Source: Sphingobacterium sp. BN32
Lineage (GTDB): Bacteria; Bacteroidota; Bacteroidia; Sphingobacteriales; Sphingobacteriaceae
Assembly (NCBI RefSeq): GCF_030503615.1
Contig: NZ_CP129963.1
Span: 3,224,001-3,288,000, forward strand
Direction: 5' to 3'
Length of the DNA stretch: 64,000 nucleotides
Below, piece by piece: positions 1 to 64,000 of this stretch. The notes beneath the pieces were generated by a model. It did no database searches and was not told the DNA's origin. It saw only the letters and a program-made list of their open reading frames with translations. Positions within the stretch are counted from its first letter, which is position 1. Each line of letters starts with the position of its first letter. The translations under genes were made by a program, and so were the position numbers.

Positions 1-513
1 TGGAAATTCACGCAGTTCAGAAATGGTGAGGAAGTAGATGTGTATGGGTTTGAGGTTGCTTTCCAACGTCAATTAGACTTTTTACCGGGCAAATTCTTAA
101 AAGGATTCGGTATTTATACAAACTATACCTACACAGGTTCTAAAGCAAAAGGTATTGCAGGAGAAGATGGAGTATTGCGTGAAGGATTAGGCCTTCCTCG
201 CACGGCACCACATATGTTCAACGGTTCATTATCATGGGAGAACAATAAATTTTCAGCACGCGTATCAGCGAACTATACAGCAGCATACTTAGACGAGATC
301 GGTGACGACGCTTTTACGGATGCTTACTACGACAAGCAGCTCTTCTTAGATGCGAATGCTTCTTACAAAGTGACTAAGCAATTCCGCGTCTTCGCTGAGG
401 CTAACAACTTAACAAACCAACCCTTGCGTTACTACCAAGGTCAGGAGAATTTGATGCAACAGTTGGAATATTACAAGCCTCGTTACAACCTAGGTATCAA
501 ATTCGATTTATAG
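1..513 (+). CDS. TonB-dependent receptor, C-terminal part (5' end outside window)
   Basis: The frame is open from base 1, so the gene begins upstream of the window; a GTG at 40 is only an internal codon. The visible 170 residues are alternating beta strands with many aromatic residues. They include a segment reading NNLTNQPLRYY and end in LGIKFDL, which is how TonB-dependent receptor barrels of Bacteroidota finish. The protein would sit in the outer membrane and take up a ligand using TonB energy. The phytase lipoprotein gene starts 20 bases after the stop codon, so the two are very likely co-transcribed, and the ligand may be a product or substrate of phytate degradation. That substrate assignment is inference from position only; the plug and TonB box are not visible. 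Confidence 0.88.
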   Translation, partial: WKFTQFRNGEEVDVYGFEVAFQRQLDFLPGKFLKGFGIYTNYTYTGSKAKGIAGEDGVLREGLGLPRTAPHMFNGSLSWENNKFSARVSANYTAAYLDEIGDDAFTDAYYDKQLFLDANASYKVTKQFRVFAEANNLTNQPLRYYQGQENLMQQLEYYKPRYNLGIKFDL

Positions 514-533
514 CATACATAAACTTTTTACAA

Positions 534-1595
534 ATGAAACAATCCATCATCATATGCGGGCTCGCTGCAGCAATTCTTAGCTCATGTAATTCGGGCTATA
601 AGTTAGCTGCAGTAGCTGAAAATGCTGTGAAGCCTACGGTTATCACAGAAGTAGTACCCAACGATACGGATGACCCGGCGATCTGGGTAAATCCGAAAGA
701 TAGTTCCGAAATATTTGTTATCGGAACAGACAAGCACGAAAAGACTGGCGGTCTATATCTATATGATATGGAAGGCAAGATCGTCAATCAAGTCACACCA
801 TTGGATCGTCCCAACAACGTGGATATTGCCTATGGTTTTAACTTGGACGGACGCATCGTCGATATCGCCGTAGTTACGGAGCGTGGTACAGACAAGATCA
901 GAGTATTTACATTACCGGATCTTAAACCAATCGACAATGGCGGAATCCCGGTCTTTGAGGGTGAGAAAGATCGCTCTCCTATGGGTATCGCTTTGTACAC
1001 AAAAGCAGATTCTACAGGCAATAAAATCCAAGCGATTGTAGGTAGAAAAACCGGAGAATCGGGAAGATACTTATTCCAATACGATTTAGTCGATGACGAA
1101 GGAACGGTAGTTGGTAAGAAAGTCCGCGAGTTCGGTAAATTTGAAGGCGGCAAAGAGATAGAAGCTATCGCTGTCGATAATCAACTAGGTTATGTCTATT
1201 ATTCCGACGAAGGCTTTGGTATACATAAATACTATGCAGATCCCGCGAATGGAAATCAAGAGCTTGCCGTATTCGGGAAGACAGATTTCAAAAGAGACCA
1301 TGAAGGGATTGCGATCTATCAATCTTCGGATAGCACCGGATATATCATCGTGTCAAATCAGCAGAATAATTCTTTCAACATCTATCCACGAGAAGGTGTT
1401 GCAGGGAATCCAAACCAGCATCAGCTGATTACCGAAGTTCCAGTATCTGCGGTAGAGTGTGACGGTGCGGATGCGATATCGCTTCCTATTGACAGCAAGT
1501 TTCCAAAAGGAATGTTAGTAGCAATGAGCAACGGGATGGTGTTTCATTATTACGATTGGCAGATCTTCCAAGATAGCATCAACGCAAAGAAATAG
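534..1595 (+). CDS. beta-propeller phytase (3-phytase) lipoprotein
   Basis: A 353-residue secreted phosphatase that removes phosphate from phytate (inositol hexakisphosphate), usually Ca2+-dependent. The N-terminus is a lipoprotein signal with lipobox LSSC (Cys18), so it should be anchored in a membrane. The mature part shows the beta-propeller phytase pattern: TDDPAIWV near residue 46, DRPNNVDIAYGF near 92, a VTERGTDKIRVF blade near 115, SPMGIALY near 150, a EIEAIAVDNQLGYVYYSDE blade near 210, DHEGIAIY near 257, and DGADAISLP near 311. The acidic residues in these blades are the expected Ca2+/phosphate ligands. Length is normal for the family. It lies 20 bases behind the TonB receptor gene and ends before a hairpin terminator. 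Assignment is confident; membrane side and true substrate are inferred. Confidence 0.93.
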   Translation: MKQSIIICGLAAAILSSCNSGYKLAAVAENAVKPTVITEVVPNDTDDPAIWVNPKDSSEIFVIGTDKHEKTGGLYLYDMEGKIVNQVTPLDRPNNVDIAYGFNLDGRIVDIAVVTERGTDKIRVFTLPDLKPIDNGGIPVFEGEKDRSPMGIALYTKADSTGNKIQAIVGRKTGESGRYLFQYDLVDDEGTVVGKKVREFGKFEGGKEIEAIAVDNQLGYVYYSDEGFGIHKYYADPANGNQELAVFGKTDFKRDHEGIAIYQSSDSTGYIIVSNQQNNSFNIYPREGVAGNPNQHQLITEVPVSAVECDGADAISLPIDSKFPKGMLVAMSNGMVFHYYDWQIFQDSINAKK

Positions 1596-1654
1596 TGGAT
1601 TTTATTTAATGAAACGCGATTCGCGATCTAAGCGATTATTTAAGAATAAGTTTA

Positions 1655-1686
1655 AAGAGTCTTCCGGATAGGGAGCCTCTTTTTTT
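1655..1686 (+). terminator. rho-independent terminator after the phytase gene
   Basis: An 11-position stem (AAGAGTCTTCC against GGGAGCCTCTT, with one mismatch and one wobble) closes a GGATA loop and is followed by seven T. It lies 60 bases after the phytase stop and just before the convergent fimbrillin-like gene. Confidence 0.75.
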
Positions 1687-1691
1687 GCTGC

Positions 1692-3494
1692 TTAGCTTAT
1701 GTTTGGTGCAACTTTGCGGACGCAGCGGATGGGGGCGGCAATAGGTTGATACAAAACATTTGTAGAACCAACAGTAAATTTAGGAGATAGGTCATACCCT
1801 CCTGTTCTATATTCCATCATGAAATAGGTATTGGCGACATTTGTCCTAAAATAACCTATGTCTGAAGAACTAAACAAATGATTGAGCCAGCCCATGTTTG
1901 GATTTCCAGCTTTATATACGTAGTGTAGGATTTCCCCATTAGCGTTCTTATAGCCTAACGCTGTAAATACAAGATCCTTATGAGGATGCGTTGGCGGACC
2001 GATATGAGCTGCATCCTTCCATTTTATATACCAGCCCTCACGATTTAGTTGGTCTTGCTTTTCAACCATCGGATTTGTAGAGCTGATTAGTGCATTATAT
2101 TCATCAGGCGTTGGAAGCCTCCAAAGTCCTTCAGGATAAACGAACTTACAAGGATCACTCTGCCCATCAGGACGCAAGTGAGGCATAGCCCCTCCATACC
2201 AGTAATCGCTATCAGCAATATTAGAAATCCCATTGTTTACCTTTCGGATATGAGGATTATCATATCGAAATCGATACTGATTCCTTTCGACGCTTTCGTC
2301 GTAGTATAAATTTCCCCTTGCCCAATAAACATCACCGCGCTGTATAGGAGATTCCAACAATTCTAATACTGCTTGATACCGATGTCCGGGTTTGGCAATA
2401 AAATCTGGAAAAGTGAAATCGACATTCTGAAAGGTACGAGGTATTAAACTTTTTGTGTCAGGAGCATTATCGTTTATTCGCTCCGAAGTCACTTTAATTT
2501 CATTGATCTTGAGTTTTAGACGCAAGACGGTAGAGTTAGCGATAGTGTAGAAATCACGATAGACTGCCCAGTCCACTGGGATGCTGTCGCTGACAATGGT
2601 ATTCCATGTCCTAAATCTCAGCATATTTGTGTTGTTTGTACTGCTATAACTGCCGTTCAATAAAGAGAATAGCCCATCTTGGGGACCTGTATTAGATGCC
2701 AGAACATCGATATTTGCGGAGGTGATTTTTGCAAATATTCCTCTTGCATTAATTTCTAAGCGTATTTTTGCTAGTTGCCGGCTAAAGGTAATGCTGATTG
2801 GATTTTCTCCATCCACTATATCAGACGTTTTGATGAGCCCCGTACTGTAAAGAAAGTCGTTTTCTTTATCATGTAAGTTCGCAATCACCAGAATATGATA
2901 GTCTGTAGAATTGATATCAGGAATATCTTCTTCTCGGTTGTAGGAATAGGCAAACCACCTATAGTTCTTATTGCGATAAACTGGAATCTTCAGAGGTGAT
3001 CCAACGACACCTTGTGATTGATTCACGTAGGTTGTAGCTTCTCCAGCAGCATTCGTATTGAATACGACAACTCTATATTTTTTCTGCGGGCTCATGTTGC
3101 TAACAGCACGCTTTTCAACAGGTCTAGATATGGCGCTTTTCGTTTGAATACGCAATTTGTCAGACTTCACCGTACTATGTTCCAATGGGAGCTCTTCCAT
3201 GATTACGCGAGCTTCAAGTCCTTTGAATGCTGTAGTTTTACTTGCTATTATCGTTTTTTTACCGAGGCATTGATCAGAGGAAGATCCTTTTATATGTTTT
3301 ATGCCTGTGGATTGGTGCTTTGGCTTTACAATAGGCTCAACGGCTTCGGAAGCATCCAAGCCTTCGACAGAAAAAGATAAACTATAGTCGCCATTTCGTA
3401 TTTCTTCCTTTAAATGAGGAGGCTTTTCGCAGGCAACTATCACGAGTATTGATATAAGAAATGGGGCGAATAAATATCGTCTAATAGCATTCAT
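1692..3494 (-). CDS. fimbrillin-like (Mfa/FimB-type) surface lipoprotein
   Basis: A 600-residue lipoprotein with signal peptide and lipobox VIVAC (Cys22). Residues about 130-380 resemble the fimbrillin fold of Bacteroidota, including a strand reading SITFSRQLAKIRLEI, typical where fimbrillin-family proteins begin the second Ig-like domain. The last 200 residues contain YWARGNLYYD and GLWRLPTPDEYNAL, a C-terminal module common in large fimbrillin-like surface proteins, possibly for ligand or surface recognition. These proteins are shaft or tip subunits of lipoprotein-derived pili, or related adhesins. No partner pilus genes are nearby, so it may be a stand-alone surface protein. A 67-codon gene lies 27 bases upstream and is probably in the same transcript. 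Family assignment is good at fold level; a specific pilin role is not shown. Confidence 0.75.
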   Translation of the reverse strand: MNAIRRYLFAPFLISILVIVACEKPPHLKEEIRNGDYSLSFSVEGLDASEAVEPIVKPKHQSTGIKHIKGSSSDQCLGKKTIIASKTTAFKGLEARVIMEELPLEHSTVKSDKLRIQTKSAISRPVEKRAVSNMSPQKKYRVVVFNTNAAGEATTYVNQSQGVVGSPLKIPVYRNKNYRWFAYSYNREEDIPDINSTDYHILVIANLHDKENDFLYSTGLIKTSDIVDGENPISITFSRQLAKIRLEINARGIFAKITSANIDVLASNTGPQDGLFSLLNGSYSSTNNTNMLRFRTWNTIVSDSIPVDWAVYRDFYTIANSTVLRLKLKINEIKVTSERINDNAPDTKSLIPRTFQNVDFTFPDFIAKPGHRYQAVLELLESPIQRGDVYWARGNLYYDESVERNQYRFRYDNPHIRKVNNGISNIADSDYWYGGAMPHLRPDGQSDPCKFVYPEGLWRLPTPDEYNALISSTNPMVEKQDQLNREGWYIKWKDAAHIGPPTHPHKDLVFTALGYKNANGEILHYVYKAGNPNMGWLNHLFSSSDIGYFRTNVANTYFMMEYRTGGYDLSPKFTVGSTNVLYQPIAAPIRCVRKVAPNIS

Positions 3495-3521
3495 AATTAA
3501 TAAGGTTTTATTTGGGAATCC

Positions 3522-3725
3522 TCAGAATTCCATCCTATAGTTAGGCCCTTCATCTTCAACCCAATCTTCCACCTGAGGAGTGTGATGATTTTTCTCAGAA
3601 GTAAGGAATGAAGAAGTAGTGGCAAGATTGCCCTCCATATCAACAACAATCATCGATATGGAAGGTCTTATGTAGGGTAATTTTTTTAGATTTTTAATTT
3701 CGACATGACGGCGTTTACAATTCAT
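3522..3725 (-). CDS. small hypothetical protein upstream of fimbrillin-like gene
   Basis: A 67-residue protein with no signal peptide or membrane segment. A basic N-terminus (KRRHVEIKNLKK) leads to PYIRPSISMIVVDMEGNLATTS, a pattern (tyrosine/proline, then a hydrophobic strand ending in acidic residue and small residues) seen in many short uncharacterised Bacteroidota proteins encoded directly before fimbrillin-like or other surface lipoproteins. The C-terminus is acidic (VEDWVEDEGPNYRMEF). Function is unknown. It is kept as a real gene because of this recurring pattern, its correct position 27 bases before the lipoprotein gene on the same strand, and a plausible ATG. Confidence 0.62.
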   Translation of the reverse strand: MNCKRRHVEIKNLKKLPYIRPSISMIVVDMEGNLATTSSFLTSEKNHHTPQVEDWVEDEGPNYRMEF

Positions 3726-4612
3726 TATTTAAATATCCTTTTTAATAGTTGACAATGTCCTTTCTTTCGATTTATTCGATGACATTGAGTGAGTAAGTGA
3801 TCTTGGGATATTCAAATATAGTAAATTTTCATTAAAAGAATAATTATTTCTATTCAAATCATTAATTTAACAATTTAAATAAGTTAAAAAAGCATCTTAG
3901 CCAGGTTTTGTAGTAACCATTGCATGTAATTAGTTTTTATTAATTTAAAAAATTAATATATTAATTTTCACTTAATTAATTAAAGAGAATAGTGTACGTA
4001 GTTTTGTTTTGACCGTTTATCAATATTTGAAAATATGGGGATGATTTTATTTCCTATTTAACCTAAATTCCTGTCGATTTATTGTCTCTGCTTAGGCAAC
4101 AAACACTACTTTTTATTCCTTTTGCAGGTAAACTCCTTTAGATAAAGTTTGATTAGGGATGAGAGGGTAGTTTTATTGGTCGCCGGATTGGAGGACGTGG
4201 GTCAAATTGGCGATTGCTGACGCTGCGTCTCTTGCATAGTAATCTTAGGACTCGTGTAGGGAAGCTTCTTTTTATCATTCGCTTGGCCTCCTGCTTTCTC
4301 ATTCTTCATAACAAGTGAAATTAAATAAATTGGTAATAATATTTCCAGTTAAAGGATATTATTAATAATTGTGCTTGCAAAAGTTGGTTGACAGCGGTAA
4401 ATATAGATTTATTGAATTTAATTTTATAATTTAAATTAAATTTATTTCATTAAAAAACATCAATGAAAGCAGCAATCTTCTGGGAATCCAACCTTCTTTT
4501 AAATGATCGCTATACAACTTTTAACATTCCATCAAAAAAGTTCTCAATTTAATAATTCAACTTTGATTGAAACTATTGCTATTTTAGACATTCAATTTAG
4601 TAAAGTTTTTTT
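3726..4612. other. long AT-rich intergenic region, no gene recognised
   Basis: About 890 bases without a credible reading frame on either strand. It separates the minus-strand fimbrillin-like unit from the plus-strand thioesterase gene and must hold both promoters. Visible items are an inverted repeat (CAATGTC/GACATTG, 3753-3787) just upstream of the small minus-strand gene, a perfect 20-base AT palindrome at 3949-3968, and a more GC-rich stretch at about 4150-4310 that contrasts with its surroundings. A TAGTTTTG at 3999-4006 matches the Bacteroidota -7 element on the plus strand but lacks a partner TTTG. No RNA gene was recognised. Confidence 0.55.
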
Positions 4613-5056
4613 ATGGAAAATAAAGTGTTTTATGAAGGCCAGGTTCTTTGGTCGCAGATTGATGCGAATGTTCATTTAAGACATTCCGCATATGCGGATT
4701 TCTGCGCACAAGCGCGAAGCAATATGCTCAACCAACTGGGGCTTTCGCTGGCAGAGTTCTCCAAAATGAAAATTGGTCCTATTCTGTTTCGCGAAGAGCT
4801 CAACTACCATCGTGAAATCAGTTTAGATGAATATATCAAGGTTACTGTGGAAATCAGCAAATTCAACCGCAAAAACTCTCGTTTTTCTTTTCGGCATGAG
4901 ATTTTTAAGCAGAACGGTGTCAGAGCGGCAGTTGTGGTAGTGGATGGTGCGTGGATGAACTTAGTAGAACGCAAGCTAACAGCAGTCCCTGAGGCATGGC
5001 TCCCCGTATTAGATAAAATCCCTCGAGCGGATGATTACGTGGAAGTTGATGAATAG
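4613..5056 (+). CDS. acyl-CoA thioesterase, hotdog (4HBT/YbgC-like) family
   Basis: A 147-residue soluble protein with the 4-hydroxybenzoyl-CoA thioesterase pattern. The first strand is followed by QIDANVHLRHSAYADFCAQAR (residues 16-36), where the Asp and the His/Asn cluster form the usual active-site region, and then the long hotdog helix. VTVEISKFNRKNSRFSFRHEIF near residue 82 is the typical central sheet strand pair. Such enzymes hydrolyse acyl-CoA thioesters in the cytoplasm; the acyl group cannot be read from sequence. It is the first gene of a plus-strand run with rsmI 63 bases downstream, although rsmI has its own promoter-like element. Confidence 0.82.
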   Translation: MENKVFYEGQVLWSQIDANVHLRHSAYADFCAQARSNMLNQLGLSLAEFSKMKIGPILFREELNYHREISLDEYIKVTVEISKFNRKNSRFSFRHEIFKQNGVRAAVVVVDGAWMNLVERKLTAVPEAWLPVLDKIPRADDYVEVDE

Positions 5057-5107
5057 TGACACGCTAGCATTAGCTAAAGCAAAACAAAATTCTAAAGCAT
5101 TATTCCT

Positions 5108-5115
5108 TATCTTTG
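5108..5115 (+). promoter_or_regulatory. Bacteroidota -7 element (TATCTTTG) directly before rsmI
   Basis: TATCTTTG matches the TAnnTTTG consensus exactly and ends four bases before the rsmI ATG at 5120. Transcription from this element would start at or within a base or two of the ATG, predicting a leaderless mRNA. No TTTG is present at the expected upstream spacing, so strength is uncertain. Confidence 0.5.
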
Positions 5116-5119
5116 GCAT

Positions 5120-5785
5120 ATGTTATATATAGTCCCTACACCGATTGGAAACTTGGAAGATATGACTTTCAGGGCTATCAACGTCTTAAAACAGGTCGAT
5201 ATCATACTGGCCGAAGATACTCGAACAAGTGCTCCTTTATTAAAGCACTTTGGCATTGAGAAGAAGGTATTTGCTCACCACCAACATAACGAACATAAAG
5301 CTGTATCAGAGATCATCCGACTGATGAAAGAAGGACAACAAATTGCCTTAATCTCTGATGCTGGCACCCCAGCAATCTCAGACCCAGGCTTCCTATTGGT
5401 TCGCGAAAGCATAAAAGAGGGGTTGGAAGTACAATGCCTACCGGGCGCCACAGCTTTCGTTCCAGCGCTGGTGAACTCGGGACTTCCTAATGACCGCTTC
5501 TGTTTTGAAGGATTTCTTCCTGTTAAAAAAGGTAGACAAACACGCCTTAAAGCATTGGCGGAAGAAAAGAGAACCATGATATTCTACGAGTCACCTCATA
5601 GAATATTGAAAACCATCGAAGAGTTTATGCTGGTGTTCGGTGAAGAGCGTCAGGCTTCTTTGTCTCGCGAGATCAGTAAGCTCTACGAGGAGACTGTTCG
5701 TGGAACATTGACCGAATTGAAACAACATTTTGAACAAAACCCTATCAAAGGCGAATTTGTATTTTGTGTCGCTGGGGCAGAATAA
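5120..5785 (+). CDS. rsmI: 16S rRNA (cytidine1402-2'-O)-methyltransferase
   Basis: A 221-residue member of the tetrapyrrole methylase-fold family that 2'-O-methylates C1402 in the decoding centre of 16S rRNA using SAM. Diagnostic motifs are YIVPTPIGNLEDMT at the N-terminus, AEDTRTS near residue 31, ALISDAGTPAISDPG near 75 and LPGATAFVPAL near 105. The protein is shorter than the roughly 286-residue E. coli enzyme and ends after the catalytic domain, without the extra C-terminal domain, as in other Bacteroidota. It is likely transcribed from the TAnnTTTG element four bases upstream of the ATG. Confidence 0.95.
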   Translation: MLYIVPTPIGNLEDMTFRAINVLKQVDIILAEDTRTSAPLLKHFGIEKKVFAHHQHNEHKAVSEIIRLMKEGQQIALISDAGTPAISDPGFLLVRESIKEGLEVQCLPGATAFVPALVNSGLPNDRFCFEGFLPVKKGRQTRLKALAEEKRTMIFYESPHRILKTIEEFMLVFGEERQASLSREISKLYEETVRGTLTELKQHFEQNPIKGEFVFCVAGAE

Positions 5786-5824
5786 TATTAGAAACGCGTA
5801 TTTATTTTATTAAATCTTGAATCA

Positions 5825-6613
5825 ATGGAAAATTACCAAATTGATAAGTACATACAAGACGGCCAAGATCCGAAAGTAGTAGAAAAGATTCATGGAAAGA
5901 TTCTCGACATGCTAACACCTGGCGAATCGATCAATTATATTGCTTTGCAAAAGAAACCAGCTGTTACGTTATTGCCTGATAGTATCACGGTGAGTAATAA
6001 ACGTCTCTTCCTTTGCGAATTCACTAAGTTAGGTTTGGCAACAAACTTCGAAATATTTGCATGGCAAGAAGTGAAAGACATCGCATTTAAAGAAGAAATA
6101 TTCGGATCTAAAGTTACGGTAATTCCTTTCACGGGGGAGAATCTGACCATAGATTACATTCCTAAAACACAGGCTCGCAAGCTATATCAATTAATCAAAG
6201 CCGCTTTAGATAACCTTCAAAATCAAAAGCAAGAGCCTAAGGAGAGTAAGATTGTGATTGAAAATAAACCAGTATATGGTTCCCCTACTCCAGCTCCTAA
6301 GCCAGAAGTAGAAAAAGCTTTCGTACCTACAGCATCTGAAGAAGCGCAACCCAGCGCCATAGAAGAAAAGAGAGAGGAAAGACCGATCCCTGCACCGACA
6401 TTGAACGAGACCTTCCAAAGACAGGAGCAGCGCCCGAGCAGCTTTCAATCGCCCTCTAGTCCAACTCCATCTTACGCTGCTGCAGCGCCAAAAGCTGAAG
6501 AGGAAGATGAGATCACGCAGAAACTAAAAAAGCTTAAAACACTTTACGACAAACAACTGATCACACAGGCAGAATACGAAACTAAAAAAGCGGAGATCTT
6601 AAGCACACTATAA
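5825..6613 (+). CDS. bacterial PH-domain / SHOCT protein
   Basis: A 262-residue cytoplasmic protein with no signal peptide. Residues about 22-130 form a bacterial PH-like domain (strands VTLLPDSITVSNKRLFLCE, FAWQEVKDIAFKEEIFGSKVTVIP). Residues 135-220 are a low-complexity Pro/Glu/Ala linker. Residues 225-262 are a SHOCT motif (EEDEITQKLKKLKTLYDKQLITQAEYETKKAEIL), a short helical element often at the C-terminus of oligomerising or membrane-associated proteins. Family knowledge gives no enzymatic role. It stops four bases before lnt, so it is almost certainly co-transcribed with that gene; a link to envelope lipoprotein maturation is only a guess from position. Confidence 0.8.
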   Translation: MENYQIDKYIQDGQDPKVVEKIHGKILDMLTPGESINYIALQKKPAVTLLPDSITVSNKRLFLCEFTKLGLATNFEIFAWQEVKDIAFKEEIFGSKVTVIPFTGENLTIDYIPKTQARKLYQLIKAALDNLQNQKQEPKESKIVIENKPVYGSPTPAPKPEVEKAFVPTASEEAQPSAIEEKREERPIPAPTLNETFQRQEQRPSSFQSPSSPTPSYAAAAPKAEEEDEITQKLKKLKTLYDKQLITQAEYETKKAEILSTL

Positions 6614-6617
6614 GTTC

Positions 6618-8225
6618 ATGAAATCAAACTATCTGTTAGCTTTACTATCAACTTTCTTGTTGTGGCTGGCTTGGCCACCGATTCCCTACACCGCTATTCT
6701 TCTTTTAGTTGCCTTTGTGCCCTTACTTATCGCGGTGGAACAAACCATTCGTAGCGATTATAAAAACAAAGGTCGCAAAGTATTTGCATTAGCCTTCCTG
6801 ACAGGAGTCGTTTGGAATACTGCCTCTATTTACTGGGTCTATAATGCCATGAACGCATTTTTAGATGCCATGCCGTCCTTGTTAATATCGCTCATCCCGT
6901 ATACACTAGCACCATTGCTCATGGGACTTGCGTTCCGCCTTTACTATCAGATGCGGAAAAGAAACAGCATCCTGATTAGTTTTATGGGATTAATCTCTTT
7001 TTGGGTCGCTTATGAGTATCTACATCAATCCTGGGAGCTTTCTTTCCCTTGGATGACACTAGGCAACGGATTCGCAAATAGTCACCAATTAGTACAATGG
7101 TACAGTATCACCGGCGTTTATGGCGGTACACTTTGGATTTGGTTAGTAAATATCGCACTGTTCCTGTTCGTTTGGCAAAAGCGTAATAAGATCGAAGCGT
7201 ACAGCAATAAAATCTTAATTAGTACGGTAGCAGGTTTAATCTTAATACCCTCTATTGCCTCCCTTATTTGGTACAGCCAATACGAGGAACATGTGAATCC
7301 GTCTGAAATCGTCACAGTACAACCTAATATCGATCCATTTGGAAAATGGGGTCCAATTACTCCGGAAGATCAGCTTAAGGTATTGACGGATCTTTCCCAA
7401 AAGGTCGCTAAACTGAATACCGAGTTTTTTATTTGGCCGGAAACCGCAATTTCCGACCGCAACGGCATCAATGAAGAGGAATTCAGAGAATATCCACAAT
7501 ACCAAAAAGTACTGCAATTCCTCGAACCATATCACAACGGTAATGTGTTATCAGGTATAGAGAGCTATGTTCTATACGCCGATCAGCGTACGCCGACTGC
7601 AAAACCTATCGGAAACATGTTTTACGATAGCTTCAATGCCGGCGTGTTGGTGGATGGAAGCAGCAAGCTGCAGTTCTATCACAAATCTAAGCTAGTTCCC
7701 GGAGCAGAACTGATGCCTTTTGGAAAGGCGTTAAGCCTTTTGAAACCCTTCTTCGCACACTTTGGAGGAACAACTGGTGGTTATGGAAGCCAAGACAAAC
7801 CTAGCGTATTCTATTCCGCTAGTGGTATTGGTGCTGCGCCGGTTATTTGCTATGAATCGATCTGGGGCAATTACGTTGCTGAATATGTGAAAATGGGCGC
7901 CCAGTTCATTGCCGTGATCACCAATGATGGTTGGTGGGGAGATACCTCCGGAAAAGATCAGCACCTGCAATATGCGAAATTACGCGCGATTGAGAACCGT
8001 CGATGGGTCGTACGTTCGGCGAATACCGGTATCTCGGCATTCATTAACCAGCGTGGGGATATTGTGCAGAAATCATCTTGGTGGGTTCCAACTGCTCTTT
8101 CTCAAGAAATCAACTTGAACGAAAACTTAACATTTTATACGCGTTCGGGTGACCTCATCGTCTACCTCTGCCTCTTAACAGGTTTGATATCAATTGGTTT
8201 AATATTTGTCAGAAAACGAAATTAA
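6618..8225 (+). CDS. lnt: apolipoprotein N-acyltransferase
   Basis: A 535-residue inner-membrane enzyme that adds the third acyl chain to the N-terminal cysteine of lipoproteins, the last maturation step before Lol export. About six membrane helices occupy residues 1-220, followed by a periplasmic nitrilase domain and a final C-terminal helix. The catalytic triad is visible: Glu275 in FIWPETAI, Lys356 in YHKSKLVPG, and Cys411 in PVICYESIWG. The window encodes many lipoproteins (phytase, fimbrillin-like, NlpE-like, beta-helix, OmpH-like, S9-like), all potential substrates. It begins four bases after the PH/SHOCT gene. The cysteine desulfurase gene follows with its own promoter element. Confidence 0.95.
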   Translation: MKSNYLLALLSTFLLWLAWPPIPYTAILLLVAFVPLLIAVEQTIRSDYKNKGRKVFALAFLTGVVWNTASIYWVYNAMNAFLDAMPSLLISLIPYTLAPLLMGLAFRLYYQMRKRNSILISFMGLISFWVAYEYLHQSWELSFPWMTLGNGFANSHQLVQWYSITGVYGGTLWIWLVNIALFLFVWQKRNKIEAYSNKILISTVAGLILIPSIASLIWYSQYEEHVNPSEIVTVQPNIDPFGKWGPITPEDQLKVLTDLSQKVAKLNTEFFIWPETAISDRNGINEEEFREYPQYQKVLQFLEPYHNGNVLSGIESYVLYADQRTPTAKPIGNMFYDSFNAGVLVDGSSKLQFYHKSKLVPGAELMPFGKALSLLKPFFAHFGGTTGGYGSQDKPSVFYSASGIGAAPVICYESIWGNYVAEYVKMGAQFIAVITNDGWWGDTSGKDQHLQYAKLRAIENRRWVVRSANTGISAFINQRGDIVQKSSWWVPTALSQEINLNENLTFYTRSGDLIVYLCLLTGLISIGLIFVRKRN

Positions 8226-8249
8226 TCTGATTTTTTATTCTCCTTTATT

Positions 8250-8257
8250 TATATTTG
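8250..8257 (+). promoter_or_regulatory. -7 element (TATATTTG) directly before cysteine desulfurase gene
   Basis: TATATTTG matches TAnnTTTG and ends five bases before the ATG at 8263. It supports this ATG rather than an upstream in-frame codon at 8206 that would overlap lnt, and predicts a leaderless or near-leaderless transcript. A matching TTTG upstream at the usual spacing is not seen. Confidence 0.5.
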
Positions 8258-8262
8258 CCGCC

Positions 8263-9396
8263 ATGCACGTATATTTTGATAATGCCGCTACAACTGCTTT
8301 AGACAAAGCAGTTATCGACGTAATGGTACAAACAATGAACGATAATTTTGGAAACCCCTCTTCCATCCATGCGCATGGCAGAGAGACCAAAACAATCGTT
8401 GAGAGAGCTAGAAGAACCGTAGCTAAATTATTAAATGCTTCTCCCGCTGAAATATTCTTTACCTCCGGCGGAACGGAAGCCGACAACATGGCGATCGTTC
8501 GTGCGATTGAAGCCTATGGAATTACACACGCCATATCCTCTCCTATTGAGCACCATGCTGTGCTACATACCTTGGAAGAGATGCAGAAAGACGGAAAAAT
8601 CCAATTGGATTTCCTACGTCTTGATCAGAAAGGAAACATCGATTTATCCCACTTAGAAGAGTTGCTTGCAAAGAACCCGAGAACATTTGTTTCCATCATG
8701 CATGCCAATAACGAGCTTGGCAATCTCACCGACATTCAGAAAGTAAGTGAAATCTGCGAACAATACAATGCTGTTTTTCATTCGGACACCGTGCAAACGA
8801 TGGGGCATTATGTTCATGATTTATCGAAGTTAAAAATCGACTTTATTACCGCTGCGGCACATAAGTTCCACGGACCGAAAGGCGTTGGTTTTTTATATAT
8901 CAACAGCAGAAACAAAATAAAACCTTTGATCCACGGTGGTGCGCAAGAGCGCAATATGCGTGGTGGTACTGAGAATGTCTATGGCATCGTTGGTCTTGCA
9001 AAAGCAATGGAAATTGCATACGAAGAGATGGAAGCTCATCAACAACAGATCCAAGCATTGAAAGACTACATGAAAGAACAACTGGTTCAACATATTCCAG
9101 ATGTGACGTTCAACGGAGAAACGGATGCCAACAAATCTTTGTATACGGTATTAAACGTTTCCCTGCCTTGCACGGATATGGGTGATATGTTGTTATTCAA
9201 TCTGGATATCAAAGGTGTATCCGCGTCGGGTGGTTCTGCATGTAGCTCCGGATCAGACATCGGTTCTCACGTATTACGTGGAATTGGAGCAGACCCTAGT
9301 CGTCCATCTGTACGCTTTTCATTCTGCAAAACCAACACAAAAGAGGAAGTGGACTTCGTCGTGCAAGTGCTGAAGGAAATTTGCACAAAACACTAA
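8263..9396 (+). CDS. cysteine desulfurase (IscS/NifS family)
   Basis: A 377-residue PLP enzyme that takes sulfur from L-cysteine to form a protein persulfide for Fe-S cluster, thiamin or tRNA thiolation. Visible features: DNAATTALD at the N-terminus, NPSSIHAHGRE near residue 28, GGTEADN near 70, the PLP-binding lysine in AAHKFHGPKG (about Lys200), and the active-site loop ASGGSACSSGS with Cys327. The reading frame is open from 8206, but the start is placed at 8263 because the family begins at MHVYFDN, the earlier start would overlap lnt, and a promoter element lies between. No iscU or other isc/suf gene is adjacent. A strong terminator follows. Confidence 0.94.
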   Translation: MHVYFDNAATTALDKAVIDVMVQTMNDNFGNPSSIHAHGRETKTIVERARRTVAKLLNASPAEIFFTSGGTEADNMAIVRAIEAYGITHAISSPIEHHAVLHTLEEMQKDGKIQLDFLRLDQKGNIDLSHLEELLAKNPRTFVSIMHANNELGNLTDIQKVSEICEQYNAVFHSDTVQTMGHYVHDLSKLKIDFITAAAHKFHGPKGVGFLYINSRNKIKPLIHGGAQERNMRGGTENVYGIVGLAKAMEIAYEEMEAHQQQIQALKDYMKEQLVQHIPDVTFNGETDANKSLYTVLNVSLPCTDMGDMLLFNLDIKGVSASGGSACSSGSDIGSHVLRGIGADPSRPSVRFSFCKTNTKEEVDFVVQVLKEICTKH

Positions 9397-9417
9397 ATTG
9401 TATAAAACAAAATAAAG

Positions 9418-9454
9418 AAAGAGCTACCTAATTTTTTAGGTAGCTCTTTTTTTT
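9418..9454 (+). terminator. rho-independent terminator after cysteine desulfurase gene
   Basis: A perfect 14-base-pair stem (AAAGAGCTACCTAA against its complement) with a TTTT loop and a run of T. It lies 22 bases after the stop. Confidence 0.9.
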
Positions 9455-9619
9455 CTATGGGTATATACTTTTAACGGGCGTCAAGAACTTTAATGACCCT
9501 CGCGGCTTCTGTGCAAAAATGAAACGTTTTTCTGAGGGTGCCTATATTAAATTGCTTTCAAAAACGCTAAACCCCGTTGCAGTTCCCGTGGAAAAATAGG
9601 TGTATTATTCAAAAGGCTA

Positions 9620-9649
9620 AAAACAAAAGGGCCGTCATACGACAGCCCT
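9620..9649 (-). terminator. rho-independent terminator after NlpE-like gene
   Basis: On the minus strand AGGGCTGTC and GACGGCCCT pair around a GTAT loop with one mismatch and are followed by TTTTGTTTTT. It lies 25 bases past the stop codon of the NlpE-like gene. Confidence 0.75.
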
Positions 9650-9673
9650 CTATTTAAATCGGAAAAAATCCCC

Positions 9674-10090
9674 TTACTTAATCTTCATCAACGTATATTT
9701 ATCAGCAAGATCGCCTTTGATCTCTTTCCCTGACAAATCCAACTGATTCAATTGATTATCGAGAATTTTGTAATTGTAGTCTACATTTTCTAATGACAAG
9801 ATATCTTTATCAACCTGCCATTTACCAGTACGCTCAAACACTTCCTCGCTCTTTCCAACATACACATAACGTAAATGGTAGTTTTTATTTTTGTCAAGGC
9901 TCAGCAATGTACTAATCATCGTACAATCGGCACATGGTAAGTTACCTTCGTAAGTCCCTAACAAGCCGATTCCCTTCAGCGCGTTGTCTTCAGACGCAGG
10001 CAACTGATTGACATTCGTCTTGTTGTTTATACAACTTATGGCAAATATCAGTCCTATGACTACGATTAATATGTAAGATAACTTTTGCAT
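9674..10090 (-). CDS. NlpE N-terminal-domain lipoprotein
   Basis: A 138-residue lipoprotein with lipobox FAISC (Cys20). The mature part follows the NlpE N-terminal domain pattern: GTYEGNLPCADCTMISTLLSL (about residues 49-69), with the CxxC pair, then short beta strands (YHLRYVYVG, GKWQVDKDILSL) of the small barrel. NlpE proteins sense copper or surface/lipoprotein trafficking stress in the envelope; in Bacteroidota this single-domain form is common and its signalling partner is not defined. No Cpx-like system is adjacent. It has its own terminator and lies on the minus strand downstream of the TPR gene, 65 bases away. Confidence 0.85.
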   Translation of the reverse strand: MQKLSYILIVVIGLIFAISCINNKTNVNQLPASEDNALKGIGLLGTYEGNLPCADCTMISTLLSLDKNKNYHLRYVYVGKSEEVFERTGKWQVDKDILSLENVDYNYKILDNQLNQLDLSGKEIKGDLADKYTLMKIK

Positions 10091-10155
10091 AACCTTTAAC
10101 TTCTATGCAAAACACAAAAAAAATACCACAAATGGTATTTTAAGAAAATTTAACA

Positions 10156-10488
10156 TTATTCATCTTCGTCGAGCAAACCAGTAGCCGCCAGATGAGCGTT
10201 CCGAAGTTCGCCCAAAGCATGGAAATTGCGCTTCTGTTGGGCAATCTGTATGCCTTTTTCATAAATTTCAATCGCGCGATCTTGATCGTGTTTAGACTCT
10301 AAAAATTTTCCGAAATGGTAATAGGTACCTACGTAATCTTCATGCGCCGAAAGCAAATCCTCAAAACCAGCTAGCGCTTGATCCTCCTCCCCTAACTTCA
10401 CGTATTCCATCGTTAAAGCATATTTCAAAAAAGGATCATTTGGACTCTCCTTCAAAAACTCTTGCAATTGTGTTAATCTACCTTCCAT
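10156..10488 (-). CDS. small TPR protein
   Basis: A 110-residue cytoplasmic protein made almost entirely of tetratricopeptide-like helices: DPFLKYALTMEYVKLGEEDQALAGFEDLL, then DYVGTYYHFGKFLESKHDQDRAIEIYEKGIQIA. This gives about two and a half TPR units, a protein-protein interaction scaffold. The reading frame is open to 10581, but the start is set at MEGRLTQLQ (10488) because the upstream 31 codons encode an unrelated hydrophobic stretch and a TATTTTTG promoter element ends four bases before this ATG. Function is unknown. Confidence 0.82.
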   Translation of the reverse strand: MEGRLTQLQEFLKESPNDPFLKYALTMEYVKLGEEDQALAGFEDLLSAHEDYVGTYYHFGKFLESKHDQDRAIEIYEKGIQIAQQKRNFHALGELRNAHLAATGLLDEDE

Positions 10489-10492
10489 AACA

Positions 10493-10500
10493 CAAAAATA
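10493..10500 (-). promoter_or_regulatory. -7 element (TATTTTTG) directly before TPR gene
   Basis: Reading the minus strand, TATTTTTG is followed by TGTT and then the ATG. It matches TAnnTTTG, predicts initiation at about the start codon, and decides the start of the TPR gene. Confidence 0.5.
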
Positions 10501-10732
10501 AGCATTATTCCGCAGCGCATAGAAAAATACAATGAAAATGGCATTTACTATGCTAGCATAGAATTGACAATACAATGACAATTGACGTTTCAGATAAAAT
10601 AAATGAAATTATCGTAATAAAAATCTAATTCAACCCGATTTAAATTGACAATTATCAAAATAAGACATGAATTATTAACAAAATAATATTCTAACCACTT
10701 TGTTTATGGCAATCAAATTCGCCTGTCGCTCC

Positions 10733-10763
10733 TTTGAAATGCATGGCAAAAAATGTAGGTTTG
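10733..10763 (+). promoter_or_regulatory. Bacteroidota housekeeping promoter for etfBA
   Basis: TTTG at 10733-10736, a 19-base spacer, then TAGGTTTG at 10756-10763: a complete match to the TTTG-N19-TAnnTTTG consensus used by the primary sigma factor of Bacteroidota. The predicted start of transcription is near 10770, giving a leader of about ten bases before the etfB ATG. Confidence 0.75.
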
Positions 10764-10780
10764 TGTAAAACGCTAGATTT

Positions 10781-11512
10781 ATGAAGATATTAGTATGTAT
10801 TAGTAATGTCCCAGATACGACATCGAAAATAACGTTTACCAATGATAACACCGTATTCAATACTGCGGGTATCCAGTACATCATCAACCCTTACGACGAA
10901 ATCGCACTTTCTAAAGCTGTAGAGCTTGCTGAAGGCGGAAAAGGAACCGTAACGGTAATTAACGTAGGCGATGCTTCAACTGAACCTACCATCCGTAAAG
11001 CCCTAGCTATCGGTGCTGATGATGCAGTACGTGTAAATGCACAGCCTCGCGATGCTTGGTTCGTAGCAAATCAGATTGCAAACTACGCAAAAGGCCAAGG
11101 ATTTGATTTAATCCTAACGGGCCGCGAATCTATAGATTACAATGGTGCACAGGTAGCTGCTTTATTGGGCGAGCTATTAGACCTGCCATCAATTTCCATC
11201 GCGAAGAAAGTTGATATTCAAGGAAACGAAGCAACAGTAGACCGCGAAATTGAAGGCGGTAAAGAAGTGTTATCTGTTTCGTTGCCAGTCGTTATCGGAA
11301 CTGCAGAAGGCGTGGCGGAACCAAAGATCCCGAATATGCGTGGTATTATGGGTGCTCGCACGAAACCTTTACAGGTGGTAGAACCTATTGAAGTGGCAGA
11401 ACTTGCTTCGATTGCTCGTTATGAAAGCCCTGCTCCGCGTGGAACAGTGAAATTAGTAGAAGATGTTGATCAACTTGTTCAATTACTTCACGGAGAAGCT
11501 AAAGTTATCTAA
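10781..11512 (+). CDS. etfB: electron transfer flavoprotein subunit beta
   Basis: A 243-residue subunit of the FAD-containing ETF heterodimer that accepts electrons from acyl-CoA and other dehydrogenases and passes them to the membrane quinone pool. The N-terminus MKILVCISNVPDTTSKI, IIDPYD-like segment YIINPYDEIAL near residue 35, and the ETF-beta signature region DYNGAQVAALLGELLDLPSIS near 120 are clear. It begins an operon with etfA (23-base gap), behind a consensus promoter. Confidence 0.96.
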   Translation: MKILVCISNVPDTTSKITFTNDNTVFNTAGIQYIINPYDEIALSKAVELAEGGKGTVTVINVGDASTEPTIRKALAIGADDAVRVNAQPRDAWFVANQIANYAKGQGFDLILTGRESIDYNGAQVAALLGELLDLPSISIAKKVDIQGNEATVDREIEGGKEVLSVSLPVVIGTAEGVAEPKIPNMRGIMGARTKPLQVVEPIEVAELASIARYESPAPRGTVKLVEDVDQLVQLLHGEAKVI

Positions 11513-11535
11513 TCATTTTTAAGCAAGAAAAACAC

Positions 11536-12510
11536 ATGGCAATATTAGTTTATATAGAAAATACAGAAGGCGTTCTTAAGAAATCAGCATTTGAGGTTGC
11601 ATCCTATGCAAAAGCAATTGCTGATCAAAAAGGAGATACCGTAGTCGCTCTTTCCATCGGAAATGTAGCGGATGCCGAATTAGAGAAATTAGGCAAGTAC
11701 GGGGTTTCTAAAGTATTGAACGCTAGTCAAGATAATTTAAAGAACTTCGTAAATAAAGCCTACGCTTCGATTATCGCTTCAGCAGCGAAGCAAGAGCAGG
11801 CTTCTATCGTTGTTCTTTCCAATTCGTTCAGCGGTAAAGGATTGGCACCGCGCGTAGCAGCGAAGTTAGACGCAGGTCTGGCGGATGGCGCAATCAACCT
11901 ACCGACCTGGAATGGCGACAGCCTGGAAGTGAAGAAAACAGCTTTCTCGAACAAAGCATTTGCGACGGAAGTCATTTCTTCTGCCAACAAGGTAATCGCA
12001 TTAAATCCAAATGCTTTCGAATTAAAAGAAGCAGCAACGAGCTCAGAAATCGTAGCCTTTACGCCAGACGTTAATGCGAACGACTTTGCAGTAATGGTAA
12101 AAGACATCGTACGTGCAACCGACAAAGTTTCTCTTCCAGAAGCAGAAATCGTTGTATCAGCAGGCCGCGGGATGAAAGGTCCGGAGAACTGGGCGATGAT
12201 CGAAGAGCTAGCAGATGTGTTAGGTGCTGCTACAGCATGTTCTAAACCAGTTTCTGACGCCGGATGGCGCCCGCACTCGGAGCACGTTGGACAAACTGGT
12301 ATTGTGGTAAGCCCGAACCTATACATCGCTATCGGTATCTCTGGCGCTATCCAACACTTGGCGGGCGTGAGCTCGTCTAAAACTATCGTCGTTATCAACA
12401 AAGATCCCGAAGCGCCATTCTTTAAAGTGGCAGACTACGGCATCGTGGGCGACGCGTTTGAGATTGTTCCTAAACTAACGGAAGCAATCAAAAACTTAAA
12501 ACACAACTAG
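11536..12510 (+). CDS. etfA: electron transfer flavoprotein subunit alpha
   Basis: A 324-residue FAD-binding subunit, partner of EtfB. The C-terminal FAD domain is well kept: VVSAGRGMKGPENWAM near residue 210, GAATACSKPVSDAGW near 232, HVGQTGIVVSPNLYIA near 253, and GVSSSKTIVVINKDPEAPFF near 280. Length and domain order are normal (N-terminal alpha/beta domain about 1-195, FAD domain 196-324). It is followed by a strong terminator, so etfBA forms a two-gene unit. Confidence 0.96.
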   Translation: MAILVYIENTEGVLKKSAFEVASYAKAIADQKGDTVVALSIGNVADAELEKLGKYGVSKVLNASQDNLKNFVNKAYASIIASAAKQEQASIVVLSNSFSGKGLAPRVAAKLDAGLADGAINLPTWNGDSLEVKKTAFSNKAFATEVISSANKVIALNPNAFELKEAATSSEIVAFTPDVNANDFAVMVKDIVRATDKVSLPEAEIVVSAGRGMKGPENWAMIEELADVLGAATACSKPVSDAGWRPHSEHVGQTGIVVSPNLYIAIGISGAIQHLAGVSSSKTIVVINKDPEAPFFKVADYGIVGDAFEIVPKLTEAIKNLKHN

Positions 12511-12531
12511 TAAAAACTAAACAATGAACGG

Positions 12532-12569
12532 GTGGCCTTGGATAAAAATAACAAGGTCACTTTTTTTTT
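12532..12569 (+). terminator. rho-independent terminator after etfA
   Basis: GTGGCCTTG pairs with CAAGGTCAC (one G-T wobble) around an 11-base AT-rich loop and is followed by nine T. Confidence 0.9.
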
Positions 12570-12613
12570 GCTCCGAATATTAGCATCTTTGTAATTCCGT
12601 TAACGATTTGTCA

Positions 12614-13261
12614 ATGAAGAAAATCAAGTTAGATATTGTAGGATTATCGTATAGCCAAACACAATCTGGAGCCTATGCGCTAGTGTTGGGGGAAGTAGCA
12701 GGAAACCGTAGACTACCTGTCATTATCGGAGGATTCGAAGCGCAGTCTATCGCTGTCGAAATCGAAAAAATGACGCCGAGCAGGCCATTGACACATGATT
12801 TATTCAAAGCATTTGCTGATACATTCAACATCAAATTGGAAGAAGTATTGATCTACAACCTCGTAGACGGAATATTTTTCGCCAAATTAATCTGCAATGA
12901 TGGCGATAAGACCGTAGAGATAGATGCCCGCACCTCAGATGCTGTTGCATTGGCGGTACGCTTCGAAAGCCCAATCTACACCTATGATTTCATCATGAAT
13001 ACCGCCGGAATCGTGATCGAAGGCAATGATTTTGCATTCCTGGAGAATATCGAAAACGTCGGATCGTACAAACAAACGGAAACAACGACTCCCGAGGCTG
13101 AGCCAACGCCAGAACCAAAAGAGCCCGCAAAAAACAAACCCTCTCCATATGCATCACTCACGATGGAACAACTGGAGAAAACCCTAGAGAAAGCGATTGA
13201 GAACGAACAGTACGAAACCGCAGCCAAAATCAGGGACGAAATTGAGAAACGAAAATCTTAA
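12614..13261 (+). CDS. bifunctional nuclease domain protein with UVR motif
   Basis: A 215-residue cytoplasmic protein. Residues 1-140 are a bifunctional-nuclease (DUF151/BFN) domain, with LPVIIGGFEAQSIAVEIE near 34, RPLTHDLFKAF near 58 and IDARTSDAVALAVRF near 98. A Pro/Glu linker follows, and residues about 180-214 form a UvrB/UvrC motif (LEKTLEKAIENEQYETAAKIRDEIEKR), a helical hairpin for protein contacts. BFN proteins have been linked to DNase/RNase activity; the role in Bacteroidota is not known. The start is set at the ATG at 12614 rather than a TTG six bases upstream. The nucleoside permease gene follows 32 bases downstream. Confidence 0.88.
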   Translation: MKKIKLDIVGLSYSQTQSGAYALVLGEVAGNRRLPVIIGGFEAQSIAVEIEKMTPSRPLTHDLFKAFADTFNIKLEEVLIYNLVDGIFFAKLICNDGDKTVEIDARTSDAVALAVRFESPIYTYDFIMNTAGIVIEGNDFAFLENIENVGSYKQTETTTPEAEPTPEPKEPAKNKPSPYASLTMEQLEKTLEKAIENEQYETAAKIRDEIEKRKS

Positions 13262-13293
13262 TTCATAGCTTTTAAATAATCTCACCTATAAGT

Positions 13294-14664
13294 ATGTCTA
13301 TTAAACTTAGGTTGACCATAATGAACTTCCTGCAATTCTTTGTGTGGGGAGCCTGGTTAATCACTATTGCCAACTACTGGTTTGGCACTAAACAATGGGA
13401 CGGAACACAATTTGGCGCAATCTTTTCAACCATGGGGATCGCATCGCTTTTCATGCCGACCCTAATGGGAATCATTGCCGATCGTTGGGTAAATGCCGAG
13501 CGATTGTATATAGGTCTACACTTCCTCTATGCAGTCTGCTTAATCTACCTCGCACAGGTGCAAGACCCCGGAGGTTTTTTTAATGTGATGCTCTTGGCCA
13601 TGTGCTGTTACATGCCAACCCTCGCATTATCCAACTCCATCGCCTATACTGCGCTTACGCAGGGCAATTACGACCTCATCAAAGCCTTCCCTCCTATCCG
13701 TGTTTGGGGAACCGTAGGCTTTATCGCAGCCATGTGGATCACCAACCTGACGGGCAGCAAAGCAACCGAAGGTCAGTTTTATATAGCCGCAGGTGGATCT
13801 GTCCTCCTCAGCGTTTATTCCTTTTTCAACCTACCTAAGTGTCCTCCGCAACATCATCTGAAAGAAAATGCTAGTCTAGCGCAAATGCTCGGACTGGAAG
13901 CCTTTAAATTGTTTGGCAATTTTAAGATGGCTATGTTCTTTATCTTTTCGATGTTCCTGGGTGCAGCCTTACAGTTAACCAATGCCTATGGTGATGTATT
14001 CTTAGATGAATTTAAGTTCTTCCCGAAATGGGCGGATTCTTTCGTTGTCGAATACTCCACCATCATCATGTCGATCTCGCAGATTTCCGAGACCCTATTT
14101 ATCCTCGCTATCCCTTTCTTCCTGAAAAGATTTGGTATCAAGCAGGTCATGCTAATTGCCATGGTCGCTTGGGTATTGCGTTTCGCATTATTTGCATACG
14201 GAGATCCATCCGCCGGCTTATGGATGATCATCCTTTCCTGTATCGTCTATGGTATGGCATTTGACTTTTTCAATATCTCCGGATCCCTATTTGTCGAAAC
14301 CACGACGAACAACCAGATTCGCTCATCAGCGCAAGGTTTATTTATGATGATGACCAATGGTTTTGGCGCTGTACTAGGTTCTCGTGTGTCGGGATGGGTG
14401 ATCGACAAGTATTACACCCTTTCTTTCAACGATACAAGCTCGCTGGCGAGCTTTTTAGATACAACCCCAGACAACCAATCACTATTGAATTTTATTGGCT
14501 CTCGCGGCGTAGAAATAACAAATGGTGTGTTTGATAAAGTGATCCATCTAAAAGATTGGCAACATATCTGGATTGCTTTTGCCCTGTACACGCTTGTTGT
14601 AGCGATTTTGTTCGCTATCCTCTTCAGACATAAACATCAAGCAGATACCCCTGTTAAACACTAA
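13294..14664 (+). CDS. nucleoside permease, MFS (NupG-like)
   Basis: A 456-residue integral membrane protein with about twelve hydrophobic segments. The N-terminus (KLRLTIMNFLQFFVWGAWLIT) and the early motif MGIIADRWVNAERLYIGLHFLYA are characteristic of the NupG/XapB nucleoside:H+ symporter family, which brings purine and pyrimidine nucleosides into the cell. IRVWGTVGFIAAMW near residue 135 marks helix five. It is probably co-transcribed with the nuclease-like gene before it, which would fit nucleoside salvage, although that pairing is inference. A terminator follows at 14689. Confidence 0.88.
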   Translation: MSIKLRLTIMNFLQFFVWGAWLITIANYWFGTKQWDGTQFGAIFSTMGIASLFMPTLMGIIADRWVNAERLYIGLHFLYAVCLIYLAQVQDPGGFFNVMLLAMCCYMPTLALSNSIAYTALTQGNYDLIKAFPPIRVWGTVGFIAAMWITNLTGSKATEGQFYIAAGGSVLLSVYSFFNLPKCPPQHHLKENASLAQMLGLEAFKLFGNFKMAMFFIFSMFLGAALQLTNAYGDVFLDEFKFFPKWADSFVVEYSTIIMSISQISETLFILAIPFFLKRFGIKQVMLIAMVAWVLRFALFAYGDPSAGLWMIILSCIVYGMAFDFFNISGSLFVETTTNNQIRSSAQGLFMMMTNGFGAVLGSRVSGWVIDKYYTLSFNDTSSLASFLDTTPDNQSLLNFIGSRGVEITNGVFDKVIHLKDWQHIWIAFALYTLVVAILFAILFRHKHQADTPVKH

Positions 14665-14688
14665 CAGAGTTTTCACAAAACATATTAC

Positions 14689-14732
14689 AAACACCCGTTG
14701 TGGCTCTATCTATGCCCAGCGGGTGTTTTTAT
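14689..14732 (+). terminator. rho-independent terminator after nucleoside permease
   Basis: AAACACCCG pairs with CGGGTGTTT across a 22-base loop, followed by a T-rich stretch. It is 25 bases after the stop. Confidence 0.75.
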
Positions 14733-14827
14733 TTGCAAGGTATTCTACTGTACATTTCGAAATACCTAGCTGCTTGCATTTTCCCTTTATTAAGATGCCC
14801 TCGAATATAGGAGATATTTCCTTCAGC

Positions 14828-14937
14828 TCACTTCCCTTTCAAAGCCCTTTCAAAGCCCTTTCAAACCCCATGTATAACCCAATCAAAACCCTTATGGAGC
14901 GGGTTTGATTGGGCTATACATGGGCTATGGTTTGGGA
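14828..14937. repeat. dispersed palindromic intergenic repeat, copy A
   Basis: A long imperfect palindrome: the left arm 14866-14891 (CCCCATGTATAACCCAATC...) pairs with 14901-14924 (GGGTTTGATTGGGCTATACA...) with only small mismatches around a short loop. The left side is preceded by three tandem 11-base units CCCTTTCAAAG (14834-14866). Related copies B (39571-39660) and C (58032-58118) share AAGCGG-TTTGATTGGG and GGGTTTGAAAGGGAA blocks. All three lie between genes. A 61-codon frame overlapping this copy is not a gene. Confidence 0.8.
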
Positions 14938-14991
14938 ATTATTCAAAGAAGGTTGGAAAAGGGCTAGACAAGATGATCGAATTGCTAATAC

Positions 14992-15019
14992 AAAAAAGCC
15001 TCCAATTGCTTGGAGGCCT
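14992..15019 (-). terminator. rho-independent terminator after beta-helix lipoprotein gene
   Basis: On the minus strand GCCTCCAA and TTGGAGGC pair perfectly around a four-base loop and are followed by TTTTTTG. It lies about 45 bases past the lipoprotein stop. Confidence 0.88.
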
Positions 15020-15063
15020 TAAAATATGTACTATGATTAATATTTTAGAATTTGAGAGTCGGC

Positions 15064-16230
15064 TTAGAACTTGTAACCAGTCCAAGAGAATGCTGATGCA
15101 TCAGCACCTTTTAATCCGTCTTTCTTCGTGATTGTTGCATTCACGTCGTTTTTGATCTTAGCTTTATCTAATCCGTTTGCAGGATCGATTGTGTACTCAA
15201 TTGACGTTCCGCCGTTACCAGCACCTTTACTATCTGTTAAGTCGATTAAATCAGCTACAGTAGTACCAGCTCCGAATTTAGCATAAGCGTTTTTGATTGT
15301 CGCTTTTGCACCTCTACGGATTTTGAATACATCATGCATCGTTAAGTTTGCATCAGCACCTGGAGCATTGTTTACGATCGTGATACCGTTGATAGTGAAA
15401 TCTGATTGGTTAATGTCTGTAGGAGTTGCTCCATCTAAGTTACCGTCAGCTTCAACACCACGAGGATCTTCCGTTACAGGTAAGTATTTCGCTTCTCTGA
15501 TACCGTAAGCATTTGTAACAGTACCTCTATATCCTTGAGAGAAATCGAACATATCGTCTGTACAGTTTACTACTAAAATGTTCGTTGCATCAACTGTTCC
15601 ACCGAAGAACTCGATAGCATCATCATCACCGTAAGAAATGTAGATGTTGCTTAATTTTGTTCCTTTACCAACGCCGTTCAATGTTAAACCATTGTGTTCT
15701 GCTGTTTGGTCGATACGAGCACCTGTATATTCGATTTTTACGAAGTTTAATACACCTGAGTTATCATTTACATCATCGCCACCAAATTTGATTTTGTTGT
15801 TGATTTCTGTACCTGCATCACTTGCTGCACCTTCTTTTCTTGAAAGAGGAGCTTTACCGTTTAGGATGATACCGCCCCAGTCACCTTGTTTCGGAGACGC
15901 TGCATTCGATGTAAATACAATTGGTTTGCTAGCTGTACCGTCAGCGATTAATTTACCGCCTTTTTCTACAAGGATGTAGATATCTGTACCATTAGCCGCA
16001 GCTTTGATCGTAGTACCTGCAGGGATTGTTAATGTCGCTCCTGAGTTTACTAAAACTGTTCCCGATAATGTGTACTCAACGTTTGCATCTAATGTTGTGT
16101 TTGCGGAAATATTTCCTTTTAATTCAGCTTTACCACCTGGAGTTGGTTTTACTGGTTCATCATCTGAACATGCTGTGAATGCGAATGCACCTGCTGCTAA
16201 AATTGCTAATAACTTTGTTTTCATAATCAT
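15064..16230 (-). CDS. beta-helix-like surface lipoprotein, TonB-receptor partner
   Basis: A 388-residue lipoprotein with lipobox FTAC followed by SDDE, an acidic tract like the export signal that sends Bacteroidota lipoproteins to the cell surface. The mature protein is repetitive beta structure of right-handed-helix type: ANVEYTLSGTVLVNSGATLTI, PAGTTIKAA, GKLIADGTASKPIVFTS, QGDWGGIILNGKAP, YISYGDDDAIEFFGG. Similar proteins are common in Bacteroidota and are sometimes mislabelled as transporters; their function is not established. The gene follows the 912-residue TonB receptor (64-base gap containing a hairpin) and is the second gene of that unit, so it is probably the receptor's surface-exposed ligand-capture partner. 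Two in-frame ATGs (16230, 16224) are both possible starts. Confidence 0.75.
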   Translation of the reverse strand: MIMKTKLLAILAAGAFAFTACSDDEPVKPTPGGKAELKGNISANTTLDANVEYTLSGTVLVNSGATLTIPAGTTIKAAANGTDIYILVEKGGKLIADGTASKPIVFTSNAASPKQGDWGGIILNGKAPLSRKEGAASDAGTEINNKIKFGGDDVNDNSGVLNFVKIEYTGARIDQTAEHNGLTLNGVGKGTKLSNIYISYGDDDAIEFFGGTVDATNILVVNCTDDMFDFSQGYRGTVTNAYGIREAKYLPVTEDPRGVEADGNLDGATPTDINQSDFTINGITIVNNAPGADANLTMHDVFKIRRGAKATIKNAYAKFGAGTTVADLIDLTDSKGAGNGGTSIEYTIDPANGLDKAKIKNDVNATITKKDGLKGADASAFSWTGYKF

Positions 16231-16254
16231 TTAATTTCTATACAAAAGAACCAC

Positions 16255-16288
16255 GTTAACATAACTTACAAGTTATCTGTATGTTAAC
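16255..16288 (-). promoter_or_regulatory. intercistronic hairpin between TonB receptor and lipoprotein genes
   Basis: In the 64-base gap, GTTAACATA and TATGTTAAC form an outer inverted repeat, with AACTTACAAGTT-type symmetry inside. On the transcript it folds as a stem with GTTAAC ends and a 7-bp ATAACTT/AAGTTAT inner stem. There is no T-run, so it is more likely an mRNA-stability or operator element than a terminator. Confidence 0.5.
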
Positions 16289-16294
16289 TTTACA

Positions 16295-19033
16295 TTAAAA
16301 CTTATAAGATAAACCTGCGCTGAAATCCATACCGCGCTTGTAGCGCTCCACCATCAATTGAGGGGCTCCATTCGAGAAGTCCATCGACAGTTCACGATAA
16401 GGGTTGATGATGTTTTCAGCTTTAACCGAGAAGCCAATCTTCTTATTTACAGTACCTCTCAAATTGAAATCCAATGTTGGAACACCTTTCTCCATGATGT
16501 TACCGAATCCTCTAGTACCGATTGAGAAAATACGATCTGAGAAGTAATTGAACACCACCGTTGGCATCAATTCCACACGGTTTAGGTTTAACTTATACGT
16601 TAAATCTGCATTAACCATTAATGGTGATGCGCCTTCTAATTTGTCCGACTCCTTCGTGAATTGCGCTAATGGATTTTCTAACTTTTGCTTAGAGTGTAAG
16701 TAAGATACGTTCAAGCCTGCAGACAACACGTTTTCACCATTTGCTGTTGCCGTTTTGATTAGGTCTTTCTTGATTTCCATTTCCGCACCTAATACATCTG
16801 CCGAACCACCTACGTTCAGGAATGTTAGGGTATTACCTCCCGAAGGAATGGTAGATCTGCCGATTGGGTTTTTAATGTGCTTGTAGAATACACCGAAAGA
16901 GATCAACTCGCCGCCTTCCGGGTATAATTCCCACTTCAAGTCTGCGTTGTAAGTCTCTGCAGGGATCAAGTCGGAGTTACCTTCCGTATTGTTATTTTGT
17001 CCGGCGTAACGCATTGGCGCAATTTCAATAAATTGAGGCAAGGTATAGGTTTTACTACCCGATGCGCGAAGGATCATCGCTTCACCTAAGTTATATTTCA
17101 AGTTAACACTTGGCAATAAGAATGACTTATCAATTTTCGATGGACCGATAATCTCACTTTGCGTTACGTTGGTATAGAAATCAACATCTTGCGTCACCTT
17201 CTCGAATCTTAACCCTAGCATTGCGGTAAAGTCTGCATTGAATTGGTAAGTCGCGTTTGCTACCGCAGCGTGAATGTTCTTTTTACCGTTATAGTAGAAA
17301 GGAAGGAAAGCAAATTCATCGCTCTTACCTCTCAAAGTAACCAGATTAAATATACTGCCTAACTTTTCTGTATTGAAGTATTGGTCTGGATTAGCAATAT
17401 CGATGTCGCTACCATATGGTGGCAAAAGTTCATGATTGAAGATCGTCGCATTGAAGTCTCTTTTGGTTATATTTCCGTTGTATCCAAAATCGATTTTTCT
17501 ATCCAATCCCTCTTCGTTATTCAATTTATAAGTTACGATGGCACGGCTTACGATTCCTTTTTCTGTCATATCAGAGAAATAACGCTCATTGTTTCCGGAC
17601 GAATTGGTACTGAAGCGGTACTTGCCTCCGTTTTCCAAAAATCTGTTTACTCTTCTATCCGGTTCGTTTCCGACAACATAGTTGAAACCAACGGCAACAT
17701 CTGTACTCCAATTCTGATTGAACTCGTATTTTCCTAAGATCTGAGATACCGAGATGTGGTTGTCATTGATTTGCTGTCTTCTAGCAAACTCGCGGTCTCC
17801 TTCTACTTCATTTGCGTTGAATCCAAAAAATTCAGAGAAATCTTGTACTTGGTCATGGATATATAGGGAGTTAAAGCTTAGCATTCCTTTGTCAAAAGCA
17901 TAACGAAGGTTCACCATCGCGTTCTGCGATACATTGTACTGATTTCTGATGTATGTTTGATCCTGGTAAACTTGACCGATGGTCGTCGCTGCTCCAACAA
18001 CACCTTCCGCAAACCTGTATTTGGAATCCATCCCTCCGGTGAAGAACAAGCTTAATGTCTTGCCACCTAGATCAAAACGACGGTTTCCTAAGATCTTAAA
18101 GTTGGAGTTGATCAAATTATCAATTGGTTTAGCAACCCAGCTGTTTTTGAATGAGTAGTCGTTTAACGTATTGATATGATGTTTTGAACCTCCATTTAAA
18201 GATCCGAACCAGCTTGTTCCATCAATTCGCTTAAAGTTATCTTTTCCAATTGTTTGGGAGTTCGCCCCGCCTGATACGGCAACCTCTAAACTATTTCCTG
18301 TTGCTTCTTTTGTAAAAATGTCCACATTGGCACCCGCAACGTCTCCACCAATTGTAGGATTAAACGTTTTGTTAACATTGATGCTCTGTATAACATCTGA
18401 ACTGAAGAAATCTAAGGAGATATTTTTATATAATGGGTCCTCAGAAGGTAGTGGCAAACCGTTAAGGGATGAAGAATTGTAACGATCGCCTAGTCCACGT
18501 ACGAATACGTTTTTAGCACCTTCTTGTCTGGATACACCAGCCATTTTAGTAAGGGCTGCGCGCGCGTCGCTTACGCCTTTTCTTGATAATTCTTGTGTAC
18601 CGATAGACTCGACCATTAGGTTAGATTTGCGTCTTTCCTCCAAAAGCGCAAGCTCTGTAGCCTTCTCTCTGCGTCTCGTAACCACAACCTCTTCAATGAC
18701 AGCATCCTTGTTCTTTAAAGCAAAAGATACAAACTCTGTGTCTGAAGCACTTAGCGTGAAAGTAATCTCTTGTCCGTCGTACCCCATAATGCTTGCGCGA
18801 ATAAGATATTCGGCAGGTTTGTTACTTGGTAGTGGGATGTAGAACTCGCCTTTTTCATTGGTCGTTGTCCCTAATTGAGAGTTAGCAATCGTAATGGTTG
18901 CCCCTTTTAATGGCTCGTAGCTTTCAACGTCAACTACAACCCCTTTTACACCGTATGCTACTTGTTGTGCATTGGCAACTAGCGTCGCAACACATAATAG
19001 CATAACCGTAAACAATGTTTTAATACAATTCAT
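16295..19033 (-). CDS. TonB-dependent outer-membrane receptor
   Basis: A 912-residue receptor with signal peptide (cleaved after VANA). Residues about 28-115 are a carboxypeptidase-D-regulatory-like domain (GVKGVVVDVESYEPLKGATITIA). A TonB-box-like EEVVVTRRR follows near 116, then the plug (GVSDARAALTKMAGVSRQEG, KNVFVRGLGDRYNSSSLNG, near 154-190) and a 22-strand-type barrel ending in FSAGLSYKF. It is not a SusC-type receptor by sequence feel, and no SusD gene follows; instead the partner is a beta-helix lipoprotein. The gene is divergent from the zinc-type ABC cluster, with about 175 bases between the starts. The ligand is unknown; a metal or metal complex is possible from the neighbourhood only. 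Confidence 0.9.
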   Translation of the reverse strand: MNCIKTLFTVMLLCVATLVANAQQVAYGVKGVVVDVESYEPLKGATITIANSQLGTTTNEKGEFYIPLPSNKPAEYLIRASIMGYDGQEITFTLSASDTEFVSFALKNKDAVIEEVVVTRRREKATELALLEERRKSNLMVESIGTQELSRKGVSDARAALTKMAGVSRQEGAKNVFVRGLGDRYNSSSLNGLPLPSEDPLYKNISLDFFSSDVIQSINVNKTFNPTIGGDVAGANVDIFTKEATGNSLEVAVSGGANSQTIGKDNFKRIDGTSWFGSLNGGSKHHINTLNDYSFKNSWVAKPIDNLINSNFKILGNRRFDLGGKTLSLFFTGGMDSKYRFAEGVVGAATTIGQVYQDQTYIRNQYNVSQNAMVNLRYAFDKGMLSFNSLYIHDQVQDFSEFFGFNANEVEGDREFARRQQINDNHISVSQILGKYEFNQNWSTDVAVGFNYVVGNEPDRRVNRFLENGGKYRFSTNSSGNNERYFSDMTEKGIVSRAIVTYKLNNEEGLDRKIDFGYNGNITKRDFNATIFNHELLPPYGSDIDIANPDQYFNTEKLGSIFNLVTLRGKSDEFAFLPFYYNGKKNIHAAVANATYQFNADFTAMLGLRFEKVTQDVDFYTNVTQSEIIGPSKIDKSFLLPSVNLKYNLGEAMILRASGSKTYTLPQFIEIAPMRYAGQNNNTEGNSDLIPAETYNADLKWELYPEGGELISFGVFYKHIKNPIGRSTIPSGGNTLTFLNVGGSADVLGAEMEIKKDLIKTATANGENVLSAGLNVSYLHSKQKLENPLAQFTKESDKLEGASPLMVNADLTYKLNLNRVELMPTVVFNYFSDRIFSIGTRGFGNIMEKGVPTLDFNLRGTVNKKIGFSVKAENIINPYRELSMDFSNGAPQLMVERYKRGMDFSAGLSYKF

Positions 19034-19038
19034 AGTAT

Positions 19039-19124
19039 GTTAATATTATGTTGCAAAACTATAAGCTAGTTGTTATGTGAATATTAACGTTCCATTATCT
19101 TAATATAAGCGGTTCGTTAACGAA
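19039..19124. promoter_or_regulatory. divergent control region between TonB receptor and zinc-type ABC genes
   Basis: This stretch holds the minus-strand TAGTTTTG -7 element for the receptor (19054-19061), a 9-base inverted repeat GTTAATATT/AATATTAAC (19039-19047 and 19080-19088) that brackets that promoter, and a perfect 12-base palindrome TTCGTTAACGAA (19113-19124). A regulator bound here could control both directions. No exact match to a proteobacterial Zur box is seen. Confidence 0.45.
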
Positions 19125-19209
19125 TTGTTAAGAAGTAGATGGCCCAGATTAATGGTTTTTATATTGGGAGAAACGGGTAATTAGTGTTAAATTGCAACAA
19201 AGTAACATT

Positions 19210-19857
19210 ATGAACGATTTTGTGCTACACACAGAAAGTTTGTCCTATCAATATCCTAAAGGATCCAAACTTATATTTGAAAATCTTAATATCCCGAAAC
19301 AGCAGCATACGCTTATCTTAGGCGAATCTGGCTCTGGAAAATCAACGCTGTTGAACCTGATTGCAGGTTTTTCGGCACCCACAACGGGAAAAGTCTATAT
19401 ACAAGGCCAAGATATCTACCAATTACAAGAGACCAACTTGGATAAGTTCCGTGCAAAGAACCTAGGATTTATCTTTCAAGAAGCACACTTATTAAAGAAC
19501 CTGACGGTTGCCGAGAACATCAAGCTTGCACAGTCGCTTGCTGGTTTCCCTGTCAACGAGTCGGAAGTAGCTAACTTGTTAGAAAAGCTACAATTATCCA
19601 CTTTATCTAATCGCAAGCCGAATGAGCTCAGCCGCGGACAGGTGCAGCGTGTTGCAATCGCCAGAGCATTGATCAATAAACCTGCCTTGTTGATTGCCGA
19701 TGAACCTACTGCTTCTTTAGATGATAAGAATACTTTCTTGGTTATTGAGCTCATCAAAGCATTGGCGGACGAACAGGGTAGCACCTTGATTATCTCGACG
19801 CACGACAAAAGATTAAAAGACGAATTCAACAATAACTATCAACTATCGGCATTATAA
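19210..19857 (+). CDS. ABC transporter ATP-binding protein (MacB/LolD-like, zinc-type cluster)
   Basis: A 215-residue ATPase. Walker A is GESGSGKST (about residue 39), the Q-loop is FIFQEAHLLKNLT, the signature is ELSRGQVQRVAIARAL (LSRGQ instead of LSGGQ), and Walker B is LLIADEPTASLD. The start is placed at the ATG at 19210; an in-frame TTG at 19192 would add six atypical residues. It is followed one base later by an FtsX-type permease and then a DUF3299-like protein. This trio corresponds to the Zur-regulated ABC cluster of Pseudomonas aeruginosa (PA4064-PA4066) and the zrg genes of Vibrio, which are linked to zinc import; that equivalence is from memory of gene order and families, not from a search. 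Confidence 0.88.
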   Translation: MNDFVLHTESLSYQYPKGSKLIFENLNIPKQQHTLILGESGSGKSTLLNLIAGFSAPTTGKVYIQGQDIYQLQETNLDKFRAKNLGFIFQEAHLLKNLTVAENIKLAQSLAGFPVNESEVANLLEKLQLSTLSNRKPNELSRGQVQRVAIARALINKPALLIADEPTASLDDKNTFLVIELIKALADEQGSTLIISTHDKRLKDEFNNNYQLSAL

Positions 19858-19858
19858 G

Positions 19859-21340
19859 ATGAATATATTTCAACTAGTCTGGAAGAATATCACGCAGCAA
19901 TGGGGTTCGACCTTCTTGAGTATTATTTTAACGGCCTTCGGTGTAGCGATATTGGTCAGTATATATATTACAAGCGATACGTTCGAAAAGCAATTAGACA
20001 ATAATAGTAAGCAGGTTGATTTGGTAGTCGGTGCGAAAGGGAGCCCGCTGCAACTAATCCTGAGTACTTTATATCATATTGATAACCCAACGGGGAATAT
20101 CAAGCTTGCGGAAGCCGAAAAACTAAAGGAGAACCCTTTCATTGAAACGGCCGTGCCGATTTCCTTAGGCGATAACTTTAAAGGACACCGCATTATCGGA
20201 ACTGACACCAGCTACATGGGGCTTTACGAGCTTTCATTGGCGGAGGGGAAATTATGGGCGAAGAGTTTCGAAATCGTATTAGGTAGTGAGACCGCGCGCA
20301 AGCATCAGCTGAAACTAGGCGATCAGATTCATAGTGCGCACGGCCTGGCGGAGAATGCGCATGTGCATGACGAGCATCCTTTTACCGTAGTGGGAATCTT
20401 AAAACCATCCGGCTCGGTTGTTGATAATTTGATACTTTGCGACTTGCAAAGTGTGTGGGACGTGCATGGAATCAACCATGATGATCATGATCATGAGCAC
20501 GAAGGCCACGAGCATGCGCATGATGACCATGATCACGATCATGCGGATCATCAGCATGAAGAACATGCACATAACACAGCGGCTAGCTCAGAAGCACACG
20601 ACCATGAGGGGCATGACCATGAAGGACATGATCATGAAGGTCATAATCACGACGCACATGAGCACGAACATGCTGCCCTAAGCCCTGCAGATGCAAAACA
20701 AGCGGCAAGCAGCGAGCAAACAGACAGCATCGTTTCCGAACGCCCTAGAGATAATGTCTTTGTTAAGAGCATTGCCGATGATGTGATTCAGGATCACAGC
20801 TTGGAGATTACCGCATTATTGGTGAAATACAGCTCTCCTGCTGCGATTGGCGTGGTACCGAAGTTGATCAATCAATCGACCAGCATGCAGGCGGCATCGC
20901 CCGCATTGGAGACTGCTAGGCTGTTTTCTCTATTAGGCGTGGGTATCGACTCCTTGGAAATATTGGCCTATGTGATCATGATTATCGCCGGCTTAAGCGT
21001 ATTTATCAGTTTATATAACGCGTTGAAAGATAGAAAGTACGACTTGGCCATCATGCGTGCATTGGGCGCTTCGAAGGTTAAACTATTTGCATTGCTTTTG
21101 GTCGAAGGATTGGTGATCACCACGATTGGTGGATTGCTGGGATTGTTATTCGGACATTTAGGCTTGTACTTTATCAGTACGCAGACCAGCCAAAGTGCAG
21201 ATATCATCCAAGCGTTTAGTATTTATAGCAAGGAATGGTTAATTTTGCTGACGGCTTGTCTAATCGGCGTCATCGCTTCGGTTATTCCGGCGATAAAAGC
21301 ATACAACACAACCATATCGACGATATTAGGGAATAAATAA
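19859..21340 (+). CDS. FtsX-type ABC permease with His/Asp-rich metal-binding loop
   Basis: A 493-residue permease. TM1 is near residues 18-38; a large periplasmic domain follows; three further helices lie at about 365-390, 420-445 and 460-485. The short motif ALGASKVKLFALLLVEG is the FtsX/MacB-type coupling region. The unusual part is residues about 203-273 (bases 20460-20676), almost entirely His, Asp, Glu and Gly, including three HDHEG repeats; it lies in the periplasmic domain and should bind Zn2+ or a similar metal. In the proteobacterial clusters the His-rich protein is a separate gene; here no such gene is present and the loop is built into the permease. The gene is one base behind the ATPase and two bases before the DUF3299-like gene. 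Confidence 0.85.
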   Translation: MNIFQLVWKNITQQWGSTFLSIILTAFGVAILVSIYITSDTFEKQLDNNSKQVDLVVGAKGSPLQLILSTLYHIDNPTGNIKLAEAEKLKENPFIETAVPISLGDNFKGHRIIGTDTSYMGLYELSLAEGKLWAKSFEIVLGSETARKHQLKLGDQIHSAHGLAENAHVHDEHPFTVVGILKPSGSVVDNLILCDLQSVWDVHGINHDDHDHEHEGHEHAHDDHDHDHADHQHEEHAHNTAASSEAHDHEGHDHEGHDHEGHNHDAHEHEHAALSPADAKQAASSEQTDSIVSERPRDNVFVKSIADDVIQDHSLEITALLVKYSSPAAIGVVPKLINQSTSMQAASPALETARLFSLLGVGIDSLEILAYVIMIIAGLSVFISLYNALKDRKYDLAIMRALGASKVKLFALLLVEGLVITTIGGLLGLLFGHLGLYFISTQTSQSADIIQAFSIYSKEWLILLTACLIGVIASVIPAIKAYNTTISTILGNK

Positions 21341-21341
21341 G

Positions 21342-21824
21342 ATGAAGAGAATATTATTAACAGTATTATTAATCACATTAACTGTCACTTTTTCGAAAGC
21401 ACAGATTGGGAATTATAACCAAAATCAGGTACCTGATCATACACCAATGATGAACAGCACCTGGGAGGCGATTGATAAAATGATGTATAAGGTGTCAACG
21501 GTTGGTAACAAAAAGGTGTACACGCCTAGCTACCCTGCGCCTTTGAAGAAATTAGAAAACACGATTGTCGAGCTTCCTGGATATATCGTCCCGCTGGTAA
21601 GCGGTAGAAATCACAGTACTTTTATGTTATCCGTATTACCAATTACGCAATGTCAATTCTGTGGTACGAACGGTATCCCTCCGATGGTGGAGATCTTCAT
21701 GAAGAAAGGTACAGTGAAGTTTTCGGATGAGCCTATTAAATTGAAAGGAAAGATGAAGTTCAATCCGGAGCCTTTAAAAGGGAATGCCGAGATTCAGATC
21801 TTTGATGCTGAGTTAATCAATTAA
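21342..21824 (+). CDS. DUF3299-like periplasmic protein
   Basis: A 160-residue protein with a cleavable signal peptide (TFSKAQ). The mature part contains PAPLKKLENTIVELPGYIVPL, STFMLSVLPITQCQFCGTNG and FMKKGTVKFSDEPIKLKGKM, a pattern of the DUF3299 family that travels with zinc-regulated FtsX-type ABC transporters. The CxFC pair could bind metal. It is the third gene of the operon. Its last four bases overlap the end of the convergent rsmE gene, so there is no room for a terminator between them. Confidence 0.75.
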   Translation: MKRILLTVLLITLTVTFSKAQIGNYNQNQVPDHTPMMNSTWEAIDKMMYKVSTVGNKKVYTPSYPAPLKKLENTIVELPGYIVPLVSGRNHSTFMLSVLPITQCQFCGTNGIPPMVEIFMKKGTVKFSDEPIKLKGKMKFNPEPLKGNAEIQIFDAELIN

Positions 21825-22534
21825 CGATTCAGGAGCGCAATCTCCAAACAGGCGTAGAGGGCAGCAGTTTCTGTTCGCAACCTTGCCTCGCCTAAAGATA
21901 TAGGATGGAATCCAGCAGCTAAGGCTTGCTGGATTTCTTTTTGAGAGAAATCGCCTTCTGGCCCGATCAATACAAGATAGCTTTGGTTCTTAGGAAATAC
22001 TTGGTTTAAGTATTTCTTCTCATCATCTACGCAATATGCAATGGCTTTCAAGCTTTCGGAGTCCTTTTGCTGAGCGAGGAACTTATCGAAGCTTATAGCC
22101 TCGTTTATGCGCGGCATATAAGCCTTCAGCGACTGTTTCATCGCCGAGACAACTACTTTGTTCAGTCGATCTACTTTGACTTCCTTACGCTCCGAATGCT
22201 CGCTTATTAAAGGAGTAATTTCTTGTATACCGATTTCTGTTGCCTTCTCTAAGAACCATTCGATTCGATCGATATTCTTGGTCGGTGCAACAGCGATATG
22301 CAAATGATAGCTTGGCTTTTGGAATTCGAATGTTCTGGAAAGAATCTGAAGCGTGCAGCGCTTTGGATGAGCATCAATAATCTCCGCCTCATACATGCCC
22401 CCACTCCCATCGATCAACTGTACAGTATCCGTAACTGCTAATCGCAACACGCGTACAGCATGTTTGCTCTCTTCCTCACTTAACTGATAGTGAGAAGCCT
22501 GTGTATCAATGTCGGGAGTATAAAATAAGTGCAT
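21821..22534 (-). CDS. rsmE: 16S rRNA (uracil1498-N3)-methyltransferase
   Basis: A 237-residue SPOUT-class methyltransferase that N3-methylates U1498 of 16S rRNA. The N-terminal PUA-like domain carries ESKHAVRVLRL (about residue 22). The C-terminal knot shows IGPEGDFSQKEIQQA near 190 and LGEARLRTETAAL near 215, the SAM-binding knot residues. It is the last gene of a tight minus-strand run (DedA, two pyrophosphatases, CorC-like, rsmE) and overlaps the DUF3299-like gene tail to tail by four bases. Confidence 0.94.
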   Translation of the reverse strand: MHLFYTPDIDTQASHYQLSEEESKHAVRVLRLAVTDTVQLIDGSGGMYEAEIIDAHPKRCTLQILSRTFEFQKPSYHLHIAVAPTKNIDRIEWFLEKATEIGIQEITPLISEHSERKEVKVDRLNKVVVSAMKQSLKAYMPRINEAISFDKFLAQQKDSESLKAIAYCVDDEKKYLNQVFPKNQSYLVLIGPEGDFSQKEIQQALAAGFHPISLGEARLRTETAALYACLEIALLNR

Positions 22535-22546
22535 GCTTAAATCGTC

Positions 22547-23860
22547 TTATTCCTCGTTGTCGTCGTTTGCTGTTTCCACCAGATCAAGCTTCACAAACTC
22601 GATATTCTGTTGTGTTTTCTTCATGATCGTGAAACAGTAGCCCAATGCCTCAGTGCTGTCGCCCACATCGGGGATACGCTCAAAGACATGGCTCACCAAG
22701 CCTGCGATCGTATCGTAGTCTGAACTTTCCGGAAGCTCCAATGGCAGGTAGCCATTCGCATCATGAACGCTTGCTCCGGCATCCACCATGAACTCTGTTT
22801 CCGAGATCTGCTCCACTACTGGAGTTTCTTCATCATACTCGTCCTGGATCTCTCCAACAAGCTCTTCAACGATATCTTCCAATGTCACCATACCGGCGGT
22901 TCCTCCGAATTCATCCAATACAAAAGCGATTTGGATGCGCTTCAACTGAAACTCTGTCATTAAATCATTGATTTTCTTCGTCTCAGGAATGAAATAAGGC
23001 TTGCGCATGATGTTTTTCAACACAACTTCCTTACCCTTTACTAACAAAGGAAGAATGTCCTTCGTATGCACAACACCAATAATTTGGTCAATATTATCAT
23101 CGTAAATTGGAATACGAGAGTATCCCTCTTCCGTTACGGTCTCGATAAAGTCTTCTGCAGTTTCGTCTTGTTCTACGGCTACAATCTTCGTACGTGGAAC
23201 CATGATATTCTTTACGATACGTTCGTTGAAATCAAATACGTTTTTGATCAACTCATGCTCGGAATTGTTCAAAGCACCGCTTTCTTTTCCTTTTTCCAAA
23301 AGATACTGCAGTTCTTCCGACGAGTGACTAGCTTCATGTGCACTCACTTGAATTCCGATCAATCGTAACAAGAAATTAGCGAATCCGTTCAATAAGTAAA
23401 TGATCGGTCTAAATACGTAATAGAAGAATTGCAATGGAATTGCCACTTTCATCGTCGTTGCCACCGGCTTCTGTATCGCAATCGACTTTGGTGCTAATTC
23501 ACCGAATACAATATGCATAAAGGTGATGATACTGAAGGCCAACACATGACCTAAGTTAGTCGCCAATTTACCGGACAGCTCAACATTGAACCATCCAAAA
23601 ATTTGATGAACAATCTGGGTCATAACCGCCTCTCCGACCCATCCAAGGGCAAGAGACGCGAGCGTAATACCTAACTGCGTAGCAGCAAGATAACCATCCA
23701 GATGTTCTGTTATATTCTTCGCGATTTGCGCTACTTTACTTCCTGATTTAGCCTGGAGTTCTATCTGAGAAGCTCGAACTTTCACAATTGCAAATTCAGC
23801 TGCAACAAAAAAACCATTAGCCAGCACTAAAAAAATAGTCCAAAAAATATCAATTGCCAT
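22547..23860 (-). CDS. CNNM/CorC (HlyC-type) membrane protein with CBS pair
   Basis: A 437-residue inner-membrane protein. Residues 1-190 are a DUF21 transmembrane domain ([18 protein letters not shown], then several hydrophobic helices). Residues about 205-325 hold a CBS pair ([38 protein letters not shown]). Residues 335-430 are a CorC/HlyC transporter-associated domain, preceded by [21 protein letters not shown]. Family members are linked to Mg2+ (and Co2+) efflux or tolerance; the hemolysin label is historical. Its start overlaps the exported pyrophosphatase gene by 11 bases, which ties their expression together. GldE-type gliding proteins share this layout, but no gld genes are nearby. 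Confidence 0.88.
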
Positions 23861-24473
23861 TAGTTAGGTCTTTATTTCCGAATTGTGTTTTGTATAGTTC
23901 TAAACTCTCTAATATAACATTTTGGGCATCAGTTTGCCCAGAAATATTTTCAATTTTTATCGACTTGTTATCGATGGATTTATAGGTCTGAAAGAAATGG
24001 GTGATTTCTTTCATGCTATGAGGGGGAAGTTCTGAAAGATCATTCAGATAATTTAGGCTTGCGTCATTCTTGGCGACAGCAATGATCTTGTCATCTTGCT
24101 CGCCAGAATCAAGCATGCGCAAAACACCGATAACCTTCGCATCAACGAGCGAATACGGTTCTAGGTCTTGCGAACATAACACTAAAATATCTAGGGGATC
24201 TTTATCACCACAGTAGGTTTGTGGGATGAAACCATAATTAGTTGGATAGAATACCGAAGCATTCAGTACCCTATCCAACTTTAATAGACCCGAGGTCTTA
24301 TCAATTTCGTATTTCGCTCTAGAACCTTTACTTATTTCAATGACAGCAGTTACTACTTTCGGAGCTTCATTGCCCGGAGAAACCTGATGCCAAGGATGTT
24401 GCTGAGCATTTGCAGAACTAATTCCGACAAACAGCAACAGTATTATGGTCCAGAGCCTATCGACGTCGTCCAT
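23850..24473 (-). CDS. exported soluble inorganic pyrophosphatase paralog
   Basis: A 207-residue family I pyrophosphatase preceded by a hydrophobic signal-like segment ([18 protein letters not shown], residues 7-24). After the signal it is co-linear with the upstream cytosolic enzyme and about two thirds identical by eye. The catalytic set is retained: [34 protein letters not shown] and [12 protein letters not shown], giving the acidic Mg2+ ligands, Lys and Arg. So it should be active outside the cytoplasm, or be membrane-held. The N-terminal region before the hydrophobic part is acidic (MDDVDR), unusual for a Sec signal. It starts eight bases after the cytosolic gene and overlaps the CorC-like gene: a tandem duplication with relocation. 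Confidence 0.82.
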
Positions 24474-24481
24474 ATTGATGG

Positions 24482-25024
24482 TTATTTGTTTCGAATCTCC
24501 TTATTGTACAATTCAACGCTTTCTAAAATAATGTTTTGCGCGTATGAACGTCCATATAAGTTTTCAATCGTCACGTTTTTACCTTCAAGGGCTTTATAGT
24601 CCTGGAAGAAACGAACGATCTCTTTCATAGTATGTGGAGGAAGTTCTGATAAATCGTTGATGTAGTTAACCGACATATCGTGCTTTGCAACCGCAATAAT
24701 TTTATCATCTTGCTCGCCATTGTCGATCATGTGCATAACACCGATAACTTTAGCCTCGATTAAGCTCATCGGATAAACATCAACTGAACATAAAACAAGA
24801 ATATCCAAAGGATCCTTATCATCACAGTAAGTCTGTGGGATAAAGCCATAGTTGGCAGGATACATTACGGAAGAAAATAGGACGCGGTCCAACTTGATTA
24901 ATCCACTATCTTTGTCGATTTCGTATTTCGCTTTTGAACCTTTAGGAATTTCGATAATAGCATTCACGGAATTAGGCAAGTCTTCTCCGGGAGAAACTTG
25001 ATGCCAAGGATGTTGTGTACTCAT
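24482..25024 (-). CDS. ppa: cytosolic inorganic pyrophosphatase
   Basis: A 180-residue family I soluble pyrophosphatase that hydrolyses PPi to phosphate in the cytoplasm, pulling biosynthetic reactions forward. Motifs: [13 protein letters not shown] near residue 25, [23 protein letters not shown] near 55-77 with the metal-binding DxDPxD cluster, GEQDDKI near 105. There is no signal peptide. It lies six bases downstream of dedA and eight bases upstream of its signal-bearing twin. Confidence 0.94.
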
Positions 25025-25030
25025 TAAAAA

Positions 25031-25690
25031 TTACTGTTTGTTTATGTCGTCTTTCTTTGTTTTTCTATTTTTCAACCAACGCTTCAATAAAGCAATTACG
25101 ATAGGCAAGAATGCAATAACAATCAATGCCACGATAATATACTCTACATAGTTGATAATTTCTGGAAACTTAATACCCAAATAGTACCCTGTCAATGTCA
25201 ATAAAGAAACCCATAAAAAGGCTCCAAACACATTGTAAAATACGAATTTGCGGAAGTTAAGTTGCACTACACCAGCAAATATGGGTGCAAATGTACGAAT
25301 AATAGGGACAAATCGACCAATTATTAATGCTGTTCCGCCATATTTTTGAAAAAACTCCTCCGCCATGATGACGTATTTCCGTTTGAAAAGCAGGGAATCC
25401 TTTCGTTTAAAGAGCATGGGTCCCGTTCGATATCCAAACCAATATCCCGCAAAATTCCCGAGAATACCGGCGGAAAGAATACCAAAATAAAGCGTTACAA
25501 TATCAACATCAATCTTATTCGCTGCACAGAACAGTCCAGCTAAGAAAAGTAAATAATCACCAGGCAAAAAGAAACCGAAGAACAAACCGGTTTCCGCAAA
25601 AACAATAAGGCAGACGATGTAAAAACCACCGTGACTTAATAGATATTCAGCATCTAGCAATTGTTGAAAAGACAACAAATATTCTTGCAT
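25031..25690 (-). CDS. DedA-family (VTT-domain) membrane protein
   Basis: A 219-residue polytopic protein with the DedA pattern: GLFFGFFLPGDYLLFLAGLF near residue 33 and GRFVPIIRTFAPIFAGV near 125, with the conserved Arg and Pro residues of the re-entrant region. DedA proteins are implicated in lipid carrier (undecaprenyl phosphate) or phospholipid translocation and envelope homeostasis. It starts the run dedA-ppa-ppa2-corC-like-rsmE. A link between undecaprenyl-phosphate recycling and pyrophosphate hydrolysis is attractive but is inference. Confidence 0.9.
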   Translation of the reverse strand: MQEYLLSFQQLLDAEYLLSHGGFYIVCLIVFAETGLFFGFFLPGDYLLFLAGLFCAANKIDVDIVTLYFGILSAGILGNFAGYWFGYRTGPMLFKRKDSLLFKRKYVIMAEEFFQKYGGTALIIGRFVPIIRTFAPIFAGVVQLNFRKFVFYNVFGAFLWVSLLTLTGYYLGIKFPEIINYVEYIIVALIVIAFLPIVIALLKRWLKNRKTKKDDINKQ

Positions 25691-25771
25691 AATATATTCA
25701 ATAGTTCCTTCTAAACCTTAACCCAACTACAATAGTGAAAACACACTATCGGAACCGTTCAAGTCAAATTA

Positions 25772-26182
25772 TTATGGATTGGTAATCGACGAAATGGCCT
25801 CGCGGATATTCTCGGCGATAGACTCCATTACATCTTTTTCCAATGTCAGCTTCGGTCTTTCAAAATTCATGTCCTGCACATGATTCAACGGAATCAAGTG
25901 AATATGTGCATGCGCTACTTCAAGTCCTACAACAGCAACACCTACTTTTTTACATGGAAATGCTTTTTTAATCCCTTGTGCTACGATTTTCGCAAATACC
26001 CACATACCCATATAGTCGTCATCTTCGATGTCGAATATATAATCAGTCTCCTTTTTCGGGATAACTAATACGTGACCTTCAGTTAGTGGATTTACATCTA
26101 AGAATGCTAAATAATCATTGCTTTCGGCTACTTTGTAGGCTGGCACCTCTCCAGCAACTATCTTAGAAAATATTGTAGACAT
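25772..26182 (-). CDS. HIT-family nucleotide hydrolase
   Basis: A 136-residue histidine-triad protein. FSKIVAGEVPAYKVAES at the N-terminus, LTEGHVLVIPKKE near residue 34 and the catalytic triad VAHAHIHLIPL (near 89-99) are typical of the HinT/Fhit-like branch that hydrolyses nucleotide phosphoramidates or dinucleoside polyphosphates. The length is normal. A TATCTTTG element lies about 25 bases upstream of its ATG, giving it its own promoter, separate from greA. Confidence 0.93.
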   Translation of the reverse strand: MSTIFSKIVAGEVPAYKVAESNDYLAFLDVNPLTEGHVLVIPKKETDYIFDIEDDDYMGMWVFAKIVAQGIKKAFPCKKVGVAVVGLEVAHAHIHLIPLNHVQDMNFERPKLTLEKDVMESIAENIREAISSITNP

Positions 26183-26207
26183 AAACTAATTGTTCAATCG
26201 TGAGAAA

Positions 26208-26215
26208 CAAAGATA
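26208..26215 (-). promoter_or_regulatory. -7 element (TATCTTTG) for the HIT gene
   Basis: Minus-strand TATCTTTG, an exact TAnnTTTG match, 25 bases before the HIT ATG. No TTTG is at the usual 19-base spacing; the nearest is 25 bases upstream. Confidence 0.4.
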
Positions 26216-26281
26216 ATAAAATTCTACACATATGCACGTCCAAAGAAGGTATATTATCGGTCATATTTTAGAGGAATAGGC

Positions 26282-26309
26282 AAAAGAAAAGCCCCAATTT
26301 CTTGGGGCT
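26282..26309 (-). terminator. rho-independent terminator after greA
   Basis: On the minus strand AGCCCCAA and TTGGGGCT pair around a short AAA-type loop and are followed by TTTTCTTTT. It lies 53 bases past the greA stop; an additional 8-bp hairpin (ATGTGCGG/CCGCACAT) lies between the two. Confidence 0.82.
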
Positions 26310-26361
26310 ATATAGGGTAAGGATGTGCGGTTATGGCATCCCGCACATAACCTAATATCAC

Positions 26362-26835
26362 TTATCTACTAATCTCTAGGACTTCTAATTCCATCTGACC
26401 CGCCGGCACTGCAACCGAAGCTACATCACCAACTTGTAAGCCTAATAATCCTTGAGCAATCGGCGACTTCACAGAGATTTTCCCTGCTTTCAAGTCCGCT
26501 TCCGTCTCAGAAACTAGTTGATAGGTCATTACTGCACCTGTCTTCTTATTCTTGATCTTTACAAAAGATAAAGCCAGAACTTTAGATGTGTCTAGATTAG
26601 ACTCATCAATGATTCGTGCAGATGCTAACACCTCTTCTAACTTTGCAATTTTTGCCTCGTGAAGCCCTTGAGCCTCTTTCGCGGCATCATATTCTGCGTT
26701 CTCCGATAGATCGCCCTTATCTCTTGCCTCTGCAATAGCCTTTGCTATGTTTGCACGTCCTTCTGTTTTCAGGTATTGAAGCTCTTCTTTTAATTTAGTC
26801 AATCCTTCTTCAGTGTAATAAGTTACTTCTGCCAT
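26362..26835 (-). CDS. greA: transcription elongation factor GreA
   Basis: A 157-residue factor that enters the RNA polymerase secondary channel and stimulates cleavage of backtracked transcripts. The N-terminal coiled coil has YYTEEGLTKLKEELQYLK and, at its tip, the acidic pair in DKGDLSENAEYDAAKEAQ (about residues 41-57). The C-terminal FKBP-like domain has SPIAQGLLGLQVGDVASV near 124. Length and arrangement are normal. It is monocistronic: a terminator lies on both sides. Confidence 0.96.
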   Translation of the reverse strand: MAEVTYYTEEGLTKLKEELQYLKTEGRANIAKAIAEARDKGDLSENAEYDAAKEAQGLHEAKIAKLEEVLASARIIDESNLDTSKVLALSFVKIKNKKTGAVMTYQLVSETEADLKAGKISVKSPIAQGLLGLQVGDVASVAVPAGQMELEVLEISR

Positions 26836-26880
26836 AATATGAACCTTTTACGCGTTACTATAATTTTAATTTATAAACAA

Positions 26881-26927
26881 AAAAAAAGAACAAGACCATA
26901 CCATCCAGAGGGACAACATGGTCTTGT
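26881..26927 (-). terminator. rho-independent terminator after the two-component operon
   Basis: On the minus strand ACAAGACCAT pairs perfectly with ATGGTCTTGT across an 18-base loop and is followed by TCTTTTTTTTTG. It lies about 40 bases past the response-regulator stop. Confidence 0.85.
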
Positions 26928-26968
26928 ACTTCTTACGAAGTTAAAAAATATTTTCTAATAAAACAAAT

Positions 26969-27682
26969 TTACGAAGCGCCTTCTTCTTCCTCCTCTTCAC
27001 TGATAAATCGGTATCCAAGACCTCTTACAGTTTGCAGATAATAAGGCTTATCCGGATTCGTCTCGATCTTCTTACGTAGGCGAACCACGTGCATATCCAA
27101 GGTGCGGGTGTTCACATTGGAACTGTAACCCCAAACAACTTCCATCAACTCTTCACGAGTAATATCTTTCCCTTTATTTTGCAAGAAATGAAGCAAAATA
27201 CGGTTCTCCAATATCGTAAGCTCGATCTTCTTACCATCTCTGATCAACGAATGCACATTAGGATGATGCTCCGTATCACCGAAGTAATACACTTCGTTTT
27301 GAACTTTCGGCACAAAGAAGCGCACTTTGTTCTCGATCATAGCCACCAATACATCCATATTGAACGGTTTGGTGATATAATCCGTCACACCGTAGCTATA
27401 CGCGTCGATCTTATCAATATCCTGTGATTTTGCAGTCATCATGATAATGATGTTTTCAAATCCGGCTTTGCGGATTCCCTCGCAGACTTCGATCCCTTCT
27501 TTGCCAGGGAGCATCCAGTCGAGCAATACAATATCAGGAGACGATTCTAAGATCAACTTTTCAGCCTCCAAACCGTCGCTACATTGGATCACATTGTAGT
27601 TCTCAGTTTGAAGTCGATGGCTTACAAGAAAACGCAAATTATCGTCGTCCTCTACAACTGCAATAGTTATTTCTTTGTTCAT
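26969..27682 (-). CDS. OmpR-family response regulator (RprY-like)
   Basis: A 237-residue DNA-binding response regulator. The receiver (1-125) has the acidic pair EDDD near residue 11, phospho-acceptor Asp55 in IVLLDWMLPGKEG, Thr in MMTAKSQ and Lys in TKPF. The winged-helix output domain (about 135-228) has LTILENRILLHFL, DITREELMEVVWG, NTRTLDMHVVRLRKKIE and TVRGLGYRF. It ends with an unusual acidic tail (EEEEEE). It lies 16 bases behind the histidine kinase gene, its obvious partner, in an operon headed by an S9-like pseudo-peptidase. Confidence 0.94.
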   Translation of the reverse strand: MNKEITIAVVEDDDNLRFLVSHRLQTENYNVIQCSDGLEAEKLILESSPDIVLLDWMLPGKEGIEVCEGIRKAGFENIIIMMTAKSQDIDKIDAYSYGVTDYITKPFNMDVLVAMIENKVRFFVPKVQNEVYYFGDTEHHPNVHSLIRDGKKIELTILENRILLHFLQNKGKDITREELMEVVWGYSSNVNTRTLDMHVVRLRKKIETNPDKPYYLQTVRGLGYRFISEEEEEEGAS

Positions 27683-27698
27683 AGTTAAATACTAGGGT

Positions 27699-29357
27699 TT
27701 ATCTTGGAAATATCAATGTAAATACGGTTCCTTCACCTTCAATGCTACTTACTTTAATCTCTCCGCCCATAAATTCAGTAATTTCTTTACAAAATGCCAG
27801 TCCTAATCCTACACTGCCGCTTTGATTGAACTGGTTCTTAACTCTATAAAATTTCTTAAATATATTCCTAAGCTCGTTTTTATTAATTCCAATTCCTTTA
27901 TCCGAAAACTGAATCACAAAATTCTTCTTATTTTGTTCTACACTAATATCTATAAATTTTCTTGAAACTTCGGAATATTTATAGGCATTATCAATCAAGT
28001 TTTGGAATACCGAATTTAACAAAATCGGATCGGTATACATACTGCTATCCACGTCGATTTTGGAAGTTAAATTCAAATCTGGATATTTAATCTTCGTCGC
28101 TGCAAATATCTCCTCGCAAAAACTGTTCAAATCAACGTATTCTCCCTTAAATTTAAGCGATTTATTTTCTATCTGCGTGAAAGACAGTAGTTTATTCATC
28201 AAATTATTTAACTTATCCGCTTCCTGATCCAAGATTTTACCATACATATGTCGTTCCTGATCAGAAATCTTATCCGCACTTTTGATGTTGTTACCAGCAA
28301 TCTTAATCACGCTAACAGGCGTCTTAAATTCGTGGGTCAGGTTATTGATGAAATCATATTGCAATTGAAACAACCTGCTATTGATCGCAATATTTCGATA
28401 AATCAAGTAAACAATTAATAGCAAAATCGCATACAGCAACGAAACGCCTAACACCACCGGAAAGAACTGTCTATTAATCTCTCCACGCAAGAACTGTTCC
28501 GATGAATCAAATTGTAGCTTATATTCTGATAATGCGCCCGCCAGCGGCATCTCTGTACTGATAAAACCTTCCTCTTCGGTCAGGTTAGGATCAGCAATCG
28601 CCAAGACGCTTATTTTCTCATATAAACGTGGCTGAACGTTCTCAATCTTGATCTTTGCGGGGTTTATCTTGTAAACGAACAAATCCTGATCATAGGCAAC
28701 ATCGTTCGTCACGGTATCTTCCATCAACGTTTTATACGCTCGCAACGTACTCACACGAGGGATATTCAAATAAGTGACTTTTCCGGGCACTGTATTATAA
28801 AATATACGATAAATATCATTCTCCGTCAGCGAAGTCGAGTCGTCCAACACGTCCAAAAAGTTCACCATCTTAATAGCCATATTGTTAAAATCGTCCGAAG
28901 TCGGTCGATTTTCCGTTTCATCTATCCGGTTCCGAAGCAATTTATGACCCTCGTCCAATTTGAAAGAGTAAATCGACTGCGGGAAAATCAACAGGTTCTG
29001 AAAACGAACACCTCTAACGGCACTATTCTGATTGGTGAAAAGGACGTCGTAAAACACAACCTCATCAACAAAAGGATTTTTTCGAAGTATCTTTTCAGCA
29101 TAGGTAACAGCATGTACAGAATCTAGATAGCCCTGATAGTTAGAGACCTCCGAAATGCTATTGTTAAAGAAATTATTGAATGGTTTAAGGGTTGCATCGA
29201 AAACATCGACCTTGCGGTTATAAAATTCAGATTCGACGTAATTTGACATCATCACACGAGCCAAGAATACAGCGATGATGTAAAGAATGGTCAGGAAGGC
29301 CACAAAGGCAACCAACAAACCCAAATTTTTCCGGTATCTACTCGTTTTTTTGATCAT
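27699..29357 (-). CDS. sensor histidine kinase with large periplasmic domain
   Basis: A 552-residue membrane kinase. TM1 is at about residues 13-35 and TM2 at about 298-318; the 260 residues between form a periplasmic sensor domain of no recognised family. The cytoplasmic part has the phospho-acceptor His342 in NNLTHEFKTPVSV, an N box (FQNLIDNAYKYSE), G1 (DKGIGI) and G2 (GSVGLGLAF), all intact. It is eight bases downstream of the S9-like lipoprotein gene and 16 bases upstream of the response regulator gene, so it very probably phosphorylates that regulator. The signal is unknown; the co-transcribed lipoprotein is a candidate ligand or sensor subunit. Confidence 0.92.
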   Translation of the reverse strand: MIKKTSRYRKNLGLLVAFVAFLTILYIIAVFLARVMMSNYVESEFYNRKVDVFDATLKPFNNFFNNSISEVSNYQGYLDSVHAVTYAEKILRKNPFVDEVVFYDVLFTNQNSAVRGVRFQNLLIFPQSIYSFKLDEGHKLLRNRIDETENRPTSDDFNNMAIKMVNFLDVLDDSTSLTENDIYRIFYNTVPGKVTYLNIPRVSTLRAYKTLMEDTVTNDVAYDQDLFVYKINPAKIKIENVQPRLYEKISVLAIADPNLTEEEGFISTEMPLAGALSEYKLQFDSSEQFLRGEINRQFFPVVLGVSLLYAILLLIVYLIYRNIAINSRLFQLQYDFINNLTHEFKTPVSVIKIAGNNIKSADKISDQERHMYGKILDQEADKLNNLMNKLLSFTQIENKSLKFKGEYVDLNSFCEEIFAATKIKYPDLNLTSKIDVDSSMYTDPILLNSVFQNLIDNAYKYSEVSRKFIDISVEQNKKNFVIQFSDKGIGINKNELRNIFKKFYRVKNQFNQSGSVGLGLAFCKEITEFMGGEIKVSSIEGEGTVFTLIFPR

Positions 29358-29365
29358 GCCGAAGG

Positions 29366-31249
29366 CTATTTCAAATTCTCAGCTAAAAAACGCTCTATCT
29401 CTTGGTAGTATTCAACGACATTTTCTTCGTTTCTAAAACGCTTACCTTCGTCTTTCTTAAAGATGTATCGCACAGGAACCTGGTTGCTTTTCAATTTGCT
29501 GACGAATTGATTCGCATCCGTAACGGATGTGTACTTATCTTTCCCTCCCTGGAAATATAAAATCGGAATACGCACCTTGTCTGCATGGAAGATTGGCGAA
29601 ATCGCCTGGAACAACTCCGATTCCTTCTCCGGATTTCCTATGATTCTATAATAAAGTTGCACATAATGCTTTAAATGCGGTGGGATTTCCCTGAAATAAG
29701 TAAATAAATTACTATATCCGGAGGATGAAATAGCACAACGATACATTGGATTAAAGACCGACGCATACAATGCGGAGTAGCCTCCGAAGCCAGCGCCCAT
29801 GATCGCGATCCTGTCCTTATCGGCTATTCCCTGATGAATCAACCAGGCAACACCATCCGATATATCCGATTGTATTTTTCCGCCCCATTCTTTGAAACCC
29901 GCGGCCCAAAACTCCTTGCCATAACCAATAGACCCTCTATAATTTACTTGGAACACTGCGTAGCCACGATTCGTCAGAAACTGAACCTCAGCATCAAATC
30001 CCCACTCATTGCGGCGATTGGGTCCATCATGAACTAGCACCACTACCGGGCAGTTCTTTTTTCCTGATTTTGGATAAGTAATGTACGCATGAATGGTTTT
30101 GTTATCCCGAGACTGGTAGCTCACCTCTTCCATCGCGTTGAGCGGCAAATCCTTAAGCTTCGGATTATCCTCCGAAAGCAATTTCAACTCCTTATTACTT
30201 CTATTGAAATAATAAAGCTCGCCAGGATGTACATCGCTATAGGCTCTTATGATAAAACCATTCAAAGAAGTATCATTATCAAAGAAATCAATCTCCATCT
30301 CCGGAAATTGAGACTTCAAATACTCATAAGCCTCTTTGAATGAAGGGTTGATCATCGACTTCTTATTTCTATTGACAAATGAACTGGTATACAAAAGCTC
30401 TTGTAGATTACTCGAATACCCCTCCACATTCAAATCGGCTAATTTATCCTCATATAAATTGCGTATTTCCTTCCCTTGCGATGCGTCAAATTCCACTAGA
30501 GACATCTTATCTCGCTGGTCGTTGGATAGCGCGTATATCAGCGACTTCGAACCCTTCACAAAGCCCATCGGAATAAATGTAGTCTCGAAATCATTGCGCA
30601 TCACCTCGCGGAATGGCTCTGCCTCCGACGCTCGATAGAGAATAGACTCCTGCACGCTATCACTAGTCAGTGCCAGACGAACCACACCATCCGGTGATCC
30701 GATCCAATTGACAACATTTCCCGGATTTTTATAAATCATCTCGCTAGGGCGACCATCCAGATGAACGCGGTACAAATCAAAAAGTGAGGAATCACGCTTG
30801 TTCATCCCTACGACCAAGCTTCCATTGCTGCTTCGCAGTGGACCAATCCAACGCAGCTTCACATCATCCGTTTCTACCAACGGATGTCGCTCCTCGGTGT
30901 GTACATTGATACGAAACAAACGCAAGCTATCGCTGATCGATTGTGTATTCGAAAAAATTATCTGCTCATCATCTGCCCAAAAGAATCCTTGCACGTTAAG
31001 GCTGGACTGATAGGTAAGCTGTTTGGAAGAATCGGGCTGAATTAAATCAAGAACAAAAATATTCTTACAATGATCGTGCACCCCTAAGTATGCAATCTTA
31101 CTGCCGTCGGGCGACAGTCGGAAATTACTCTTGTCGGGTTTTACAAAGAAGTCCTCCACAGGTATGATTTCATCGCGTTCATTTTTTGACTTACAGGATG
31201 CTGCAGCCAACAAAACACTCACAAGAAAAATCAAAATTCTAAAATTCAT
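29366..31249 (-). CDS. S9 prolyl-oligopeptidase-like lipoprotein, catalytically dead (pseudo-peptidase)
   Basis: A 627-residue lipoprotein: start taken at MNFRILIF (31249) because that gives a clean signal with lipobox AASC; an upstream in-frame ATG at 31273 adds eight residues. Residues about 40-350 are a beta-propeller-like domain (FRLSPDGSKIAYLG, NVVNWIGSPDGVVRLAL); 380-627 are an alpha/beta-hydrolase fold (CPVVVLVHDGPNRRNEWGF, GYAVFQVNYRGSIGYGKEFW). The nucleophile elbow reads IMGAGFGGYS, with Gly487 where S9 enzymes have Ser. The catalytic His position reads DEGKRF, with Lys603 replacing His in the usual EGHxF. The Asp (GGKDKYTSV) remains. Two of three triad residues are gone, so peptidase activity is not expected. 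It is the first gene of the operon with the kinase and regulator. A binding or sensing role is inferred. Confidence 0.85.
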   Translation of the reverse strand: MNFRILIFLVSVLLAAASCKSKNERDEIIPVEDFFVKPDKSNFRLSPDGSKIAYLGVHDHCKNIFVLDLIQPDSSKQLTYQSSLNVQGFFWADDEQIIFSNTQSISDSLRLFRINVHTEERHPLVETDDVKLRWIGPLRSSNGSLVVGMNKRDSSLFDLYRVHLDGRPSEMIYKNPGNVVNWIGSPDGVVRLALTSDSVQESILYRASEAEPFREVMRNDFETTFIPMGFVKGSKSLIYALSNDQRDKMSLVEFDASQGKEIRNLYEDKLADLNVEGYSSNLQELLYTSSFVNRNKKSMINPSFKEAYEYLKSQFPEMEIDFFDNDTSLNGFIIRAYSDVHPGELYYFNRSNKELKLLSEDNPKLKDLPLNAMEEVSYQSRDNKTIHAYITYPKSGKKNCPVVVLVHDGPNRRNEWGFDAEVQFLTNRGYAVFQVNYRGSIGYGKEFWAAGFKEWGGKIQSDISDGVAWLIHQGIADKDRIAIMGAGFGGYSALYASVFNPMYRCAISSSGYSNLFTYFREIPPHLKHYVQLYYRIIGNPEKESELFQAISPIFHADKVRIPILYFQGGKDKYTSVTDANQFVSKLKSNQVPVRYIFKKDEGKRFRNEENVVEYYQEIERFLAENLK

Positions 31250-31345
31250 ATAATTAACCAGTCTCTTTATCAAATATTAGAAAAAAATGTCGGAAAGTAC
31301 GTTTTGCAACCTTATTTTTACAGCGCAAAACAACCCTACAGCATT

Positions 31346-31639
31346 ATGTTTTTATACAATGTTTCTATTATTATCGAAGACTCTGTTCATCAGTCCTTAC
31401 TTGATTGGATAAAACAACAACTATTAACTAACGGTGATCCAGCATTAAAATTGTTAAAAATGCTTTACTCTCCTCACGAAGGACAAACCTATTGTTTACA
31501 GATAGTAGTGGAGGATGAGCAGGCAATTGAAGACTTTAAAGCTGGACTTATTCAAATGCTACAGGAGCATATCGCAAGCAACTATCAAGATAAAGCTTTT
31601 ATTTTCGATAGTGTGATGCAATACATCCCACAGCAGTAA
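31346..31639 (+). CDS. DUF4286 family protein
   Basis: A 97-residue small cytoplasmic protein. The sequence MFLYNVSIIIEDSVHQSLLDWIKQQLL, YCLQIVVEDEQAIEDFKAGL and AFIFDSVMQYIPQQ matches the DUF4286 pattern, a ferredoxin-like alpha/beta fold common in Bacteroidota with no known function. The start is set at the ATG at 31346, as an upstream TTG at 31304 would add fourteen residues not typical of the family. The gene converges with the DUF983 gene, four bases away. Confidence 0.8.
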   Translation: MFLYNVSIIIEDSVHQSLLDWIKQQLLTNGDPALKLLKMLYSPHEGQTYCLQIVVEDEQAIEDFKAGLIQMLQEHIASNYQDKAFIFDSVMQYIPQQ

Positions 31640-31643
31640 GTTC

Positions 31644-32039
31644 TTAGAGCTTATTTTTAACTCCCGCGTATTTTGGGTTAAAAGATACCTTTGGCGATAA
31701 ATAATGCAAAAGGACTAATCTGGAATAGCGGTAGTTAAAGGGCGCAAAAAGTACAATCGTCGTGAAAAGAACGATGATATAGGTCCAAGGCGATTCGCTC
31801 TTTGTTGCTAAGGCGGTTACCAAGGCCATGCATAGCACCTCTCCTACTGAAAAGGCATAACTTACGTACATCGCTGCATAGAAATAACCCGGCTCTATCT
31901 CAAATTTGAATCCACAGTGCGGGCAATGCTCGTGCATTTTCTGCCTAGAAAGTCCATATGCAGAGCCGGAGAACATCTTACCTGTTCTACAACGTGGACA
32001 TTTCGATGAAAGTACTGCTTGAAATTTTGAAATAGACAT
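31644..32039 (-). CDS. DUF983 membrane protein
   Basis: A 131-residue protein with an N-terminal zinc-ribbon-like pair of CxxC motifs (SKCPRCRTGKMF and EHCPHCGFKFEIEPGYFYAAMYVSYAF) followed by two hydrophobic helices, the DUF983 layout. In several bacteria DUF983 genes lie near cytochrome oxidase genes and are suspected in oxidase or heme/copper assembly. It begins directly after the stop of the 94-residue CxxC membrane protein, so the two are co-transcribed. Confidence 0.85.
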   Translation of the reverse strand: MSISKFQAVLSSKCPRCRTGKMFSGSAYGLSRQKMHEHCPHCGFKFEIEPGYFYAAMYVSYAFSVGEVLCMALVTALATKSESPWTYIIVLFTTIVLFAPFNYRYSRLVLLHYLSPKVSFNPKYAGVKNKL

Positions 32040-32324
32040 CTATTCTTCCACTCCCTTTGCTACCGTAAAAGAATTGGAAGAACCGGTATGGCGGAATTTT
32101 TTATACCATAGCAATCCAACACCCGCCGCAATGAGAAAAGGCATCGCTAAAAGGAATAAGATTCCATCATTAAGCCCTTTGCCTTGGGTATTGCCGTCTT
32201 GCGTACTATTCTCTGCGTTTAGAGAACACATTGCACATTGAGCTGAAGCCGTAGTGCTATAACCGACGCCAGAAAACGTCAGGAACAATACGAACAACAA
32301 TCTAAAGGAATGTTTACGAATCAT
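32040..32324 (-). CDS. small membrane protein with CAMC motif
   Basis: A 94-residue protein with a signal peptide ending in TASAQ, then CAMCSLNAENSTQDG at the mature N-terminus, and one transmembrane helix (residues about 53-73, LNDGILFLLAMPFLIAAGVGLLWY) with a basic cytoplasmic side. The CxxC would face the periplasm, which suits metal (copper) binding or thiol exchange. Proteins of this shape occur in Bacteroidota near respiratory-oxidase assembly genes, and the next gene is DUF983. No family name or function can be given with confidence. Confidence 0.7.
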   Translation of the reverse strand: MIRKHSFRLLFVLFLTFSGVGYSTTASAQCAMCSLNAENSTQDGNTQGKGLNDGILFLLAMPFLIAAGVGLLWYKKFRHTGSSNSFTVAKGVEE

Positions 32325-32355
32325 GCTACAAAGTTAAGGATTTAATCTAACAATC

Positions 32356-33060
32356 TTATACCTTATCGTTTAGCAGGACATTGAATTTCTCCCAAAACCC
32401 ATCCACCGGAAGCGGTGCTTTGATCAGCGTAGCTTCTTCTTTAATAGGATGTTCAAACGCGAGGGAACGAGAATGTAGACAAATTGTACGCTTTAAACTG
32501 CCCCGTGGATATCCGTATTTATTATCTCCGACTATAGGACAGCCCATATAGGCCAGCTGACTACGAATCTGATGTGTGCGGCCGGTCAGAGGATTTACTT
32601 TTAACAGGTAGAAACCATCTAAATGACCGATCACCTCGTAATCAAGCTCGGCAAAACTTCCGTTCTTAACCTCACGGTCATAAGCCTTAGTAATCATTTT
32701 CTTCCGATCGCGAAGCAACCAGTTCTTCAATGTGCCTTTCATATGCGGTGGCTTTTCGCGAACAACCGCCAAATAAGTCTTTTTTACCTTACGATCATGA
32801 AACAAGCGGTTCATACGATCTAATCCCTTACTAGTCTTTGCGAATAAAATCATACCGCTAACCGGACGGTCCAAACGATGGATCACCCCGAGAAAAGCGC
32901 CATTAGGCTTCTGATACTTCTCGGCAACAAAGTCTTTGACCATTTCTTCCATCGACCTATCGCCCGAGGTATCGACCTGTACGATATCGCCGCCACGCTT
33001 ATTGATCGCTATATAATGATTGTCTTCGTATAAAACATCAGTTTCCGTAATATTTGCCAT
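32356..33060 (-). CDS. RluA-family RNA pseudouridine synthase
   Basis: A 234-residue enzyme that isomerises uridine to pseudouridine in rRNA or tRNA. The catalytic Asp is in VIHRLDRPVSGM (near residue 83); TGRTHQIRSQLAYMGCPIVGDNKYG near 180 is the usual C-terminal core motif. There is no S4 domain. The frame is open to 33126, but the start is placed at MANITETDVLYEDNHY (33060), because a TAGGTTTG promoter element (33085-33092) and an AGAAGGA ribosome-binding-site-like stretch lie between. The exact RNA target cannot be read. Confidence 0.9.
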   Translation of the reverse strand: MANITETDVLYEDNHYIAINKRGGDIVQVDTSGDRSMEEMVKDFVAEKYQKPNGAFLGVIHRLDRPVSGMILFAKTSKGLDRMNRLFHDRKVKKTYLAVVREKPPHMKGTLKNWLLRDRKKMITKAYDREVKNGSFAELDYEVIGHLDGFYLLKVNPLTGRTHQIRSQLAYMGCPIVGDNKYGYPRGSLKRTICLHSRSLAFEHPIKEEATLIKAPLPVDGFWEKFNVLLNDKV

Positions 33061-33084
33061 TTCTTGTCCTTCTGGTTTACAATA

Positions 33085-33092
33085 CAAACCTA
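33085..33092 (-). promoter_or_regulatory. -7 element (TAGGTTTG) for pseudouridine synthase gene
   Basis: Minus-strand TAGGTTTG, an exact match, 24 bases before the chosen ATG. It rules against the upstream in-frame ATG at 33126, which would lie in front of the promoter. Confidence 0.45.
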
Positions 33093-33144
33093 TTGTATTT
33101 AAATAAAAAAAGCGACCCATGGCCACTTTTTAATCTTTTTTATT

Positions 33145-33162
33145 GGAGCAGCGTGCTGCTCC
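33145..33162. other. GC-rich hairpin after mlaD-like gene
   Basis: GGAGCAGC and GCTGCTCC form a perfect 8-bp stem with a two-base loop, directly after the stop of the MCE gene. It lacks a T-run on the minus strand, so it may be an mRNA 3'-end stabiliser or a weak terminator. Confidence 0.45.
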
Positions 33163-33170
33163 ATGTTTAC

Positions 33171-34163
33171 TTAATTTTTTAACGTATCCTGTGCAGCTTC
33201 TTCTTTTGCTTTCTTCTTGAAGAATCCTCTTAGGAGGAAGTTACTTTGTAAAGCTTCCATATTTTGATCAAGTTTCTCTGTTCCCATGTTCAGGTTCTTC
33301 AAGATCTGCTTAATCTCATTAGCGGCTTCCGCATCATTGGTAAGCACACCAATAGCATTGTTCTTATCGTTCAAACGCGCTGTTGTCTCGTTCAGGTTCG
33401 CCATTAATGCCGAAGCAGTTTGCGTTACGCCCTGCAACTGTGCTGCAGACTCGCGTAAACTTGCAAACACTTGCGTATCGGTCGATAAATCATGAATTAA
33501 ACCCTGATTCGAATTCAATTTATTGGTCAATGTCACCAAATTATTGACAGCAACATTCGCTGTACTCATCGTTGAATTTAGCGAATTAACAGACTTTCTC
33601 AAGTTATTGGCTATTTCTTCATCGGTCATTAATGCCCCAACAGCCCCTTTTCCTTCCACCATCTGCTGAGATAGGGTCGCAAAGTTCTTTGTAATTTCTA
33701 ACAAGTTTTCATTATTTACTTGCAAAGTAGAAAGCATCGCTTCCATACCGCCAGAAACACCCGATTTAATCACATCCCCATCCTGTACGGCAGGAATATT
33801 TTCGCTACCCCCAACCAAACTGATGATTGCATTACCGATCAAACCGTCTGAACTCAACGTCGCAATAACGTCCTTGCGGATAAATTGGCTAGATTTCTCC
33901 TCCACGCTCATCATAACTCGCACATTCTCGACGCTCTCAAACTTAATTTCTTTGATGATACCAACCTTGACACCGGAGAACCAAACGTTGTTACCAACCT
34001 TTAGGCCCTTCACATCCTTGAAATAAGTTGTCAATGCCAGATTCTTGCTAAATTTATTTTGTTGTGTACCCAACACTAAAATACCAGCCACCAAAATAAC
34101 TAATCCTATCAAGGTAAATAAACCTACGATAATCGATCGTTTTCTCTCTTCTGTTGTTGCCAT
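33171..34163 (-). CDS. MCE-domain lipid-transport protein (MlaD-like)
   Basis: A 330-residue protein with one N-terminal membrane helix (residues about 11-32, IIVGLFTLIGLVILVAGILVLG) and a periplasmic MCE domain (about 38-120: LTTYFKDVKGLKVGNNVWFSGVKVGIIKEI, LSSDGLIGNAIISLVGG). The long C-terminal part is helical (repeated Asn/Leu heptads), expected to form a bundle or tunnel across the periplasm. MlaD is the substrate-binding hexamer of the Mla phospholipid transport system between the inner and outer membranes. Gene order permease-ATPase-MCE matches the Mla core; MlaB, MlaC and MlaA are not seen. Confidence 0.9.
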   Translation of the reverse strand: MATTEERKRSIIVGLFTLIGLVILVAGILVLGTQQNKFSKNLALTTYFKDVKGLKVGNNVWFSGVKVGIIKEIKFESVENVRVMMSVEEKSSQFIRKDVIATLSSDGLIGNAIISLVGGSENIPAVQDGDVIKSGVSGGMEAMLSTLQVNNENLLEITKNFATLSQQMVEGKGAVGALMTDEEIANNLRKSVNSLNSTMSTANVAVNNLVTLTNKLNSNQGLIHDLSTDTQVFASLRESAAQLQGVTQTASALMANLNETTARLNDKNNAIGVLTNDAEAANEIKQILKNLNMGTEKLDQNMEALQSNFLLRGFFKKKAKEEAAQDTLKN

Positions 34164-34171
34164 AAATTGTA

Positions 34172-34948
34172 TTATACAATAAAATTATAATCATAGAAAG
34201 GCTTAACCCTTTCATCATTTGTATCAAATATCTCGTTGAATTTACCTACGCGCTCAAATCGCCCATCTAATAACATCGCTATGCGATCGCCCACCATCTT
34301 CGCACAAGCTAAATCGTGCGTGATAATAATGGATGAAGTTTTATATCGTTCCTGCACCTCATTAATCAAGGTGTTAATATCTAAACAGGTAATCGGATCC
34401 AAACCTGCAGTCGGCTCATCATACATCATAATATCAGGGCGCAAAATCAATGTTCGCGCAATACCGATACGCTTACGCTGACCACCAGAAAGCTCCGATG
34501 GCATTTGGTTAATTGCAGTAAGCAAACCAACACCATCCAACACGTCTTCCACTTCGCGATTGATCTCTGCTCTTGTCAGATTACGCTTATTGCGAACCAA
34601 AGGAAATTCCAGATTTTCCCGAACTGTCATACTATCGTATAACGCTGAGTTTTGAAAGGAAAAACCGATGCGCAGGCGTAGCGCACGTAGTTCTTTTTCG
34701 CTCAATTCGTTCACCGTTTCGCCAAGCACGTGGATGCTTCCCGAATCTGGTTTCAAAAGTCCCGAAATCAACTTGATCAATACCGATTTACCAGTACCCG
34801 AACGCCCTAGTACAACCAGGTTTTCACCATTATAAAGCTGCAAATCCACATTACGCAACACGTGCAAATCACCAAATGATTTACTCACGCCATCGACGTG
34901 GATAACAACGTCATCGTAATTAATCTGAGCTACTTTTTTATCTTCCAT
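34172..34948 (-). CDS. Mla-type ABC transporter ATPase (MlaF-like)
   Basis: A 258-residue ATPase. Walker A GRSGTGKSVLIKLI, Q-loop FSFQNSALYDSMTV, signature LSGGQRKRIGIARTL and Walker B IMMYDEPTAGLDP are all intact. SFQNSALYDSMTVRENLEFPL is typical of MlaF rather than other ABC classes. It powers lipid movement through the MlaE-like permease (gene six bases upstream) to the MCE protein (eight bases downstream). Confidence 0.93.
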   Translation of the reverse strand: MEDKKVAQINYDDVVIHVDGVSKSFGDLHVLRNVDLQLYNGENLVVLGRSGTGKSVLIKLISGLLKPDSGSIHVLGETVNELSEKELRALRLRIGFSFQNSALYDSMTVRENLEFPLVRNKRNLTRAEINREVEDVLDGVGLLTAINQMPSELSGGQRKRIGIARTLILRPDIMMYDEPTAGLDPITCLDINTLINEVQERYKTSSIIITHDLACAKMVGDRIAMLLDGRFERVGKFNEIFDTNDERVKPFYDYNFIV

Positions 34949-34954
34949 ACCTGA

Positions 34955-35713
34955 TTACCCCACTAAAGCTAAAATTTGAACAATCAGTAATTCTTCAATA
35001 AAGACAATAAACATCGAGGCGACAACGGCGCTATTGGCGGCCTTTCCTACTCCCTCTGTTCCTTTTGAAGAATAATAACCTACGTATGTACTCACGAAGC
35101 CAATCGTAAATCCAAAGACAATTGCTCGGAATACCATTGCAAAAACGTCTTTTGGAGCGATCGCTTCAAAAACTTGCGTTATATAACTTAATACGCTGAG
35201 TTGGTCTTTCGATATAATACTCAGGTAGCCCCCAGCTAAACCAATACCGGATACATAAAAACACAGTACCGGAATCATGATGGTTGTTGCAAGAATACGC
35301 GTGCTAATCAAAAATTTAAATGGATTGGTACCGGAAACCTCCATCGCATCAATCTGCTCCGTAACGTTCATCGAACTTAATTCGGCACCGATCTGCGAAC
35401 CAACCTTTCCGGAAGCAATCAAAGCCGTAACCAAGGGAGCCAAGGCCCGAACAATAGCGATAGAAATTAAATTAGGAAGCCATGATGCCGCACCAAATTC
35501 TTCCAAAGAGGGTCTGGATTGTTTCGTGAATACAAAACCTACGATAAATCCTGTTAAACTGATTAATGGGAAAGACTTCCAACCCACTTCATAACACTGC
35601 CTAACAATCTCTTTGAATTCATAGGGTGGACTTACTACCTCGCGAAAAAAACGTATCAGAAAACGATGCAACTTTGCAAATTCCAGTAGTAAAGATTCTA
35701 TTTTCTTCGCCAT
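34955..35713 (-). CDS. Mla-type ABC permease (MlaE-like)
   Basis: A 252-residue inner-membrane permease with an N-terminal amphipathic region and five to six helices. IASGKVGSQIGAELSSMNVTEQIDAMEVSGTNPF (near residue 105-138) is the conserved MlaE coupling segment. The reading frame extends to 35824, but MAKKIESLLLEF (35713) is chosen, because a TACCTTTG promoter element at 35767-35774 lies between the two candidate starts. It heads the mla-type operon. Confidence 0.9.
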   Translation of the reverse strand: MAKKIESLLLEFAKLHRFLIRFFREVVSPPYEFKEIVRQCYEVGWKSFPLISLTGFIVGFVFTKQSRPSLEEFGAASWLPNLISIAIVRALAPLVTALIASGKVGSQIGAELSSMNVTEQIDAMEVSGTNPFKFLISTRILATTIMIPVLCFYVSGIGLAGGYLSIISKDQLSVLSYITQVFEAIAPKDVFAMVFRAIVFGFTIGFVSTYVGYYSSKGTEGVGKAANSAVVASMFIVFIEELLIVQILALVG

Positions 35714-35766
35714 TAAAATCGTATAGTTAAAATGATAAGCCGTCTCTCCTACGGCAAACAACCTGC

Positions 35767-35774
35767 CAAAGGTA
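35767..35774 (-). promoter_or_regulatory. -7 element (TACCTTTG) for the Mla-type operon
   Basis: Minus-strand TACCTTTG, matching TAnnTTTG, about 54 bases before the chosen mlaE-like ATG. No exact upstream TTTG at 19 bases. Confidence 0.4.
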
Positions 35775-35929
35775 CAAACTTTTATGAATACACTTAAGGC
35801 AAGTTTAAATATTAACTCCAACAATTCAATAAGTCAAAAAGTTTTACAAAAAAATTATATAGTTAAACCTTTTGCAAAAAACCACTGTCATAGAATTAAA
35901 ATTGGTTGTAAACTTTAACAATTAAGGAA

Positions 35930-37459
35930 ATGAAAAACATAAGGACATACAGCTTTCTAGCATCCCTGATCTTAATGATCGTTGGGGTCTTTAAATCCAG
36001 CGAAGTATCTGCACAAGGATACGATGATGTCACCTTTGATGACTTCTATTATGAGCTGGATCCTTATGGTGATTGGGATAATGACCCAGAATATGGGAAT
36101 GTATGGTATCCTGATGTCGAAAGAGACTTCAGACCCTACGGAACCAACGGGTATTGGTCAATGACCGAATATGGAAACACTTGGGTTTCCAATTACGATT
36201 GGGGTTGGGCACCCTTCCACTATGGCCGTTGGGTTCACTCCTCTCGCCGCGGATGGGGCTGGGTTCCGGGATACGAATGGGGACCAGGATGGGTGAGCTG
36301 GAGATCCGGTGGTGGATACTACGGATGGGCACCAATGGCGCCTGGAATAAGCGTGAATGTATCGTTTAATTTGCCAATAGATTTATGGGTATTTATCCCT
36401 ACAGCGCGCATCTATGACCCTTATATGCACAGACACTGGTCGTATGGTTCTAGATACCGCAATATCTATAACAGAACAACCGTTATTAACAATACGTATA
36501 TTGTCAATAACCACCATTACTACAGTGGACCATCGCGTCGCGATATTGAACGCAATACTGGTCGCCGCGTAGATGTACGTAACGTACGTTTCGACAACAA
36601 CAGAGGCGCAAGCCGTGCCGACCGTCGCAACGTATCGATCTTCCGCCCGAACCGCGACAACATGGAGCGTATCAGAGGCGAGCGTGGCAACAGCAGCAGA
36701 AATGGTCGCGTAGAAAACAGAGGCAACTCCCGCGTAGAAAACAGAGGCAACTCCCGCGTAGAAAACAGAGGAAATGCGCGTGTAGATAATAACAGAAACT
36801 CGCGAATTGAAAATCGCAACGATAGCCGCACAAACCGTTCAAATGAAAGCCGTGTAAACCGCAACGATCGTTCGAACAGCGATTACACGATCAAACGTAA
36901 CGAGCGTGGGCAACGTGAAATGCACATCGGAAACTCAAACGGAAGAAACGAGCGTTCTACCGTAACTAGACAACCAAACAGCACACGTACAGATCGTGAA
37001 GCGGGAAACATTCGCAACGAAAACAGATCGAACAGAGAAAGCAACCGTCAGATTCAAAGAGAGCGACCAACTCGTCAGATTGGTACTTCTGAATCTCGTC
37101 AGCCACGCTCTTCGAGCCAGGAACGTACAGCATGGGATCGCGGCGCTTCATCTAGACCATCTAGAAGCGAAGCAGCTCCACAACGCATGGAACGTAGCCC
37201 ACGCCAATCAGCGCCTAGCTCGCGTGAGCAACGTGCGCCGCAACAACGTGAACAACGTGCGCCACGCATGCAACAACAAGAGTCGCGTCAGCCGAGCCGC
37301 GTTTTCCAAGCGAGCAACACACAACGAAGCAGCATGGAAAGACCATCGCGTTCATCTCATGTTGAACGTAGCTCGTCTAACGTAAGCCGCGAATCGGGAA
37401 ACCGCTCAAACGGCGGTAGTGCACGCGTAGAACGTGGAAACGGACGCGGAAGAAACTAG
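35930..37459 (+). CDS. secreted DUF6600-like protein with Arg/Asn-rich repeat tail
   Basis: A 509-residue exported protein (signal cleaved after EVSA). Residues about 35-165 contain FYYELDPYGDWDNDPEYGNVWYP and repeated Trp/Gly/Tyr units (GWAPFHYGRWV, GWGWVPGYEWGPGWVSW, GWAPM), the pattern of the DUF6600 domain, of unknown function. Residues 190-509 are low-complexity, rich in Arg, Asn, Ser and Gln, with an eight-residue repeat RVENRGNS (24-base DNA repeats at 36707-36826). The tail is strongly basic, which could bind nucleic acid, lipid A or acidic polysaccharide. The frame shows no stop, so the tail is translated. Base use in the tail is more GC-rich than in the neighbouring genes. It is monocistronic, with a hairpin terminator. 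Confidence 0.78.
   Translation: MKNIRTYSFLASLILMIVGVFKSSEVSAQGYDDVTFDDFYYELDPYGDWDNDPEYGNVWYPDVERDFRPYGTNGYWSMTEYGNTWVSNYDWGWAPFHYGRWVHSSRRGWGWVPGYEWGPGWVSWRSGGGYYGWAPMAPGISVNVSFNLPIDLWVFIPTARIYDPYMHRHWSYGSRYRNIYNRTTVINNTYIVNNHHYYSGPSRRDIERNTGRRVDVRNVRFDNNRGASRADRRNVSIFRPNRDNMERIRGERGNSSRNGRVENRGNSRVENRGNSRVENRGNARVDNNRNSRIENRNDSRTNRSNESRVNRNDRSNSDYTIKRNERGQREMHIGNSNGRNERSTVTRQPNSTRTDREAGNIRNENRSNRESNRQIQRERPTRQIGTSESRQPRSSSQERTAWDRGASSRPSRSEAAPQRMERSPRQSAPSSREQRAPQQREQRAPRMQQQESRQPSRVFQASNTQRSSMERPSRSSHVERSSSNVSRESGNRSNGGSARVERGNGRGRN
36707..36826 (+). repeat. 24-base tandem repeats inside the DUF6600-like gene
   Basis: Two perfect and one slightly changed copy of CGCGTAGAAAACAGAGGCAA plus CTCC (36707, 36731, 36755), followed by two diverged copies up to 36826. 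They encode RVENRGNS-type octapeptides, so the number of units could change by slippage without breaking the frame. Confidence 0.8.
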
Positions 37460-37488
37460 TATTCTATTTAGTTGAAATAAATTTTCAG

Positions 37489-37520
37489 AAAGAGCTGCCT
37501 CAAGGGCGGCTCTTTCATTT
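37489..37520 (+). terminator. terminator after the DUF6600-like gene
   Basis: AAAGAGCTGCC pairs with GGCGGCTCTTT (one wobble) around a TCAAG loop, followed by CATTTTTAC. The T-run is short but the stem is strong. Confidence 0.72.
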
Positions 37521-37670
37521 TTACGGCTATCGCTATCCCCTTACCTTTGGTTAAAGCCTATTTTAATAATTGTTTTTCATCGCTGCCGACAGTTTTTTGT
37601 TTGCTAGAAAACCTGCACATTTGTATTTATTTTTTGTTAACTTGATATTTAGCACTAATTGATTCGATAT

Positions 37671-38849
37671 ATGGCGAGACTCACTTCAATCTTAGATAAC
37701 GACTTCTATAAGTTTACCATGCAGTATGCCGTGGTCAAACTATTCCCGAAAGCTAAAGCGCGCTATCAATTTATCAATAGAGGAAAACATGAATTCCCGG
37801 AAGGTTTCGCTGAAAAACTGCGCGTGGCGATCCATCATATGGCTGAGCTAAAACTAAGCAAAGCAGAGAAAGAATTCTTCGCCAAAACCTGTCCTTATAT
37901 AGACCCTACTTATTTCGACTTCCTACAGGGCTATCAGTATGATCCTGAAGAAGTGAAAATCACGCAAGAAGGAAGCAACCTCGAAGTACATATAGAAGGC
38001 TATTGGTATAGAACGATTCTTTGGGAAGTTCCGGTAATGTCACTGATCTGTGAATTATATTACGAAGAAACCGGACAAGAACGTGTATCTGACGCGGAGG
38101 TAGCCCAGATTGTTAACGACAAAATGGACAAATACGATAAGCTAAATATCACAATAGCCGACTTTGGAACCCGAAGAAGACATTCTTATGCGGTGCACGA
38201 CTTGGTAATCAAAGCACTGCGCGCCCATGATTCCAACACATTCATCGGAACCAGCAATGTGCATTTCGCGATGAAGTACAAAACAAAACCAATCGGCACC
38301 CATGCACATGAATGGTTTATGTTCCATGCCGCCAAATACGGCTATAAAATGGCCAATCTATTGGGATTGGAGCATTGGGCAGATGTGTATCGCGGTGACC
38401 TCGGAATTGCCCTATCGGATACTTATACGACCGAGGCTTTCTTTAAACAATTCGACAAGAAATTGACAAAATTATTTGACGGTGTTCGTCATGATAGTGG
38501 AGATCCGATTGAGTTCGCGAAGAAAACCATTAAACATTACGAAAGCAAAGGGATCAACCCGCTAAATAAGACCATCATCTTTTCCGACGGTCTGGACTAC
38601 GATAAAGTCGTCAAAATTGTGGATTTCTGTAATGGAAAGATCGGGCATTCTTTCGGTATTGGAACCGACTTCACAAACGATGTTGGTTTGAAACGGATGA
38701 ATATCGTATTGAAAATGACCGAAGCCTACCCTGACGAAGGCGAATGGACACCTGTAATCAAGCTATCCGATGAGCCCTTAAAACATACCGGCGACCCGGA
38801 AGAAATCAAAATGGCGAAACGCTTTTTAAATATTCCAGACCATGCATAG
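37671..38849 (+). CDS. pncB: nicotinate phosphoribosyltransferase
   Basis: A 392-residue enzyme of NAD salvage that makes nicotinate mononucleotide from nicotinate and PRPP with ATP. ILDNDFYKFTMQYAV at the N-terminus, FGTRRRHSYAVHDLVI near residue 165, THAHEWFMFHAA near 205, and VRHDSGDPIEFAKKTI near 270 are characteristic. The start is the ATG at 37671; an in-frame TTG twelve bases earlier is less likely. Its end overlaps the downstream methyltransferase gene by eight bases, so the two are translationally coupled. Confidence 0.95.
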   Translation: MARLTSILDNDFYKFTMQYAVVKLFPKAKARYQFINRGKHEFPEGFAEKLRVAIHHMAELKLSKAEKEFFAKTCPYIDPTYFDFLQGYQYDPEEVKITQEGSNLEVHIEGYWYRTILWEVPVMSLICELYYEETGQERVSDAEVAQIVNDKMDKYDKLNITIADFGTRRRHSYAVHDLVIKALRAHDSNTFIGTSNVHFAMKYKTKPIGTHAHEWFMFHAAKYGYKMANLLGLEHWADVYRGDLGIALSDTYTTEAFFKQFDKKLTKLFDGVRHDSGDPIEFAKKTIKHYESKGINPLNKTIIFSDGLDYDKVVKIVDFCNGKIGHSFGIGTDFTNDVGLKRMNIVLKMTEAYPDEGEWTPVIKLSDEPLKHTGDPEEIKMAKRFLNIPDHA

Positions 38850-39552
38850 AGATGTTTACGGCGAGGCCCTTTACGATTTTCAAGAAAAGGGCGAATTAGC
38901 GGAGCCCCTACTCCTGCACAGCAGCTATGGCGATATCGAAGAGATGCCCGTGGAAGTGTTCTATCGTGAAGAGGATGACCTTCCTGAGATGGAGTTCATC
39001 GCCCTTTCCTTATGCGACGGCAAGGTGTTGGATGTGGGCGCGGGTACGGGAGTGCACGCCTTATATCTGCAAGAGAAAAATTTCGATGTCACGGCGCTTG
39101 AAGTCTCTGAGATTGCCTGCAATATTATGAGAAACCGCGGCGTACAACAGGTAAAACATGAGGATTTCTTCAAGTTTCATGGGGAACAATACGACACGCT
39201 TCTCTTTCTTATGAACGGTATCGGTATTGCCGGAACCTTAGCTGGTTTCAAGGCATTGCTACAGCATGCAAAGACCCTGATGACCGATCGCGGGCAGTTG
39301 CTATTCGATAGCTCCAACATCGAATACTTGTACGAGGAATACCACATTAAACGCCCTGACCACTATTACGGTGAAATAAGCTTCCAATACGAATACAAAG
39401 GCCAAAAAGGCGAACCTTTCAAATGGCTATATATCGATCAGCAAACCTTGATCAAAATAGCACATGAGGAAGGCTGGGTCGTGCAAATCCTATTCGAAGA
39501 TGAAAACGATCAGTATTTAGTAAGGATGGAGCCTAGAAAAAAAGATAGCTAG
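38842..39552 (+). CDS. class I SAM-dependent methyltransferase
   Basis: A 236-residue Rossmann-fold methyltransferase. The SAM-binding motif I is VLDVGAGTGVHALYLQ (near residue 59), followed by acidic FDVTALEVSE, then a DTLLFLMNGIGIAG motif IV-like segment. The substrate is not recognisable. Overlap with pncB by eight bases suggests co-regulation, perhaps a small-molecule methylation in pyridine nucleotide turnover, but that is a guess. Intergenic repeat B follows directly. Confidence 0.85.
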   Translation: MHRDVYGEALYDFQEKGELAEPLLLHSSYGDIEEMPVEVFYREEDDLPEMEFIALSLCDGKVLDVGAGTGVHALYLQEKNFDVTALEVSEIACNIMRNRGVQQVKHEDFFKFHGEQYDTLLFLMNGIGIAGTLAGFKALLQHAKTLMTDRGQLLFDSSNIEYLYEEYHIKRPDHYYGEISFQYEYKGQKGEPFKWLYIDQQTLIKIAHEEGWVVQILFEDENDQYLVRMEPRKKDS

Positions 39553-39570
39553 TACCAGTCTCATCTTAAT

Positions 39571-39660
39571 CAAAGCCATTACAAAGCCCAATCATAGCCC
39601 TTTCGAAGCGGCTTTGATTGGGCTTTGCATTGGGTTTGAAAGGGAACTACAAGGGCTTTA
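39571..39660. repeat. dispersed palindromic intergenic repeat, copy B
   Basis: CAAAGCCCAATCATAGCC (39582-39599) pairs with GGCTTTGATTGGGCTTTG (39610-39627) with one mismatch. It continues into CATTGGGTTTGAAAGGGAA, a block shared with copy C (58032-58118). It lies between the methyltransferase and alpha-2-macroglobulin genes. Confidence 0.8.
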
Positions 39661-39770
39661 ACTCGAAGCATTTCTAAATAAATTTCGAGTAGGATATGGA
39701 ATTCTATGCTATATTGCATCTGTTAGGTAAAACTTTCAATATGGCTTACCGACACGCAAAACAAACCAAT

Positions 39771-42700
39771 ATGAAACGACTCTATTCACTTGTCCTCATG
39801 CTGATACCGGCATTGCTATGGGGACAAACTAAACAGGAAACTTCATCAATTATGAATAAATGGAAAGAGGTAGATCGCTTGATCTCCATAAAGAACTATG
39901 AACAAACAAAACCCTTACTAGCAGATATCAAAGCCTATGCGCTAAAACATCAAGACGACCCGATGTTTGTGAAGGCTTTTCTTGCCGAGTCGAATGTGTA
40001 TAGAATAAATAACGAAGAGGAGAAGTTTTTCGAGCTAGGGCAAGCGCATTTTGAAAAGAGTATTGCAGCGAGTAAGAGCACATTGGTCAAAAGCGTGTTG
40101 ACCAATTTTTATGCGCAGTATTTGCAATCCATGCTTTATCTAAATTATAGCGAGCCAAAGAACGTCTTTTTGAAAAAAAGTCGCAAGGAACGTATGCTCT
40201 TCATCGATTCGCTATACGCAAGCTCTTTGAAAAACAAGGAGAGACTAACCCAGGAAAACCTTTCGAAATGGGCGGCGATCTTCGCTGACAAAGAAAATAT
40301 ATCTCTTAGCCCGACGATGTATCATTACCTCGCTTATTTCTATATTTCATTTTTGAATTCAAGCGATGCCCCAAATCCGAAATTAAAAGCTCAACTTGTC
40401 GAAGATCTTTTGCAGCAAAGTAGGGCTTTGAAATCCGCAGATGCAATTTCCTATTTACTATATCTTCAACTAGACCGTTCGAAATTCACAACGCTAAAAA
40501 AACAAGCGGATGCTTACTATAAATTAATTGAAAGCAACAAAAGCGATTATAATGCCTACCTCTATTTTGAGCTGGCGAGTGCATACGAATCCGGACGCAA
40601 GTATACAGAGGCGTTGCAAATTATAAAAAAAGCAAAAGAAGAGTACCCAAAGAGCAAATGGATCAATTCGGTAAAGAATTTGGAAAATGAGATCCTACGC
40701 CCACAGATCGGGATCAGTCATAAAAAGTTTGAGCCCTCCGAGTGGTACACTCCTTTTAAATTGAATTTCAAAAACTTGGAGAACTTATACATTCGCGTTT
40801 ATAAAGCACCCTATTCGCCAAAGGACTTAACCGATTATCAAGTTAATCGCGACAGTTTATCGCAATTAGTGAGTGTAAACTCGACTGTGGTTTATGAAGA
40901 TCAGTTAGATCTGAAAGCATGGAATGACTTCAATGAACATTCGACTATTTATAAAATCAATCCCCTCCCCTTTGGGAAGTATATCCTCCTCTACTCCAAT
41001 AATGCTGAATTTAAAGACGATGGTATTCTTTCAAAAGTTGTTAGCACTAGCATACAAATCAGCGACTTAGATATTTCAAATGTGCAAATGTTGAGCACCT
41101 ATGAAGTACGCAAAATGCAAGCGCTCTTACTGAACAAGAAAACGGGGCTTCCTTATGCAAATAAAGAATTAGCGTTTTATGATATTGTCGATAAACAAGC
41201 TAAGCTTTTCAAACAATTAAAGACAGATAAAAACGGTTTAATTGATTATTCAACCAAAGGGTCAGTCAATACGATGAGACTCAAAGACTATGTGTTTTAT
41301 ATCCCGGAAGAAAATCAATTTATCGACATCCATTCGCTTCAATATGGTAGGGATGGATTCGAGGAAAACAAAGATGCTGAGGAAGAGAACTCAAAAACAT
41401 GGGCAACGATATTGACCGACCGGGCAATGTATCGTCCTGGACAGGAAGTTCAGTTCAAAGCAATCGTGTATAATAACAACCCGCGGAAAGGCCATACGCT
41501 GGAAAACATGAAAGTAGAAGTATCGCTGTTAGACGCCAATCGGCAAATCGTCGACTCGATCAAGTTAACGACAAATGCTTTTGGCTCAGTGCACGGCAAA
41601 TTGAATATTCCGACAAGCACATTGAATGGTCACTTCATGATCAGGATAGGAACCAAAGATGAAGATTTCGGTAAGCAATACGTTCGTGTCGAAGAATACA
41701 AGCGTCCAACTTTTAAAGTTACGCTGGATACCAATAAAGAGACCTACAGCAAGAAAGACACTGCCGTTTTCAAAGGAAATGCAGCAATGCTTTCGGGAGC
41801 TCCGTTGATCGATGCAGAGGTTAAATATAAGGTACAAGTTAACACCTACCAACGACGATATCGACAATTTGAAATAGCCGATACCAGCACATTTACCGAT
41901 GAGCATGGGAATTTTGAATTTAAAATTCCTTTAATGGATACTGCTTTGGCCGAGCTAACGAACTTTACGCTTTCTTATACGGTAGACGTCGCTAACCAAA
42001 CTGGCGAAATGCAGTCTATATCGGCTGCATATACCTACGCGGATAAGCCATGGAACTTAGCCATTGAAGTTCCTTCGCCGACCGTTGAAGGAAAATGGAA
42101 GGAGATCAAGATCAACAGCACAAATCCGAACAATCAATTTCTGCCCATGAAGGGCACTGTAAAGATTTACAAGACTACTGATCCCGATAAGGTAATTTCG
42201 GATAAGTTCATCCAGTATTTTAACGAAGTCGAGCGTCTGGTTTTAAGTTATGCAGATTATGAGCGCTATTTCCCTCATTATTTCGACAAGAAAGTATTGA
42301 ACAAGGAGGTTCGGCAAGAATTGGTAGCGACTTATGATTTTAATACTGCGGACACCAACTTAGTTCGAATCGATAGCCAGCTGTTCACAAAGGGCATCTA
42401 CCGCATCGTCGCGAGCAGTAAGCCCGACGCAGATAGCATAAAAGCGGAACGAACAATTTTTGTGATTGATGAGGATACGAAAACCCATTCCGACAAAACC
42501 TTCTTCACTGTATATACGGACAAGCCAGTTTACAATACAGGCGATAAAGTTACCATACATGTAGAATCGAAGAAACAGGATGCAAAGAACGTTGTTCTTC
42601 TTTCGCTATCAGGCGATAAAATGAGAACGCCAATTCATTTGGCATTAAAGGATGGAAAAGCAAGCTACTCGTTTACACTTGATGAAAATGCGCTTCTTGT

Positions 42701-45563
42701 ACCATTAAGATGGAGAGCATTGTTTATGATGGATAATCAGTTAAGCTATCAGGAAATCCCTATCTACGTCAACAGAACGGATAAAACTATTGTAATCAAA
42801 ACTGCAACGTTTAGGGATAAGATTATACCGGGGATGAAAGAGAAATGGAGCTTTACGCTATCATCAAATAACAAAAAGCTAGAAACGGAAATTTTAGCGA
42901 GTATGTATGATGCCTCATTGAATCAATTTGGAGAGCTCCATTATCCATCAGCTTTCCAATTGGCCTATACTTACTATTATAATGACTATGATTACATTCA
43001 GAGCGGTTTTAACATGTTGAATTACCAAATGGGAAGATTTCCTTTAACTACTGCTTTTCCTTCAGTTCACAACCACTTACCTGTAGTCAAAACTTACCAT
43101 TTTTGGGAAAACGACGGGATTCCTTTCCCTAGCGCCATCGTTTTCGAAAATGAAGGTATTGTGGGTCGTGCGCCTGTTGAAGGAAGTATAACGGGATCGA
43201 CAAAGGGAGTAGAAGGTAGAGGTTCTAACAATGTAGCCTTATACGACGAACTACGAAACCCTAACTTACGAAGAGAGGTTGCGGAACAATCAGCACGTAT
43301 GAAAGCCCCTAATGGTGAATTTGGTCCTAAAAAGTTAGAAGATCTCGATCAGGTTAAAGCTCGCACTAATCTACAAGAAACGGCCTTCTTCTACCCTACG
43401 CTATATAGCGATGCGGAAGGCAATGTATCCTTTGCATTCGACTCTCCGGAAGCATTGACCCAATGGAAGCTCCTATTGTTTGCACATGGTAAGAATTTAG
43501 AGGCTGGTACAGCTAGCTTCTATGCACAGACGCAGAAAGAACTGATGGTTCGTCCGAATCTTCCGCGCTATTTCCGCGAAGGTGATGAAATGACCATCAA
43601 AGCGCAAGTTCAGAATCTATCGGATAAGCAGCAAGATGGGCAGGCGAAGATCCAGTTGATCAACCCGGTCGACAACAGCGATGTGACGACAGCATTCTTG
43701 CAGGAGGATGCGACGAAGTCTTTCGTGTTGGCGAAAAAGAATAACCAAATTGTAGAATGGCGGATTAAAGTTCCGGCAAATTACCCAACCATTCAGGTGA
43801 AAATAGTAGCTGCATCGGCTGAGTTCTCCGATGGAGAGATTCAAGAGTTGGCTGTATTGCCAAACAAAGTCTTGATCTTGGAGAGCGAGAAGGTCGTACT
43901 TAAAGCCAATGAGGCGAAAGAATTTAAGCTGGAGAGCGCTGCGAAAGAGAACTTGATGGCGAAGGTACAGGTGCAGAGCAATCCGATCTTGGAGATTATA
44001 TCCGCACTAGATTATTTGAACCATTACCCATATGAATGTACAGAACAGAGCAGCAGCCGCTGGTTTGGGTTGAAGATGGTGCAGTATATTGGCAATCATT
44101 ATCCGGCCATTGCTGACTATTTCAAAGAAATCAAAGCGAAAGAAACGAAGAGCAGACTGGAGGAGAATGCGAGTCTGAATGAGCTGAAAATGCAGGAGAT
44201 GCCTTGGCTTCGCGATATTCAGGGCGATGAGAAAAAGTTGCAGGCTATTGCGGATCTATTCAATTCGAATATAAATGCTGAGTTGCAGCAACTGGAAAGT
44301 AAATTGGCGAATGCACAATTGGCTAATGGGGCTTTCCCTTGGTTCGAGGGAGGGAACTCGAATACCTATATCTCTATCCGTATTTTAGAGGTATTCGGTA
44401 AAGTTCTTTATCTTGATAAATCACTGATCAATGCGCCGATTCAAGATCAGATGAAGCGATTGACCAATTATTTAGATGTGGATACCAATATTTATAAGGA
44501 AAAAGCGTCGGCTGAACTTGCCTTGGACTATCTGTATGCACGTCATTTCTGGAATGGTTATTTTAAGCTTTCTAAGGCGACTTCTGATAAATTGAATAAG
44601 AAGATTGCGACGGCACCAATGATTACGGCTGAAGGCCCGGCAGGCTTGGCGGCGAAGGCTTGGATTGTTAACCAACTGTATGGTTCTGGCAAAGAAGCGA
44701 ACGAGTTGAAGAACAGAATACAGCAGGAGGCGATTTTCGACAAGGACAAAGGGACCTATTGGCCATCGAATGAGCGCTATAATAGCATCAGTTTGCAGAC
44801 CTATTTGGTGGAAGCTTTTAAGAGCTATGACCCGAGCAAACTGATGGATATTACACAATGGTTATATTATAAGAAAGAGGCTAACTCCTGGAGAAGCACC
44901 TGGATGACCGTTGATGCGATTTACGCCTTACTGTATGCGAACAATCCGAAGGACTTTGCCATGGAGAATACGGTGAATGTTTTGGTCGATGGAAAAACTG
45001 CGGATATGAACAGTGCTGTTCTGGGACAGGTCAGCAAGACGTTTAACATTTCGGAATTAGCGTCGAACAAAACTATTCAGATTACCAATAACAACGATAG
45101 AACGATTTATGGTGCTGTTTATCATCAATACTTTTTGCCTGTGGAACAGGTCAAGGCGAATACGAATGAGCTACGCGTGAGCAAACAATATTTGGTAGAG
45201 CGCAACGGCAAATGGGTAGAAACGAAAGAAGCGAAGCTGGGAGAGCGCATCAAGGTTAAGATTACGGTAGTTAATGATAAACCTTTGCAATATGTGCATC
45301 TGAAAGACAGCCGACCTGCTGGTGTGGAGCCTGTTTACAGACCTTCGGGATATCAATGGCGCGGAAGTTTCTACTTCACGTTGAAGGATGCCTCGACAAA
45401 CTACTTCTTCGATTACCTGCCAAAAGGAACTCGAGAATATGAGTATGAAGTTAAAGCCAATAATATTGGTTTGTTCAATTCGGGCTTAAGTACCATAGAA
45501 TGCATGTATGACCCGACCGTGAATGCAAGATCGGAGAATATAAAGCTTACCATTGTTGAATAG
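39771..45563 (+). CDS. alpha-2-macroglobulin family protein (thioester type)
   Basis: A 1930-residue exported protein; start taken at MKRLYSLVLML (39771), which gives a clean signal peptide (cleaved after ALLWG), whereas the frame opens 75 bases earlier. Domains in rough order: helical N-terminal part (about 20-320), MG1/MG2-like beta sandwiches (DRAMYRPGQEVQFKAIVYN near 570), a bait-like segment, the alpha-2-macroglobulin domain (LYSDAEGNVSFAFDSPEALTQWKLLLFAHG near 1215), and the thioester domain with YPYECTEQSSSRW, where Cys1423 and the Gln form the internal thioester. Such proteins trap attacking proteases by covalent bonding. No lipobox, so likely periplasmic or secreted. No penicillin-binding protein 1C gene is adjacent, unlike in E. 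coli. Repeat B lies upstream and a terminator downstream. Confidence 0.93.
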   Translation: MKRLYSLVLMLIPALLWGQTKQETSSIMNKWKEVDRLISIKNYEQTKPLLADIKAYALKHQDDPMFVKAFLAESNVYRINNEEEKFFELGQAHFEKSIAASKSTLVKSVLTNFYAQYLQSMLYLNYSEPKNVFLKKSRKERMLFIDSLYASSLKNKERLTQENLSKWAAIFADKENISLSPTMYHYLAYFYISFLNSSDAPNPKLKAQLVEDLLQQSRALKSADAISYLLYLQLDRSKFTTLKKQADAYYKLIESNKSDYNAYLYFELASAYESGRKYTEALQIIKKAKEEYPKSKWINSVKNLENEILRPQIGISHKKFEPSEWYTPFKLNFKNLENLYIRVYKAPYSPKDLTDYQVNRDSLSQLVSVNSTVVYEDQLDLKAWNDFNEHSTIYKINPLPFGKYILLYSNNAEFKDDGILSKVVSTSIQISDLDISNVQMLSTYEVRKMQALLLNKKTGLPYANKELAFYDIVDKQAKLFKQLKTDKNGLIDYSTKGSVNTMRLKDYVFYIPEENQFIDIHSLQYGRDGFEENKDAEEENSKTWATILTDRAMYRPGQEVQFKAIVYNNNPRKGHTLENMKVEVSLLDANRQIVDSIKLTTNAFGSVHGKLNIPTSTLNGHFMIRIGTKDEDFGKQYVRVEEYKRPTFKVTLDTNKETYSKKDTAVFKGNAAMLSGAPLIDAEVKYKVQVNTYQRRYRQFEIADTSTFTDEHGNFEFKIPLMDTALAELTNFTLSYTVDVANQTGEMQSISAAYTYADKPWNLAIEVPSPTVEGKWKEIKINSTNPNNQFLPMKGTVKIYKTTDPDKVISDKFIQYFNEVERLVLSYADYERYFPHYFDKKVLNKEVRQELVATYDFNTADTNLVRIDSQLFTKGIYRIVASSKPDADSIKAERTIFVIDEDTKTHSDKTFFTVYTDKPVYNTGDKVTIHVESKKQDAKNVVLLSLSGDKMRTPIHLALKDGKASYSFTLDENALLVPLRWRALFMMDNQLSYQEIPIYVNRTDKTIVIKTATFRDKIIPGMKEKWSFTLSSNNKKLETEILASMYDASLNQFGELHYPSAFQLAYTYYYNDYDYIQSGFNMLNYQMGRFPLTTAFPSVHNHLPVVKTYHFWENDGIPFPSAIVFENEGIVGRAPVEGSITGSTKGVEGRGSNNVALYDELRNPNLRREVAEQSARMKAPNGEFGPKKLEDLDQVKARTNLQETAFFYPTLYSDAEGNVSFAFDSPEALTQWKLLLFAHGKNLEAGTASFYAQTQKELMVRPNLPRYFREGDEMTIKAQVQNLSDKQQDGQAKIQLINPVDNSDVTTAFLQEDATKSFVLAKKNNQIVEWRIKVPANYPTIQVKIVAASAEFSDGEIQELAVLPNKVLILESEKVVLKANEAKEFKLESAAKENLMAKVQVQSNPILEIISALDYLNHYPYECTEQSSSRWFGLKMVQYIGNHYPAIADYFKEIKAKETKSRLEENASLNELKMQEMPWLRDIQGDEKKLQAIADLFNSNINAELQQLESKLANAQLANGAFPWFEGGNSNTYISIRILEVFGKVLYLDKSLINAPIQDQMKRLTNYLDVDTNIYKEKASAELALDYLYARHFWNGYFKLSKATSDKLNKKIATAPMITAEGPAGLAAKAWIVNQLYGSGKEANELKNRIQQEAIFDKDKGTYWPSNERYNSISLQTYLVEAFKSYDPSKLMDITQWLYYKKEANSWRSTWMTVDAIYALLYANNPKDFAMENTVNVLVDGKTADMNSAVLGQVSKTFNISELASNKTIQITNNNDRTIYGAVYHQYFLPVEQVKANTNELRVSKQYLVERNGKWVETKEAKLGERIKVKITVVNDKPLQYVHLKDSRPAGVEPVYRPSGYQWRGSFYFTLKDASTNYFFDYLPKGTREYEYEVKANNIGLFNSGLSTIECMYDPTVNARSENIKLTIVE

Positions 45564-45574
45564 CATATAACAGC

Positions 45575-45609
45575 AAAGGCCGCCCGTTAGGGTGGCCTTT
45601 ACTTTTTAT
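45575..45609 (+). terminator. terminator after alpha-2-macroglobulin gene
   Basis: AAAGGCCGCCC pairs with GGGTGGCCTTT (one G-T wobble) around GTTA, followed by ACTTTTTATTT. It is 12 bases after the stop. Confidence 0.85.
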
Positions 45610-45680
45610 TTGTATGTGTTTGATGCAATAGCGATCGTAGAAGCTATTTCCACCAGTGATGGGTTGCCAAGAAGAAAGTA

Positions 45681-47921
45681 TTATTGAATTTCTTTATTGA
45701 CTTCCTTCATCACAATTACCTTTTCCTTCAGCTCTTGTTTTTGCTTTTTAGCCTGTTCGGCAATATGATGTCCTCCCAAGATTGGAGCGATCACCAAGCC
45801 TACCAGACAGGTTAATTTAATCAAGATATTCATGGATGGTCCAGAAGTATCTTTAAATGGATCTCCTACGGTATCTCCGGTTACTGCGGCTTTATGCGCA
45901 TCAGAACCTTTGAAGGTCATCTCGCCATTGATCATGACGCCGGCTTCGAAGGATTTCTTAGCGTTGTCCCACGCACCACCAGCGTTGTTTTGGAAGATAG
46001 CCCATAATACCCCTGATACCGCAACCCCGGCCATATAAGCTCCCAAGGCCTCTGCCCCCATCACAAAACCTACGATAATAGGTGTGATAATCGTGATAGC
46101 GCCTGGCAACATCATTTCACGCAATGCGGCTTTGGTCGAGATATCTACACATTTACCGTATTCCGGTTGTCCTGTGCCTTCTAGGATTCCTGGAATTTCA
46201 CGGAACTGACGTCTAACTTCGTTTACCATATCCATCGCAGCTTTACCTACCGATTGCATAGCAAGCGCAGAGAAAACTACTGGTATCATCCCGCCAATAA
46301 ACAATGCGGCTAATACGTCAGCTTTAAAGATATTGATACCGTCGATTCCTGTGAAGGTGACATAGGCTGCGAAAAGCGCTAATGCGGTCAACGCCGCTGA
46401 TGCAATTGCGAATCCCTTTCCTACGGCTGCCGTCGTATTACCTACGGAGTCTAACACGTCGGTTCGCTGACGCACTTCCTTCGGAAGTTCACTCATCTCC
46501 GCAATACCTCCAGCATTATCTGCAATCGGACCGAAAGCATCAATTGCTAACTGCATTGCCGTCGTTGCCATCATTGCTGACGCAGCGATTGCTACGCCAT
46601 AGAAACCTGCTAATTCGTAGGATCCCCAGATCGCTAATGCAAATAATAATACCGAAGAGAAGGTAGACTTCATCCCTGTCGCCAAACCAGCGATGATATT
46701 AGTAGCTGCACCGGTAGATGAGTTCTGAACGATATTTAAGACTGGCTTTTTACCCAATCCTGTATAATACTCAGTGAAAGATGAGATCAACCCTCCTACG
46801 GCAAGTCCAACGATAGTCGAGTAGAATACATTCATCCTTGCGATCTCTTTATAGCCTTCTCCAAAAAACTTCATGTGGATAGTCTCTGGGAGCATGTATT
46901 GAATAAGGAAGAAACAAGCGATTACCGTTAAAATAATCGATGCCCAGTTTCCTGTATTCAATGCTCTTTGCACCTGTGCTTCTTTGGCATCATTGCTACT
47001 GACCTTTACTAAAAAGGTCCCAATGATAGAGGCAAGAATACCCACACCGGCAATAACAATCGGTAGAAGAATAGGTCCCATACCATTAAAGGCATCCGTA
47101 TAAGCAGTGCCTGTAGCCTCCGACATATCCTTGATGATGTAATTACCAAGCACCATGGAAGCGAGCACCGTCGCAACGTATGACCCGAACAGATCGGCTC
47201 CCATACCTGCAACATCCCCGACATTATCTCCAACGTTATCCGCAATCGTAGCCGGATTACGAGGATCATCTTCCGGGATGCCGGCTTCTACTTTACCTAC
47301 TAAATCTGCACCCACGTCGGCTGCTTTGGTGTAAATACCACCACCAACACGTGCGAATAAAGCAATGGATTCAGCTCCCAGCGAGAAACCCGCTAGGGCT
47401 TCCAATACGACGGTCATCTCATTATAAAAAGTCGAAGTATTGGTAACAAACATTTTAAGGAACAAAAGAAAAAAGATACTAAGACCTAATACGGCCAATC
47501 CGGCAACACCAAGGCCCATAACAGTTCCACCAGTAAACGACACTTTCAAGGCCTGTGGCAAAGAAGTACGAGCCGCCTGCGTGGTTCGCACGTTAGCTTT
47601 TGTCGCTATACGCATACCTATATTTCCGGCTAACGCTGAGAAAAAGGCTCCAAAGATAAAAGCAACGACAATAATCCAATGTGTTGTCTCTACCAATGTT
47701 GATACGACGAATAAAGCGACAGAGGCAATTACTACGAAAATTAAAAGAATGCGGTACTCCGCTTTTAAGAAGGCCATCGCGCCCTCTTGGATACTTTTGG
47801 AAATGAATTGCATTCGGCTTTCTCCCGCATCCTGCTTCCCAACCCAACTCGCTTTCGAAAGCATAAACAGTAACCCCAAAACAGCGAGCACTGCAGGTAG
47901 ATAAATGATAAATTGTTCCAT
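45681..47921 (-). CDS. hppA: membrane-bound ion-pumping pyrophosphatase, K+-dependent type
   Basis: A 746-residue integral membrane protein with about sixteen helices that couples PPi hydrolysis to Na+ and/or H+ export. The substrate-binding motif [21 protein letters not shown] is near residue 227, and the second acidic cluster [13 protein letters not shown] near 470. [20 protein letters not shown], with Ala rather than Lys at the diagnostic position, places it in the K+-dependent group, which is often Na+-pumping. It has its own unit between the alpha-2-macroglobulin and recQ genes. Together with two soluble pyrophosphatases at 24 kb, the cell has three routes for PPi. Confidence 0.95.
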
Positions 47922-48041
47922 ATAAAGTCTATTTGGTTTACTTTAAAGGTATCATTTTTTTTACATCAAAAAAAATGCGCTAAAGTACATTTTTATATGA
48001 TATTTAGACAGTTAAGCAAATGTAGAAGCTATAGCCTAGGT

Positions 48042-49943
48042 TTAGAAGACAGGCCAGGAATATAGGTTTTCTTTCAATAGCACCTGCTCTGTATCCAGCA
48101 ATTCGCGAAGTACTTCCAAACGTCGATCCTCTTTCCCAATTGTCAGTGTGTCCATCAGCTCATGTAGCGTCATTGCTCGAGAAAGCAATACCTGTTGAAT
48201 CTCCTGTTCAATTTTCCTACGTTCATTCTTACGAAAATCTCTGGTCACACATAGGTCACATACGCCGCAAGGCTCATTTGTGTCCTCTCCGAAATACTGC
48301 TGCAGGGCTATGCTACGACAATCTTTGGTATCCAGATAATGGTAAATTGCCTTCACTTGCTCTTGCTTAAAAGCCTTGCGAGTCGCAATAAATTGCATAT
48401 CGATATATAAATTCTTATAATCAACTCTTGCTTGTAGGAATTGCAATTGCGGTTTATCAGTCTTTGCGAGATAAGTTCCCATCTCATATTGCTGCATCAT
48501 TTTAAGCATATGGATGACCTCATCAACGGACTTCCCGATTTTACGCGCCAGTTCGAATTCATTGATGGGAACAAAGTAGTCAAACACTCCGCCGTAAAGT
48601 CTCAATATGGCCTTCACAAGGTTATCATATGCCACACTGCTTACTTGAAACTTATAGAGCTCCTGAAAGCCTACCTCGAACTTAAAACGAGCAGGGATAT
48701 AGACCGCTTCTGACAAACTTAGCCACTTATCACGTTCTAAAAACTTCAGCGCACTAAGCGTCTTTGCTAACTCTAGCTTATATTTCTTTGCAAACTCGAC
48801 AACATCAAAATCAAATGTCAAGCCTTGTCCCGCGCCTATAGCGATCTGGAAATGATTGCATAAGTAATGGTAGCATTGTTGAATGAAAGCAAAATCTGGA
48901 AAGCTAGATTCGACGTTTTCCCAAAGGTCATCTCGATCGGCTTGCTGATAGAGCAAGACCGGATAGGCTTTCTTTTCATCTCTTCCCGCCCGTCCGGCTT
49001 CTTGATAATAAGCTTCTAAGGAATCTGGAAGATCAAGATGGATAACAAATCGTACATCGGCTTTATCGATCCCCATCCCGAAAGCATTAGTAGCAACAAT
49101 AACTCTCGTGTGGTTCTTTGTCCAATCCTCCTGCTTCTTATTTCGAACTGCCATTTCCAGTCCAGCATGATAAAAGTCTGCCGGGACGCCATGATTAAGT
49201 AAATAGCGAGCAACCTCTTGTGTTTCGCGCCTATTCCTCACATAAACGATTCCCGTTCCTCCCATCTTCTTGATGACGCGCAACATCCTTCCCATCTTAT
49301 TCTCTTCGTCGAAAACCATATAGCCTAGGTTTCCTCTCCTAAAACTTTTCGAGAGCACATTCTCTTCTTTAAAGCCTAGCTTTTCTTGGATATCTGTAAC
49401 CACCCTCGGGGTAGCGGTTGCAGTCAAAGCTAAGAAAGGAACATTGCTATGCAGTTCGCGCAGCTTGATTAGCTCCAGATAAGAAGGTCGAAAGTCGTAT
49501 CCCCATTGAGAAATACAATGGGCTTCGTCGATGGCAAAGAGATTCACTTTCATATGGCGAATCCGTTCCTGTACTAAATCCGAGTAGAGGCGTTCTGGTG
49601 CAAGATATAAGAATTTGATATTACCAAAGATGCAATTGTCGAGTGCGATATCAACCTCTCTTGCTGACATCCCGGAGAATATGGCGATAGCAGGGATATT
49701 TCTTTTGCGGAGATTCTCCACCTGATCTTTCATCAGCGCAATCAAAGGGCTGATTACGATGCAAATTCCACTTTTCAACATACTAGGAACCTGAAAGCAA
49801 AGGGATTTTCCCCCTCCGGTAGGCATCAAAGCAAGCGTATCCTTTCCTAACAGTACCTCATGGATAATCTCTTCCTGTAAAGGTCGAAACTTCTCATATC
49901 CCCAGTATTGTTTTAATATAGAAAGGCTCGTTTGTTCCATCAT
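48042..49943 (-). CDS. recQ: RecQ-family ATP-dependent DNA helicase
   Basis: A 633-residue helicase. Walker A is PTGGGKSLCFQVP (near residue 42), the DEAH box is DEAHCISQWGYDFRP (near 137), motif VI is YYQEAGRAGRDEKKA, and the zinc-binding RQC cysteines are in DCRSIALQQYF...EPCGVCDLC (near 545-570). RecQ unwinds DNA 3'-5' in recombination and repair. The C-terminus continues as a winged-helix-like tail without a clear HRDC domain. Its ATG abuts the comEC stop codon (adjacent bases), so it is in the same operon as comEC and the HhH/barrel gene. Confidence 0.94.
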   Translation of the reverse strand: MMEQTSLSILKQYWGYEKFRPLQEEIIHEVLLGKDTLALMPTGGGKSLCFQVPSMLKSGICIVISPLIALMKDQVENLRKRNIPAIAIFSGMSAREVDIALDNCIFGNIKFLYLAPERLYSDLVQERIRHMKVNLFAIDEAHCISQWGYDFRPSYLELIKLRELHSNVPFLALTATATPRVVTDIQEKLGFKEENVLSKSFRRGNLGYMVFDEENKMGRMLRVIKKMGGTGIVYVRNRRETQEVARYLLNHGVPADFYHAGLEMAVRNKKQEDWTKNHTRVIVATNAFGMGIDKADVRFVIHLDLPDSLEAYYQEAGRAGRDEKKAYPVLLYQQADRDDLWENVESSFPDFAFIQQCYHYLCNHFQIAIGAGQGLTFDFDVVEFAKKYKLELAKTLSALKFLERDKWLSLSEAVYIPARFKFEVGFQELYKFQVSSVAYDNLVKAILRLYGGVFDYFVPINEFELARKIGKSVDEVIHMLKMMQQYEMGTYLAKTDKPQLQFLQARVDYKNLYIDMQFIATRKAFKQEQVKAIYHYLDTKDCRSIALQQYFGEDTNEPCGVCDLCVTRDFRKNERRKIEQEIQQVLLSRAMTLHELMDTLTIGKEDRRLEVLRELLDTEQVLLKENLYSWPVF

Positions 49944-51989
49944 TTATATGTCCCAAACATACGCAAAATTCTCTTTCAAAATGTAGTAGCGACGCCCAAG
50001 AGCATCTAATTCCGTCGTCTTTTCGTTAATAAATGACCAAGAATTGCTTCCATCCAGAATGATAACACTTTGCGTATTAGTATTCGTCGGTGCGATGTTG
50101 TTTCGTAATAGAACGAAGGCGGCATCCGTCGTGCAAGCTTTATTACAGATGGCTATCATCTCCACTCCTTCTTTGAGGATAACGCGGTTACTATCCTTAG
50201 GCAACTTCACAAAAATTACCTCCTGAAGGGCTGAAAACCTCGTGAGATCATTATGGATACTAAACTGTAAGTTCTTCTGCGACAATGAATCTGCGGAGCT
50301 ATAGACATATACTGCCGACCTTTCAATCATGGCAATAGCGAATTCTCTTCCCAGCTGATAGAATCGTAATCCTTCATACGACTTGAGCACTACTTCCTTT
50401 CTAAACTCATAGGCGATGAACAGAAATAAGCTTAGAACACTAACCCACAACACGCGCTTTTCTTTAAATCGAAATGCTATCAGGAGGCCAAGCAATATGA
50501 TATGCATCAGAACCATTTCTTGCCAACTCCAATAAATGCCTTGAATAGACGAGCATGGTAAAGCCTCGACCTGCTGAAGCGCGATATAACTATAGGCTAA
50601 AGTCTTTTGGAGTATTATCCCGACAAGTTCATTAACAACATCAACAGGACATAACATCAATATTATACCGCCTATCATAATAATACTAGACGGTATGGCC
50701 ATAATGAAATTCCCAAGTAAGAAGTAAGTCGGAAACTGATGAAAATAGAATAAAGCCAAACTGGTCGTACTCACCTGTGCGGCAATACTCATATAAATCA
50801 TATCTAGGGTCTGCCTTATGCCAAACTTATAGGAATAATACATCCGCTGCAGGATCGGCATGACGGTCATAATTCCGAACACCGCTAAATATGATAATTG
50901 AAACCCCATATCCAACAACATTAACGGATTGATGCATAGTAGAATTAAAGCAGAACCTGCCAAAGAGTTCAAACCAATCAGATCTCGTTTGAGACTTAAA
51001 GAAAGCAGATATAGACTGAACATAAGCGTTGCGCGCAGAACAGCAGGCCCCAGCCCACAACAAACAGCGAATAGCCAGATGCAAGCCAACGAAATCCAGA
51101 TACTCAGAAGCCTAGTCCGTCGAACGAAGCGTAGAGGAGATAACAGAAATGTTATCACAGCGCATACGATTGCTACATGCATGCCGGATACACTCAAGAT
51201 GTGAATAGTACCCGTCTTTGAGAAGGTCTGCATTAGTTCAGCGCTGAGTTCTGCTCGGTATCCGAAGGTAATTGCCGATGCCAATGCGGCATAACTTTGT
51301 TCGGGGATATACTGATGAAAGCGATCGTTTAATAACTGTCTATTATTTTCAATCAATAGCGGTAAATAATTCTCTTTATTTCTAACAATTGTTCGAAAAG
51401 ATTTAGCAGTAAACCAAATCTGATATTGGATCGCCTGACTTTTCAAGTAAGCCGAATAATCGAAAGCATGAGGATTTCGCGCCGGAGTGGTCTGCGTTAT
51501 TTTTCCGCGAATCAGTAGCGTATCGCCCAGACCAAAAGATACCGACAGGCTGCTATCTTTCCACAACAGCCCCTGGACTAATACCTCTTGATTCAACTCT
51601 TTAAACTCCTTAGCCTCCTGTCGTCCCATTACTTTTAAGGTCATCCGATAAATCTTATCCCGCTCCACGGGCGATTCATCTATTAGAGCCACCCACACAT
51701 GTTCTGAATCGCGAAGATCTTCATCCAAGGCCGGAAGGCAATTCACAGTCAACTGTATTCCAAACATTAGAAAACAAAGGAATAGATAAGCAGAAACCAC
51801 AAAGCTTTTCACCCTGTTCCTTACGATAAATAGAATTGGCAAAAGGCCAGCGAGGTATATAAATCCATAATGAACAACAACTTGTTCAATAGGTAGGAAA
51901 TAAGCGATCGCTATTCCCAAACAGAAAGGAACAAGCGCTTTAATACAGGGCGCTTTTGAAACATTCAGTTTAAAATCATACGTACTCAC
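49944..51989 (-). CDS. comEC: ComEC/Rec2-family competence channel protein
   Basis: A 681-residue polytopic protein. N-terminal helices and a DUF4131 beta domain (about 90-200, including NPHAFDYSAYLKSQAIQYQ) are followed by the Competence transmembrane domain with GTIHILSVSGMHVAIV (near 255), GLGPAVLRATLMF (near 307) and LLDMGFQLSYLAVFGI (near 357). ComEC forms the inner-membrane channel for single-stranded DNA entry in natural transformation. The C-terminal 170 residues lack the HxHxDH metal motif of the nuclease-like domain found in many longer ComEC proteins. It overlaps the upstream HhH/barrel pseudogene by four bases (ATGA) and is directly followed by recQ. Confidence 0.92.
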   Translation of the reverse strand: MSTYDFKLNVSKAPCIKALVPFCLGIAIAYFLPIEQVVVHYGFIYLAGLLPILFIVRNRVKSFVVSAYLFLCFLMFGIQLTVNCLPALDEDLRDSEHVWVALIDESPVERDKIYRMTLKVMGRQEAKEFKELNQEVLVQGLLWKDSSLSVSFGLGDTLLIRGKITQTTPARNPHAFDYSAYLKSQAIQYQIWFTAKSFRTIVRNKENYLPLLIENNRQLLNDRFHQYIPEQSYAALASAITFGYRAELSAELMQTFSKTGTIHILSVSGMHVAIVCAVITFLLSPLRFVRRTRLLSIWISLACIWLFAVCCGLGPAVLRATLMFSLYLLSLSLKRDLIGLNSLAGSALILLCINPLMLLDMGFQLSYLAVFGIMTVMPILQRMYYSYKFGIRQTLDMIYMSIAAQVSTTSLALFYFHQFPTYFLLGNFIMAIPSSIIMIGGIILMLCPVDVVNELVGIILQKTLAYSYIALQQVEALPCSSIQGIYWSWQEMVLMHIILLGLLIAFRFKEKRVLWVSVLSLFLFIAYEFRKEVVLKSYEGLRFYQLGREFAIAMIERSAVYVYSSADSLSQKNLQFSIHNDLTRFSALQEVIFVKLPKDSNRVILKEGVEMIAICNKACTTDAAFVLLRNNIAPTNTNTQSVIILDGSNSWSFINEKTTELDALGRRYYILKENFAYVWDI

Positions 51990-54025
51990 CAGCGGAACCT
52001 CACCTGCAAACGAATCTCACTTCTATGATTTTTGTCTATTCGATCTAACCCAGATCCCAAATGCGCTACATCAAAATACCGACTATAGCCATATTTGGTC
52101 CACAGCGTCCATTGGCTATTGATGTTCCAGCGCTGATTGAAATAAAAACGACAGCCATGATTATAGAAGAATGGAAATGAAAACGAATAAAGCATATCCC
52201 TTTCAAAACTATAGATTCGAGCATTAAAGCTATCAATATTGAAATAAACCAGTCGGCCGCTTGCCTTCCAACGCCGCGCAGTTCCTGTCCATTGCAGGTC
52301 TTGATAAGCCAATACTCCATACTGAGGCGGCTCGCCAGATTTTAAAAATTGAACAAATTCAAGGCGGTTCCCTATCTCCCAGTTATTAGAAAGTTGGTAT
52401 CGAAAATTAAGTCGCATCTGATCCTTTCGAACTTCGGCAAGTTGATCCCGGATCTTCAACTCCGCTAGGTAGTTCTCTTCATAAAACCTATACTGATACC
52501 GCAAACTAAGTTCGCCTTTCTTATGCCAAGTCCGTTTTAGCTGACTGAAAAACACGATACCCTTGCTTGGAAAGTCAGCTCTAAAACGCAGTCAAGGAAA
52601 TCGATGAACATCGAAACTTGTTGCCCATTCCCAGTTCCGAGAAAGACGATATAAAAGCCCTAAATAGATTCCCTCTTCATTCCCGAGCGACGACAATCGA
52701 CCATAACCCTTCGCATAAAACTGATGGTAATCACGTTGGTAATTCCTGTAAGCGATAGAAGTCGAAAGCTTTGGACTTAAGGATGCGATAGCTCCGTAGG
52801 CATGCGCCCATCCCGAATTAAAACTGTGCGCAGACTCGCCAAACGTAAAAACATTACGCCAGGTAAAATGTGCATAGGCGCCCGTTTGCTGAAGTTGTCT
52901 TCCTCGAAAACGATAGGCGTTGTAATCCCGTTCTGCCGGTGAAAAGTAGTCTTTAAAATGGGTACTAAGGTAATTGAGCCCTAGCCTCAAGCTTTTCATT
53001 TCATATTCTGAATTCAAGCCATATAACCATTGCTTCACCGTTTTTCGATTGCGCTGTTCGGATGGCGTTCGATGCAACCCAGACCCGTTGATACTGGAAA
53101 CAACAAGGGTATCCCCTTTGAATCTTAGCGTTCCTGTCAATTCGTTGAACGCTGCATAGGGCGTGAACTTAAATCGACCTTTCTCGGCGGTAAATGCCAT
53201 ACCTCGTAAGAACCCCGACTCTCGCATGCCGCTATGTTGCCGAATCCCAGCGCCTATATTTGCTACTTGCAGGACCGGATTCCCTCGCCCGAATTGCCCA
53301 CCGGTCCAAATCGCAAGGCCCTGCCCAAACTGAATATGGTAATCTCCGACGATAATACGTTTGAAAATGCCATTATCTCTAATCAGAAGGGATCCTGAAT
53401 TATAATCAAAACCATAGCGCTGTGCCAATTTAAAGAATGGTTCTCCAGCATCTTTAGCTGCATTGAAAGTGAGATAGTACTGCTTCCTATACTCCTGCCG
53501 GAGGCGAAGCCTAAACTTATCGGCCGTCCCCAAATATCGCGACCGCGAAGGCTCATCTATCTTAAAACCTCTTTTCTCTTCCAATTGTCGAAAATAACTG
53601 CCCATCACATATCCCTTCCCCTCTTTGACCATCATAGCAAATTCTGGCGTCAAAGCTTCACTCACTTTCACAAAAGGAAGGACTGCCTGAATAGTCCCCA
53701 GATCAAAGCCGCTAATTCCCTGCAACTCATAAACTGATGTGAATGCTCCAACCTTTTCCCGATGGTATAGAAACTGCTCAATCTGAAAGGAACTGAGAAA
53801 ATAAAGCTGGTCCAAATCAGCTCTATCAGCTTTATTTAAGTCAAGTTGCCTCCTCCGCAATGCCTCTAGCTGCTCTATTCGCTCCGAAAGCTCCTCATCT
53901 GTACCTTCCTCATCGACAATATTATCGCTGATTATGCTGTTCAAATCAACCTCCCTTTCTTGGCAGAGACTTTCCAAACTGAGAAAGATTAATAGGAATA
54001 AACCAACGATTACGCGAGAAAACAT
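51986..54025 (-). pseudogene. ComEA-like HhH + beta-barrel outer-membrane protein, interrupted by one in-frame TGA
   Basis: Reading 54025 to 51986 as one frame gives 679 codons with a single stop, TGA at 52592-52594. Residues 1-21 are a signal peptide. Residues about 58-120 are a ComEA-type pair of helix-hairpin-helix motifs (LDLNKADRADLDQLYFLSS, FLYHREKVGAFTSVYEL, LGTIQAVLPF), a DNA-binding module. The rest is amphipathic beta-strand, like an outer-membrane barrel, ending in SEIRLQVRFRW. The stop reads HRFP-TGA-LRFRADFPSKG, where a TGG (Trp) codon would keep the protein intact. The frame before and after is clean, so the change is recent, is a read-through codon or is a sequence error. Truncation after 477 residues would remove the last third of the barrel. 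It heads the operon with comEC and recQ. Confidence 0.8.
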
Positions 54026-54321
54026 ACAGCTAAACTTGTTTATGCTAATCTATAAAATCATATTTCCTGTTGCGATATATATTTTCTTATTTAATAATTT
54101 AATGATATGGATTTAACTGTCCGGTGGCCGCGATATTCCGTAAAAATATTGATTTGCAGTACTTTGGCTACAGATATTTAGGAATTCTCAGGAAAACCTT
54201 TGCCTCGCCATGATTCTAGTACAACTTTTGATATGGTAAAAATCATACATATACTATTAAAATAACAAGCTAGATTGACTGCCAGCAAAACCGCCAAGCT
54301 ACGCTCTAAAAAATATCAACG

Positions 54322-54984
54322 ATGAAAATAAAGGTTATCATTACGGGCGCAACAGGCATGGTCGGAGAAGGCGTATTACAAGAGTGCTTACAGAATGATC
54401 AGGTCGAAAAGATTCTTCTCATCAATAGACGATCGGCAGGATACCAACACAGCAAACTTGACGAAATATTAATAAATGATTTTTTCGACTTAGAGGCAAT
54501 TAAAAATAAAGTGGCTAACTACGATGCCTGCTTTTTCTGCTTGGGTATATCGTCGATCGGTATGAAGGAGCCGGAGTATACCAAAACAACTTACGATTTA
54601 GCATTAAATTTTGCGGGTTTATTAGCAGAAGTAAATCCAGGAATGACCTTTTGCTACGTCTCGGGCGCAGGGACCGACACATCCGAAAAGGGAAGATCCA
54701 TGTGGTCACGGGTTAAAGGGAAAACAGAAAACGACCTGCAAAAGCTGTCGCTAAACGTTTATAATTTCCGTCCGGCATTTATGAAACCGTTTAAGAATGC
54801 AAAACATATAAAACCTGCATTGAAGCCGATAATCAGCATATTTTCCTTATTCCGCCCATTTAACCCGACTTATTTTTTAACGCTGGAAGAAGTTGGAAAA
54901 GCGATGATCAATGTGACAATCCACGGTTACTCGAAACATGTGCTCGAAACAAAAGACATTGCTTTTATGTCCAGTACCAAGTAA
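54322..54984 (+). CDS. NAD(P)-binding epimerase/dehydratase-like protein
   Basis: A 220-residue short Rossmann protein of the NAD(P)H-binding/atypical SDR type. The dinucleotide motif is ITGATGMVGEGVLQ (near residue 8-21), followed by an Arg-rich INRRS that could accept the NADP phosphate. SYVSGAG-like CYVSGAGTD near 112 and NFRPAFMKP near 150 replace the usual YxxxK; a TENDL-lysine (KGKTENDLQ) is nearby. Substrate unknown. It is monocistronic on the plus strand, with a bidirectional terminator shared with gyrB. Confidence 0.82.
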   Translation: MKIKVIITGATGMVGEGVLQECLQNDQVEKILLINRRSAGYQHSKLDEILINDFFDLEAIKNKVANYDACFFCLGISSIGMKEPEYTKTTYDLALNFAGLLAEVNPGMTFCYVSGAGTDTSEKGRSMWSRVKGKTENDLQKLSLNVYNFRPAFMKPFKNAKHIKPALKPIISIFSLFRPFNPTYFLTLEEVGKAMINVTIHGYSKHVLETKDIAFMSSTK

Positions 54985-54990
54985 TAAAAA

Positions 54991-55020
54991 AGGGAAGTCA
55001 AAAAATGACTTCCCTCTTTC
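54991..55020. terminator. bidirectional terminator between epimerase-like gene and gyrB
   Basis: AGGGAAGTCA pairs perfectly with TGACTTCCCT around AAAAA. T-rich sequence follows on the plus strand and AATAAAAA precedes it, so it can work on both strands. Confidence 0.85.
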
Positions 55021-55068
55021 TTTACACAGATTCTATTTCTAAAATCTCATGTTTATCTAATATCTGAA

Positions 55069-57036
<1,968 letters not shown>

Positions 57037-57059
57037 TTAAAATTACGTTGATTAACTTT

Positions 57060-57091
57060 CAAAAATACGAAATTTTAAGCTAATTATCAAA
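57060..57091 (-). promoter_or_regulatory. promoter for gyrB
   Basis: On the minus strand TTTG (57088-57091), a 20-base spacer and TATTTTTG (57060-57067) match the Bacteroidota consensus with one extra spacer base. The predicted leader is about 27 bases. Confidence 0.6.
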
Positions 57092-57201
57092 CCGTAAAGC
57101 GTTAAAAACAAACCCAAAAACAGGCGCTTTTTTTGCACATATCAACATAGTTTTTTAACGGCTTTTAACCTAAACGACTAGAATATTTAAAATTTTTATC
57201 T

Positions 57202-57209
57202 TAGGTTTG
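57202..57209 (+). promoter_or_regulatory. -7 element (TAGGTTTG) for OmpH-like gene
   Basis: TAGGTTTG lies 29 bases before the ATG at 57239. The upstream partner TTTG is not found at the usual spacing. Confidence 0.45.
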
Positions 57210-57238
57210 TCGTTTATAAAATTGAAATACACATTAGA

Positions 57239-57847
57239 ATGAATAAAATAGCAAAATTGACCCTAGGCCTAATCGCTACAGCATCGGTAGTGGCTTGTAA
57301 CCAACAAAGCGAAACTAAAACTCCAGCAGCAACGACGACGACAACAAATGCTGTCGCTGAAGCGAAAGAAGAGAAGATCGTTTATGTAAATTCTGACTCC
57401 CTTTCTGAACAATACCAATACTTTAAAGATATTCGTACGAAACTTGAAAATAAAGTAAAGAAAGCACAAAACGATTTGCAAGCAAAAGGTCAAGCTTACC
57501 AACGCGAAGTAGCTGAATACCAACAAAAGGCGGCTACCATGAGCGCAACAGATCGTCAAGCTACTGAAGAACGCTTGGTAAGACGTCAGCAAGAAATCCA
57601 ACGCCTAGATCAAAATGCTTCTCAGTCTATCGCACAAGACGAAACTACTGAGTTTACTAAAGTATATACAACAGTAACAGATTACTTAAAGAAACACGCA
57701 GAAGAGAAAGGCTACAAATTTGTATTGACTTACTCGAAAACTAACCCTGCTGTTCTTTACGCTGATCCTGCATCTGACATTACAAAAACTGTAATCGACG
57801 CGCTGAATAGCGAATATAAAGCTACACAGACTTCAGAGAAGAAATAA
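57239..57847 (+). CDS. OmpH/Skp-like lipoprotein
   Basis: A 202-residue lipoprotein with lipobox VVAC (Cys20). After a Thr/Ala-rich linker (residues 30-45) the sequence IVYVNSDSLSEQYQYFKDIRTKLENKVKKAQNDLQAKGQAYQ matches the OmpH/Skp periplasmic chaperone family, with a long coiled coil (about 60-135). Skp protects outer-membrane proteins in transit; the lipoprotein-anchored version is common in Bacteroidota. The C-terminal YKFVLTYSKTNPAVLYADPASDIT resembles the Skp body strand region. It is monocistronic, followed by a terminator and a repeat-rich gap. Confidence 0.88.
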   Translation: MNKIAKLTLGLIATASVVACNQQSETKTPAATTTTTNAVAEAKEEKIVYVNSDSLSEQYQYFKDIRTKLENKVKKAQNDLQAKGQAYQREVAEYQQKAATMSATDRQATEERLVRRQQEIQRLDQNASQSIAQDETTEFTKVYTTVTDYLKKHAEEKGYKFVLTYSKTNPAVLYADPASDITKTVIDALNSEYKATQTSEKK

Positions 57848-57870
57848 GCTGGAAAAACCTAGCAACAAAA

Positions 57871-57901
57871 AAAGCCGCTAACTTTGTTAGTGGCTTTTTT
57901 T
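57871..57901 (+). terminator. terminator after OmpH-like gene
   Basis: AAAGCCGCTAAC pairs with GTTAGTGGCTTT (one wobble) around a TTT loop, followed by TTTT. It lies 24 bases after the stop. Confidence 0.88.
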
Positions 57902-57909
57902 GGTTAGTA

Positions 57910-58325
57910 GTAAGTATTTAGTAGTTAGTATTTAGACCTATGGCTACTTTTAGAGGTTAGATGTGAGACGTTAGATTTTAGACCAGATAGCGGCAGGACC
58001 AACCATGCGATAAATCAGTACTTAACATGAGGCTATTCTAACCCATATCAAAGCCCTTTCCAAGCGGGTTTGATTGGGTTATACATTGGGTTTGAAAGGG
58101 AAGTGAAAGGGTTTTAAGCAGATGAAGGGTCGTTGTTGTGACGGAGAGGATTTGTCTTGAACCAAGAAAGGAAGGATTTTAAGATGACCATGATCCTGTC
58201 AATCCTTTTATCCTTTTTTTCCTGGTTCAAGACAATGCACCCTGTCAATCCTTTTATCCTTCCTTTCTTGGTTCAAGACAAACGTCTAATGTCTTAATAC
58301 TAAATACTAACTACTAAATACTTAC
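57910..58325. repeat. nested inverted-repeat cluster upstream of corA
   Basis: The outer arms, 57910-57935 and 58300-58325, are a perfect 26-base inverted repeat (core AGTATTTAGTAGTTAGTATT). Inside lie repeat copy C (58032-58118) and, further in on the right, a second element: an arm at 58152-58177 that is the perfect inverse of 58256-58281, with two near-identical 41-base direct copies (58195-58235 and 58241-58281, 38 of 41 identical) of CCTGTCAATCCTTTTATCCT followed by the ending GGTTCAAGACAA. No open frame of note lies inside, and no transposase. It may be a stack of miniature elements or a large structured RNA/DNA. Confidence 0.8.
58032..58118. repeat. dispersed palindromic intergenic repeat, copy C
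   Basis: AACCCATATCAAAGCCC (58040-58056) can pair with GGGTTTGATTGGGTT (58066-58080) with a bulge and wobbles around a short loop. It continues ATACATTGGGTTTGAAAGGGAA as in copy B. It sits within the nested inverted-repeat region upstream of corA. Confidence 0.75.
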
Positions 58326-58337
58326 CCAACAATTTGC

Positions 58338-58345
58338 TACATTTG
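58338..58345 (+). promoter_or_regulatory. -7 element (TACATTTG) directly before corA
   Basis: TACATTTG matches TAnnTTTG and ends three bases before the corA ATG at 58349, predicting initiation at or just inside the start codon (leaderless). Confidence 0.5.
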
Positions 58346-58348
58346 ACT

Positions 58349-59254
58349 ATGGTAAAACAGATTTTGAGCAAGGCACAACATGGATTTGATTGGTTTGATA
58401 TCAGCAATCCTGCTATCGAAGATTTTGCAGATTTAAAAGACCGTTACAGTCTAAATGATGCATCGATCAAAGATTGTTTGGAAACGGGGCATCTTCCGAA
58501 GATTGAAGAGTTTGATAGCTATCATTTCCTCATTATCCGTTTTATCGCTGAAAACTTTCCTGAAAACTCCGATCATCTGATTGAAGTAACGAATAGGATT
58601 TCTATTTTTTATGATGAGGATTTCGTTATCACTGCCCACCGCTATGATATCCCTGTTTTGCAGGAGCTCATTGATATGGATAAAAGCAATAAGCGCTTTA
58701 AGTCGAGCAAAAGTCTGATCAATACCTTGGTATCGCTGTCTATCAAATCGTTTGAAAATTTGGTGGTCAATAGCTTGGCAACAAAGCTTGACCTTTATGA
58801 GGAAATTGTTTTTCTGCACAACCGTAGAAAACCATTCTTACGCAAGTTATACTACCTGAAGCGGCAGATTGACCTTATCCGAATTATTCTAACCTTCTAT
58901 AAGGATATCGTTGAGTATTTCCATATGCCGGAATACCAGAATATCTATACACAAGATTTGAGGGATCTGTATTCCAGGACGAATACGCTTTATCGGAATA
59001 TTGGTGAAAATACCGCACAATTGCTGTCGATTTATTTTAACATTGAGTCCAATCATACCAACGAAATCATGCGGACACTGACCATTATCTCGGTCTTCTT
59101 TATGCCGCTAACTTTTATTGTGGGTGTCTATGGCATGAACTTTAAGCACATGCCAGAACTCGAATGGTATTATGGATACGCCGCTGTAATGGCTGGTATG
59201 GCCATTCTATCGATCATTATCTATATCTGGTTCAAAAGAAAACGCTGGCTATAA
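58349..59254 (+). CDS. corA: CorA-family divalent cation (Mg2+) channel
   Basis: A 301-residue magnesium/cobalt channel. The long N-terminal cytoplasmic domain includes helical stretches (IDLIRIILTFYKDIVEYFHM). Near the C-terminus, TM1 is TLTIISVFFMPLTFIVGVYGMNF with the selectivity motif YGMNF, and TM2 is YYGYAAVMAGMAILSIIIYIWF, ending in the basic KRKRWL. The start is set at the ATG at 58349 (family-like MVKQIL); an in-frame upstream codon at 58334 is less likely because a promoter element lies between. It converges with tsaB, overlapping by six bases. Confidence 0.92.
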   Translation: MVKQILSKAQHGFDWFDISNPAIEDFADLKDRYSLNDASIKDCLETGHLPKIEEFDSYHFLIIRFIAENFPENSDHLIEVTNRISIFYDEDFVITAHRYDIPVLQELIDMDKSNKRFKSSKSLINTLVSLSIKSFENLVVNSLATKLDLYEEIVFLHNRRKPFLRKLYYLKRQIDLIRIILTFYKDIVEYFHMPEYQNIYTQDLRDLYSRTNTLYRNIGENTAQLLSIYFNIESNHTNEIMRTLTIISVFFMPLTFIVGVYGMNFKHMPELEWYYGYAAVMAGMAILSIIIYIWFKRKRWL

Positions 59255-59959
59255 CAGGGGCGATTTCTTCGGCGCAGTTACCATGAAATCTTTCAGGTAG
59301 TAAGGTTCAAAATAAGCGACATCTTCAAAATCTCCAGCTTGGAATTTTTCGTAAGCTAGTGCATCTTGAAAACTTGCCTTGGCATCGAAGCCCAATGCAA
59401 CTTGAATGGAGGCATTTTCTTTGAACTGCTCGTCAAATTTGTCTGCTCCTGAACCGAAAAAGATGAGGTGATGTCCATCTGCTAAATAGCTATCAAAAAT
59501 TCCTGCATCAACAATCAACGCTTTTGTAGACTCGATAATTTGACCTTCGCCAGTTAATACCTGCGTGTACACTTCCTGACGTCGAGCATCAATCATCGGA
59601 AGCAGCAATGTCTTGTCTGATACTTGGGGAGAACCTGCCATAAAACCGCGATACATAGCGTCTAAGGTATTATTAGCAATCATAGGTATATCTAAGGCAT
59701 AGCACAGTCCTTTGGCCGCAGACACGCCGATTCGCAATCCCGTGTATGATCCTGGCCCCTTACTCACAGCGACAGCCGAAAGATCATTCATCGTCAAAGA
59801 AGTTTCTTGAAGCAGGGATTCAATAAACAAGGTAAGGGATGAAGCATGCATGTTGGCCTCCTCGCCCACTATTTCATGTAGCGTTACACCGTTTTTTGCT
59901 AAAGACACTGAGCACAGCGGAGTTGCTGTTTCTATTGAAAGGATATAAATATCTGACAT
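59249..59959 (-). CDS. tsaB: tRNA threonylcarbamoyladenosine biosynthesis protein TsaB
   Basis: A 236-residue ASKHA-fold protein that, with TsaD and TsaE, makes the t6A37 modification of ANN-decoding tRNAs. SIETATPLCSVSLAK at the N-terminus and KGPGSYTGLRIGVSAAKGLCYALDIPMI near residue 70 are characteristic; MIDARRQEVYTQVL follows near 115. The start is placed at MSDIYILSIE (59959). It follows yidD by seven bases in the rpmH cluster and ends in convergent overlap with corA. Confidence 0.93.
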   Translation of the reverse strand: MSDIYILSIETATPLCSVSLAKNGVTLHEIVGEEANMHASSLTLFIESLLQETSLTMNDLSAVAVSKGPGSYTGLRIGVSAAKGLCYALDIPMIANNTLDAMYRGFMAGSPQVSDKTLLLPMIDARRQEVYTQVLTGEGQIIESTKALIVDAGIFDSYLADGHHLIFFGSGADKFDEQFKENASIQVALGFDAKASFQDALAYEKFQAGDFEDVAYFEPYYLKDFMVTAPKKSPLL

Positions 59960-59966
59960 AGTAATT

Positions 59967-60221
59967 TTAAGGAACAGGGTCGTGGCCATGGCCACCCCAT
60001 GGATTACAGCTTACAATACGTTTAATCGTTAACCAGCCTCCTTTGAAAGGTCCATGCTTCATAATTGCCTCCTTGCCATATTGCGAGCAGGTCGGCGTAT
60101 ACCGACAGTTAGCCCCCAGAAAGGGTGAGATAAAAAGCTGATAGAAGCGGATGATAATTAAGAACACCCATTGCAGGGGCAGCTTAATTCCTTTTTCCCA
60201 AAGTAGACGCAGCAAGTTCAT
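59967..60221 (-). CDS. yidD: membrane protein insertion efficiency factor
   Basis: An 84-residue protein of the YidD family, found next to rnpA in most bacteria. [44 protein letters not shown] carries the conserved Cys residues and basic helix, and the end [13 protein letters not shown] is typical. It is thought to help YidC-dependent insertion. Its start lies within the rnpA gene (38 bases overlap), a usual arrangement. Confidence 0.95.
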
Positions 60222-60591
60222 GTGATAGTTTTTCTAGCAACAACTTCATTTTATGATGAAGATCAGTAAAAGGTATCTCCTCTTTACCGATGTATTGTAT
60301 AGCTAATAACAAATGTAGGGAATGTTGGTTCAAATAATCATAAAGATTATGTTTTTCTAAACGATAGCACTCACGTATCAACCTTTTTAGGCGATTACGT
60401 GTGACAGCATGTTTAAAACGGCGTTTAGAAACGGAGGTAATTACTTGAACCGGGAAAGGTAGTGCGACTTCAGTGCGCGAAAATATCACGCGATAGGGAT
60501 ACACAACAAAAGAAGAACCATTATGGAAAAGGCCGTCAATTAACCTTTTGCTGCATAATCGTTCTTCTTTTGAAAATGTATATTTCTTCAT
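60184..60591 (-). CDS. rnpA: ribonuclease P protein component
   Basis: A 135-residue basic protein that binds RNase P RNA and helps cleave the 5' leader of precursor t[25 protein letters not shown] near the N-terminus and [26 protein letters not shown] near 60-85 (the RNR motif) are diagnostic. The start is set at [10 protein letters not shown] (60591), although the frame opens 45 bases earlier. It lies between rpmH and yidD. Confidence 0.94.
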
Positions 60592-60651
60592 CTCGATGAA
60601 TAGATCCGGCATATTAGCGCTCGGCTCGTGGATCACCGGAGACCGAATAGA

Positions 60652-60810
60652 TTACCCTTTGTGACGACCTTCGTCAGAAACAGTAAGACGTTTTCTACCT
60701 TTAGCTCTACGAGAAGCTAATACTCTTCTACCATTTGCAGAGCTCATACGCTCTCTGAAACCGTGTTTATTTCTTCTTTTTCTTTGTGAAGGTTGGAATG
60801 TTCTCTTCAT
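60652..60810 (-). CDS. rpmH: 50S ribosomal protein L34
   Basis: A 52-residue protein translating as [20 protein letters not shown], then [20 protein letters not shown] and [12 protein letters not shown], the full L34 sequence. It is strongly basic and binds 23S rRNA in the large subunit. It begins the rpmH-rnpA-yidD-tsaB cluster, 60 bases before the rnpA start. Confidence 0.97.
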
Positions 60811-60867
60811 GACGCTTTTATGCTTGTTTTAATACTTTGATTCAATTTCTCCCTCCGAAGAGGAATG

Positions 60868-60898
60868 CAAAAATAAAGTTTATTTCACAATTCCGCAA
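60868..60898 (-). promoter_or_regulatory. promoter for the rpmH cluster
   Basis: On the minus strand TATTTTTG (60868-60875), preceded 20 bases upstream by TTG (60896-60898), is close to the consensus. The predicted leader to the rpmH ATG is about 50 bases, longer than for other genes here. Confidence 0.5.
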
Positions 60899-60982
60899 CA
60901 CTGAAATAATAATTAATAAAACTTTCAATGAAAAACAACACTCAGAAGTTCCTGAGCGCCATTAGGAAGGGGAAATAGCCAA

Positions 60983-61025
60983 TAAAAAAGCAGATTATTT
61001 CGACCTCTAGTCTCTATAATCTGCT
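60983..61025 (-). terminator. terminator after mscL
   Basis: On the minus strand AGCAGATTAT pairs perfectly with ATAATCTGCT over a 17-base loop and is followed by TTTTTTATT. It lies 19 bases after the mscL stop. Confidence 0.85.
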
Positions 61026-61043
61026 CTACGATAGAATCCTATC

Positions 61044-61451
61044 TTATTTATTTCTTAAGATATCGCGAATTTCAGTAAGCAATACTTCTTCTTTTGTAGG
61101 AGCCGGCGCTTCTTCTGGAGCTGCTGGCGCTTCACGTTTCAATGAATTGATGCCTTTGATCACCAAGAAAATACAGAAGGCAATAATGATAAATTGAATC
61201 AATACGTTGATGAATTCGCCATAACCGATTGCAACCTCTTCTACGCCTGCTGCCGGGTTAGCCTCTTTCAACACATATTTTAAGCTTGAGAAATCGATAC
61301 CACCGGTTAACATCCCGATTGGCGGCATAATGATTTTATCAACTAGGGCAGTAACGATCTTCCCGAACGCTCCACCGATAACCACACCGACTGCTAAGTC
61401 GATTACGCTGCCACGCATGGCAAACTCTCTAAATTCTTTAAAAAACCCCAT
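61044..61451 (-). CDS. mscL: large-conductance mechanosensitive channel
   Basis: A 135-residue channel that opens under membrane tension to release solutes on hypo-osmotic shock. [43 protein letters not shown] (TM1 pore helix, Gly/Ala-rich) and [21 protein letters not shown] (TM2) are diagnostic, followed by a charged C-terminal helix. It is monocistronic with its own terminator. Confidence 0.96.
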
Positions 61452-61804
61452 AATTTTATTTTTGTTTTAGTGCGAAAATTGCCGGCCAATTCCTAAGCCA
61501 ACGCTTTAACAAACGCAAAAAAAATGCTTTAACACCACAATCTAAAATATTTTTTAGAATATATAGTAGATATTCGATAGAATTATTGGCAAATTGAAAA
61601 ATAAATACAACATATGATAAACAAATATCAGAGAAACCGTTATATTTATAGCGTAAATATATAGTCTTAGTCATTAAATGACCTTAAGATATTTACGTTT
61701 TAAAATAATTTTTTCGTCATAATAATAAACTCGAGCTCGAGATTTTGTTAGACAAATTTATTAAATTACAATACAACAAAGTCTACTAAAGTAACAGCAG
61801 ATAC
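61452..61804. other. intergenic region with CTCGAGCTCGAG palindrome
   Basis: About 350 AT-rich bases between divergent mscL and the NarL-type regulator gene. A 72-codon frame on the minus strand (61456-61674) has no family features and is not annotated. A perfect 12-base palindrome CTCGAGCTCGAG (61730-61741) lies 64 bases before the regulator ATG; it is GC-rich in AT-rich context and may be a protein-binding site for autoregulation. Confidence 0.5.
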
Positions 61805-62449
61805 ATGAAAAAAATACTAATAGCTGATGACCACATCATTGTTCGGTTAGGAGTATCTACAGCCATTAAGGAAACCCTAAAGAACACCGAAATTGTACAT
61901 GCTGAAACCTATGATGAGGTCTATGACAAATTATCAAAAAGCCGATTTGACCTATTATTGCTCGATATCAATATGCCCGGGGGCAATAATATCAAAGTAA
62001 TCAAAGAATTATTGGACATACAGTCTGACCTTAAAATCTTGGTATTTTCGTCTTACGATGAGAGCCTTTACGCGCTACGTTATATTGAAGCGGGCGCTGC
62101 GGGATATGTTAATAAGACCACTAGCATGACGGAATTCACAAATGCGATTAACAGCATTTTCGAACGCGGAAAGTACATGTCAGATGCGATCAAGGATCTT
62201 TATGTACAAAAGCTAACAACCAGCAAATCTAAAATTGATAGCCTGAATCCGTTGTATAAATTGTCTAACCGCGAAATGGATGTGGCAAGACATCTTATTG
62301 AAGGCTTAGGAATTATTGAAGTCTCCAGTCGTTTGAATTTAAGTTCCTCGACCGTGAGTACCTATAAGAGTAGAATATTCGAGAAATTAAATGTGCATAA
62401 TATACCAGATTTGATTTCACTGTTTAAGATACATGCAGAAAAGGAGTAG
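61805..62449 (+). CDS. NarL/LuxR-family response regulator (orphan)
   Basis: A 214-residue response regulator. The receiver (1-120) has the acidic DDH near residue 8 and phospho-acceptor Asp54 in LLLLDINMPGG, then FSSYDES and a Lys in YVNKTTS. The helix-turn-helix output domain (about 150-212) is of LuxR type: LSNREMDVARHLIEGLGIIEVSSRLNLSSSTVSTYKSRIFEKLNV. No histidine kinase is adjacent, so the partner lies elsewhere. Its stop codon is inside the terminator stem. Confidence 0.94.
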   Translation: MKKILIADDHIIVRLGVSTAIKETLKNTEIVHAETYDEVYDKLSKSRFDLLLLDINMPGGNNIKVIKELLDIQSDLKILVFSSYDESLYALRYIEAGAAGYVNKTTSMTEFTNAINSIFERGKYMSDAIKDLYVQKLTTSKSKIDSLNPLYKLSNREMDVARHLIEGLGIIEVSSRLNLSSSTVSTYKSRIFEKLNVHNIPDLISLFKIHAEKE

Positions 62450-62472
62450 TTAAACTACTCCTTTATTTTTAC
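62440..62472 (+). terminator. terminator overlapping the regulator stop codon
   Basis: AAAGGAGTAGTT pairs with AACTACTCCTTT around a single-base-to-few-base turn, followed by ATTTTT. The TAG stop (62447-62449) lies inside the left arm. Confidence 0.8.
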
Positions 62473-62488
62473 CGCCGTTTTTGGGTAT

Positions 62489-63628
62489 CTAGCTAAGCAA
62501 TTGTGCCATATCCACGACCGGTATATCTTTACGATCTACCATCTTTAATTCCTGTTGATTCCTAAATGTATAACCATCTTCATTTAGATTCCACAGAAGA
62601 GGCGCCAAGAAATTGATACAAGCTTTTGCGCCTTGATTTATCGCCCCCATGTTCTGCGTATCTTTAGAATTCTTAGCCTCATTTTCAATTTCGAACGGAC
62701 CGCTAAATTGTAACTCATGCAATGCTCCGACAAACGCATTCCAGTCCATATCGTCTGTACCACCGAAGCCGGGCATCATGGCGGTATAATGATGTCTATC
62801 CCAATCGTGTTGCGGAATGGCCACACCGGCGGATGCTGCAAGTTCCGCATCAACATGTTGCATGGGATACATCCCTCCCCACTCTACTCTTGCTTTTCCG
62901 TGGTTCATCTTGGTCGTTTTTACATGGATGCGTTTTAGGCGGCTAATATCCATCGCTTTGATGACATCAACCGGGTTTACATTCTGCCATATATCATGCG
63001 AAGGGTCATAGATCTCTCCATGCGCCTTGCTAGGAATCATTGCATACATGAGCTTACGAGCAGCCAGAACGGCAGGCAAATTATTGTATGTACTTGAATA
63101 GCGCGAAGAACGCCAGCCCTCCATCGGGCAGTTTTCATATACCACTGTTACCCCCAGGTCCTCGGCATATTTAATGATCGGTCCAAAGATTCGCTTATAC
63201 TCGTCTAAGTTCTTTTGGAAGCCATCAATCTCGTTTCCTAAAGTATGGTTATATCCGACGAAAGTTCCTACTTTGACGTCGTTCTCATCGCCACCCAACA
63301 GGTGCGCAATCCGAATAAGTTTTAATAAGTGATTTTGGTTTTTTACGCGTTCGACTTCATCGCCGCCGATCATATTCTCGAAGGCGCCTAAAGACAGCCT
63401 CAATCCCATCGTATTAAAGCGCTCTAGGGTAGCTTTCGCCTGTTCGGGTCCAAACCCTTCATAGTCTAAGTGCGTTGCTGTGTGATCCTCTCTAGTGCCA
63501 TCCTTCCGGAACACGCAAAGATCGACACCCTGCGCACCATTGGCGCGAGCAACTTCTAACAATTCTGTTTGATTTAATTTATCATAGGCCGAGCTCATCA
63601 ACCATATCGGGTTTTGTATTGATTTCAT
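62489..63628 (-). CDS. sugar phosphate isomerase/epimerase-like TIM-barrel protein
   Basis: A 379-residue xylose-isomerase-like TIM barrel (AP endonuclease 2 superfamily). VTVVYENCPMEGW near residue 160 (Glu metal ligand), GEIYDPSHDIWQNVNPVDVIKAM near 205 (Asp/His ligands), RIHVKTTKMN near 235, and the C-terminal GPFEIENEAKNS near 313 (Glu ligand) outline the metal site. There is no signal peptide, so it is cytoplasmic. Substrate and pathway cannot be told; no sugar genes are adjacent. Confidence 0.85.
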   Translation of the reverse strand: MKSIQNPIWLMSSAYDKLNQTELLEVARANGAQGVDLCVFRKDGTREDHTATHLDYEGFGPEQAKATLERFNTMGLRLSLGAFENMIGGDEVERVKNQNHLLKLIRIAHLLGGDENDVKVGTFVGYNHTLGNEIDGFQKNLDEYKRIFGPIIKYAEDLGVTVVYENCPMEGWRSSRYSSTYNNLPAVLAARKLMYAMIPSKAHGEIYDPSHDIWQNVNPVDVIKAMDISRLKRIHVKTTKMNHGKARVEWGGMYPMQHVDAELAASAGVAIPQHDWDRHHYTAMMPGFGGTDDMDWNAFVGALHELQFSGPFEIENEAKNSKDTQNMGAINQGAKACINFLAPLLWNLNEDGYTFRNQQELKMVDRKDIPVVDMAQLLS

Positions 63629-63655
63629 AGCGTTGAAGTTATCAAAATTTAGGCA

Positions 63656-63678
63656 GTAAAAAAGCCCTGACGGGCTTA
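63656..63678 (-). terminator. terminator after histone-H1-like gene
   Basis: On the minus strand AAGCCC and GGGCTT pair around GTCA, followed by TTTTTTAC. The stem is short (6 bp) but GC-rich at the loop side. Confidence 0.65.
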
Positions 63679-63704
63679 GAATGTAACGAGACTCGAAGAA
63701 AAGC

Positions 63705-63890
63705 TTATTTCTTATTCTTTAAATCTTGAATTCCTAGACGCAGCGACTGCGATAGCGTTTTAATGTCTTGAAGACCTTTTCTCACGCGCGTACCTGCAGC
63801 GCTATTGCCTTTAGAGAAGAACTTTTCTGCATCTCCTTCCAAACCGTCAATAAGAGATTTTAATTCTTTGAATTTATCAATACTTGCCAT
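63705..63890 (-). CDS. histone H1-like protein (Hc1-type, Bacteroidota)
   Basis: A 61-residue small protein: FKELKSLIDGLEGDAEKFFSKGNSAAGTRVRKGLQDIKTLSQ and a lysine-rich end (IQDLKNKK). This matches the short histone-H1/Hc1-like family common in Bacteroidota, thought to bind DNA non-specifically. The central AGTRVRKGLQ motif is typical. It has its own terminator; no promoter element was identified with confidence. Confidence 0.85.
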   Translation of the reverse strand: MASIDKFKELKSLIDGLEGDAEKFFSKGNSAAGTRVRKGLQDIKTLSQSLRLGIQDLKNKK

Positions 63891-64000
63891 AACTGTTAGA
63901 TTTATGTGTTTATATTTAGTAACTAGCTTAAAATTAACATCTTTTTTGAAGAATCAAAATGTTAAAACAAAACTTTCATGTTTCCATGAAACCATTTAAA

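Follow-up and report, generated by a model that had tools for sequence, protein, structure and literature searches.

An S9 peptidase-like lipoprotein with a repeatedly lost catalytic triad, encoded in one operon with a histidine kinase and a response regulator in Sphingobacteriaceae

Accessory lipoproteins of histidine kinases are already known, as are S9 pseudo-enzymes serving as subunits of other proteins. The QseG-QseE-QseF system of Enterobacteriaceae comprises a lipoprotein, a kinase and a regulator encoded in one operon, and QseG binds the periplasmic part of QseE and activates the kinase (PMC6075780; PMC12691602). Three components of the same kinds occur in the window, the whole 64,000-nucleotide stretch of the Sphingobacterium sp. 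BN32 genome analyzed here, but their order is S9-like lipoprotein-kinase-regulator instead of kinase-lipoprotein-regulator, and the regulator is of the OmpR/PhoB type, whereas that of the Qse system acts at sigma-54 promoters (PMC6075780; PMC12691602). The accessible parts of these papers do not describe QseG as a former enzyme, which the window lipoprotein appears to be. Kinase binding is documented for QseG, whereas we infer it for the window lipoprotein. In Actinobacteria, a phylum other than that of the window, the accessory lipoprotein LpqB of the two-component system MtrAB interacts with MtrB and lowers its activity in M. smegmatis; an S9 origin of LpqB is not stated in the accessible part of the source (PMC5845573). 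Neither QseG nor LpqB is named among the listed Pfam and NCBIfam matches of the S9-like protein. The lpqB gene lies after the kinase gene. Mammalian DPP6 and DPP10 resemble the window protein in having kept the S9 fold and lost the catalytic serine; as far as the accessible text of the sources goes, DPP10 carries a glycine at the serine place and is an ancillary subunit of Kv4 channels, a role that the fly ortholog combines with enzyme activity (PMC4873792; PMC4350108). These proteins belong to the eukaryotic DPP4 branch and have an ion channel as partner, whereas the window protein has a histidine kinase as neighbour. We know of no reason to expect a Kv4 channel partner in bacteria. By analogy, our best reading is that the window triad resembles QseG-QseE and mammalian DPP10-Kv4 in its working and is a member of neither.

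The solved acylaminoacyl peptidase 5l8s is the best match of the window protein in sequence (3.6e-39) as well as in fold. The initial annotation had proposed a lipobox-bearing S9 homologue of 627 intact codons with glycine for the catalytic serine, lysine for the histidine and only the aspartate left, and each of these points holds. The open reading frame starts with ATG at 31249 (the gene-caller start being a TTG eight codons earlier), and Pfam assigns Peptidase_S9 (PF00326; 2.6e-38, residues 424-635 of the TTG-started ORF). In the alignment with 5l8s, the serine and the histidine of the enzyme lie opposite Gly487 and Lys603, respectively, and the surrounding segments read AIMGAGFGGYS and KKDEGKRF, as against GxSxGG and EGHxF of S9 enzymes. 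The AF2 model (pLDDT 74.5) returns 5l8s as its best Foldseek hit, with S9-type peptidases and hydrolases among the best 50 matches. Judged by sequence, the window protein appears to be an S9 family homologue, with the propeller and alpha/beta-hydrolase fold of the family and an incomplete Ser-Asp-His triad, and no peptidase. Its lipobox-like stretch ..LAAASC ends at Cys19, and the aligned column is cysteine in 145/145 genomes, which counts in favour of the three-component sensor discussed below; the strict lipobox pattern is found in 126/157 rows and a looser one in 141/145 genomes. The window genome contains 23 PF00326 matches, and 10 of the 11 strongest could be aligned as S9 proteins. Nine of these ten keep the serine (the histidine alignment being ambiguous in one of the nine), and the S9-like gene is the sole one without it. 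The nearest named Sphingobacterium record is 80% identical in the S9-like protein.

The eight-base spacing to the kinase gene, with the response regulator gene behind it, is confirmed (29358-29365), and the gap between the kinase and regulator genes is 16 bases. The periplasmic part of the kinase, previously put at 260 residues, comes to ~266 residues by the hydrophobic stretches in the sequence. The H, N and G1 boxes of the window kinase are intact, as they are in 92/92 kinases counted, again in favour of a sensor, and the regulator comprises a receiver and a Trans_reg_C domain. The lipoprotein gene, identified as such by its motif, is placed in one operon with the two by spacing and synteny. 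Membership in RprXY, PhoBR, MtrAB or another named system was rejected, since the NCBIfam equivalog cut-offs are not reached (RprY 126.9 bits against 370, PhoB 194.6 against 296.2, MtrA 194.4 against 300, PhoR 142.1 against 334.2; comparison with the best 25 of 82 and the best 25 of 97 families). Regarding the sensor domain, the AF2 model (pLDDT 63.8) reports a best Foldseek E of 5.5e-3 and a best Z of 8.1 (rmsd 4.2 over 125 residues), near background level, in the comparison with double-CACHE (dCACHE/PDC) folds, and weakly suggests a dCACHE-like fold.

Table 1. Features of the S9-like lipoprotein, kinase and regulator operon (positions in the window).
Feature	Coordinates	Strand	Basis or remark
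S9-like lipoprotein gene	29366..31249	-	627 codons; Gly487, Asp571, Lys603; catalytic residues lost
Signal peptide to Cys19, lipobox-like ..LAAASC	31193..31249	-	sequence; Cys19 column
Beta-propeller domain, ~residues 42-375	30125..31126	-	AF2 model; Foldseek best 5l8s; rate covariation with kinase sensor
Alpha/beta-hydrolase domain, ~residues 385-627	29369..30097	-	PF00326; AF2 model; Foldseek
Gly487 codon GGC, catalytic-serine place	29789..29791	-	sequence and alignment
Asp571, retained triad residue	29537..29539	-	sequence
Lys603, catalytic-histidine place	29441..29443	-	sequence and alignment
Gap between S9-like and kinase genes, 8 bases	29358..29365	-	sequence
Sensor histidine kinase, 552 aa, phospho-acceptor His342	27699..29357	-	Pfam; H342, N-box, G1 conserved 92/92
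Kinase periplasmic sensor domain, residues 34-299	28461..29258	-	no Pfam family; weakly dCACHE-like fold
OmpR/PhoB-type response regulator, 237 aa	26969..27682	-	Pfam, NCBIfam

Elsewhere in the window, tandem inorganic pyrophosphatase-like genes lie at 23850-24473 and 24482-25024 (minus strand), their model matches being below the curated cut-offs; the first has a signal-peptide-like start, and one of the two may be periplasmic. The gene at 35930-37459 (plus strand) encodes a 509-residue protein with a signal-peptide-like start and a Tyr/Trp-rich N-terminal part, the rest being a long low-complexity stretch rich in Arg, Asn and Ser; it has no NCBIfam match at 0.01.

An S9-like match at 1e-60 is found in 290/301 genomes of the family, a threshold that also admits the paralog L002, so that a genome with the paralog only would count. 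Among the 11 genomes with no match, five (group g11) possess the kinase and regulator with the S9-like gene absent from the fetched stretch (upstream genes were read in two), one (G153) shows the S9 gene in part, at the edge of a contig, and five have no whole-kinase match at 1e-30, of which one is more than 90% complete and another (G009) matches in the kinase core only. Three g11 genomes stand beside S9-bearing groups on the kinase tree, so the absence of the S9 gene looks like loss. At 34% identity or more, and wherever the flank sufficed, the kinase follows the operon-type S9-like gene, which counts for the sensor reading. The exceptions at this identity are L091 (contig edge), two stand-alone copies of g5 (three loci: L092 and L257, which are the same copy, and L258) and relatives in other families. 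The conservation of the gene triad is borne out: the regulator follows the S9-like and kinase genes in 162/162 entries long enough (some genomes being entered twice), likewise in favour of a sensor, and the S9-kinase spacing is -4 to 43 bases in 156/157 rows, with start codons chosen in the script. These rows (145 distinct genomes, 11 named records and the window locus repeated as L001) were restricted to loci whose kinase shares the strand of the S9 gene and whose S9 frame reaches at least 580 residues, so that adjacency within them holds by choice. Dropped from the count were G137, G184 and G113, with shortened or broken copies, and L049, which lies at a contig edge; G259 has only a contig-edge piece of the S9 gene. 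In G137 (L157) and G184 (L158), two single-contig genomes of the window genus, the S9 gene carries stops or a frame change next to an intact kinase, through either real decay or sequencing error. Together with the absence in g11, these broken copies indicate that the S9 partner is not indispensable, which we count against the sensor reading.

A TPR-protein gene lies beside the operon (L142, L143 and others) in 17 of the 18 groups outside g1, g4, g16, g17 and g19, each of the 17 having at least one such genome; in the five groups named it was not found within the available flank. It is divergent where read, and occurs also in g11, which is devoid of the S9 gene.

The catalytic state of the protein varies in this operon slot. 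Ser, Asp and His are kept in 33 of the 145 genomes that have the S9 and kinase genes together and the triad is lost in 112, with residue 487 of the dead copies being Gly (105), Arg (4), Asn (2) or, in one copy without the His, Ser. Asp571 is kept in 144/145. Groups g6, g8, g13, g16 and g22-g25 are intact throughout, and g17, g18 and g21 are mixed. Gly487 with Lys or Arg at 603 is found in 65/65 genomes of the window genus counted, which excludes a sequencing error or local decay in the window strain, and Gly487 with Arg603 in 9/9 of its sister group g4. The initial annotation had taken orthologs keeping Ser and His in the same slot as the mark of local decay; such orthologs do exist (33/145), but the pattern is one of repeated loss.

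The S9 tree comprises 121 rows (94 operon, 27 stand-alone) and was computed by a quick method, with SH-aLRT support only and after removal of the three triad columns. All operon copies group in a single clade (support 100), and the active and dead states require 12 changes by parsimony on this tree; if no regain is allowed, the triad is lost 14 times, Ser 18 times and His 9 times. If branches below 95 support are collapsed and resolved so as to keep losses few, 10 remain, and the same labels require 12 changes on the kinase tree. The change counts on both trees rule out a single ancestral loss; we put the number of catalytic losses at 10 or more, with a best estimate of 12-14. The proposal of a pseudo-enzyme stands as regards the intact gene and a fold retained under selection, but not as one ancient pseudo-enzyme. 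Five genomes have the His without the Ser and one the Ser without the His, within a dead clade, which suggests that the serine is usually lost first; in the latter copy, L250 (G168), the serine was either retained or regained. All 33 of 33 intact copies encode the serine by AGT or AGC. A single step turns these codons into ones for Gly, Asn or Arg, and mutation may thus partly account for the choice of Gly. Given the branch lengths, the concentration of losses in the operon clade has a P of 1e-3 (14 losses) or 7e-3 (10 losses) against the 27 stand-alone rows, and of 6e-3 or 2.5e-2, respectively, against the 20 near ones, a result of only moderate strength.

Outside the family, searches with the whole kinase (1e-60) and the sensor-domain profile (1e-4), each of which recovers the same ten family genomes, return 0/285 other genomes of the class (20 of the 285 are listed by group name, all from other families). 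S9 relatives are present at 1e-75 in 52 of these 285, with up to 48% identity to an intact operon copy. Twenty of the 52 matches were fetched and 18 aligned (L320 and L333, cut by contig ends, were excluded); all 18 have Ser, Asp and His, and none has the operon kinase within ~1.5 kb. Adding nine family copies, the triad is intact in 27/27 aligned stand-alone relatives, and these branch outside the operon clade, in favour of the sensor reading. One stand-alone relative of another family, L314, is followed by a gene of 213 residues and by one for an OmpR-like regulator, possibly by chance.

We favour, with a probability of roughly 0.6, a three-component sensor in which a recruited S9 peptidase became an accessory subunit of the kinase, catalysis then being dispensable. 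Beyond the points already named, it is favoured by the 33 genomes that retain the triad and the repeated losses in the others, by the absence of the sensor profile from the 285 other genomes and by the low omega of dead pairs given below. Early in the family, an active periplasmic S9 peptidase would have come to precede a kinase-regulator pair and gained a second job, docking with its propeller on the kinase's periplasmic domain and setting kinase activity. Once this job was selected, peptidase activity would be dispensable and repeatedly lost, usually the Ser first, mostly to Gly, and later the His, with the fold, lipid anchor and operon retained.

A link between the two proteins is visible in their rates of evolution. 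Branch lengths were estimated on a single fixed tree topology for one control and four parts of the S9 and kinase proteins in 64 genomes (125 branches), 16 of 80 genomes being excluded for no match (11), a weak match (4) or no usable kinase row (1). The control, an MlaD-domain protein (PF02470; window 33171-34163), lies by its coordinates near the operon in the window genus and elsewhere in other groups. With all other parts held (for propeller and sensor these are the kinase core, hydrolase and MlaD), the partial correlation of propeller and sensor is 0.44, which counts for the sensor reading; it is 0.40 for propeller and hydrolase and 0.25 for sensor and kinase core, pairs within one protein, and 0.26 (p 0.004) for control and kinase core. 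Values for hydrolase-sensor (0.11), control-sensor (0.13) and control-propeller (-0.02) are not significant. The propeller-sensor correlation is 0.33 in terminal, 0.51 in internal and 0.46 in non-g1 branches; in mid-length branches it drops to 0.21 (p 0.035) and in the 14 terminal branches of active lineages it is absent, and we count both against the sensor reading. Among the 50 dead terminal branches it reaches 0.48, but control and sensor also correlate (0.32, p 0.02). In an earlier run on 181 branches, which had no control, the correlations were 0.51 (propeller-sensor) and 0.08 (hydrolase-sensor). Since the single control evolves more slowly than either the propeller or the sensor, the correlation could in part reflect fast evolution as such. 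We count this against the sensor reading too, together with the correlations of the control itself. The covariation suggests that the kinase sensor domain is connected with the propeller and not with the former catalytic domain, and is support, short of proof, for an interaction of the S9-like protein with the kinase.

If the S9-like protein were instead an output of the system, co-regulated with the kinase and doing a non-catalytic job in the envelope (as inhibitor, chaperone or peptide carrier) with no kinase contact, its place as the first gene of the operon, the persistence of kinase and regulator without it in g11, and the intact-triad copies in the same slot, as of an enzyme controlled by the system, would all be natural. 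This rival, rather unlikely in our estimate and nonetheless the strongest, does not predict that the propeller covaries more with the sensor than with the control (bootstrap difference 0.34-0.78, kinase core held), and a dozen catalytic losses at omega below 0.08 are not expected of an output enzyme.

Selection was gauged by NG86. The 88 dead pairs have omega values of 0.014-0.073 with a median of 0.037, and the 20 active pairs values of 0.037-0.083 with a median of 0.053, these being the pairs left of 380 and 59, respectively, when those with dS undefined or at least 2.5 are excluded; the pairs overlap and dS is high. The dead copies are under strong purifying selection. Within the hydrolase domain, the surroundings of the old active site have a mean entropy of 0.68 in g1/g4, the window genus and its sister group, against 0.99 for the rest of the domain, and 0.85 against 1.07 in active copies. 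Dead lineages outside g1/g4 show almost no such contrast (1.05 against 1.15), and residue 603 varies freely there. The non-redundant sequences of g1/g4 have Gly487 in 56/56, and Arg (41) or Lys (15) at 603. Slow decay of an enzyme no longer needed, its gene persisting through operon or translational coupling to the kinase, would account for the many losses of the Ser, the broken copies in G137 and G184, the drift of the pocket outside g1/g4 and the missing gene in five g11 genomes. We consider it improbable in view of the omega values of the dead pairs, the whole genera fixed in the dead state with frames of at least 580 residues (145 genomes, the short G137, G184 and G113 having been dropped) and the invariance of Gly487 in g1/g4 and of Cys19 throughout. 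Catalysis through other residues, to which Asp571 and, in g1/g4, the invariant GxGFGGY elbow with a conserved basic residue 603 might lend themselves, is very improbable, since most dead lineages lack both a nucleophile at 487 and a base-like His at 603, and 603 varies freely outside g1/g4.

Within the three-component sensor, the pocket may have different fates. Its drift outside g1/g4 argues against a general ligand-binding role, and the protein of those dead lineages probably acts by its body alone. In the window genus and its sister group, where the pocket is tightly conserved and the His replaced by Arg or Lys, a peptide-like ligand may still be bound without being cut. More tentatively, the system could be a family-wide sensor built on an enzyme captured once as a subunit of the kinase and made a pseudo-enzyme at least 10 times in parallel, the emptied site of the window genus with its conserved Arg/Lys being a non-consuming receptor for a peptide-like ligand of the envelope, from which the propeller would report to the kinase; we give this fuller version clearly less than even odds.

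Among the best-ranked matches in the open-access literature, no description was found of an S9-type pseudo-enzyme paired with a histidine kinase. What is new is this combination in bacteria, together with catalytic losses that recur within a single operon slot and can still be seen there. To our knowledge, most discussion of pseudo-enzymes treats them as single old events. Here, one orthologous operon gene displays the steps side by side, active, with the Ser lost, with Ser and His lost, and with the gene itself lost, which allows a direct test of whether the protein became a signalling subunit before catalysis was lost. The S9-like lipoprotein is also a candidate input partner for a kinase that is present in 200/201 genomes searched in the order.
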